Virus record (IMG/VR): IMGVR_UViG_3300046171_000034 | Location: 1 to 31,039 of that record | Direction: 5' to 3' (one strand) | Length of the DNA stretch: 31,039 nt | From: a virus | In this document: in pieces, positions 1 to 31,039 of the stretch | How positions within the stretch are numbered: the stretch's first letter is position 1 | How the letters are laid out: every line of letters starts with the position of its first letter | Made by a program: the position numbers and the translations under genes | Notes under the pieces: generated by a model | What the model was told of the DNA's origin: nothing | Seen by the model: the letters and a program-made list of their open reading frames with translations, nothing else | Database searches by the model: none

Positions 1-306
1 ACAACAACAACAAGCACAACCTTTAACGGTCTTTTGAAATCTATTGATTGATTGGACCACTGGGGGGCCGAATGACTGACTATGGTACCAGAATCCTGGA
101 GGATCTGAGGTCGACCAAGGTCAAACCATTGATTTCATTGGATATCATTGGTCATCGGATACACTATCCGTTGACCTTTCGGGTCTGAGGTGAGCGTATC
201 GTAGTCTGTGGATCGGGTGTCAGACATTAGCGACATTCAGGCGATCCTTGTCTGGATGAGCCTTGTTTCTTTTAAAGACAAATCGGGACCTATAGTCACA
301 CTGGTG

Positions 307-336
307 GTTAGACCTGAGTTAGACCTGAGTTAGACC
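307..336. repeat. Short tandem repeat, 11-bp unit
   Basis: The unit GTTAGACCTGA occurs twice in tandem and is followed by a partial third copy (GTTAGACC). It sits in the non-coding left region. Such iteron-like repeats can bind initiator or regulator proteins, but nothing else here supports that. Confidence 0.6.
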
Positions 337-374
337 CAAGTCCAACCACTGCATCCTGAGCACTAGTACCACTA

Positions 375-432
375 GAGATGACAACCAGACACATAAGATG
401 CTAGCGCAGCTAGCGATAACTGATGTCATCTC
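375..432. other. Inverted-repeat stem-loop with nested hairpin
   Basis: GAGATGACA at 375-383 is perfectly complementary to TGTCATCTC at 424-432. Between them GCTAGC occurs twice (400-405 and 409-414) and can form a second 6-bp hairpin with a 3-base loop. On the minus strand the structure begins just at the stop codon of the 69-codon ORF. It has no T-run, so it is not a standard rho-independent terminator. It may be an RNA processing or protein-binding element. Confidence 0.5.
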
Positions 433-635
433 AGGGTTTCACTATAGTAGTCGTACAGATCCTGGAGAGCTGATGTACCACTTGAGTGATCATGAGCTTT
501 GGTCTTTGGTTCTGGCACTGGTTCTTCGGTCACCTGTAGTGGACTATAGCTAGTGTCATGAATTGACATACTCCATGCCCAATCACTACCAGCCTGACCC
601 AAGCCAGACATCAGTCTCTGTGTCACTGTAAGCAT
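426..635 (-). CDS. Hypothetical protein, 69 aa (uncertain)
   Basis: This 69-codon ORF lies downstream of the promoter-like motif at 838-854 and of the branched RNA-like element. The predicted protein has a hydrophobic-poor N-terminal half and a Pro/Glu/Lys stretch (EEPVPEPKTK) in the middle. It has no recognisable domain, signal peptide or membrane segment. The upstream sequence is purine-rich (AAGAGAAAGAGA) but a clear ribosome binding site at proper spacing is not obvious. It is the only reading frame in the left region that looks faintly protein-like. It could equally be a chance ORF in a structured non-coding region. Confidence 0.3.
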   Translation of the reverse strand: MLTVTQRLMSGLGQAGSDWAWSMSIHDTSYSPLQVTEEPVPEPKTKAHDHSSGTSALQDLYDYYSETLR

Positions 636-660
636 GTCTCATGTTCTCTTTCTCTTAAGG

Positions 661-763
661 TACATCACAGGTACCGATCCTGTGTTGGCATAAGCCAACT
701 GTGTGGACCTGAGTGGCTGGGAGTAGGCCAAGGTCACACTCTAGTTCGGTTACCTGTGATGTA
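661..763 (-). ncRNA. Candidate structured RNA: three-way-junction inverted repeats
   Basis: Seen directly: TACATCACAGGTA at 661-673 is exactly complementary to 751-763, and 674-676 extends the pairing to 747-749 past one bulged base, giving about 16 bp. Inside are two further hairpins. One is 684-689 with 694-699 (GTTGGC/GCCAAC, 4-base loop). The other is 701-710 with 731-739 (9 bp and one bulged base), topped by TGGC/GCCA at 714-717 and 727-730. The whole folds as a closed three-way junction. It lies 75-90 nt downstream of the leftward promoter-like motif at 838-854, so it would sit in a 5' leader on the minus strand. Strand and function are inferred; I do not recognise it as a known RNA family. 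Confidence 0.5.
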
Positions 764-837
764 AGGACTGACAGGACGTCGGGAGTTACGCTATCAGTCT
801 ATAGTTCTAAGGATGTCAGCACAGGTCCCTTCCTTCG

Positions 838-854
838 TATGGGGGTCCCTTAGT
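838..854 (-). promoter_or_regulatory. Phage RNA polymerase promoter-like motif, copy 1
   Basis: On the minus strand this reads ACTAAGGGACCCCCATA, identical over 17 bp to the copies at 9761, 12494 and 14030. The core ACTAAGGGA resembles the initiation part of the T3 promoter (CACTAAAGGGA). The phage encodes its own T7-type RNA polymerase, so a cognate promoter is the simplest reading. This copy follows the terminator after ribonucleotide reductase and points into the left non-coding region, implying transcription of genes beyond the window edge. An operator for a phage repressor is an alternative. Confidence 0.6.
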
Positions 855-923
855 ACTGACGTAGGGTAAACCTGTGTATCCTATGTATATGGGTGGACAC
901 TTTATGTGGTCTAAAGAGTGAAC

Positions 924-998
924 CTACAGTGCCCAAATAGTGAACATGATGTCTAAGCTATTGCCATGGACACATGACCTACCATATGGACACTGTAG
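924..998. other. Inverted-repeat block in intergenic region
   Basis: CTACAGTG at 924-931 is complementary to CACTGTAG at 991-998. Inside, AATAG can pair with CTATT, and near-palindromic CCATGG and CCATATGG elements follow. The block lies between the post-reductase terminator and the promoter-like motif at 838. The pairing is weaker than in the element at 661-763 and could be partly fortuitous. Confidence 0.35.
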
Positions 999-1016
999 TT
1001 ACTTCGCGAAGTGACT
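997..1016. repeat. 20-bp near-perfect palindrome (operator-like)
   Basis: The core ACTTCGCGAAGT is a perfect 12-bp palindrome at 1001-1012. Flanking bases extend the symmetry to 20 bp with one T-G mismatch pair. It abuts the terminator-like hairpin downstream of ribonucleotide reductase. A site for a dimeric DNA-binding protein or part of a composite terminator are both plausible. Confidence 0.5.
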
Positions 1017-1068
1017 AAAGAAGCCAGGAGTGCTGACCATACTTACACAATTGGTCACCCCTGGCTTC
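1016..1068 (-). terminator. Terminator-like hairpin after ribonucleotide reductase
   Basis: GAAGCCAGG at 1020-1028 pairs with CCTGGCTTC at 1060-1068, and TGACCA at 1034-1039 pairs with TGGTCA at 1052-1057. In minus-strand sense the stem ends in GGCTTC followed by TTTAG, a short U-run. It is 50 bp past the reductase stop codon, where the replication operon would end. Confidence 0.55.
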
Positions 1069-1117
1069 GTCATTAGTACAACACAAGTATCATAGTGATA
1101 CTTCGAGTCAATAGGTG

Positions 1118-2903
1118 TCACTCACACTGCTTCTTACCTGTCAGTGGATCGTAGTAGCAAGCACCACCGACCTCAGATGCGTCATCCTCAGTCACTACCT
1201 GTGATGTCTCAGGTGTATCCTCTGGTGCTACGTCCTCTGATGTAGCAGCGTTCAGAATACCGTAGCGTTTACCAGATGCACGGAACGTCGTGCACCCTGA
1301 TGCACCACCGTCGTATGCATCCATGTAGACCTTCTTAAAGTCTTCCCAGGATACATCGTCACCGACGTTGCATGTCTTACTACAGGCACTGTCGACATAC
1401 TCACTAGCCACGTTCAGCACCTTCACATGGTCAAACACTGACAGTTCGTTAGCTGTCTTACCTTTGATGCCCCACTCACGGAACGCATAGTCTTCCACAC
1501 GTTCTACCTTGGCACCATCGTAGTCTTGGATCGTGCGGTCATAATAGTGACTGAACACTGGCTCGATGCCTGATGACACATTGTCAGCTGACAGGCTGAT
1601 GGTCCCAGTAGGTGCAACTGACAGTAGGTGCGAGTTGCGGATCCCATGTTCCTTGATGTCATCACGTATGCCTTCAGGTAGCGTCTTGGCAAACGCACTG
1701 TCTAACATCAGTGGGTCGAACAGTGGGAACGGTCCTTTCTCGATAGCCAGATCAATAGATGCACGATAAGCACCATCACGAATGATCTGCATGATAGTCT
1801 TGAACACGTGTAGGAACCCTGGTGATCCATAGTCATGACCTAGGCCCTCAATGGCGTTGGCTACACCTGTGACACCTAAGCCCATACGACGCTTACTCTG
1901 TGCCTCTAGCTGTTGTGCTGCTAGTGGATACACAGCGCGGTCCACTACGTTGTCCATGGCCCTCACAACGTGTCTGATGTCATCCTGTAGCTGTAGGTAG
2001 TCGAAGGACGCTGGTTCACCACTGTGGACGCCGTTGTGGTTGACGTATTTGACCAGGTTGAATGATCCTAGAAGACATGCGCCGTTAGGCGGCAGCGGCT
2101 GTTCACCACATGGGTTGGTTGCTGCGATCTTCTCACAGTACCACAGGTTATTCTTCTGGTTGATGCGGTCAATGAACAGGATGCCTGGCTCTGCCCAGTC
2201 CCAGGTTGATCGCATGATCTGATCCCAGAGTGCTTGGGCGTCTACTGTCTTATACACTCGACCTTCGAAGACCAAATCAAAGTCGCCACCAGTCTTCACA
2301 GCTTCCATGAACTTGTCAGTCACCCCGACGCTGATGTTAAAACCTGTCAGCGTGGTGCTGTTATTCTTAGCTGTGACAAACTCTTCGATGTCTGGGTGGT
2401 CAACACGTAGGACACCCATCTGTGCACCACGACGGTGACCAGCGGATGCAATGGTCTGACACACAGCATCAAAGATACCCATGAACGACAGTGGTCCTGA
2501 TGACTTACTGTCGAGAGACTTAATGAGATCTCCACGTGGGCGCAGGGTGCTGAAGTCGTAACCAATGCCAGCCACCTAGCTGCATGGTCTTTGCTGCTTG
2601 CTTGGCTGCATCCATGATGCCTTCCATGCTGTCTTCAATCGTCATAGACACAAAGCAGTTGTACGGGGTTCACACGACGTGGGGATCCCATAGCTGACTG
2701 TACGCGACCAGCTGGCAGGAAACGCTGGTTGTAGAGGATGTCTTTGAACGCACGGTAGTGTGGCTCACTGTCCTTCAGAGCGTGTGCTACACGTGCCATA
2801 GCTTGCTTGAAGTCTTCTCCCTCTGCACGGTACTTCTTGCGGTGATATCTTCAGAAATAGGTAGTGATGGGCCGAAGTGGCCCTTGTGATTACTAAATGT
2901 CAT
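1118..2903 (-). CDS. nrdJ: Adenosylcobalamin-dependent ribonucleotide reductase (class II), frame broken near N-terminus
   Basis: It reduces ribonucleotides to deoxyribonucleotides for phage DNA synthesis, using vitamin B12 to generate the radical. The intact part (1118-2575, about 485 codons) contains the class II hallmark NPCGEQPLPPNGACLLGS, the conserved APTGTIS segment and a C-terminal CSKTC/GCTTFR region. The tail ends with a Cys pair (ACYY...KKQCE) that would take thioredoxin-type electrons. The family's N-terminal part continues upstream (QRFLPAGRVQSAMGSP is readable) but needs about three single-base corrections near 2576, 2665 and 2850. The best start is ATG at 2903, with AAGGA 10 bases upstream and an 11-base overlap with the DUF3310 gene. 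The break looks like sequence error, but true decay cannot be excluded. The gene is last in the replication operon. Confidence 0.88.
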
Positions 2904-3153
2904 TTGGTTGTTTTCCTTCGAGAAGGTTGATGCGCATCTCGCAGTAGCGCATGGCCTTCTTTAGATCAGTGATTTCAGATTGTACTTTGTCTTGTCCATC
3001 ATACAGTTTGGACCCAGCGCGGCTGACATACTTGATGACATTACCCCGCCAAAACTCCATACCGTTTTGCATGATGAATACTATCGGTTCGATAGGCCAC
3101 TTGGCGTAGTGGCTTGGTCGTCTTATGACCTCTTCCCTTGCCCCTTGTTCCAA
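2893..3153 (-). CDS. DUF3310 family protein (possible nucleotide kinase-related)
   Basis: About 86 codons from a TTG start. The sequence RPSHYAKWPIEPIVFIMQNG, then GNVIKYVSRAG, then DLKKAMRYCEMRI, is the typical order of the DUF3310 (SaV-like) family of phage proteins. T7 gp1.7, a nucleotide kinase, contains a related domain. By analogy it may act in nucleotide metabolism, which suits its place directly before ribonucleotide reductase. It overlaps the end of the preceding small ORF by 31 bases and the start of the reductase by 11. The ribosome binding site before the TTG is weak, so the exact start is uncertain. Family assignment is confident; function is inference. Confidence 0.75.
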   Translation of the reverse strand: MEQGAREEVIRRPSHYAKWPIEPIVFIMQNGMEFWRGNVIKYVSRAGSKLYDGQDKVQSEITDLKKAMRYCEMRINLLEGKQPNDI

Positions 3154-3320
3154 GCTGGTTTCCCCTTTGGTCTGCCGCCTAACTTGGCGTTTTCTGAGTT
3201 CTTGTTAATAGCGTCCCAGGTTTCACGATTGAGACTAGCGATTAGGATCTTGTTCTCTCGTTCGCAGACCTCTTGATATCTCTTGAAGTCTTCTAGGATT
3301 GTGTCTTCGTTCATTGCCAT
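3123..3320 (-). CDS. Hypothetical small basic protein, 65 aa
   Basis: The start at 3320 is chosen because its ATG overlaps the exonuclease stop codon (TAATG), with GGGAG eight bases upstream; an ATG 15 bases earlier is also possible. The N-terminal two-thirds are charged and helical. The C-terminus is basic, with a GRPKGKPAWNKG stretch like the short DNA-binding NUMOD3 motif found in homing endonucleases and some phage proteins. No nuclease domain is present, so it may be a small DNA-binding protein. It is translationally coupled to the exonuclease and overlaps the DUF3310 gene. Confidence 0.6.
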   Translation of the reverse strand: MAMNEDTILEDFKRYQEVCERENKILIASLNRETWDAINKNSENAKLGGRPKGKPAWNKGQGKRS

Positions 3321-4084
3321 TAACTTGGCTCCCATAGCTTGATTGCGCCCTGGTCGACGTCCCAGTCTTCGAACCGTAAGATCCGAGCCAGACGTGCCTG
3401 TGTGAGCGCATAGTCAGCGTTTAGTTTCTGCTTTTGATATGCCTGGACAACAGTGTTCCAGGTAGGTGACCGAGCCAGTAACTTCTCAGCTGTCTTGGCC
3501 CCGACTGATGGACAACCTGAGTAGCCATCGGTCACGTCACCTGTGAGTGTCTGAGTGTAAAACCAGAGGTCAGCATCAGACTGCTTAATGTTGTGAAACT
3601 CGCCAGACATAGGCCTGTAGAGCTTCCCAGGTATCGACTTCATATCCTTGTCGTCTGACACCATGATCGTGTTGTGACCTGGGGCTGTCGCTAGGATGCC
3701 CAGGATGTCGTCAGCTTCCAGGAGAGGCTCACGATACCACCTGTAGGTCTCCTGGACCCACTTAATGAAGGCAGAGTAGCCCACGGGCTTCCTGACCTTC
3801 TTTCGACCGCCCTTGTACATCGGGTCGATTGTCTTCCTGAAGTTGTCCTTGTCGGACAGGCAGACAACAAAAGACCCTGTCTCCAGGTTGTCGCAAGTGC
3901 TGTCTATGAACTCTCGGAAGATCTCTTTGGCTTGCTTTAGATCCGAGGACAGTGACCATATGTCGTCACCCCAGTCGATCTCCTCTTCGGCAGCTGCGCA
4001 CGCTCTGTATGCATACAAGTCACCATCAATGAGTAGGACTGTGTTCTCCTCGGGCTTTTGCAAGAATGTCTTGAAGTAACCCAT
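3320..4084 (-). CDS. 5'-3' exonuclease (T7 gp6 / FEN-like)
   Basis: A 254-aa member of the 5' nuclease family, which removes RNA primers and, in T7-like phages, also degrades host DNA and helps recombination. Visible metal-binding segments are LLIDGDLYAYRA near residue 20, PLLEADDILG in the middle, VSDDKDM, and the helix-3-turn region LTGDVTDGYSGCPSVGAKTA that contacts DNA. The ATG at 4084 has AGGAGAG seven bases upstream. It overlaps the end of the preceding ORF by 59 bases and the start of the following one by one base. Position after DNA polymerase follows the T7 order (gene 5, gene 6). Confidence 0.9.
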   Translation of the reverse strand: MGYFKTFLQKPEENTVLLIDGDLYAYRACAAAEEEIDWGDDIWSLSSDLKQAKEIFREFIDSTCDNLETGSFVVCLSDKDNFRKTIDPMYKGGRKKVRKPVGYSAFIKWVQETYRWYREPLLEADDILGILATAPGHNTIMVSDDKDMKSIPGKLYRPMSGEFHNIKQSDADLWFYTQTLTGDVTDGYSGCPSVGAKTAEKLLARSPTWNTVVQAYQKQKLNADYALTQARLARILRFEDWDVDQGAIKLWEPS

Positions 4085-4415
4085 CTAACTCTCCTTTAGT
4101 TTCCATGCCGTGCTCTGTAATGAGCCAGCGGTTACCCCATGTGTCCTCTCCACAGTTCGTCGTGATCATGCCCTCAGAGGCCGCGATAGCGACGTAGAAG
4201 GCACCCTGACGGGCGAACTGACTGGATACTGTGAAGGGACGACGCCACGCCCTGTCGAGGACGACATACAGCGTGACAATTGCAGCTAAGTGGTCAGATA
4301 CTTCAGTGGGTGTCAGCCCAAGTTCTTCCCACGGTATGTTCTGCGGTAATGGGGATTTTAGTTTCGAAATAGCGGCCTGTTTCTTGCGCCATTCGTCTAG
4401 CGATATCACCGACAT
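4026..4415 (-). CDS. Hypothetical protein between DNA polymerase and exonuclease, 129 aa
   Basis: I chose ATG 4415 (AGGAGA upstream) rather than the longer ORF reaching 4484, which lacks a good binding site. The protein starts MSVISLDEWRKKQAAISKLK and has a central segment (HLAAIVTLYVVLDRAWRRPF, then a Cys-containing loop) that may be a small winged-helix-like fold. The domain is not recognised. It overlaps the DNA polymerase end by 113 bases and the exonuclease start by 59, an unusually deep nested arrangement. The position is like the small genes 5.x of T7-like phages. Confidence 0.6.
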   Translation of the reverse strand: MSVISLDEWRKKQAAISKLKSPLPQNIPWEELGLTPTEVSDHLAAIVTLYVVLDRAWRRPFTVSSQFARQGAFYVAIAASEGMITTNCGEDTWGNRWLITEHGMETKGELDGLLQDILAKARGEHSPTH

Positions 4416-6072
4416 TCTCAGCGATCTCCTGTGTTCGACAGGCAACCTGGATCTCGTCGTGTATCCAGCCGACAATGTATGCATCGTCGTTATGTTGCCT
4501 GATGATTTCTTGATAAGTCAGTTCCACCCACTTCTTGCAGATGATGGCCCCAGCGCTCTGTAGAAGCTGACTGAGTAGCTTATGCTCTGACCTGATGAAT
4601 AGTTTCCTACCATCGAGACCAATCAAGTGGCCCCTCTTTTCGTGCGCTGCTTTAAGTCTTCGGAGCAGTGTTCCAAACGCTGGGATATTCTTGTTGAAGT
4701 TCTCCTTCAGCTGCTTGCCGTGCTTTGCGCCTTTGCCAGCGATCTTGCCAATGAGCATGTCGCCACCGCCGTACATGGTTGCATAAATAAACGTCTTAGC
4801 CTGGTCCCTAGTAGCCAACCCAGCCGCCTTCTGATTGTGCGTATGGATGTCACCTTCCAGGATCTGCTTGGCGTATTCACCACCGTCATTCAGGTAGTGG
4901 GCAAGACAACGAAGCTCCAGACCACTAAGGTCACTGCCAGTGAGCCACCAGCCCTCTGGCACCGTGAATAACTCACGACACTCTTGACCATACGGGAGTG
5001 ATGTCTTTGGCACCTGGGCTAGGTTTGGACCCCTGTGACTCGCTCGTCCACTCACAGTCCCACCAGACACAATTGTGTGCCTGATCTTACCGAAGCTATC
5101 GACCTTCTTTAGCCAAGCCTGTGGACCCTCAGCTAACTGACCGACACGCTTGTCAATCATGAAGTACTCAGCCAGCTTCTTAGCCTCAGGATACGGGAGT
5201 TTACCTAAGACCGTCTCGTCAATCTGAGCGTGACCAGTGCCTGTAAACTTAGTTGGCTTCCAGGCATACTTCTGACGCAAGCAGAACTCAATGTGACGGC
5301 GGCTACTTGGGTTGAAGACAACCTGTTTACGCTTGGTAAACGGGACGCCTTCCTCGTAGCCTAGGGTCTTGTTGTTCCGCTTTGGAATGAACTCTTCAGT
5401 CGTCTCCCAGGGTGGGAACAGTTCGTCTAGACCCTGGCGTATTTGCTCACGCTTCTGCGCAAGTAATGCATATACCTCAGATGCTTTGCGTTCATCGAAG
5501 GTCCATCCGTTGTTACCAATCTCAAAGCAGATCTGTGCTAACGAATGTTCTAACGTGATTGACTGCTCACTGAACCCACGTGACATACAGTGCTCATATA
5601 GAGCCTTAGTCACCTGGGTATCCTGGACACAGTAGTCCAGCATCTCTTGGCTGTAGTTCTCCCAGCCGCCACTGTAGTCATCTTTAAAGTCACCTAAGCG
5701 TAGACCCCAAGCCTTTAGACTGTAAGACCCACTCATCCTCTTTGGGAAACTATCGGGATCCTTGGCGTGGCGTATGCTATCTTTCTCTGCCAGGTTGGCC
5801 TCGACCAGACGTGACAGTACAAGTGTATCCGTGACCTTACCTAAGATCTCAAATCCTGGATACACCTTCTGGAGTGCGGGGATGTCATACGCAATAATGT
5901 TATGACCAATGACCTCTTCAGCATTCATCAGTGTAAACATTGCTGCCTTGATCTCGTCGGGTCCGTAGGTTTGCACCTCGTCGGTCTCAACGTGTCTCAA
6001 CGCAATACAGTGAATCTTGCTAATGGTATCTAGTAGTCCGTCGCTCTCCAGGTCCCAAACCCAACGGGTCAC
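4303..6072 (-). CDS. DNA polymerase, family A (T7 gp5-like)
   Basis: 589-aa replicative polymerase with an N-terminal 3'-5' proofreading domain and a polymerase domain. Exo motifs: DLE at 7-9, NIIAYD ending at D63, and YCVQD ending at D151. Polymerase motifs: A at SDLSGLELR (D381, E386), B at RDQAKTFIYATMYG (K426, Y434), and C at WIHDE (H538, D539, E540). It is about 115 residues shorter than T7 polymerase, and an obvious thioredoxin-binding insertion is not apparent in the thumb region. All catalytic residues are intact. The start overlaps the MazG-like gene by 4 bases (ATGA-type coupling). Confidence 0.96.
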   Translation of the reverse strand: MTRWVWDLESDGLLDTISKIHCIALRHVETDEVQTYGPDEIKAAMFTLMNAEEVIGHNIIAYDIPALQKVYPGFEILGKVTDTLVLSRLVEANLAEKDSIRHAKDPDSFPKRMSGSYSLKAWGLRLGDFKDDYSGGWENYSQEMLDYCVQDTQVTKALYEHCMSRGFSEQSITLEHSLAQICFEIGNNGWTFDERKASEVYALLAQKREQIRQGLDELFPPWETTEEFIPKRNNKTLGYEEGVPFTKRKQVVFNPSSRRHIEFCLRQKYAWKPTKFTGTGHAQIDETVLGKLPYPEAKKLAEYFMIDKRVGQLAEGPQAWLKKVDSFGKIRHTIVSGGTVSGRASHRGPNLAQVPKTSLPYGQECRELFTVPEGWWLTGSDLSGLELRCLAHYLNDGGEYAKQILEGDIHTHNQKAAGLATRDQAKTFIYATMYGGGDMLIGKIAGKGAKHGKQLKENFNKNIPAFGTLLRRLKAAHEKRGHLIGLDGRKLFIRSEHKLLSQLLQSAGAIICKKWVELTYQEIIRQHNDDAYIVGWIHDEIQVACRTQEIAENVGDIARRMAQETGRYFETKIPITAEHTVGRTWADTH

Positions 6073-6434
6073 CTGTGGTCTCCAGATCCACTTAGCGTGT
6101 TACGTTTGGCACGTAGATGTAGCTTCTCTAGGTTCATGTGCGCGACCTCATTTAGACTGACGCCCAGGTCACGTGATAGGGCTGCAATTTGCCATAGGCA
6201 GTCGCCTAGCTCGAAGATGATGTCTGCACGTTGTGCGTCTGTCAGCTTCTCTGTGCCATCGAACTTCAAGCCCTTGTCGCGGATTAGCTTGGAGATCTTA
6301 CCAGCGACCTCTCCAGCTTCCTCATTCAGTGCTAGTGCAGGGTAGATTACCTTCCACTTATAGATGGCATACTGGGCCATGTCGGCCTGGTAGTCGTTCA
6401 TAGTTAACGGTTGTAAATAGCGTTCAGAAACCAT
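6069..6434 (-). CDS. MazG-like nucleotide pyrophosphohydrolase
   Basis: 121-aa all-helical NTP pyrophosphatase-like protein. Diagnostic residues are NEEAGEVAGKISK (the EExxE metal site) and, further on, FELGDCLWQIAALSRDLG (the ExxD site). Such proteins hydrolyse nucleoside triphosphates to monophosphates and are common in marine phages, where roles in salvaging host nucleotides or lowering (p)ppGpp have been proposed. The start at 6434 has AGGAGAG at good spacing; the gene overlaps the preceding ORF by 11 bases and the DNA polymerase start by 4. Confidence 0.85.
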   Translation of the reverse strand: MVSERYLQPLTMNDYQADMAQYAIYKWKVIYPALALNEEAGEVAGKISKLIRDKGLKFDGTEKLTDAQRADIIFELGDCLWQIAALSRDLGVSLNEVAHMNLEKLHLRAKRNTLSGSGDHR

Positions 6435-6648
6435 TGTTGCTCTCCTGTGGTCTCAATTTAGGTCTGATTGACTTGCTTGGTTTGATGCGCTGACAGTAGA
6501 CCGCAGCGTCTCGATAGGTCTCGTAAAGAGGCTGATGGATCTCCATAGCCTGTTCACATTGCTTGTATGTGGGGAACAGTATCTGTGCTGACAGATAGCC
6601 GTACTGAGCACTGGTGTACTCAATGAATAAAACGGTAAACCACTGCAT
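6424..6648 (-). CDS. Hypothetical protein, 74 aa
   Basis: Short ORF between primase-helicase and the MazG-like gene. The N-terminal third is hydrophobic and aromatic (MQWFTVLFIEYTSAQYGYLS) but too polar for a confident membrane helix. The rest includes two Cys residues and a basic C-terminus. The ATG lies only two bases after the primase-helicase stop, which supports translation within the operon. No family recognised. Confidence 0.55.
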   Translation of the reverse strand: MQWFTVLFIEYTSAQYGYLSAQILFPTYKQCEQAMEIHQPLYETYRDAAVYCQRIKPSKSIRPKLRPQESNNGF

Positions 6649-6650
6649 GA

Positions 6651-8300
6651 CTAGAACGGCACGTCTTCAAACTCGTTGAAGTCATTGGTCTCAGACAGAC
6701 GTCCTGTTTCCAGGTCGTACCTGAGGACACCAGCTGCGCCAACCTCGCCCGTGTGCCTGTTCTTCAAGACAACGATGTTACGCTTGCCTGAGGTTGGATC
6801 CTCAGCATCGACGTTGAGACCAATACAGGTGTCTGCCAGCTGCGCTATCGCATGTGACCCACGCAGCTGGCTTAGGCTTACCTGAGCACCCCCTTCGTGT
6901 CCCTTGTCCCCTTGTGGGCGACGTAGGTGGGACACTAAGATTAGGCAGATGCCCAGCGCCTGTACCTCGACACGCAGCCTGGTCATGATGTCATCAACCA
7001 ACCTACGCTCATCGTTGACACCTGAGGTCAGACCAGAGATCAGGATACTGATGTGGTCCAGGCAGATGACCTGACACCCTAGAGCCTTGTTCATGTAGCG
7101 GATGCGATTGACAATGACGTCTAGATCCGTAGATCCAAAGTGATCGAACAGATAGAACTCACCAGCCTTGCGCATGTCATCAAACGCACTGACGATGTCC
7201 TCTTCACACGTGTCCTCGACAGAGACACTGATGTTCTTGTTCATGTGCAGACCAACCAGGCCCTGGGCGGTACGTTTGGTGCTCTCTTCGAGCATCATCA
7301 TGCCAATTGGAAACCCTGATTGCTGCACGTGATACATCAGTTCTCTGACGAAGGTAGACTTGCCGACCCCCGAGCCAGCGGCAATGGTGACCAGTGATCC
7401 CAGCCGTAAGCCCTTCGTCAAATCGTTGAGCTTGCTGTAAGGATAACTAATGGGGGAGACAGCTTCCCCCACACCAATGACCTCTCGGAGATCGGCAGCT
7501 GCCACGATCCCATCAGGCCGATGAAGCTTGGCCTGGAAGATCGCTTGTATGACTGTCTGTGCATCTCCTTTCACAAGCGCCTCATTGGCGTCCTTGTGTT
7601 CCCCTAGGTTTGCGATCTTGCACAAACCGATGGGCAAAGCCTCTGCACATTCAATGGCAGCTTCACGACCAGGTTCATCATTGTCGAACATGAGGACAAC
7701 AGATTGGAAGCTGGTCACATAATCGTAGTTACTGAGTAGGGCCTTCTTTGCAGCCTTAGCCCCATTAGGCAGACTGACAGTAGGCCACTTATGGTTCTGC
7801 ATCTGTGAGACTGACATAGCGTCTATCTCACCTTCGCAGATCACCAGGATCTTACCGTTGGACCACAAGTGTGACCCAAACAGCGTCATGTCTCGTCCGT
7901 TACCTACAACGGAAAAGTCTTTATCTTTAGTCCGCACCTTCTGTGCGACTGGGCGTCCCTTCGTGTCTCGATAGGTTGCCAATTGGACGGTCTGACCTTT
8001 GTACTTACCAACAGTGTAGCCAAACTTGCGGCAAGTCTCCTCGGTCAGCTTGCGCGTCCGTAGGGCCTGGAAGGTACCATTGATTAGGTTGGGATCATTA
8101 GGCCGCTCTGGGACGTGTGTAGGGGCCTCTCCGTCGCCGCCAGCCCATGCTCCGCAGCCGAAGCAATAGACGTGCCCGTCGCTGTACATCGCACCATTGT
8201 CCCGTGATCCACATTGGTCACACGGGACGTGCTGTACGAACTCGCTCTCAACTTGTTCAATTGCTTGCATGGTGTTACGCCGCCGCCTTTGCATTGACAT
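6651..8300 (-). CDS. DNA primase-helicase (T7 gp4-like)
   Basis: 549-aa bifunctional replication protein that makes RNA primers and unwinds the fork. The N-terminus has a zinc-binding domain with CDQC (C27, C30) and CFGC (C46, C49). Next is a TOPRIM primase fold with the acidic segment ICEGEIDAMS and the DND motif in LMFDNDEPGRE. The C-terminal RecA-like helicase has Walker A AAGSGVGKST, Walker B near QVICLDHI and a late motif SQLRGSHAIAQLAD. The length matches T7 gp4 (566 aa). The start could be 8300 (AGGA four bases upstream) or ATG 8270; the first 10 residues are Arg-rich and uncertain. Confidence 0.95.
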   Translation of the reverse strand: MSMQRRRRNTMQAIEQVESEFVQHVPCDQCGSRDNGAMYSDGHVYCFGCGAWAGGDGEAPTHVPERPNDPNLINGTFQALRTRKLTEETCRKFGYTVGKYKGQTVQLATYRDTKGRPVAQKVRTKDKDFSVVGNGRDMTLFGSHLWSNGKILVICEGEIDAMSVSQMQNHKWPTVSLPNGAKAAKKALLSNYDYVTSFQSVVLMFDNDEPGREAAIECAEALPIGLCKIANLGEHKDANEALVKGDAQTVIQAIFQAKLHRPDGIVAAADLREVIGVGEAVSPISYPYSKLNDLTKGLRLGSLVTIAAGSGVGKSTFVRELMYHVQQSGFPIGMMMLEESTKRTAQGLVGLHMNKNISVSVEDTCEEDIVSAFDDMRKAGEFYLFDHFGSTDLDVIVNRIRYMNKALGCQVICLDHISILISGLTSGVNDERRLVDDIMTRLRVEVQALGICLILVSHLRRPQGDKGHEGGAQVSLSQLRGSHAIAQLADTCIGLNVDAEDPTSGKRNIVVLKNRHTGEVGAAGVLRYDLETGRLSETNDFNEFEDVPF

Positions 8301-8655
8301 AATTCCTAACCTTGGTCAGTAAGGCTTTCGCCTCTTTGCGTGACGTCTCCAGGCTTGCCAGGGCAATCTGGATCTCTTCAACCTGACCATCAGTCTTCTT
8401 TATCCAGTCTTCTAGGCCCTTGACCCAGACGTGGTCCTCTTCGTTCCCATCAGGCCCAAAGAACTGCTCACGGACCTGTGTCACCCACCCCCAGCGCTCG
8501 ATGCCTAGCTCCTTAGCTATAGACTGGTCGGTCTCTGCCTTCGTGTAACGCTGGTTCTTGCGATCATATGCTACCTGTAGCATCTCGAAGATGTCATATG
8601 ATTGCTTGGGTGTTGGTTTTACTACCTCTGGTAGTTGGTTGCTCTTGTTAGCCAT
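8275..8655 (-). CDS. Hypothetical protein, 126 aa, in replication operon
   Basis: The start is placed at ATG 8655, preceded by AAGGAGTAG; a longer frame reaching 8793 runs through the terminator hairpin and is unlikely. The protein is charged and mostly helical. Its C-terminal half (QVEEIQIALASLETSRKEAK) looks like a short coiled coil, and the middle has Trp-rich segments. No recognised family. It lies between endonuclease I and primase-helicase and overlaps the longest primase start by 26 bases, so a replication-accessory role is plausible but unproven. Confidence 0.65.
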   Translation of the reverse strand: MANKSNQLPEVVKPTPKQSYDIFEMLQVAYDRKNQRYTKAETDQSIAKELGIERWGWVTQVREQFFGPDGNEEDHVWVKGLEDWIKKTDGQVEEIQIALASLETSRKEAKALLTKVRNYVNAKAAA

Positions 8656-8674
8656 TTGTCTACTCCTTGGAATC

Positions 8675-8699
8675 AAAAAGGGGCGACCTAAGCCGCCCC
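8675..8699 (-). terminator. Rho-independent terminator upstream of the 126-aa gene
   Basis: In minus-strand sense GGGGCG pairs with CGCCCC (8694-8699 with 8680-8685) and is followed directly by TTTTT at 8679-8675. It lies just after the endonuclease I gene and only 20 bases before the next start codon, so it probably attenuates rather than blocks transcription into the primase-helicase genes. A weaker hairpin (CCTCT/AGAGG) also overlaps the endonuclease stop codon near 8732-8750. Confidence 0.75.
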
Positions 8700-8737
8700 C
8701 TCGCTCTCTCCTTGGTGTCAAAATACAAATGCCTCTT

Positions 8738-9172
8738 TTATTTAGAGGGGCTTTCGTATTCTGATCCTTTCCTGGCCTCTTCAAGCCAGTCATCAGGTAT
8801 TAACTTTGACGCATACCTGAAGCCGTGCTTCTCGCAGTACATCGCGTATGTCGTGGGAGATCCCTTGTACAAACGTGCGTTCTGATTTGAGAAGACAAAG
8901 CGAATGTCGATGTCTGGGAACTGTTGTTTGATCAACAGGTGTTTCTGACGGTCTTGGACCGCCCAGATGCCCTTGGTCTCGACAAAGAAAAAGCCCCCTG
9001 GTTTAGGGAGCTTGAAGTCAGGCGTGTATTTTGCCTGTCGTGCTGGGACTGTGTAAGAGATCCTGTCAGTTTCAAACTGTAGCTTGATCCCTGCCTCGGT
9101 TATTTGGTCGCCTACTCGCTTCTCAAGTCCCGACCTGAAGCCAAGCCGATAGGCGGCTTTAGAAGTCCTCAA
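8738..9172 (-). CDS. Endonuclease I, Holliday-junction resolvase (T7 gp3-like)
   Basis: 144-aa nuclease that resolves branched DNA and helps break down host DNA. It aligns by eye along the whole of T7 endonuclease I: FRSGLEKRV (catalytic E17), AKYTPDFKLP (D52), FFVETKGIW (E65, K67), then conserved RKHLLIK-like, LYKGSPTTY and CEKHGF segments. All active-site residues are present. The start overlaps the SSB gene end by 14 bases. Order SSB, endonuclease, primase-helicase follows T7 genes 2.5, 3 and 4. Confidence 0.95.
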   Translation of the reverse strand: MRTSKAAYRLGFRSGLEKRVGDQITEAGIKLQFETDRISYTVPARQAKYTPDFKLPKPGGFFFVETKGIWAVQDRQKHLLIKQQFPDIDIRFVFSNQNARLYKGSPTTYAMYCEKHGFRYASKLIPDDWLEEARKGSEYESPSK

Positions 9173-9707
9173 GCTCGTCGTTTAGATCATCAGCTGGACC
9201 GAAGTCGCTGGTGCCTGATGTCGTAACCTCGTAGCCATCAACAGCATCAAAGTCACCAGCACCATCTCCAGATCCACCCGAGACTGGGTTGATAACCTGG
9301 ACAGCTGCTAGGCGTAGACTGATGCCCTTTTTACCACCAGCGGTGTAGGCATCGATCTGACCTGATGCACGAAGCTCAGTGCCAGAGTACATCAATGGGA
9401 CCTGATCAATTGGGATTGGGTTGCCCTTAGCATCGAAGTACTTTGGTTGATACTTAGACTGGATCTTAAAGACATACTCACCAGTCTCGTCATCGACATC
9501 GAAAGGTGTGTGCACTGTGTCTTTTGCACCAAAGTTCTCACCTTTGACACTGTCTATTAAGTTAGTCATGTGTTTTGCATCGTTAGGCGCAAGACGTAAT
9601 GACAACTTGTATTTACCTTCAGCGTCGAAGGCAGTGTCTGGTCGACCAGGCTGAAGCCACGGGTATTGTGCTGTTCCAGCTGGTGATACAAACTTAGCTT
9701 TGCTCAT
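9159..9707 (-). CDS. Single-stranded DNA-binding protein (T7 gp2.5-like)
   Basis: 182-aa protein expected to coat single-stranded DNA and recruit polymerase and helicase. Evidence: position directly before endonuclease I, an N-terminal beta-rich domain starting SKAKFVSPAGTAQYPWL, a YTAGGKKGISLRLAAVQV strand typical of phage gp2.5-like and DUF2815-type SSBs, and a very acidic C-terminal tail ending DDLNDELEDF with a terminal Phe, the classic protein-interaction tail. ATG 9707 has AGGAGA upstream. A 17-bp phage promoter-like motif lies 54 bases upstream, so the gene likely begins a transcription unit. Confidence 0.85.
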   Translation of the reverse strand: MSKAKFVSPAGTAQYPWLQPGRPDTAFDAEGKYKLSLRLAPNDAKHMTNLIDSVKGENFGAKDTVHTPFDVDDETGEYVFKIQSKYQPKYFDAKGNPIPIDQVPLMYSGTELRASGQIDAYTAGGKKGISLRLAAVQVINPVSGGSGDGAGDFDAVDGYEVTTSGTSDFGPADDLNDELEDF

Positions 9708-9760
9708 GTGTATGAGTCTCCTGTATTTGATAGTTTCCTACTGAAGCTCTTGTTGGCTTC

Positions 9761-9777
9761 TATGGGGGTCCCTTAGT
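9761..9777 (-). promoter_or_regulatory. Phage RNA polymerase promoter-like motif, copy 2
   Basis: Identical 17-bp ACTAAGGGACCCCCATA on the minus strand. Identity with the copy at 12494 extends to 25 bp, through GAAGCCAA downstream. It lies between the 67-codon ORF and SSB and points at SSB and the replication genes. Upstream bases differ among copies, unlike T7 promoters where -17 to -5 is conserved, so the exact promoter boundaries are unclear. Confidence 0.65.
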
Positions 9778-9793
9778 CTGCTCGGTTGTTTTT

Positions 9794-9997
9794 TTAATGC
9801 ATGTCTTCACATGGGTCGGCGTCGATATCGACTATTAGACGGATCCTATGACCCGCATACTCAGTGTCTTCTGCTTTGGACTTTGCACGGTACATTAAGA
9901 TCTCTTCAAAGGTCTTAACTTCCGACACTAGTATTTCCCAATCCCAGTATCCGTCGGTCACATAGATGTACCCTGATAGTTCATAATAGGCTTTCAC
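9794..9997 (-). CDS. Hypothetical protein, 67 aa
   Basis: Starts with GTG at 9997, with AGGAGAG at ideal spacing. It is acidic and aromatic (YWDWEILVSEVKTFEEIL) with a C-terminus rich in Asp. It follows RNA polymerase by 14 bases and precedes the promoter-like motif, so it is the last gene of the polymerase transcription unit. A small regulator of host or phage polymerase would fit the position, but there is no sequence evidence for it. Confidence 0.6.
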   Translation of the reverse strand: MKAYYELSGYIYVTDGYWDWEILVSEVKTFEEILMYRAKSKAEDTEYAGHRIRLIVDIDADPCEDMH

Positions 9998-10011
9998 TTG
10001 TCTCTCCTGTG

Positions 10012-12470
10012 TTAGCTAAAGCAATATTCGCTGTCTAAGACTGCTCTGACGTCTAGATCTCCTTTTTCTGGAACTGGTGCTAAATCCATGTCTGGGTTAG
10101 CCAATCGGTTACGACACTCGATCTCGAAGTTGCCTAAGACACAGTTGTCTTCATACATGTCGACAATCGCGTGACGAATGTTGTGGTAGAATGCCCAGGT
10201 ATCTGCGGCGTTAGTCCCAAAGCTGTCGTGGATCATAAAGAAGTCCTCGATGCCCTGGTCTAGCCCGTGGCAAATTGCCAGCTGCATGTGGGCAGCATCG
10301 AGCGAGTGCACGAAGTTAGGCGCAACGCCAGCCCGTGCTTTCCTGGTGTCATACTTCAGCCCAATCCCATGTAGTGTGACACGGGTCTTGCTCATCAGCT
10401 TGGCCTCTCGGTCATACAGGAAGATCTTCACTCGTTTGACATCAGGCTTAGTGTACCTTTGGATGGCTGGGAAACCACTAGGCGTTGTCCAACGAACTGA
10501 CCTACCTTCACGTGCTAATGCATCAGCATATGACTGTAAGAAGGCCATACCTTGGGCAACACTAGAGATGACCTTTTGCACTGCCTGGTAGTTGAACTTA
10601 GCTAGGAACCGTGCGTTGGTCTCTTGCTCTCTATAGTCACCGAAAGGATGTTCAACTATGGTTCCATAGTTCACGTCTTTCTGTAGCGGCTGCATAAGAT
10701 CCTCAATGATCTGATCGCCAAACCCACGTTCGATGCTGGAATATCCATAGGTCATTACATTTCGTTTGACGGTAGATCTATTGATGCCAAACTCTAGCCA
10801 CTTCTGTGCTTCCTCAGATCCATCTTCAGTCAGATCCTGGATCACCTGGTCAGCGACAGTCTGGTAGACGTCCTGACATTTGTCATCAGGCAGTAGGTTG
10901 ACCATGTGACCATCCTTAGATGACCGCAGTGCCAGGGCATAGTGCTGTACGCCACTGTTAGTCCCATCCAGGGAGATCGGAAGGTGACACACTGGGTCAT
11001 CACTGTAGTAAGCAAAGACAGCTGCCAGAAACTGGAACGGTTTGTCAGCTTGGATCCAGAGATCTAGAGTTCGACTTGGGTTGTCGTTAACTAGACGTAA
11101 CCACTCGTCGTTATCCAAGACCCACTGGATCCTGTCGTCTAGGCTCTTCTTCGAGATCTTCTCAAAGTCACCTACGTTTGCCAGGTGGATCGCAAGCCAT
11201 CCTTTGTCTTCATCTGCCACAGGTTTACCCCTGGCAAACTCGAACAGTGCTTTCACATGGTCATCCCTGTGATAGTTAAAGTGTGACACGGGATACATTC
11301 GGCCCCTGAAGTCGAAGTTCCAAGGTAAGTAGAACTGTTCGAACTCAGACATCTTGTAGGCTGTCTTTAGGTCATTATGCATGACAACCAGATTAGCTAC
11401 TGACTCACGTCTCTTCACGTGCCACTGCTTTTGGTCACGCTTGAGCTGACGCTGGGTCTTCTCAGGTAGACTGTCGAATTCGTCAGGTAACTTAGGAAAC
11501 TCTGGTGGCTCTAGTTCTGGGAACTTACCGAAACGTACCTTCTCACGACGCAATAGTCCATGACCTCTAGGACACGCTTGTTGATCCTCAGAGGGGTCGC
11601 CTGGAGTGCGTTAAGTGCTTTGACATACAGAGGCTCTGGGTTCTTCTCAAAGTCTCTGTCGACGGCTCTCCGCTGCTCTGAGGTAGCCTTACGGATCAGA
11701 GGTACCAAAGCTGACAACATGTCATCCTGGTAAGCTCCAGAATCGAAGGCAGTCCAAGGCTTCGGTGGTATGACTAGAGGGCCATACATAGGTTCTGCCC
11801 AGGATGCATCGAACATACGACGATCCATCAGATCCTTGGCCTCATCAGTTAACGTAATGTGTCTATGTGTCTTTAGGTTTTCTTCTGTCGTTGATATCTC
11901 GAATATGTCTGTAGCCTCTAAGACTGAAGACAACAGTGGAGATGCCACATGTACCTTCTTACTACGGCTCCACTTCTCGAACTGAAAGCCAGCTTTAGTG
12001 GCTATGATACGTGCAGCCTTCATTCTGTAGCGTTCACTGGAATGATCCTTGGTGACCTGGGACACCAGTCTCTTGAAGAGGCTACTGTCGTATGTCTTTA
12101 GATCTTCAGCCCAGACTTCAAGTTCTAGCCTAGATCCTATGGCTGAAAGACACCCAGCTAAGGTGTAATCTTTAAGCACACTCTCGTAACAACAGTTCAA
12201 CACTATGTAGGCTAAGGTGTCTGGGTCTTGGTCTACAAGTTCTTCATACCACTCGCTCTTCTTACCCTTGCCACTATAGAAACGCTCTGCGTCTTTCTCT
12301 AGTCGATCCTTGATGTCTTTAGACACCTTAGGTAGGGCCTCGGTGATGATCTGATGTGGTACTTCGCGTTGGCTGGGGGATAGTTTCTCCTGTCTTCGTT
12401 GGTATCTCTTCTGACCCTCTTGGATCATTTGCTGCTCTAGTTCTATCTGTAAGTCAGTGACTTTTGTCAT
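10012..12470 (-). CDS. Single-subunit DNA-dependent RNA polymerase (T7-type), interrupted by one frame break
   Basis: It transcribes phage genes from phage-specific promoters. Two overlapping ORFs together make one enzyme of about 825 aa (T7: 883). The N-terminal part is 12470-11511, ending after RINKRVLEV; the C-terminal part is 11553-10012. The second part carries NFDFRGRMYP, the catalytic SLDGTNSGVQH (Asp), RSTVKRNVMTYGYSS (Lys, Tyr), APNFVHSLDAAH and IHDSFGT (second Asp). The frames join if one base is added near 11554, at a TATTGC with no standard slippery site, so a base-call deletion is likeliest. A genuine mutation or split enzyme is possible. ATG 12470 has GGGAG upstream and a phage promoter-like motif 24 bases further up. 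Confidence 0.93.
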
Positions 12471-12493
12471 TCTGAAAGTACTCCCTTGGCTTC

Positions 12494-12510
12494 TATGGGG
12501 GTCCCTTAGT
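12494..12510 (-). promoter_or_regulatory. Phage RNA polymerase promoter-like motif, copy 3, before RNA polymerase gene
   Basis: Same 17-bp motif, sharing 25 bp with copy 2. The presumed start at GGG lies about 35 bases upstream of the polymerase start codon, giving autogenous transcription of the polymerase. It follows the integrase terminator hairpin directly. Confidence 0.65.
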
Positions 12511-12561
12511 ACCCTCGCCTGTAAGCCATTGATTTCATTAGCGTTGTCTTTAGAGGCGAAA

Positions 12562-12578
12562 GGGGCCTATTTGGCCCC
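12562..12578 (-). terminator. GC-rich hairpin at integrase stop codon
   Basis: GGGGCC/GGCCCC with a 5-base AAATA loop in minus-strand sense, followed by TTT. The integrase TAG lies within it. The short U-run makes it a weak intrinsic terminator, separating integrase from RNA polymerase transcription. Confidence 0.5.
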
Positions 12579-13397
12579 CATCAGCTTGGCTATTTCCAGC
12601 CGTGTTTCAGGTGTCTGATGGACATATTTGGCAGTCGTTTGAAGACTACGATGCCCTAATTGTTGAGCTACGGTAACAGTAGGTAGCTTTAGCCCATTAG
12701 CCATGCGTGTTGCCGCAGTGTGACGTAGGATGTGAAAGACAAACTCTTTGTCACCCTTAGCGATCTGGTAACGCGCTTCGTCCCACACATTGTAAAACTT
12801 GCGGTGGCTGTAGTGTTTGCCTGGGTTAAACTCTAGTGCCATCAGGGCAGCAAAGGTTGACCCAGCGCACACTACGTCACGGTCGTCACCGTTCTTGGTG
12901 TCAGTCAGGTGCACGGTGCATAGGTCGCCTTCGACAGTCACGTTGTCTGGAGTGATCGATAGGATCTCGCCATGACGCATGCCTGTATTCAAGGCTATGG
13001 TACACATGTGACGCATCCACCAGTACTTGCCGTCTTTGTAAGACTTCAAGAATGCGTCTAGTTGTTCGGACTCTTCTTCAGACAGGTAACGTACACGATT
13101 CGTTCTCACCTTAGCGAACTTTATCTTGGGTAGTCTGTCGATCTCTTCGAGATCCAGGGCATGCTTTAGGATCGCACTAATAGCCGCCTTGTAGTGGTTG
13201 ACTGTGTTCTCGGATAGACCAACGTCCAACAGGTGTAGACTGAAGGCATGGATGTCACGGGCTGTGACCTCTGAGATGTCCTTGAAGCCAATACTCTTAA
13301 ACTCGCCAAAGCGATGCATCTTGGCACGGCTCTCGTCTAAGTGCTTGTCGCGCCAAATGTTAGGGCCTTCGGTGTTTACAAAATCAATCAAGTTCAT
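12567..13397 (-). CDS. int: Tyrosine recombinase (phage integrase)
   Basis: 276-aa site-specific recombinase that would integrate the phage at a tRNA gene. The N-terminal helical SAM-like domain (about residues 1-95) binds arm sites. The catalytic domain has R141 (in GMRHGE), K168 region, H222-x-x-R225 (HILRHTAA), H249 (QQLGHRS) and nucleophile Y258 (TAKYVHQ). All catalytic residues are present. ATG 13397 has GGAG upstream. It lies about 500 bp from the tRNA-derived attP candidate at 13900-13960, the usual arrangement in temperate T7-like cyanophages and pelagiphages. Confidence 0.95.
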   Translation of the reverse strand: MNLIDFVNTEGPNIWRDKHLDESRAKMHRFGEFKSIGFKDISEVTARDIHAFSLHLLDVGLSENTVNHYKAAISAILKHALDLEEIDRLPKIKFAKVRTNRVRYLSEEESEQLDAFLKSYKDGKYWWMRHMCTIALNTGMRHGEILSITPDNVTVEGDLCTVHLTDTKNGDDRDVVCAGSTFAALMALEFNPGKHYSHRKFYNVWDEARYQIAKGDKEFVFHILRHTAATRMANGLKLPTVTVAQQLGHRSLQTTAKYVHQTPETRLEIAKLMGAK

Positions 13398-13413
13398 GTG
13401 TTCTTACTCCCAG

Positions 13414-13545
13414 TTAGAACGGTGGCTCTTCGCCGTCATATGTTGGTAGCCAGGGTTCGTCGTATGTTGGCTTAGGTTCGGTAGGCTTAGGCAACGGTGG
13501 AAACAGCTGCCTAAGGAAGTCGTCTAAGTTGTCATCCGAATACAT
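13414..13545 (-). CDS. Small proline-rich acidic protein, 43 aa
   Basis: MYSDDNLDDFLRQLFPPLPK then repeated Pro-Thr/Glu-Pro segments ending DGEEPPF. The frame extends upstream to 13596, but those extra residues are the antiframe of the small membrane protein, so the start at 13545 is preferred. It overlaps that gene by 14 bases. Binding site weak. Function unknown. Confidence 0.45.
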   Translation of the reverse strand: MYSDDNLDDFLRQLFPPLPKPTEPKPTYDEPWLPTYDGEEPPF

Positions 13546-13618
13546 GTGCTGCACCCAGACCGACGTAGAGCATGACAAACAGTGCCAGGCATCCAATGAG
13601 GTCTCCTAGCCAGTTCAT
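13532..13618 (-). CDS. Small single-pass membrane protein, 28 aa
   Basis: The ATG overlaps the TGA of the upstream gene (ATGA), a typical coupled start. Residues 5-25 (GDLIGCLALFVMLYVGLGAA) form one strong transmembrane helix. It is too short for most gene finders. Placed between attP and integrase; unknown function. Confidence 0.55.
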   Translation of the reverse strand: MNWLGDLIGCLALFVMLYVGLGAAHVFG

Positions 13619-13845
13619 GCTGCCACCTCGGTGTTCAGCTTGCGGTACCACTCAAGTAGTGCTGCCTGAGATCCGTCAGTCTTGACAATCTTGCCATCAG
13701 CGGTCGTGTACTCGCCGTACATGTTGTAGTCGTATAGGAATTTGCTGCGGCAATCTTCGGTGCTATTGCCAGTGTAGACGTCTTCCCACTCATGGGTCGC
13801 GGGATCACGTACAAACAGTGTAAAAACAGGTGTGATATTAGTCAT
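13615..13845 (-). CDS. Hypothetical protein, 76 aa, first gene after attP
   Basis: ATG 13845 has AAGGAGA eight bases upstream. The predicted soluble protein begins MTNITPVFTLFVRDPATHEW and has aromatic residues spread through it (FLYDYNMYGEY). No known domain. It is the first ORF downstream of the tRNA-like attP segment and the promoter-like motif at 14030, so it is likely expressed with the two small ORFs and integrase. Confidence 0.65.
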   Translation of the reverse strand: MTNITPVFTLFVRDPATHEWEDVYTGNSTEDCRSKFLYDYNMYGEYTTADGKIVKTDGSQAALLEWYRKLNTEVAA

Positions 13846-13899
13846 CGATCAGTCTCCTTATAGTTAAGGACTGATGCGGTTCCGATGATATCTGTAAGT

Positions 13900-13960
13900 T
13901 GGTAGCGGAGGAGGGACTTGAACCCCCGACACGCGGATTATGATTCCGCTGCTCTAACCA
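13900..13960 (-). other. attP: Probable attP: 3' half of a CAU-anticodon tRNA gene
   Basis: Read on the minus strand, the segment contains the D-arm end GGTTAGAGC, an anticodon stem GCGGA/TCCGC with loop ATCATAA (anticodon CAU, Met or Ile2), a T-arm with GGTTCAAGTCC, the acceptor strand CTCCGCT, discriminator A and encoded CCA. The matching 5' acceptor strand AGCGGAG is absent upstream, where the sequence is unrelated, so this is not a complete tRNA gene. A 3' tRNA fragment beside an integrase gene is the usual form of attP, restoring the host tRNA after integration. Confidence 0.75.
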
Positions 13961-14029
13961 CCGATATCTGGACGCATCGTCCGTACCCTCTTATGAGTCA
14001 ACGGATGTAACCTTGTCAATAGTTTTTTA

Positions 14030-14046
14030 TATGGGGGTCCCTTAGT
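14030..14046 (-). promoter_or_regulatory. Phage RNA polymerase promoter-like motif, copy 4, upstream of attP and integrase
   Basis: Identical 17-bp motif. It is the most upstream copy relative to transcription in this window; none was seen in the structural half 14047-31039. It would drive the 76-aa ORF, small genes and integrase, reading across attP. Confidence 0.6.
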
Positions 14047-14107
14047 TCGAGCAAAAAACACCGATCCAACTCTGATGTCAGACCGATGTTATCTAGTGGG
14101 CTGTTGA

Positions 14108-14194
14108 TTACCTAAGTTTATAGATGACGACAGCCAGCATTCCTATTGTGATCAATTCAGGGATCGACACAGGAAATCCAGCCACGATAGACAT
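14108..14194 (-). CDS. Small membrane protein, 28 aa, with near-consensus ribosome binding site
   Basis: The upstream AAGGAAGGTGATCC nearly matches the full complement of the 16S rRNA 3' end, so translation should be strong despite the small size. The product is MSIVAGFPVSIPELITIGML followed by AVVIYKLR: one transmembrane segment (about 8-25) with a short basic tail. It lies 30 bases after the amidase gene, at the end of the lysis block, so a holin, antiholin or lysis-accessory role is possible. Confidence 0.6.
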   Translation of the reverse strand: MSIVAGFPVSIPELITIGMLAVVIYKLR

Positions 14195-14223
14195 AGGATC
14201 ACCTTCCTTTCTGCTGAGGGGAA

Positions 14224-14652
14224 TTACTTGAAGTAGTTCGAGGTTCGGAAGCCAGGACATGCTTTTGGTGCATACTGGTTGTGACCTGAGACCTTAGTGA
14301 TTGGGTAGGTGTTCTTTAGATCCGCAACGAGTTGCTGCAATGACGCCATCTGCTCGGGCGTAAAGTTCTCACTGAAGCGATCATTGGATGTCGAGCCAAA
14401 GCCCCCAAACAAGGCGATCCCACATGTATTCTTATTTCTTCCCTTGGTGTGGGCACCGTTTTCACTCATAGGTCGACCTTCGGTGATCGTACCGTCCCTG
14501 TCGATGGTGTAATGATATCCCAGATCCCGCCATTTTCGGTCCTCGACGTGCCACCTCTTAAGTTCCGCTGTCTTCTCGGCAGCTGTCTTGTCTTTCCACC
14601 AGCCTGGGCGTGTGGCTGTACAGTGGATGATGATCTCGTTAACTGGTCTCAT
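14224..14652 (-). CDS. N-acetylmuramoyl-L-alanine amidase (T7 lysozyme-like endolysin)
   Basis: 142-aa zinc amidase that cuts the bond between muramic acid and the peptide in peptidoglycan. ATG 14652 with AAGGAGA is preferred to the longer frame at 14706. Zinc and catalytic residues match T7 gp3.5: H10 in IIIHCTAT, Y46 in LGYHYTIDRDG, H124 in VSGHNQYAPKACPGF, K130 and C132. T7 lysozyme also binds and inhibits its RNA polymerase, so a regulatory role here is possible but inferred. It overlaps the upstream lipoprotein gene by 14 bases. Confidence 0.93.
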   Translation of the reverse strand: MRPVNEIIIHCTATRPGWWKDKTAAEKTAELKRWHVEDRKWRDLGYHYTIDRDGTITEGRPMSENGAHTKGRNKNTCGIALFGGFGSTSNDRFSENFTPEQMASLQQLVADLKNTYPITKVSGHNQYAPKACPGFRTSNYFK

Positions 14653-15019
14653 TGGGTCTCCTTCGTAGGCTTGCGAACATCGACAGAAGGCCCCTGCCCA
14701 TTTCACCTGGTGAAGGCAGTAGCCATCCCAGGATCAGCGCAATGATGACCCAGGGCGGTATGTCAGTGTTCTTGATGTTGATGCTTTCGACGTCTCGGGT
14801 TTGCACTGTGTCTTTCAACTCAGTGACCTCGATGTCTCCGTCTTCTGTTCTTATGTTCGACTGGTCGTTCACCACTTGCTGGTTAGCTTCCTTGGCAAGC
14901 TGAGTGCCGACAGCGGTCACAGATGGACCACCACCGCCAGGCATAAGCCAGCCAGGGATGCTAGAACAGGATGCAAGGGTGAAACTCAGGACGACCAGGA
15001 CTAACGCCTTAATAGTCAT
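14639..15019 (-). CDS. Lipoprotein with C-terminal membrane helix, unimolecular spanin candidate
   Basis: 126 aa. The N-terminus is a lipoprotein signal with lipobox LASC (Cys18), followed by a Gly-rich GGGGP segment, a polar periplasmic part, and a C-terminal transmembrane helix about residues 88-102 (PPWVIIALILGWLLPS). An outer-membrane lipid anchor plus an inner-membrane helix is the topology of unimolecular spanins, which fuse the membranes at the last step of lysis. Placement between holin candidate and amidase supports this. Similar GGGGP...WLLPSPGE proteins are common in marine phages. Function is inferred from topology. Confidence 0.7.
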   Translation of the reverse strand: MTIKALVLVVLSFTLASCSSIPGWLMPGGGGPSVTAVGTQLAKEANQQVVNDQSNIRTEDGDIEVTELKDTVQTRDVESINIKNTDIPPWVIIALILGWLLPSPGEMGRGLLSMFASLRRRPNETS

Positions 15020-15257
15020 CCTTTCGAGTTGCGACAGCTGATGACTTGGTCACCTGGGCTGTCGAGAAGCCGAAGTAGGCGCCGACCAGAGCACTAAGGG
15101 ATCCATACATCATCATGAGTACAGCGTCAGCCTGGGCCATCCTGGCGGGGTCTATAAGCACTGCGATAGTAGACACAATCATCATACCCAGCGCAGTCCA
15201 GGCCATCCTTCGTTTGTTCTTTTGATACGTCTGTTTGTCAGGGATCATCTCGTTCAT
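15009..15257 (-). CDS. Holin-like protein, two transmembrane helices, 82 aa
   Basis: Start at ATG 15257 with AAGGA upstream; the longer frame to 15320 has no good site. Predicted helices at about residues 18-36 (MAWTALGMMIVSTIAVLI) and 45-66, with a short basic-acidic C-terminal tail (RKDDY). Size, two helices and position before spanin and amidase suit a class II-type holin. No family match can be claimed by eye. Confidence 0.6.
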   Translation of the reverse strand: MNEMIPDKQTYQKNKRRMAWTALGMMIVSTIAVLIDPARMAQADAVLMMMYGSLSALVGAYFGFSTAQVTKSSAVATRKDDY

Positions 15258-15264
15258 ATCTGAG

Positions 15265-15714
15265 TTATCCTTTATACCAATAGATAAAACCAGCGAGGGC
15301 ACCGATGCACAGAATGACACCCAGGAAGATACCGCCAGCTGTCGCTATGTTCTCCAGCATCTCTTCGCGTTCTTTCTGGGCCTGTCGTTCTGCTTCTTTG
15401 CGTCTTTTGCGCGCATCAGCACAGAACTTTAAGAAGTCGCCGTGCAACCCTGGCCTACCCATGTAAATCATCATTTGTTTAAGCTCGGCCTCAGCTTCCT
15501 TCATCTTTTCTAAAGCCATGAACTCTTCCAAATCCGACTCCATTCGAGCGTTGAACACTGAGTTCTTTTTCTTGGACAGGCGTTGCTGCATGGCGTCCTT
15601 GTTGTCCACCATTTTGCCTATTGCCGCCGCAGCTGAGGCTATATCCCTACCAGCATTTATGGTTGCCTTCACGGTAGCAAAGCCAGCGTTAAAAGCGGCG
15701 AGTTCTAGTAGCAT
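15265..15714 (-). CDS. Coiled-coil membrane protein, 149 aa
   Basis: An Ala-rich N-terminal segment (AAFNAGFATVKATINAGRDI) is followed by a long charged helical region with many Glu, Lys and Met residues, and a C-terminal transmembrane helix about 124-146. Eight bases separate it from the next gene. Proteins of this build occur near lysis and tail genes of marine podoviruses without assigned function. It could be a tail-associated or membrane-remodelling protein. Confidence 0.65.
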   Translation of the reverse strand: MLLELAAFNAGFATVKATINAGRDIASAAAAIGKMVDNKDAMQQRLSKKKNSVFNARMESDLEEFMALEKMKEAEAELKQMMIYMGRPGLHGDFLKFCADARKRRKEAERQAQKEREEMLENIATAGGIFLGVILCIGALAGFIYWYKG

Positions 15715-15749
15715 TGGTTCGTCTCCTAAGCTCTCCTTAGGTTACGAAA

Positions 15750-16040
15750 CTATTGTTGTGTGTGACTTTCTCTTTGGCGGTCCATCATGTATTCGACAGC
15801 GTCTCGGATCGCCTTAATGTTCTCGTCTATTCGAGCCAATGACACTTGCTGTGACTGTACGACGTCTTCAAGTTCACTGACGTTTATCTCTAGGACCATG
15901 ATGTCGCGCATGTTTTGCTCAATGTCTGACATCATCATACTGACGGTCCAAACTATGGCCCCCGCTTGAACGAGGAGGCCAAAGATTAGCGTAATGGGCA
16001 CAGACTTGGACAGGTGCCAACTGTCCTGATCGGCAGCCAT
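15750..16040 (-). CDS. Small membrane protein with coiled coil, 96 aa
   Basis: Start at ATG 16040, which overlaps the upstream stop (TAATG). An N-terminal transmembrane helix about residues 13-36 (SVPITLIFGLLVQAGAIVWT) is followed by a coiled coil of about 45 residues (VSELEDVVQSQQVSLARIDE). This topology resembles inner-membrane spanins and some holin-accessory proteins. No catalytic motifs. Expressed in the tail-lysis operon. Confidence 0.7.
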   Translation of the reverse strand: MAADQDSWHLSKSVPITLIFGLLVQAGAIVWTVSMMMSDIEQNMRDIMVLEINVSELEDVVQSQQVSLARIDENIKAIRDAVEYMMDRQRESHTQQ

Positions 16041-16282
16041 TATGACTTCCAGTAGGTGCGACCAGCCGCTGTGACCTCTGTGATCCGCGTCATGTCTTTT
16101 CCAGCGGCTTCCCACTTGTCGTCAAGCAATTCTAGCTCAAGCATCATCACGATGTTGCCGACATTCTTTTTCTTTTCGCTATCTTCCTCATGCTCCATTT
16201 TCATTCCGTTCATGACGTTTTCAATCATGTCGCAATGATGCAAAAGCTGTAGGTAATCACGGTCAAGTTCATTTACTGCCAT
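16040..16282 (-). CDS. Hypothetical protein, 80 aa
   Basis: Very acidic, Met-rich, helical protein (IENVMNGMKMEHEEDSEKKK) with no membrane segment. It starts three bases after the tail-fibre stop codon and its stop overlaps the next start, so it is tightly coupled. It may be a fibre-assembly or virion accessory protein, but nothing in the sequence shows this. Confidence 0.6.
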   Translation of the reverse strand: MAVNELDRDYLQLLHHCDMIENVMNGMKMEHEEDSEKKKNVGNIVMMLELELLDDKWEAAGKDMTRITEVTAAGRTYWKS

Positions 16283-16284
16283 TT

Positions 16285-19200
16285 TTAGGCTCCTTCTAAT
16301 TGTGCCAAACGCGCTTCTAATGCGTCACACTTTGCTGATAATTCTTGGACTGCTTTAACTAGGATTGGATATGAACGCACATAATCCGCCTCTAGTCTGC
16401 TAGGGTTGTTGTCATTGACCAAGCGAGTGCGCGACCCTGACCCATGATCCATCTCAACTTCACGCAATTCCTGAGCAATGAAACCCATGTCTGGTTTTGC
16501 GCCATACGAACCATCGCGGCGGTTCCATGTGAACTTGACAGGACGCATGTCGTTGATGAAGTCGAGGCCGTAAGGCAAATCCTCAATCGCCGTTTTGTCG
16601 CGTTCGTCAGATAGGCTTGAGATCGTTTGGACGTTACAGCGGAGCGAACTTATGTTGGCATCGCCTAGCGTGATTTCGTTACTGACCGTAGTGCTACTGG
16701 TTAAAGCATTAGCACCAATGAGGGTGTTATTATCGCCACTCTCAAGATCAACTGTGCCATTTCCAGCGTTGTGGCCTACTAATGTATTGTTAGAACCAGT
16801 ATTCACATAATATCCCGCAAGAGAACCCAACGCTACGTTGTTTCCCCCAGTGGTCAATGATCTCAACGCATAATTTCCAAAGCCATTGTTATAAGAACCC
16901 GCTGTCGTAGCCGTACCCAGCCCAGCTTGAAAGCCCATAAAGGTATTATAACTTGACGTTGTAACATTATAGCCTGCCTCACAGCCCATAAAGGTGTTGT
17001 ATCCACCAGTTGTGATAGTAGCCCCGCTAAACGATCCGACAGTTGTGTTCAGGGTTCCTGTAGTCAGGTCATATAGTGCTTTGTGACCGATGCCGACACT
17101 GTAGTTACTTGATCCACCGTTACGTCCAGCCTCATTACCCACAAAAGTGCAGTAATCACCGCCATCCATGTCATAGCCAGCCAATATCCCAACACATACG
17201 TTATATTGTGACGCGCTATTAGCACTTAGGTGCGCTGAATGGCCTATCGCGGTGGTGTAAGATGTCCCCTTTGCTTGGGAACCTATGACCACAGAGTTCA
17301 TACAATTAGCATCAATAACATCTGCTGAGTAACCGATAAGTACGTTCTGATCGCCGCCATATAACTGAGAACCCGCACCATAACCTACGGCTGTATTATA
17401 GTATGGATAATAGGTCGTGGATCGGCTTAATGCATTCGCCCCTATTCCTGTGCTATAGTGGTGACTTCCGTCTGACACACTATTGTAACCTACAGACGTT
17501 GCGTAATCTCCGTAGTTATCATTCTGAGCGTTATAACCTATAGCGGTTTGGTAATCCTTGCTGCTTGAGTTGTAGTTACCAGCCAGTGAGCCAACGTATG
17601 TCCCGCCAGTTAGATATTGGCCGCGACCAGATGCATAGCCTACTGCAGTTGAGTTATTATCGGTTGCATTGTCCAGCATTGTTGCGCCCCCGACGGCAGT
17701 GCAGAAAGAAGCCGTCGTTACAGCTTGCCCAGCACGTTCCCCTACGAAAGCATTGTAATTACCAGTTGTTAAGTTAACACCAGCATCAGTCCCAACCGCC
17801 GTGTTTCTAAAACCCGTCGTTACCGCACTTAAAGTTTGATACCCCAACGCGGTGTTGTAAGAGCCAGTGTTATTTTGTGCATCTAGCGAATAAGTACCGA
17901 TTGCAGTGTTATATGCACCTTCATTGAAGAAGCCAGCCCGATAACCTACGGCAGTTATATCGCTATTGCCGTATGCATATTGACCAGCCGCTACACCGAC
18001 AAAAGTACATGCAGTTTCCGTTGTTAGGCTTTGACCAGCGTAACTACCAACTAGCACATGTGAACCACCAGTAGTCGCGGCATAACCAGCGTTTTCCCCG
18101 ATTGCGACTGTTACCCCTGCCGTTGTTGCTACAGGAAGGGCATTTTTTCCGATGGCGACATTTCTAGTGCCTGTCGTGATACTACCTAAAGTATTCTCCC
18201 CGATTGGAATATTGTCCTTAGAAGCAGACGCTGGATCATCAGGCCACTTATTTTGCCAAAGCATCACAGAGCCAGTTTGATCTGGGATCGTTACGGTTTG
18301 GTCAGCGGTGGGGTCAGTGACGGTTACTGTGGTTTCAAAGTCGTCATCTGTGGCACCTTCAAAGATCAGATCATATGTGTTCTTTAGCTGTATGTCGCTT
18401 TGAAACTGTACAGTGTAATCGCCTGATCTTATTAACAGGCTTCCGCCGCTTGCGTTACCTTGAGATTGTATATACGACCCCGATGGTATGGCGACAGGTT
18501 GGCCTTGGCCAACTGCGGATAGTGATAGATAGCCTGCATAACCAACACCATTAGGGGCTTCGGTCACTGAAATAGTTTCATTCGCCGTAAGTTCGCCATC
18601 AATATCAACTTGACCGCTAAACGTTCCACCCGCAAAAGTCGGGCTATCGGTTGTTGCCAAGCCCTGATCTATAGCTTTTACAGATGCTTCAGAAGTAAGT
18701 TCGCTGTCCATAAGCGCACCAGCCGCTGTGACATTCGCCGTATCCGTTACATCAGCACTCGCCTCAATACCGTCTAATTTACTGTGGTCTGCATCAGTAA
18801 ATGCATTAGTGTCGCTATTGCTTTCATATGCTGCCTTAATCTCAGCCGCCGTCTGATCGGCAGTAGCGTTTGCTTCGATGCCATCCAGCTTAGACTTGTC
18901 AGTAGATGACATCAGACCATCAGAAGAGGTCGTCGCTACTGTTATATCTACAGTTGACCACTGATAGTCCGTACCGTTCCACTCCAGGTATTGACCATTT
19001 GATGCACCAGAAGTGTTCAGGTGTGTGTCTACATCACTGTCTGTATACCCTGCGGGTACAGTAGCCCAATCGTAGTCCGTACCGTCCCACTTGAGGTATT
19101 CACCAGTTGCTGCGGTGGATGTGTTCAGGTGGCTGTCAACTAGTGGTTCCACATTGGCTGCGTCAGTGACATCGGCTGACGCCTCGATCCCATCTAGTTT

Positions 19201-20280
19201 ACTGTGGTCTGCATCAGTAAATGCATTAGTGTCGCTATTGCTTTCGTAGGCTGCCTTTATTTCAGACGCAGTTTGATCCGCTGTCGCGTTAGCCTCCACA
19301 CCATCCAACTTTGATTTGTCAGAGGATGACATAAGACCATCAGAAGAGGTCGTCGCTACTGTAGTAATCGCAGATGTGACCCAATCAGTACCATTGTAAA
19401 CTAGAAGTTCGTTATCGGTTGTGTTGAAGTATAGGTCGCCCTCGTTCACAGCGTCACCGTTAGCATCGACAGTCGGGTCGGATGCATGTGCGCCCAGGTA
19501 AATACCCTCGAAGTCTGCCAGTGCAGCTAACGCACTGTCTCGGGCACTTTCCGCAGCTGTCTGAGCGGATGATGCACCGGTAGCACTTGTTGCTGCGTTA
19601 GACGCCTCATTGCTTGCGGTAGTGGCACTTGAAGCTGCGTTGGACGCCTGGGTTGATGCTGTAGTTGCACTTGTTGCTGCATTAGTAGCACTTGTTGCTG
19701 CGTTAGACGCCTGGGTCGATGCTGTGGTTGCACTTGCAGCTGCGTTAGTTTCACTGGTAGCTGCGGCAGTTGCACTGTCAGCCGCATTAGATGCATGAGT
19801 AGATGCTGTTGATGCACTGGTAGAAGCGTTAGTCGCCTGAGTAGCCGCAGTGGTAGCACTTGAAGATGCATTTGTTGCACTGGCAGCTGCGGCAGTTGCA
19901 CTTGTTGATGCCTCAGATGCCTTGGTGGTTGCTGTAGTTGCACTTGTAGCTGCGGCAGTTGCACTTGTTGATGCCTCAGATGCCTTGGTGGTTGCTGTAG
20001 TTGCACTTGTAGCTGCGGCAGTTGCACTAGCAGCCGCCTCATCGGCTTTTGTACTTGCAGTGTCGGCACTGTCGGACGCCTCAGAGGCTTTGGTTGTCGC
20101 TGTGGCGGCTACAGTTGTTACTGACGCAGCTGCGGCCTCAGCATTGGTTTCAGCTGTCTCTGCGGCTGTCTGAGCTTCCTGGGCTGCATCACGGGCTGCT
20201 TCGGCTGCGCTCTTTGCGCCCTCGATAGCGTCCTGTTCGTTATTAGTTAAACCAGATCCCGAGTAGAATGATGACGACAT
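16285..20280 (-). CDS. Giant tail fibre with S74 intramolecular chaperone domain
   Basis: 1331-aa fibre, likely the host receptor-binding protein. Residues about 15-265 are Ala/Thr/Ser-rich heptad-like repeats (for example ATTATTKASEAS) expected to form a trimeric coiled coil. Residues about 300-560 hold two copies of a tail-fibre repeat (LMSS.DKSKLDG.EANATA). Residues about 690-1210 are many short repeats of the type NTAIG..AG, as in YadA-like beta-roll heads. The last 108 residues are a Peptidase_S74 chaperone beginning SDERDKTAIED (S1224, K1229 as likely dyad) and ending in a coiled coil; such domains trimerise the fibre then cut themselves off. Start 20280 has GGAGA upstream. Confidence 0.92.
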   Translation of the reverse strand: MSSSFYSGSGLTNNEQDAIEGAKSAAEAARDAAQEAQTAAETAETNAEAAAASVTTVAATATTKASEASDSADTASTKADEAAASATAAATSATTATTKASEASTSATAAATSATTATTKASEASTSATAAAASATNASSSATTAATQATNASTSASTASTHASNAADSATAAATSETNAAASATTASTQASNAATSATNAATSATTASTQASNAASSATTASNEASNAATSATGASSAQTAAESARDSALAALADFEGIYLGAHASDPTVDANGDAVNEGDLYFNTTDNELLVYNGTDWVTSAITTVATTSSDGLMSSSDKSKLDGVEANATADQTASEIKAAYESNSDTNAFTDADHSKLDGIEASADVTDAANVEPLVDSHLNTSTAATGEYLKWDGTDYDWATVPAGYTDSDVDTHLNTSGASNGQYLEWNGTDYQWSTVDITVATTSSDGLMSSTDKSKLDGIEANATADQTAAEIKAAYESNSDTNAFTDADHSKLDGIEASADVTDTANVTAAGALMDSELTSEASVKAIDQGLATTDSPTFAGGTFSGQVDIDGELTANETISVTEAPNGVGYAGYLSLSAVGQGQPVAIPSGSYIQSQGNASGGSLLIRSGDYTVQFQSDIQLKNTYDLIFEGATDDDFETTVTVTDPTADQTVTIPDQTGSVMLWQNKWPDDPASASKDNIPIGENTLGSITTGTRNVAIGKNALPVATTAGVTVAIGENAGYAATTGGSHVLVGSYAGQSLTTETACTFVGVAAGQYAYGNSDITAVGYRAGFFNEGAYNTAIGTYSLDAQNNTGSYNTALGYQTLSAVTTGFRNTAVGTDAGVNLTTGNYNAFVGERAGQAVTTASFCTAVGGATMLDNATDNNSTAVGYASGRGQYLTGGTYVGSLAGNYNSSSKDYQTAIGYNAQNDNYGDYATSVGYNSVSDGSHHYSTGIGANALSRSTTYYPYYNTAVGYGAGSQLYGGDQNVLIGYSADVIDANCMNSVVIGSQAKGTSYTTAIGHSAHLSANSASQYNVCVGILAGYDMDGGDYCTFVGNEAGRNGGSSNYSVGIGHKALYDLTTGTLNTTVGSFSGATITTGGYNTFMGCEAGYNVTTSSYNTFMGFQAGLGTATTAGSYNNGFGNYALRSLTTGGNNVALGSLAGYYVNTGSNNTLVGHNAGNGTVDLESGDNNTLIGANALTSSTTVSNEITLGDANISSLRCNVQTISSLSDERDKTAIEDLPYGLDFINDMRPVKFTWNRRDGSYGAKPDMGFIAQELREVEMDHGSGSRTRLVNDNNPSRLEADYVRSYPILVKAVQELSAKCDALEARLAQLEGA
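18778..19245. repeat. 420-bp-spaced direct repeats within the fibre gene
   Basis: The 48-bp segment 18778-18825 recurs exactly at 19198-19245, and the segment around 18911-18942 recurs at 19331-19362 with the same 420-bp (140-codon) offset. These are two copies of one fibre module. High DNA identity suggests recent duplication or gene conversion, and could allow module loss or gain by recombination. Confidence 0.75.
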
Positions 20281-20293
20281 ATGGTGTCTCCGA

Positions 20294-20905
20294 TCAATAG
20301 TCTTCGTAAGTCGTGTGCGCTTGCATTACCTGGACTGTGCCCGAAGTCTCTGCGTCGTTTGCTTGCTGTTGGATCTCTGAAATGCCCTGGACAAACTTGC
20401 CCTCAAACAGCTGACCCCGTTCATCTAGGAAGTAGTCTGCGGCATAAGACAAAGCACCGTAGACGATCATGTCTGACGCAATAAGTGCTAGGTCGTTCTG
20501 GTCTGTGTCAGATGTCATCGCAGGGAAACTTGCGTAGTAGTTCATGGTGACCGTACCTGTGGTTGGGTATGGGTAGATCTTTAGTGTTCCAGCCTCGCGG
20601 GTGAAGTACTTTGGCGTACCTGTTTCACCGCCCTGTGTAATCTCTATGAACTTAGCGAGAGACACACGGATCAGGTTCGTGGACCCGTGATAAAGACCAG
20701 TGATCTCTAGGAAGTCATTAGGTATCGTTAAGAACGTCGTCGTGGCTGCAATCGTATAATCAATGGACTTCTCCATCGGTGGAATGCGTAGGACACGTTC
20801 AGATCTAGTGATCGCCTGGTCAATAAAGGTGTCAGCCAGGGCGTCATCACAGTCCGTGCGATTTAATAGGGCCTTAAAGTGCGCCCTGATTTGACCTTTG
20901 TTCAT
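20294..20905 (-). CDS. Head-tail adaptor protein (SU10-type)
   Basis: 203-aa protein beginning MNKGQIRAHFKALLNRTDCD, with an N-terminal helical DNA-connector fold, central LTIPNDFLEITGLY, and later GTPKYFTREAGTLKIYPYP. This order is typical of phage SU10-type and P22 gp4-like adaptors that attach under the portal and form the neck to the tail. Position between capsid genes and tail fibre fits. It starts three bases after a 52-codon ORF. A T7 gp11-like role is functionally equivalent. Confidence 0.75.
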   Translation of the reverse strand: MNKGQIRAHFKALLNRTDCDDALADTFIDQAITRSERVLRIPPMEKSIDYTIAATTTFLTIPNDFLEITGLYHGSTNLIRVSLAKFIEITQGGETGTPKYFTREAGTLKIYPYPTTGTVTMNYYASFPAMTSDTDQNDLALIASDMIVYGALSYAADYFLDERGQLFEGKFVQGISEIQQQANDAETSGTVQVMQAHTTYEDY

Positions 20906-20908
20906 TTG

Positions 20909-21067
20909 TTATGACCTTCTCATGATCGCCATGTTGTCGATTAGGTTTGGATACGGACGACCAGCTTTCTTAGCCTTAGCTCGGGCCTTGGCTTTCTGAG
21001 CGTCTGTCATCTTCTTGCGTTTTGCTTTGGGCTTAGGGTTAGCCTGGTTCCAAGGTGTCTTAGACAT
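20909..21067 (-). CDS. Very basic small protein, 52 aa
   Basis: Too short for routine gene calling. From ATG 21067 it reads MSKTPWNQANPKPKAKRKKM, a Lys/Ala/Arg-rich middle (TDAQKAKARAKAKKAGRPYP) and NLIDNMAIMRRS. It lies six bases after one ORF and three bases before the adaptor start, filling the gap exactly. The repeated basic residues suggest DNA binding or a packaged head protein. Similar short ORFs before adaptor genes are familiar in marine podoviruses, though I cannot name a family. Confidence 0.7.
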   Translation of the reverse strand: MSKTPWNQANPKPKAKRKKMTDAQKAKARAKAKKAGRPYPNLIDNMAIMRRS

Positions 21068-21072
21068 GTCAC

Positions 21073-21330
21073 TTACCGTCCATATGTCTTAGATGATTTG
21101 GCACCAGATCTAACTTTACTTTTACCCCAGCCTGGTTTCTTCACTGATGCACGACCAACCCCGCCGCCACCAAAGTCCCAAGCACCACTTCGTCCTGAGT
21201 ACTTCTTGGATGGTTTTGACGCTTCGATCTTACCTATTGTCTTCTGACATTCACCAGCTAGACGGCATGTGCCTGGTGTTGTGCATTTGTTGCACGGGGT
21301 GAAAGAGCCTTTGTCACTATATCCGTCCAT
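21073..21330 (-). CDS. Cys-containing basic small protein, 85 aa
   Basis: The N-terminal half has four Cys in CNKC...CRLAGEC, suggesting a small metal-binding knuckle. The second half is Gly/Ser/Lys-rich (WDFGGGGVGRASVKK) and basic. ATG 21330 lies three bases after the preceding stop, with AAGGA upstream. Located between capsid and adaptor; a structural or DNA-associated head protein is possible. Confidence 0.65.
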   Translation of the reverse strand: MDGYSDKGSFTPCNKCTTPGTCRLAGECQKTIGKIEASKPSKKYSGRSGAWDFGGGGVGRASVKKPGWGKSKVRSGAKSSKTYGR

Positions 21331-21333
21331 AAG

Positions 21334-21648
21334 TCAGATCCTTTTCTCAGTTGCCATGAAGCCATCCAGGTTCTGATCTCTGAGACGTTTGACAATCTCA
21401 GGGCCTGTAGCTTCCCATATGTTGAAACCCTCGCGGAGCCACTGCTCAACGACGACGGTTGGTATCGAGGCCACGCGCATGAACTCACTCTCACGCTGGT
21501 CCTTCGATGCATTCCGACTGTCTTTAAGATCGTCTAGGAATGCTTGTGATATCTCTTGTGTGTGCTTACGGACAACGTCATCGCCTTGCTGGATGAAGTC
21601 CGTATTGACGCCTAGTAGGTCGACGCCTGGTTTCTTGGTGTTATCCAT
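21334..21648 (-). CDS. Hypothetical head-region protein, 104 aa
   Basis: First gene after the capsid terminator. It has a charged helical middle (HTQEISQAFLDDLKDSRNAS) and a C-terminal segment RVASIPTVVVEQWLREGF that resembles small conserved proteins beside capsid genes of marine podoviruses. No catalytic motif. ATG 21648 has AAGGGGAA upstream. Possible head-completion or minor virion role. Confidence 0.65.
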   Translation of the reverse strand: MDNTKKPGVDLLGVNTDFIQQGDDVVRKHTQEISQAFLDDLKDSRNASKDQRESEFMRVASIPTVVVEQWLREGFNIWEATGPEIVKRLRDQNLDGFMATEKRI

Positions 21649-21660
21649 GAGTTCCCCTTA

Positions 21661-21737
21661 GAAAACAAAAAGAGGGCCACCCAAGTCGTCCAGGGTAAGG
21701 AGAGCGGAAAACCCCAAGGACGACAAGGATGACCCTC
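21661..21737 (-). terminator. Strong rho-independent terminator after capsid gene
   Basis: In minus-strand sense the 20-base arm 21737-21718 pairs with 21691-21672 almost throughout (GAGGG.CA.CC..GTCGTCC), followed by TTTTTGTTTT. A terminator just after the major capsid gene mirrors T-phi after gene 10 in T7 and would keep capsid mRNA in excess over tail genes. Confidence 0.88.
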
Positions 21738-21789
21738 ATCTGTGCCCTAGGCCCCGTGGGGGACCCAGGTATGTCGTGTGTGTTAGATC

Positions 21790-22915
21790 TTATGAAAGAC
21801 CAGTGATCATACCACCGTCAGCATAGTTCATATGCTTCAATGAGTATTCGCCGACGATAAAGTGACGATCAGAGTCACCATTCTTCGACAATAGTGTACG
21901 TGAGAACGGACGTAGTACACATGAACGCCACATTGACGGATCAATTAGGAATGCGTGTGTAGTCAACTGGTGGCGGTTTAGGACCACTTTGTATTCGCCG
22001 TATGGGCTACACGGCTCTTCGCCTAAGGTCGTTAATCTTAGACCGTCTTTCGACTGCTCATGCTTTCACATGAGATGAGACTATATCATCACCGCTGTTC
22101 GCAGTGCCTGGCGCTTCCACTCACTTGAGTGTACTTCCTTGCGGAATAGTCGTTGCACCTTCCCCTCTCGGGGCTTGGCTCAGGATTACCATATCTCTCG
22201 ACTTAGGCTTTCCCTGAGTTCACCAGGTTTAATGTACGCTAGCCACTTCAACGTACAGGTCAATCACGTTGACCAAGTTGCGACCCTGTTGGATCTCACG
22301 GTTACGACCAGATGCCGCTGCAAAGTCAGCAACGATCTGAGCATCCGCTGGTTTGATCATTAGAACTGATGGATCAGAACCGTTGTTGAAGCAGTCTTCA
22401 CCAAGCTCTAGGACTTTCGCCTCTGTTAGAGCGTCAGTTGCGTTGGCACCAGCGTCGACAGATGTTGAGATCTGCTGTGTTGCTGAGTCCATCTCACGCG
22501 CTACTGAGCTTGAGCCAGTTGCTTTAGCATTGTCGACACCAACATAAGCACGTTCTAGGTCGCGCTTAATTTCTTTAAGGGCCTTACCAAGCTGATATGC
22601 GGTTTCTTTCGCTCTACCATAAGTTGCAATCGCATCAGATGTTGCACTGACCTGAAAAGCCTTATGTAGGATTTGCGTGTTCTGGGTACGCTCTACAGCA
22701 TCTGTAAGAGTTGCCATAGTCGCGTCGGCCCCTTCCACCTGTGCGTTATCCGCCGCAGACGCAAGTGAGTCTTCTAACCAACTGAAAGTACGAGCAGAAA
22801 CCTTTTCTGAACGCATCATTGTGAACATCGGCGTGTCTGTTGGTGTGATATCCGAAATGATATCTGAAACGTCTTCTTTCTTACCGACCTGGTCGTAAGT
22901 AGTATATGTAGCCAT
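21790..22915 (-). CDS. Major capsid protein (SU10-type), interrupted by a group I intron
   Basis: HK97-fold shell protein. Exon 1 is 22915-22251 and exon 2 is 22009-21790; joined they give 885 bases, 294 codons plus stop, all in frame. The N-terminus (TYDQVGKKEDVSDIISDITP, then EDSLASAADNAQVEG and KTFQVSATSDAI-like AFQVSATSDAI) matches the SU10 major head protein family. The splice junction rebuilds IDLYV-SPYGEYKVVLNR, the conserved C-terminal strand of the family. Without splicing, translation would stop seven codons or so into the intron, giving a 228-aa protein lacking the conserved C-terminus. AAGGATG precedes ATG 22915. Confidence 0.9.
22010..22250 (-). ncRNA. Group I self-splicing intron in the capsid gene, 241 nt
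   Basis: Read on the minus strand. P1: the exon end TGTACGT pairs with intron GCGTACA, leaving the required U.G wobble at the 5' splice site. P10: intron GGCTA, directly before that guide, pairs with the 3' exon start TAGCC. The intron ends in G (position 22010). Core: CTCAGGGAAAGCCTAA, then AATCCTGAGCCAAGCC (P4-P5 region), GGTGCAACGACTAT (P7 5' strand) and GATATAGTC (P7 3' strand), with GACTAT/ATAGTC pairing. These motifs resemble IC3-type introns of bacterial tRNA genes. There is no ORF, so no homing endonuclease. Exact boundaries follow from P1, P10 and the reading frame. Confidence 0.95.
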
Positions 22916-22947
22916 TTTGGTTACATCCTTCTATTTAGAGTTGAGTG

Positions 22948-24018
22948 CTATCGCTCCCAGCGTGACATCAGAGCATCAGCAATATCCTCTAGGTCACCCG
23001 CACGGCTTGTGTTTGACCGTAGACGCTTCTGGGCATCACGTTGACGCTGGACACGGATGTCGGCGTCACCCTTAGGTGCCTTCTTCGTCTTCAGTACTTT
23101 GCGGGTACCTTCTTTTGTCTTGATCACTTTGGCCTTCGCTTTCTTTGTTTCCGCTGTGGCCTTTGTCTGATCGTAAAGACGTGCCTTGTTGAGGATCATG
23201 ATGACCGTAGGGTCAACATATTGATCTACTTGTTCCTGGGGTAACCCCTGGTTGACTGCGTATGAACGGATGTTGTTGTATAGTTCATCACCCCAGTCGG
23301 GCAGTTGTTCTGACAGAACCTTTACGCAATTCTGGGCCGCTTCTTGCACTTGCTTTTGTTGTTGTGCTTGGGCGTCCGTGTAAAATGCGTTGGCTTCCTC
23401 TTTTAGGAACTTTAGATCTTTCTCGGCTTCCTGGGCTTCACGACGTAATGCAGCGAAATCCTCAGTGGACATCTGTCGACTAGCGACCAGCATGTCTACC
23501 TCGGCATATGGCTTCATACGCGCTTCAGCACGTTCCAGGAGCTTTCGATAGCTGATGTCTGCCTTTGCCAAAGCCTCTTCGGCTTCTTTACGCTTGGCAG
23601 CTGTTTCTTGAGACTTACGTGTTAACGACGCCTCTTGACCGTATAGTCGCTTTAGATCCTTTAAGGATGCCTGTTTGGCTTCACCGTCGACTTGTATTTC
23701 AACCAGAGTATCGTCAGACAACTCAACTTCCGTTTCATCATCTTCTTCATCTGTCTCTGGTTCATCCTCGTCTTCAGTGTCATCCGTGTCAGGGTCCTCT
23801 TCGGTATCTTCTACTTCTTCAAGGTCTTCATCATCGTCATAGGTATCTGACGTCTCTTCGTCTGTCTCGCCGACAAGTGAGTCATCAGTCGCCTCTAGCT
23901 CCTCGTTCTCTTCAGATAGGTTCTCACCGTCTGACCAACGATCTAGAATGGCTTCGGAGGCATCAAACATGTCGTCAAATGCCCGTGGTTGGGTAGCGTT
24001 GTCTTGGACGTTATCCAT
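22948..24018 (-). CDS. Scaffolding protein
   Basis: 356 aa, with a very acidic N-terminal region (residues about 35-105, long Asp/Glu runs), a helical coiled-coil middle (AAKRKEAEEALAKADISYRK) and a basic C-terminus ending with an Arg-rich helix. This charge pattern and the place between portal and capsid are typical of podovirus internal scaffolds, which guide procapsid assembly and then leave. AAGGA precedes ATG 24018. Confidence 0.85.
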   Translation of the reverse strand: MDNVQDNATQPRAFDDMFDASEAILDRWSDGENLSEENEELEATDDSLVGETDEETSDTYDDDEDLEEVEDTEEDPDTDDTEDEDEPETDEEDDETEVELSDDTLVEIQVDGEAKQASLKDLKRLYGQEASLTRKSQETAAKRKEAEEALAKADISYRKLLERAEARMKPYAEVDMLVASRQMSTEDFAALRREAQEAEKDLKFLKEEANAFYTDAQAQQQKQVQEAAQNCVKVLSEQLPDWGDELYNNIRSYAVNQGLPQEQVDQYVDPTVIMILNKARLYDQTKATAETKKAKAKVIKTKEGTRKVLKTKKAPKGDADIRVQRQRDAQKRLRSNTSRAGDLEDIADALMSRWER

Positions 24019-24023
24019 GGTCC

Positions 24024-24299
24024 TTATGCTTCCTCTTGGCTAATGTCGCCTTCTTTGTCATTGCTCGCCAGTATCTCGTCTTTGACGGACACTTGCTGCT
24101 TCAGTGTGTTCACCACGTCGACAAGGGCGCGATAGTGGTAGTAAGTGATCGAGCGTTCCTTGTTGTCCTCAGGCTTCGAGTTCACGAAGTTCTGGAACGT
24201 CTGTTCGACAAGGGTGTTGACCACTCGGTTAAATGCTTCGGACTTCAATACTGTTTCACAGTCTTCGCCGTATTGAATCAGTGCTTCTTGCTTTTCCAT
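24024..24299 (-). CDS. Hypothetical protein between portal and scaffold, 91 aa
   Basis: Helical, acidic protein (NRVVNTLVEQTFQNFVNSKP) without membrane segment. It starts after GAAGAGAG and ends six bases before the scaffold start. It might be a small head protein or scaffold partner. Family not recognised. Confidence 0.65.
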   Translation of the reverse strand: MEKQEALIQYGEDCETVLKSEAFNRVVNTLVEQTFQNFVNSKPEDNKERSITYYHYRALVDVVNTLKQQVSVKDEILASNDKEGDISQEEA

Positions 24300-24338
24300 T
24301 TAAGCTGCTCTCTTCATTTTGATTGTAGTTAGGAAGGT

Positions 24339-24363
24339 CTGGGAGACCCTAAGGTCTACCCAG
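24339..24363 (-). other. Stable hairpin at the portal gene stop
   Basis: CTGGG pairs with CCCAG and AGACC with GGTCT around a short loop, about 10 bp with one bulged base, overlapping the portal stop codon. No T-run follows, so an RNA-processing or mRNA-stabilising site (as RNase III sites in T7) is likelier than a terminator. Confidence 0.45.
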
Positions 24364-26395
24364 TTGGTGAAGCGATTGCGCGGACGTCGTCTGCGGTTCT
24401 CGCAATCTCTAGTTCGGCTTTGTCGACAAACTGTTTGTGTTCCAGTTGTGCCTCTTTCAGATCCATACTGTCTGACTGAATTGCAAAGCCTTGTTGTGCC
24501 TTCATTTGCTCCAGCTGTAGTTTCATCTGGGCAACTTGTGCATCCATCTGTGCCTTCATCTCGGCAACCGCTGTCTGACGCTCTTGAAGTTCCATTTGCT
24601 TCTGTTGCATCTGCATTGCCATTTCCTGTGCTGGATCTGGCTGTTCTGGTGGCTGCTCTTGTGGGGCTGTCAGATAGTCTTTGACGTTCTTGATGCCGTT
24701 CTGTTCTAGAACATGTGACATCAGCTTGTACTGGTTCTCGGGCGTATACATCGTTGACAATGTTGGGTCCTGAGACATCAGGCCGTGTAGCACCAGGTAC
24801 TTCTGTGCTTCCTGTTCTTGTTCACCGTAGCCTAGGTGCATCTCGACAGTGACATCACGTTTAGATCCCCAGTCACCTGGGTTGACCGCGACGTAGTCAC
24901 CAGCAATCTCAACGATCTTAGCTTGTGGTTCATTCTCGACGACCAGTTGATAGATCAGCTGATACAGGGGTTTCAGGAAGTTGTTCGCAAAGTTGCGCGC
25001 AATGATCTTCTGACGTTGCTGTGACATAGTCGCCAGCTGTTCAACCATAGCCGCTGAGTTTTGCTTACTGATAGCATCCTTGTTCAGACCCTGAGATAGA
25101 CGTGAGACGCCTGTGGTGTCCTCTTTGTCTTCGTCCAGCATCTGGATCGTCTGGAAGATAAACGGGTTCAACGGTGCCTGTACCATCGGACTGATGGCGT
25201 CTGGGCGTGACACGTTTACGATACCACCGACACGGTTGTCGATCAGTTCACGTGGGTTTGTTAGGCCACCCTTAACCACAGTGTAACGTGGGTTGTTCGT
25301 GATCATCGCGTGATCCAGGATCGAGCGTGTCAGAACTGTACGTGCAGTCTGGATAGGGACAACCTTGGACCCGAAGTTGGAACCAAAGAACGAGTGTGGG
25401 ATCGGTAGTGGTACAAAGGCACAAAACGGTTTGTATGTGCACTTCTCTTTGTGCAGCACGACGTTCCCAGCTTTGATTACTTTGTACGTCTCAGCGATTC
25501 CAGAGCCATCGAGATCGATGTCGATATATAGCTCATAAACAGTGATACTTCTAACTTGATCCTGGAAACCTTCAGCGTTGAAGCCACGGTCTTGACCAAT
25601 CTCTTCATGACGTGCCAGGACCTCTGGATCGGTTTCCATTTCGACGTCTTCATGATCGCCAATTTTAGCAATGAGCTTTTCGTCATATCCAGCCTCTCGT
25701 AGTTCTGAGATTGTCATTGTCGTACGATGACCCAGGAAACCAACGTCTTCTAAAGACTTGGCTTGTGGTTCGATGACAAACTGTTCAGGTGCAATTGCCT
25801 CGATGACCACCTGGCTGGTGTCCTGGAAGACACGTAGGTCACCAGAGTATAGACCAAGCTCGTCTTGCTCGACTTCCTCGATTTCTACGTTGTCCTGGGC
25901 AACAATAGCGTCAAACTCTTCCTCAGTTAGATCCTGGATTGGCTCTAGGTAGCTGTCCTCACGCTCGTCCCAGTAGACTTTACATAGACCAGCACGTGCA
26001 ATGAGACCGTCGTGGATGACAGACTGCATAACCTCGAACAGGTTGTTCTGACGGTTTGCCACGTAGTCACAGTAGGCTGTAGCGATCTCAGCGATACGCA
26101 CGTCCTCTCCAGTCTGCGCAGCGAAACGCACGGTCTTGTAGCCTGTGCTGAATGTCTCTAGCAGTGCAGCCTTCATGCTTTCGACGGCATCATAGACATC
26201 CATAGAGACATACTTGGAGTTACCGTCGTGCGCTGGGCGTGGGAGCGTAGCGTTGTAAAAGTCGATTACCTTACGGCGTTCCCTACTGATCTGGCTGTCG
26301 TAATACCCGATAGATCTACGGATGTTATCATCGAGGATCGTGACGAGTTTATCGTCGTCCACCGCTTTGTAGTCTTTTTTATCCATAGTGATCAT
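24356..26395 (-). CDS. Portal protein
   Basis: 679-aa dodecameric gate through which DNA enters and leaves the head. Early motifs: RRKVIDFYNATLPRP, SMDVYDAVESMKAALLETFS. Core: PLPIPHSFFGSNFGSKVVPI and RTVLTRSILDHAMITNNPRY, characteristic of long portals of the P22/SU10 kind rather than the shorter T7 connector. The C-terminus (from about residue 570) is Gln/Met-rich coiled coil, probably forming the barrel inside the head. The start overlaps the terminase stop by four bases (ATGA). Confidence 0.9.
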   Translation of the reverse strand: MITMDKKDYKAVDDDKLVTILDDNIRRSIGYYDSQISRERRKVIDFYNATLPRPAHDGNSKYVSMDVYDAVESMKAALLETFSTGYKTVRFAAQTGEDVRIAEIATAYCDYVANRQNNLFEVMQSVIHDGLIARAGLCKVYWDEREDSYLEPIQDLTEEEFDAIVAQDNVEIEEVEQDELGLYSGDLRVFQDTSQVVIEAIAPEQFVIEPQAKSLEDVGFLGHRTTMTISELREAGYDEKLIAKIGDHEDVEMETDPEVLARHEEIGQDRGFNAEGFQDQVRSITVYELYIDIDLDGSGIAETYKVIKAGNVVLHKEKCTYKPFCAFVPLPIPHSFFGSNFGSKVVPIQTARTVLTRSILDHAMITNNPRYTVVKGGLTNPRELIDNRVGGIVNVSRPDAISPMVQAPLNPFIFQTIQMLDEDKEDTTGVSRLSQGLNKDAISKQNSAAMVEQLATMSQQRQKIIARNFANNFLKPLYQLIYQLVVENEPQAKIVEIAGDYVAVNPGDWGSKRDVTVEMHLGYGEQEQEAQKYLVLHGLMSQDPTLSTMYTPENQYKLMSHVLEQNGIKNVKDYLTAPQEQPPEQPDPAQEMAMQMQQKQMELQERQTAVAEMKAQMDAQVAQMKLQLEQMKAQQGFAIQSDSMDLKEAQLEHKQFVDKAELEIARTADDVRAIASPTG

Positions 26396-27971
26396 ACCAT
26401 TTCAATGTAATAGTCATCTGCACTCTCTATCGGCTCCCAGGCACCTTCGTGCACGTGATTGGCTAATGCCAACGACATGACACAGTCGTCGTAGCATCCT
26501 GGTTCAGCTTCCATAGATCCGCTCTCAGTCACGACATATGTGAGCATTTCGCGGATCGTTGTTTTGTCATTGAGTTCTATCTCGTTCTCACGGACAGACG
26601 CTCGTAGCTCGTCAATGATTAGAGGCTTGGTTTTTGCTGTCGTACTAAAGCCCAACTTGATGGTTTCTTTGTCCGTCAGCTTGTCGACCTGAACCTCAGT
26701 AAAGAAGTTCGGGTAGGCCATATCTTTAGCCAGCCTGGTGCACGTCAAAAGGCCGTGACCGTTGTTCTCAACTATGATGTACGCATCGTTGAAGAAGGTA
26801 CCCAGGTGATACAACACAGTTGCATAGTAGTCTGGGTGCACATGGCCTCTCCAGGTTGCGACCTGGCGTTTCTTACTGTCGAGGACCTGGGCAACACTGT
26901 AGTCACCACCTCGGACGCCCATAGCGACGTCGGCACCGATGACATACTGTTCACCAGGGTCATGACGACGGTACATCGTCAGTTCGCCTCGGACGTTGTT
27001 TAGCCAGTCTTCACCTTCGAGTGCTAGACGCTCCTGTACGTCCTGTGTAGTGCCCATAGCCTCTTGTAGCTGCTCTGGGTTAAACACGGGTCTACCTGTC
27101 GTCAGGAAGGCTTCCTCAGGCTCTGAGGGGTACTCCTGTTTGAACAGGTCGAGGCCGTTCTGTGCAACCTTACGACGACGGAACATAAGCTGCTCGTCAT
27201 CGAGGTCATACTTGGACGCAAGCTCTTCTTCGTCTGGGGTACGCTCGAAGTTCTCTGGGACCGTCTCTCGATACTCTGGGTCTGCAAACCAAGGGATGAA
27301 CACAGGCACGTAGCCGTTAGTTCCCTCGACTGCACCCTTCCAGAGATCATAGAAGATCCCGCTGACACCATTGGCTGTGCTCTCGACAAATATAGCAGTT
27401 CCTGGCGCATTGGGGACAGCTTGGGTCAGCGAGTTCCAGTTGTCGGCGGCGGTGGTCTTAGACCAGAACGCAAGCTCCGACGCATGAACGTGTGTCAGGG
27501 TTTCACCCCGACCAATAGCTTCACCACCAGCTGTCGCAACGACATAACTTGAGTCTAGGACGTCAAACGACAGTTCGCGGCGGGATGAATACTTAGTGTG
27601 TGGCTTCAGGATCTCAGGGCAGTTCTCATGATACCTTTGGTCATGTCGAACAGCGCACGTGTTGAGTCACTGTGGTGGGTAATCACCAGGGCCTTTCGCA
27701 GCTTTGCGCTGGGAGACGCTGAAGTACAGGTAGCCGCCAACGTAAGGTCGACAGGCCCTGTTGTCGAGCCTTCAAGATGATCACTCGGACTTTGCCTTCT
27801 GTCTCTAGTTGCTTAGTGACAGCGTCGTTGAGGATCTCTTGGGCTGGTTTCAATTTGAGGGGCGCAATGTCACCCGACTTAGTGCGGATCTTCAGTGCGC
27901 CCTTTCGCGTAGAAGCTGAAGTCAGTATACAGACGCTTACGGACCTCAACCAGCTGCTCCTTGGTAGCCAT
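26392..27971 (-). CDS. terL: Terminase large subunit, frame broken in N-terminal third
   Basis: DNA-packaging motor: ATPase plus headful nuclease. Readable motifs in order: VIILKARQQGLST (Walker A), THVHASELAFW (Walker B/catalytic Glu), VESTANGVSG (coupling motif), then nuclease acids in GADVAMGVRGGDYS, IIVENNGHG and CYDDCVMSLALANH. From ATG 27971 the frame is broken by about four single-base indels near 27900, 27743, 27691 and 27631, several in short homopolymers. From about 27630 to the stop it is open. With corrections the product is about 525 aa, a normal length. Sequence error is the likely cause. It ends with a 4-base overlap with portal. Confidence 0.9.
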
Positions 27972-27978
27972 CGTCGGC

Positions 27979-28330
27979 TTAGTCTTGGTCGTCACCGTCA
28001 TTGGTATCTAGCAGTGAGCTTAGGAACTCCTCAGCTTTACCGACAGTGATCTCAGACTTGGCGACAGGTTTGACCTTGGTGAAGTCCAGGATCAACTTAG
28101 CTGCTTGAAGACGATCACGGTTGTGTACAGGGTGTACGCATGATTTCCACTGCGGTTTCGAGTGCTTCCTCTGCGCGTGGGTCTTCGATGTCATACTCTT
28201 TCTTCATGATACTTACCGCCCTTTTGGCGTCCTCTTTTGCCTTGTCGACAATGGCTTTGATGGTTTCCTTACTGTGACCGTCTGGAACGCCGAGGGGTCT
28301 TCCCCCCTTGTTCTTTCGGTTCTTCAGCAT
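27979..28330 (-). CDS. terS: Terminase small subunit candidate, one frame break
   Basis: Reads MLKNRKNKGGRPLGVPDGHS then a helical region (EEALETAVEIMR) and, after one indel near 28135, DRLQAAKLILDFTKVKPVAKSEITVGKAEEF. This is the usual form of DNA-recognition small terminases in marine podoviruses, and it lies directly before the large subunit (7-base gap). In the same frame upstream of ATG 28330 the sequence LWHYSIKTPEGRAKFRE also looks coding. The true gene may therefore start at 28469 or even be fused with the upstream ORF, with further indels hiding this. Confidence 0.7.
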
Positions 28331-28659
28331 TTCTCGGAACTTTGCCCGACCCTCGGGTGTCTTGATGCTGTAGTGCCAGAGGGTTCTTGTGTGCTGGTCT
28401 TGCTCGACCTGGCATTACCTTTGGCTTTGCTGGTTTCTTCTTTCGAGGTTCGTTTGGCGGGTGACCCATCTGTCGTCTCCACTAGTTTGTTTATGATAGA
28501 CAGTGTCTCTGGACATTGTTTGCAGAACACTGGTGCTGGGATCGCCTGTGCGACCTCACGCAACACAGTGTCCTGTTGTGCTTTGGTTAGGAGCTTTGAT
28601 GACTTGACGACATCAATAGCCTCTAGGATTGGAACCAGGTCCAATGCAGTCTTTAACAT
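28324..28659 (-). CDS. Hypothetical protein or N-terminal part of the small terminase
   Basis: 111-codon frame starting MLKTALDLVPILEAIDVVKS with AAGGAGAG upstream. It has a CKQC pair in the middle and a low-complexity Ser/Lys/Thr tail. Its stop overlaps the small-terminase ATG at 28330. A competing frame (28469-28269, beginning MGHPPNEPRKKKPAKPK) overlaps its tail. Given indels nearby, the tail may not be real. Either a separate small gene or the first third of a roughly 226-codon small terminase would fit. Confidence 0.5.
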   Translation of the reverse strand: MLKTALDLVPILEAIDVVKSSKLLTKAQQDTVLREVAQAIPAPVFCKQCPETLSIINKLVETTDGSPAKRTSKEETSKAKGNARSSKTSTQEPSGTTASRHPRVGQSSEKC

Positions 28660-28678
28660 TTCGCTCTCCTTGGGGGTC

Positions 28679-29143
28679 TTAGGCTTGTGACAACATGCCT
28701 GGTGCCATTGGCGCGTTTAGTGCGCCTGGTGGCATCTGTTGTTGCCTACGTTCTTCATCGTCATCCATAGCCATCTCCAGGGCAACTAATGCCGCCATGA
28801 CAACCGCTAGTGGGTGTGCATAGAACTGTATGACCTTATTGTCAGCCTTGCGGAACTCTTGCTGGATCATCTTAGATGTCGCTGGCATTAGCTTCTTGGC
28901 TAACTTCGGGTTAATCAGGTAGACCCAGACAGGATCCACTGCAAACTCCGCAGCCATACGAGTGTAGTCTTGGTATGCTTGCTTTGTTTCTGTGAATATC
29001 CTGGGTTTGCCATTCACCTGACGAATGAACCTTACGACTCTTCGCTCACCTAGGGTTCTTAGGTGAATACGCTTCGACGTTCTCTTGTAGATCAACGATT
29101 TCTGCATATGCCTTCTTTTGCGTAGGGAGACATCTGTTCCCAA
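28679..29143 (-). CDS. C-terminal segment of the large indel-broken protein
   Basis: About 154 codons open. The protein-like part runs from GERRVVRFIRQVNGKPRIFT through AEFAVDPVWVYLINPKLAKK to a C-terminal segment with a hydrophobic helix (AVVMAALVALEMAM), then an acidic-basic run and a Met/Pro/Ala tail ending GMLSQA. The first 30 residues of this frame (Arg/Lys-rich) look like out-of-frame translation, because a better continuation (EIVDLQENVEAYSPKNP) lies in the next frame upstream. I read it as the end of the same protein as 29144-31039, a virion-associated or multi-domain protein of unknown role. Confidence 0.55.
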   Translation of the reverse strand: MGTDVSLRKRRHMQKSLIYKRTSKRIHLRTLGERRVVRFIRQVNGKPRIFTETKQAYQDYTRMAAEFAVDPVWVYLINPKLAKKLMPATSKMIQQEFRKADNKVIQFYAHPLAVVMAALVALEMAMDDDEERRQQQMPPGALNAPMAPGMLSQA

Positions 29144-29480
29144 TCCGCATCCAGTAGTGGCTTAATTGCACTATCCGACAAACGACCCTGGTGGCGTGAA
29201 GTCAGAACGACCTACAATACCAGTGCCTGGTTTAGACGACTGCTTTCTGTTGATGAAGTAAGAGTAGACCTCTTGATCACCCTTGCCATCCTAGTGGCCC
29301 TAAGGTGATCGCGTGAGAGATCTCATGTAGAAGGGTAGGTCAGTGCCTCAATGTCAGTGACACTAGGTGCCGTCACCTTTGTCTGCACCAGGCTTCATTG
29401 CCCAGATTGTACCCTCAGGTGCCCTTGACCCTGTTTCTTAGGGCCTTTACGTTGGAACATGCCCACGGGCAGCACCAATT
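29144..29480 (-). pseudogene. Frame-broken segment encoding an HEISH zinc-peptidase motif
   Basis: No single long frame, but protein-like pieces alternate between frames: APEGTIWAMKPGADKGDG, then TLLHEISHAITLGPLG (29313-29327 encodes HEISH), then DQEVYSYFINRKQSSKPGTG, IVGRSDFTPPGSFVG and DSAIKPLLDADWEQMSPYAK. HExxH is the zinc-binding motif of zincin metallopeptidases, and a downstream Glu (YAEIVDLQEN) could be the third ligand. At least four single-base indels are needed, so either the sequence is error-rich here or the gene is decaying. Confidence 0.5.
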
Positions 29481-29891
29481 TTAGCTGGGTCTTGGCCTGT
29501 GTCCTAACTTGAGCAGTGTGTTTAGCTCGTTTTGGGACATAGCCAGTCTGACGACGACACCTAGTTTCTTTGCAAACTCGACAGCGTCATTGAAGTTACT
29601 GATGCCATCTTCAAGTTCACCACCCTTCAGTCCAATTTGGAACTGAGGGCGAATAAGCTCAACGACAGCCTGTTTGTATTGGGCTGGTGTTACTTGGGGC
29701 TTTTCAGCGGGAATGACATCGGGTCTGGGTCCGTCAGGATTGGCTCCTGGGCTGGTATCACGGAGGATTGGCTCTGTAGGGCTGCGGGATCCGAGGATAG
29801 GTTCTCCGCTAGGGGCATCAAAGGGTGCGTCCATCGGGAACTGTTGGACCTTGCTGTAGTTCCGCATTAGCTGTTCGAATTTGCTTCCCAT
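29481..29891 (-). CDS. Middle segment of the large protein, Pro-rich linker
   Basis: An open frame of 136 codons overlapping the preceding frame by 74 bases. It has a Pro/Ser/Asp-rich linker (EPILGSRSPTEPILRDTSPG, then PDGPRPDVIPAEKPQ) followed by a helical domain (PAQYKQAVVELIRPQFQIGL). The end (LGHRPRPS) probably reflects another frameshift, since coding-like sequence continues. It could be an independent gene starting at ATG 29891, or the continuation of the upstream ORF after a shift. Confidence 0.5.
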   Translation of the reverse strand: MGSKFEQLMRNYSKVQQFPMDAPFDAPSGEPILGSRSPTEPILRDTSPGANPDGPRPDVIPAEKPQVTPAQYKQAVVELIRPQFQIGLKGGELEDGISNFNDAVEFAKKLGVVVRLAMSQNELNTLLKLGHRPRPS

Positions 29892-31039
29892 GTTCTTTTG
29901 CCTTTTCTGCTAGTGCATCAAGGTTGACGCCTTCACGTGTATACCAAGGTGCATTTCCGCTTTCAGTTACCTTGAACTTGGTTGGTACAACTTTGTTCTT
30001 TGGCTTCTTGATGTCCTCTAGGAACTTCTGGAAGTCAGGAACGGTAAACTTGAACTCACCATGACCAGGTACTTCATATGTAAACATTGGCACGCCATTT
30101 TCAACACCGTAGCGTGCACCATAGGCATATGCACCATATTCACCTTCTTTGGCTGTTACACCTTCGAGCGGGTTTGGATCGCCTTTTGCACGTTTTAGGA
30201 TTGCGTCAATTGTACCGTGAGATGCCTCTTGCTGAGACGATGCTACCCAGGTTTCCCAGTGGTATCGTCCCACAGATGCTGAATCTGGGCGACCTACGTC
30301 GCTATAGATTTGCGATAGGCGGTTCTGTAGTGACTTCTCCATTGCTTCGTAGACAAGAAGCCCACGTGCACCATATGTCAGGCTAGACAGGGCAGATCCT
30401 GTGACAGGTTTGCCATCTGATTTGTATCCGTCATACAAGTTAATACCTGAGAAACGCCCGTCGTTCCACATTTGACGCATCTGTACGCGGTCTAGAACCA
30501 TAACGTCGTCATAGCCAGCAACTAGAAGTGTGAAAGACACAACCTTGTTGTCGATACCGACGCCCTCACCCATACGTAAGAACTCACGACGGACTTCTTT
30601 ACCTGTGGTGTTAGGATCTGACATCATGTCATGGATTACCTGAAGGCGGGAACGTCCATCGCCCTTACCAGCGTCCTGAGACATCTTCATTAAGAAGGTA
30701 TTACCAAACGCATTTAGGTTGTGAGTGGCACCCGCACCTGGTTGGCCTGAGCCTTTTGGCGCAGCTGACTTAGCCCACTTCTCGTAGTCTTTGATGTTGT
30801 CAGTAAGTGACCCACGGTTAGACTTACCAGCCGCCATGCGGATCCATTCTTCGATACCGTTGAAGGAGTCCATAAAGAGACCTTCTTGAGTGTACGGGCT
30901 TACGCCGCGCGATAGGAATGACCACAAGAACAAACGCCCTGTGTCTTCAATACCGATTTCACCATTTGTGTATGCTTGACGAAACTCAGCTGCATTACGG
31001 AAACCGTGATCGGCATCTGCAATTTGCCCTGGTGTCAAT
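29818..31039 (-). CDS. Large virion-associated or multi-domain protein, partial at window edge
   Basis: About 406 codons open to the right edge with no true start, so the gene extends beyond the window. The first visible residues (TPGQIADADHGFRNAAEFRQ) belong to the interior of the protein. It is mainly helical, with aromatic segments (LFLWSFLSRGVSPYTQEGLF) and a region SFTLLVAGYDDVMVLDRVQM that recalls large uncharacterised proteins of marine podoviruses. No enzyme motif seen in this part. Position upstream of the terminase genes is unusual for a T7 internal virion protein. Either an ejected internal protein or a polyvalent-type protein is possible. Confidence 0.6.
   Translation of the reverse strand, partial: LTPGQIADADHGFRNAAEFRQAYTNGEIGIEDTGRLFLWSFLSRGVSPYTQEGLFMDSFNGIEEWIRMAAGKSNRGSLTDNIKDYEKWAKSAAPKGSGQPGAGATHNLNAFGNTFLMKMSQDAGKGDGRSRLQVIHDMMSDPNTTGKEVRREFLRMGEGVGIDNKVVSFTLLVAGYDDVMVLDRVQMRQMWNDGRFSGINLYDGYKSDGKPVTGSALSSLTYGARGLLVYEAMEKSLQNRLSQIYSDVGRPDSASVGRYHWETWVASSQQEASHGTIDAILKRAKGDPNPLEGVTAKEGEYGAYAYGARYGVENGVPMFTYEVPGHGEFKFTVPDFQKFLEDIKKPKNKVVPTKFKVTESGNAPWYTREGVNLDALAEKAKEHGKQIRTANAELQQGPTVPDGRTL

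Follow-up and report, generated by a model that had tools for sequence, protein, structure and literature searches.

Why does a phage genome carry the 3ʹ part of a tRNA gene close to an integrase gene? The locus lies in an IMG/VR virus record of 31,039 bp, itself a fragment, which was analysed whole and is called the window here. A sequence-only reading had taken the segment for an attP made of the 3ʹ half of a tRNA gene with a CAU anticodon. Our analysis bears this out, through a tRNA half near the integrase in all 21 close relatives, a junction in one relative (L130) and an anticodon-loop scar in the genome of Rhodobacteraceae AG-319-F15. With a probability of about 0.9, we read the segment as the attP of a phage that encodes a T7-type RNA polymerase and integrates into its host, a marine alphaproteobacterium; in this reading the target is the elongator tRNA-Met gene, and strand exchange probably runs across the anticodon loop. 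The phage almost certainly carries the 3ʹ part of tRNA-Met so as to insert into that gene and keep it working. Integration of the window phage itself is something we infer from its relatives and from the segment match.

The tRNA half and its surroundings

The minus strand of the window, read from 13955 to 13900, is AGAGCAGCGGAATCATAATCCGCGTGTCGGGGGTTCAAGTCCCTCCTCCGCTACCA. Its layout, AGAGCAGCGGA-ATCATAA-TCCGC-GTGTC-GGGGG-TTCAAGT-CCCTC-CTCCGCT-A-CCA, comprises an anticodon arm with CAT, a variable loop, a T arm, the 3ʹ acceptor strand and an encoded CCA. Within the anticodon arm, GCGGA occupies 13949-13945, ATCATAA (with CAT) 13944-13938 and TCCGC 13937-13933. The segment also includes the D stem's 3ʹ strand and some of the D loop, slightly more than first described. 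Seven extra D-loop bases, up to 13962 (GGTGGTT), are likewise identical to host tRNA genes, which makes the copied part the final 63 nt of the tRNA gene (13900-13962), and 13899-13962 match the tRNA-Met gene of AG-319-F15 over 64 bp with 100% identity. The 5ʹ acceptor strand and the 5ʹ D strand are absent, and ARAGORN called no tRNA in the window. The description of a segment intact from the anticodon arm to the encoded CCA, with the 5ʹ acceptor strand gone, is therefore correct when read on the minus strand.

Two findings had been named in advance as telling against an attP: a complete cloverleaf with a distant 5ʹ half, and the absence of any host tRNA that shares the segment. No distant 5ʹ half was recovered, a search of the window for GGCGGAGTAGCTCAG with up to three mismatches giving one match where chance alone would give 0.91. 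At least 119 bacterial contigs contain the 56-bp core without a mismatch; those listed are nearly all from Alphaproteobacteria, and ARAGORN found an intact tRNA-Met in 10 of 10 checked contigs that have it. A chance match is excluded as the source of the segment. On the integrase side of attP, TCATCGG is found again 3ʹ of the CCA in most relatives; TCATCGGA and GCATCAG are possible accessory sites.

Features around the tRNA 3ʹ half, in window coordinates
Feature	Coordinates	Strand	Basis
T7-type RNA polymerase, downstream of integrase, two overlapping ORFs	10012..12470	minus	PF00940, PF14700
Tyrosine integrase, 276 aa	12567..13397	minus	Pfam PF00589 1.3e-20; PHROG integrase 9e-43
60-aa ORF, between attP and integrase	13414..13596	minus	open reading frame
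76-aa ORF, between attP and integrase	13615..13845	minus	conserved in L124, L128, L131, L133, L145
Flank motifs TCATCGGA and GCATCAG, integrase side of attP	13871..13888	minus	TCATCGG recurrence in relatives
Proposed attP core: 3ʹ part of probable elongator tRNA-Met(CAU), D loop to encoded CCA plus one base	13899..13962	minus	match to AG-319-F15; 56-bp core in bacterial contigs
Anticodon stem-loop GCGGA-ATCATAA-TCCGC	13933..13949	minus	putative integrase core sites and 7-bp crossover
Left phage flank GGACGATGCGTCC-AGATATC	13963..13982	minus	kept in close relatives L149-L152, L169
Amidase	14224-14706	minus	gene order on minus strand

Along the minus strand the order is amidase, a terminator-like hairpin, attP, the 76-aa ORF, the 60-aa ORF, integrase, T7-type RNA polymerase and replication genes. 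The hairpin, at 14090-14057 between amidase and attP, is one against 0.8 expected. The segment had been placed next to the integrase; it is near, but about 500 bp upstream of the integrase start, and the gap holds the two small ORFs, which have no PHROG or Pfam match. The closest named integrases, mostly from pelagiphage, are about 31-32% identical.

The tyrosine integrase keeps its catalytic residues: R141, K168, H222, R225, H249 and Y258 are invariant in alignment A1. This bears on whether the tRNA half is a disused relic, left by the imprecise excision of an ancestor. Phages may keep tRNA pieces from past integrations, as suggested for LUZ100 (PMC10134795). However, a relic should decay, and the half is unchanged from the anticodon arm to the CCA in relatives whose integrases are 54-65% identical and whose flanks differ. 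With the catalytic residues retained as well, we regard a relic as very unlikely.

The remainder of the window is a mosaic. Between 1118 and 29143, a T7-type RNA polymerase and an endonuclease I occur together with a portal, adaptor and capsid that fall in SU10 families, the best annotated portals being 28-30% identical; a ribonucleotide reductase and a MazG domain protein are encoded in the same interval. The RNA polymerase is split at 11511-11553 (minus strand) and is a single frame in the close relatives L124, L131 and L133, with a one-base gap there; a sequencing error, a real mutation and a programmed frameshift are all possible. Rfam at gathering thresholds gave a sole match in the window, and none at the tRNA segment: a group I intron (RF00028, 94 bits, 22057-22280, minus strand, in the stretch 22012-22280) that interrupts the major capsid gene. 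The capsid gene of L138 is uninterrupted, and its protein aligns to the window as two blocks about 240 bp apart. A 1331-aa ORF (16285-20280, minus strand) has a long, repetitive, alanine- and threonine-rich N-terminal part and is, by its look, probably a tail fibre or similar structural protein.

Target gene, host and integrated forms

We used the 37 distinct tRNAs recovered from Ruegeria conchae as the reference set for naming the target. Three of them have a CAT anticodon. One is the initiator (CGCGGGATGG...). A second starts GGGCCTG and has an acceptor stem with C4 and C5; these resemble E. coli tRNA-Ile2 and, given the determinants of the lysidine enzyme, we take this tRNA to be Ile2-like. 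The attP copy comes from the third, GGCGGAG..., most likely the elongator tRNA-Met. The target had been proposed as Met or Ile2. Met stands as the likely target, and Ile2 was rejected because of the acceptor stem in the R. conchae comparison.

The segment had further been offered as a direct route to the host, and here the sequence-only reading was too hopeful. Among the matches listed, the segment is identical in Rhodobacterales, Sphingomonadales, SAR116 and others. Because it is identical across these groups, it reaches Alphaproteobacteria only, and naming the host from the segment alone was rejected for such wide conservation. Mizuno et al. (2013) gave a warning of this kind about host identification from tRNA segments in general (PMC3861242).

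The junction flank of L130 is a sharper hint. In this 12.9-kb relative, whose integrase is 75% identical, 26 bp of non-phage sequence lead into a complete tRNA-Met, followed by phage sequence; the left phage flank is missing, and the tRNA 5ʹ half and bacterial sequence stand in its place. Among 391 genomes sampled from the order, the best match to the flank was the single-cell genome AG-319-F15, at 96% over 95 bp, 18 bp of which lie upstream of the gene. L130 is a probable prophage junction in a relative of the window phage, although the contig may be chimeric, misassembled at the 60 bp in common. The host is most likely a marine alphaproteobacterium of the Rhodobacteraceae.

In AG-319-F15 the tRNA-Met gene at L323:2650-2726 is intact, and a displaced piece of it lies 2.3 kb downstream. 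This piece opens with the final base of the 5ʹ stem strand, continues into the anticodon loop and runs on through the CCA. Such a displaced 3ʹ copy indicates that some element has gone into this gene, the exchange taking place at the anticodon loop. The 2.3 kb between gene and copy (in L323:2650-5116) contain oxidoreductase-like and LysR-like ORFs, judged by reading translations, and no integrase ORF; the stretch is probably the remnant of an island with the same target. Without an integrase ORF in that stretch, the displaced piece was rejected as a mark of the window phage. A 41-kb contig with two copies (L127/L148) was likewise rejected as a two-junction prophage, as its ends look like variants of one phage region. 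A restored tRNA at one junction was seen in L130 only, and no displaced-fragment junction of a phage was found.

Relatives and the switching of targets

Relatives were gathered from viral contigs by integrase similarity, with the tRNA not used. Upstream of the integrase gene, each of the 21 loci carries a tRNA 3ʹ half, of Met in 15 and of Phe in six. The Phe loci (L154-L159, integrase 81% identical) have a tRNA-Phe(GAA) half in place of Met. The two types have the anticodon stem in common and are identical over the 12 bp that flank the anticodon loop on either side; they differ in the loop, the T arm and the acceptor. Phe is also the nearest to Met around the anticodon among the 36 other R. 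conchae tRNAs, with 22 of 24 positions the same against 18 for the next. The Phe-type integrases form one group (support 99/96) nested among Met users in the tree, and hence the Phe type is probably derived from Met users. The Phe half occurs exactly in three of 198 Rhodobacteraceae, with one mismatch in a fourth, and each of the three matches that were fetched is called an intact tRNA-Phe.

A profile search supplied loci of the wider family, which were scanned for tRNA 3ʹ halves; shuffled sequence gave no match. The halves found there are of Met, Phe, Cys(GCA), Arg(TCT), Lys(TTT), Thr(TGT), Tyr(GTA) and Leu(CAA). The tRNA half cannot be called universal in this family, because 32 of the 84 rows had no detectable half at slightly looser settings, and in seven the upstream sequence was too short for the scan. 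Six non-Met targets could be ranked. They agree with Met at a mean of 7.5 of the ten anticodon-stem bases, against 4.1 for random tRNAs (p 1.4e-4; over 12+12 bases, p 2.8e-4). The test is weakened by its stand-in host, R. conchae, by shared ancestry and by the great divergence of some of the integrases.

Where does the crossover lie? In the window attP, identity to the target extends further 5ʹ than the anticodon stem-loop, so its position is judged from relatives. In L252, L246 and L249/L250/L256, attP and target become identical just ahead of the anticodon stem or within it, which puts the crossover in the anticodon arm or further 3ʹ; these five loci show the identity from the anticodon stem-loop that marks the anticodon-loop (A) subclass. 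Since the anticodon stems of the ranked targets are Met-like beyond chance, the crossover is probably at the 7-bp anticodon loop. The predicted contacts of the integrase are then with both arms of the anticodon stem, GCGGA and TCCGC, in attP as well as in the host gene for elongator tRNA-Met, and strands would be exchanged across the 7-bp loop. Because attP holds everything from the loop to the CCA, the phage-borne 3ʹ half would make the tRNA gene whole and functional again at the integrase-side junction, and the original 3ʹ half of the host gene would end up at the far end of the insertion. It is established that anticodon arms resemble canonical core sites (PMC8371274) and that tRNA attachment sites can be centred on the anticodon (PMC4383910). 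The 276-aa integrase aligns with Xer-type recombinases and, to judge by length and alignment, may lack the arm-binding domain of lambda Int.

In L247, L249, L255, L260, L263, L264, L267 and L275, the tRNA half sits between the arms of an inverted repeat of 8-14 bp; the sequences of these repeats vary from phage to phage, and the arms still pair. The mean run is 7.15 bp in matched flanks against 4.92 bp in swapped flanks, and none of 20,000 permutations was as high, with rows that are not fully independent. Around the window's own half the repeat is 6 bp, near chance; an enclosing repeat was rejected there as weak, though the family exceeds swapped pairs. A more speculative proposal, which we think unlikely, is that the clade uses one integrase and retargets it by swapping the whole attP tRNA half within limits of anticodon-stem similarity, the inverted repeats controlling attP as a stem or as paired sites until integration removes them.

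The repeats also bear on whether the segment functions within a phage transcript, as a tRNA-like RNA element, and not as a DNA recombination site. They enclose the half in several relatives, and the strand folds somewhat better than shuffles (z -2.7), but any piece of a tRNA is expected to fold well. Moreover, the half follows the integrase gene and swaps to tRNAs with similar anticodon stems, which fits recombination and not an RNA role, and the RNA role is hardly credible to us.

We therefore keep to the attP reading, which predicts exact junction sequences and links a group of uncultured marine phages with alphaproteobacterial hosts, probably from the Rhodobacteraceae. The relatives are an unusually clear record of switching among tRNA genes with similar anticodon arms. 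Their attP sites make up a naturally arisen series of changes in integrase target, which bears on whether anticodon-stem similarity decides the next tRNA. This graded set and the inverted-repeat excess in distant relatives are two additions worth recording.

Mode of integration and known systems

How lasting would integration be? An alternative that differs in life cycle only, and to which we give a little less than even odds, is that integration is transient and rare in lytic growth, as reported for the T7-like phages S-TIP37 and P-SSP7; T7-like cyanophages integrate at tRNA-Leu, and stable lysogens are not formed (PMC8776855). Consistent with this, a search of up to 780 sampled alphaproteobacterial genomes, including Rhodobacteraceae, gave no integrase closer than 35% identity and no close prophage. 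In addition, no repressor, excisionase or MarR-type regulator was recognised among the window ORFs scanned, and HTVC019P has a MarR beside its integrase. However, the window is a fragment, so a repressor may sit outside it, and L130 has the look of an integrated copy. Lysogeny does occur in other T7-like phages, which infect Pelagibacter and Agrobacterium (PMC10134795).

The strategy of a tRNA-gene attP is already known in kind. T7-like phages with tRNA-linked attachment sites have been described (PMC8776855; PMC3861242; PMC8631192; PMC10134795), as has frequent switching of integrase targets (PMC4383910). Of the features of temperate T7-like phages, the window has an RNA polymerase with an adjacent integrase, but its structural genes are of SU10 families and not T7-type. 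We keep the phage out of the Autographiviridae because its portal, adaptor and capsid match SU10 families.

The pelagiphage HTVC019P group resembles the window phage in having the integrase just upstream of the T7-type RNA polymerase, and a tRNA-Leu fragment identical to that of the host has been reported in an HTVC019P-like genome (PMC3861242). It differs in its integrase (about 31% identical) and its tRNA, and the window has no recognised MarR and has the SU10-type portal, adaptor and capsid. The T7-like cyanophages P-SSP7 and S-TIP37 share T7-like replication, an integrase and an attP that matches its tRNA, tRNA-Leu, perfectly, and their integration requires both integrase and attP (PMC8776855). 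Their attP lies downstream of the integrase, whereas that of the window lies upstream; host and tRNA differ, and the window phage is known from sequence alone. Closest in kind is the anticodon-centred class of the Islander/Williams work, in which the site is centred on the anticodon loop, the element makes the gene complete again and a 3ʹ fragment is displaced (PMC4383910). The locus described here is of that same kind, and what it adds is a phage clade in which the targets of switching can be put in order by the similarity of their anticodon stems.

Follow-up and report, generated by a model that had tools for sequence, protein, structure and literature searches.

The locus described here, a major capsid gene of a phage that is interrupted by 241 nucleotides, raises the question of how such an insert moves and persists without encoding an endonuclease. 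The gene lies in the window, that is, the whole stretch of 31,039 nucleotides that was analysed (IMG/VR record IMGVR_UViG_3300046171_000034), which is inferred from its gene content to belong to a podovirus. The explanation that we consider likely, no splicing having been observed, is that a self-splicing intron sits in the capsid gene and belongs to an endonuclease-free lineage, which persists by conversion at the same site and by rare jumps to new sites.

A group I intron in the major capsid gene

The sequence-only reading had proposed that positions 22010-22250 are a 241-nt intron in a major capsid gene of the SU10 type (PF17236), and this held to the base, on the minus strand. Exon 1 (22251..22915, minus strand) has 665 nt, that is 221 codons plus 2 nt, and ends with a U at 22251. 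It is followed by the intron (22010..22250, minus strand), which is supported by a match to the Rfam family RF00028, by spliced alignment and by covariation, and whose terminal (omega) G at 22010 is seen in the sequence and in the spliced alignment. Exon 2 (21790..22009, minus strand) has 220 nt including the TAA stop codon. As had been claimed, excision of 22250..22010 restores an exact frame of 885 nt (665 + 220), or 294 codons plus stop. The score of the product against PF17236 rises from 177.1 bits unspliced to 266.2 bits spliced, and the spliced protein spans positions 2-291 of the 292 of the profile. Read without excision, the frame that starts at 22915 enters the intron and meets a stop codon ending 22 nt into it, which leaves 228 codons. 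The boundaries 22250..22010 were also chosen independently by a spliced protein-to-DNA alignment, in which a U at the exon end and a G at the intron end were demanded and P1 was ignored. The sequence-only reading had put the terminal G at 22010 without this program.

The covariance-model check that had been proposed gave a strong match. In an Rfam scan of the whole window, RF00028 matched 22280-22057 on the minus strand over the full length of the model, with 94 bits (gathering score 50) and an E value of 3.3e-23. It was the single RF00028 match at the gathering score, and no further intron was found in the window at that score, without a scan below the threshold.

All structural elements that had been named (P1 with its U.G, P10, the P7 complementarity, the conserved core blocks and the terminal G) are present, and all coordinates given here are on the minus strand. 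P1 consists of 7 pairs between the 5' exon strand UGUACGU (22251..22257) and the internal guide sequence GCGUACA (22233..22239), including the closing U.G at the splice site, and is supported by the sequence and by the P1 pairing score. The adjacent intron bases GGCUA (22240..22244) pair with UAGCC of exon 2 (22005..22009) to form P10. From the alignment and covariation of the family, the P7 strands are GACUA (22147..22151) and UAGUC (22079..22083), and those of P3 are CCUGG (22223..22227) and CCAGG (22107..22111). P7 is the guanosine-binding helix of group I introns; in an alignment of 37 introns of the family all of its cells are paired (100%) and one of its five pairs varies, and all five pairs of P3 are changed on both sides. 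In the same alignment, the window intron has the conserved core P3-P8 with the P3/P7 pseudoknot. Between P7 and P3 lie two covarying hairpins (helices 7 and 8). Extra P7.1/P7.2 hairpins at this place mark the group IA subgroup, and the rule is met here, without the use of a subgroup model.

The nearest IMG/VR relatives, found by a search with the spliced protein (best 80 of 323 loci), have capsid proteins up to 97% identical to that of the window, encoded by an uninterrupted gene. In four of them (L002-L005) the junction reads CTGTACGT-GTCTCC without a gap, compared to CTGTACGT-(intron)-TAGCCC in the window. The reading would have been refuted by the absence of a covariance match or by relatives that naturally contain the intervening codons; neither is the case, as these four lack those codons. 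No close cultured phage was found: capsid identity stayed below 60% across the 305 records of annotated phages in which a relative occurs, and a portal search (303 records) likewise gave none, although the annotated-phage search may omit records that closely resemble the window.

The insert is thus a group I intron in a SU10-type major capsid gene, with boundaries exact to the base, whereas its self-splicing, which has not been observed, is inferred. By analogy with the family, UGUACGU would be held by the guide sequence in the folded transcript; attack by a guanosine after the exon-end U would follow, and then attack by the freed exon after the terminal G. The joined mRNA would give a capsid protein of 294 residues, and the unspliced mRNA a truncated protein of 228 residues.

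The intron family in related capsid genes

What could not be seen with this sequence alone is a many-site family of introns in the same gene. By spliced alignment, 45 of 223 distinct capsid loci carry introns, 61 in all, at 12 sites of the gene (nucleotides 19, 56, 75, 152, 175, 259, 319, 338, 347, 665, 672 and 673). These introns are 240-308 nt long, which leaves none of them room for an ordinary homing endonuclease gene. One gene carries four of them (L094), another three (L121), and eleven other loci carry two each. At site 665, that of the window, seven other loci also have an intron. The 223 loci, 271 before the removal of duplicates, are those at least 50% identical to the window capsid; a further 16 loci below 50% were excluded from the counts, several of the long gaps there resembling alignment noise.

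The sample was partly selected for introns. A search of IMG/VR with an intron-core pattern returned at least 119 stretches, 37 with a capsid relative and 82 without a match to the window capsid protein; several of the capsid genes found in this way were broken at more than one point. Further loci came from two more protein searches of 80 loci each. In the three protein searches that were not intron-selected, carriers amounted to 9/80, 1/80 and 25/80, with one locus shared by two of the lists; these counts are affected by the ranking, which works against interrupted genes. Among the nearest-relative records, RF00028 matched in 9 of 80 (7/40 and 2/40), elsewhere in the capsid gene than at the window site.

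The placement of the introns was compared with Rfam. In 40 loci, all 55 introns from spliced alignment overlap an Rfam match and none of the 55 Rfam matches lies elsewhere. A scan of whole records was positive for 40/40 carriers (38 of the family plus phage C72C1 and locus L148) and gave 56 RF00028 matches, which equals the number of capsid introns placed; 49 of the 56 were checked by position and 7 by count. Similarly, in the 80 nearest-relative records (1,125,634 bases) all 9 matches are the capsid introns. No RF00028 match was therefore seen outside the capsid gene in the scanned records of this phage group, several of which span 31-42 kb, most being short and capsid-centred. As far as can be seen from records that are mostly fragments, confinement to the capsid gene holds for this group only. 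That the lineage is confined to capsid genes generally was rejected, as 82 of the 119 core-pattern stretches lack a match to the window capsid protein and the relatives found by blastn are located in other phages, in genes for polymerase, terminase and other products. A preference for the most conserved positions of the protein was also not supported (mean entropy 0.91 near the sites vs 0.90 overall, P = 0.52).

Covariation was assessed on 37 of the 61 introns, near-copies more than 96% alike and the introns at sites 338 and 347 being omitted. A 54-pair structure including the P3/P7 pseudoknot has 95.5% of its cells paired and 42 pairs changed on both sides. Its covariation score is 0.523, whereas shuffles gave 0.185 and slid structures no more than 0.100, and none of 500 shuffles scored as high. 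As this structure was drawn on the window intron, the measure of paired cells favours it; the structure proposed by the fold program itself has 47 pairs, 38 of them changed on both sides. The pairing of introns with their own exons was compared with 3096 swapped-flank pairs. A P1 score of at least 3 is reached by 59/61 introns vs 23.8% of the swapped pairs, and a score of at least 5 by 32/61 vs 1.2%. No boundary shifts were allowed in these figures, which supersede an earlier, biased version that had shifted the observed flanks only, by up to 9 nt. The boundaries at sites 338 and 347, with one intron each, fail the test (scores below 3). For P10, a score of at least 4 was found in 23/61 introns vs 1.5% of the swapped pairs, and this scoring shows little or no P10 at sites 19, 75 and 673. 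In 60/61 introns an in-frame stop codon is reached in the first 30 nt, compared to 48% in shuffles.

Two side observations concern particular loci. In L150 the introns at sites 75 and 175 have the same target (GCCT), the same guide (GGGC) and an identity of 82.5%. Exon skipping might be favoured by this, with a loss of 100 nt that would break the frame. Further sites, some with longer gaps, are suggested by spliced alignment in L146, L140, L168, L138 and other capsid genes of about 30% identity to that of the window, but the boundaries are unreliable at that distance.

Descriptions of phage group I introns mostly concern replication, nucleotide-metabolism and terminase genes, often together with an endonuclease; examples are given in PMC11878797 and PMC7344957. 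The statement that few capsid cases are known was fair, yet precedents exist. LittleE, of the Cluster J mycobacteriophages (PMC3706429), has what is probably a group I intron in its major capsid gene, with the same exon-end U and intron-end G, and its splicing was demonstrated by RT-PCR and protein sequencing; however, that intron is ~819 bp long, contains an endonuclease-like reading frame and is described for one site, and no many-site capsid family was described. A capsid intron of Tuc2009 is mentioned in the introduction of the same paper. The tail-gene intron of BAKA and Optimus (also PMC3706429) resembles the window intron in being short (265 bp), endonuclease-free and located in a structural gene, and was confirmed by RT-PCR, but it is in a different gene and at one site. 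In the Bastillevirinae (PMC11878797), two or three group I introns occur per phage gene, with splicing shown in vitro and in vivo. These introns differ in that they average 802 nt and lie in genes for polymerase, terminase and nucleotide metabolism, and the main text does not use the word 'capsid'; Twort is grouped with them here as a comparison, on the basis of a title in the reference list of that paper. In phage ICP1 (PMC10448857) the tape-measure gene, likewise a structural one, contains three introns, but HNH endonucleases lie within one or two of them and the gene is not a capsid gene. No capsid intron was found in the relevant sections of PMC7344957 and PMC10580990, nor any report of several introns in one phage capsid gene in the open-access literature searched (titles and abstract openings, with few subscription papers or preprints). 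Capsid introns as such are thus already known in phages (LittleE, Tuc2009), and the multi-site, endonuclease-free form appears to be new.

A relative in a named phage is that of C72C1 (OQ984150.1, L210), whose capsid is of the same broad type and whose intron matches RF00028 and is 84% identical to the window intron over 89% of the length of the latter; it is located, however, at the equivalent of site 319, in a gene whose protein is only ~31% identical to that of the window. This group I intron is not annotated: in the region 5665-6866 the record has two CDS named 'major head protein', and between them three small CDS of the opposite strand. Standard annotation can thus fragment intron-bearing capsid genes, as in this gene deposited as two CDS.

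Inferred spread within and between sites

With a dozen sites, up to four introns per capsid gene and presence or absence between alleles 98-99% identical, the family is a natural data set for the mobility of group I introns without an endonuclease, and allows this mobility to be tested. The flanks of the introns were compared in 27 pairs of a carrier and its nearest non-carrier of at least 90% identity (37 before pairs repeating a site and partner were dropped). Of the 455 positions up to 9 nt from the site, 95 differ, 43/225 on the 5' side and 52/230 on the 3' side, compared to control means of 3.8% and 4.0% and maxima of 7.3% and 10.5%, respectively, in 200 draws. By 12-15 nt most of the excess has disappeared, with raised values in two farther bins (10.7% at 21-30 nt on the 5' side and 7.7% at 15-21 nt on the 3' side), and 74 of the 77 changed codons are synonymous. 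Carrier L126 and intron-less L211, for instance, are 98.3% identical overall and 80% in the 30-nt flank; the corresponding values are 99.2% and 77% for L352 and L296, and 98.2% and 77% for L339 and L313. The patch is not universal, being absent in the pair L070/L046 and slight in L156/L290 at site 75.

At site 665, serine 223 is encoded by AGY in 8/8 carriers, whereas among the non-carriers AGY makes up 38 of 129 serine codons. On a FastTree tree of the capsids, the fewest changes that explain the distribution are 7 for the 8 carriers at site 665, 7 for the 7 at site 56 and 4 for the 4 at site 672. Later adaptation of the exons to P1 and P10 probably adds to the patch, although at sites 75, 319 and 672 it reaches beyond the bases that pair. 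We read the patch and the tree as signs of repeated recent gain, in which DNA gene conversion would have copied short tracts. Spread at the same site would thus occur between phages, with exon patches of about 10 nt copied on each side, by an enzyme that is unknown.

As to movement between sites, the intron tree largely follows the site of insertion (12 label changes, with a minimum of 9 and a shuffled mean of 24.7; bootstrap unsettled), and jumps to new sites must therefore be rare. The introns of sites 75, 175 and 672, twelve of which are in the tree, form one clade with support 100/99; inside it those of 75 and 672 stand apart from 175 (97/92) and 672 lies within 75 (84/79), the bootstrap again being unsettled. 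GCCT precedes the intron in 23 of the 24 introns at these three sites, the exception being L172 with ACCT. The upstream bases are CGCCT at both 75 and 672, and the downstream bases differ among the three sites. The introns of sites 152 and 259 have a pairwise identity of 0.79. The window intron is nearest to other introns of site 665 (up to 88%) and then to those of site 319 (80%), and the site-665 introns do not form one clade (3 changes).

Overall, GCCT stands before the intron at 5 of the 12 sites, compared to 1.0% of the 4-mers that end in T (binomial 7e-8, assuming independent sites and ignoring exon adaptation). There is only weak support for the idea that introns at different sites generally share a guide target, the Mantel correlations between target sharing and core similarity being r 0.31 (p 0.03) for 3 nt, 0.22 (p 0.09) for 4 nt and 0.27 (p 0.04) for 6 nt. 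The clade of sites 75, 175 and 672, with its 4-5 shared nucleotides upstream, suggests that rare jumps to new sites occur; the pattern is shown for this one supported clade and the mechanism is inferred. It is indicative of ectopic spread and not of its chemistry, because an intron landing by any route survives only where P1 forms. Related introns at heterologous sites that share 4-8 nt of 5' exon are also known in fungal rDNA (PMC1299323), there in eukaryote rRNA genes and here in a protein-coding gene of phages.

Alternative explanations and other features of the window

The usual criterion of a mobile intron, that it encodes a homing endonuclease, is not met by the window intron. The claim that it lacks such a gene held, as 241 nt leave no room for a usual homing endonuclease, and the longest stop-free stretch across all 61 introns has 90 codons. 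With positive controls, no GIY-YIG match was found in 45 carrier records or the window, L161 being outside that search, and HNH_3 and HNH were likewise without a match in 46 records, which comprise 44 carriers of the family (all but L161) and two more distant ones. Similarly, PHROGs gave no homing endonuclease among 29 reading frames of the window, not all open frames being covered. The gene content of the window includes an endonuclease family that is likely a resolvase, a Gp2.5-like annealing protein, a single-subunit RNA polymerase, a DNA polymerase and a tyrosine integrase.

The alternative that survives best is collaborative (trans) homing, in which intron-less capsid genes would be cut by a free-standing endonuclease encoded outside the intron and would receive the intron, together with short flanks, during repair. 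It does not contradict the main explanation and would supply its missing enzyme; it agrees with the short flank patches, which resemble gene conversion, and is a described route for phage introns that lack an endonuclease (PMC3984707, PMC2988022; both also treat reverse splicing). Against it stands the absence of any GIY-YIG, HNH_3, HNH or PHROGs homing endonuclease match in the records and frames scanned, mostly fragments, and on balance we lean slightly against it. An endonuclease acting in trans remains possible nevertheless, as most records are fragments and endonuclease classes other than GIY-YIG, HNH_3 and HNH were not covered.

A bolder, rather unlikely reading is also conceivable, in which RNA-guided reverse splicing inserts the intron at 4-nt guide targets such as GCCU in the capsid transcript or DNA, recombination fixes the allele and short-patch gene conversion spreads it. 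If this reading were true, the presumed high expression of the capsid gene would explain why all introns in these records are there.

That RNA-level reverse splicing alone accounts for all movement, within and between sites, appears unlikely. Related introns do occur at sites with 4-5 shared nucleotides upstream (the 75/175/672 clade, and sites 152 and 259 with their identity of 0.79), and the same reasoning has been applied to fungal rDNA introns (PMC1299323). However, reverse splicing carries no exon sequence, yet same-site carriers show an exon patch against close non-carriers and all 8 carriers at site 665 have AGY at serine 223; it additionally requires reverse transcription.

That the introns are ancestral, were inherited vertically and have repeatedly been lost is very improbable. 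The grouping of introns by site and the target kept in some intron-less alleles speak for it. On the other hand, at sites 665, 56 and 672 the tree needs nearly as many changes as there are carriers, the marked flanks are often missing from the nearest non-carriers, and an intron as close as that of C72C1 lies at another site in a gene with so divergent a capsid protein.

Finally, an assembly artefact, or a broken insert that does not splice, can be virtually ruled out: frameshift-like breaks do occur in the terminase gene of the window and probably in its RNA polymerase gene, but the insert is structured, 241 nt long and in exact frame on both sides, it recurs at the same site in seven other loci, and the covariation of the family is strong.

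The two breaks of the large terminase gene (26392-28007, minus strand) are near 27904 and 27744. They were rejected as introns, as the aligned pieces of an intact relative abut without extra sequence; they are frameshift-like and probably assembly indels. The single-subunit RNA polymerase gene (10012-12470, minus strand) is split into the overlapping frames 10012-11553 and 11511-12470, probably by a single-base indel, no relative having been aligned. Between this gene and the lysis genes lies a tyrosine integrase-like gene (12567-13397, minus strand), and the phage may therefore be temperate. A tail-fibre-like protein of 1331 residues (16285-20280, minus strand) has a long, repetitive N-terminal part rich in Ala, Ser and Thr and matches several tail fibre and tail spike families.
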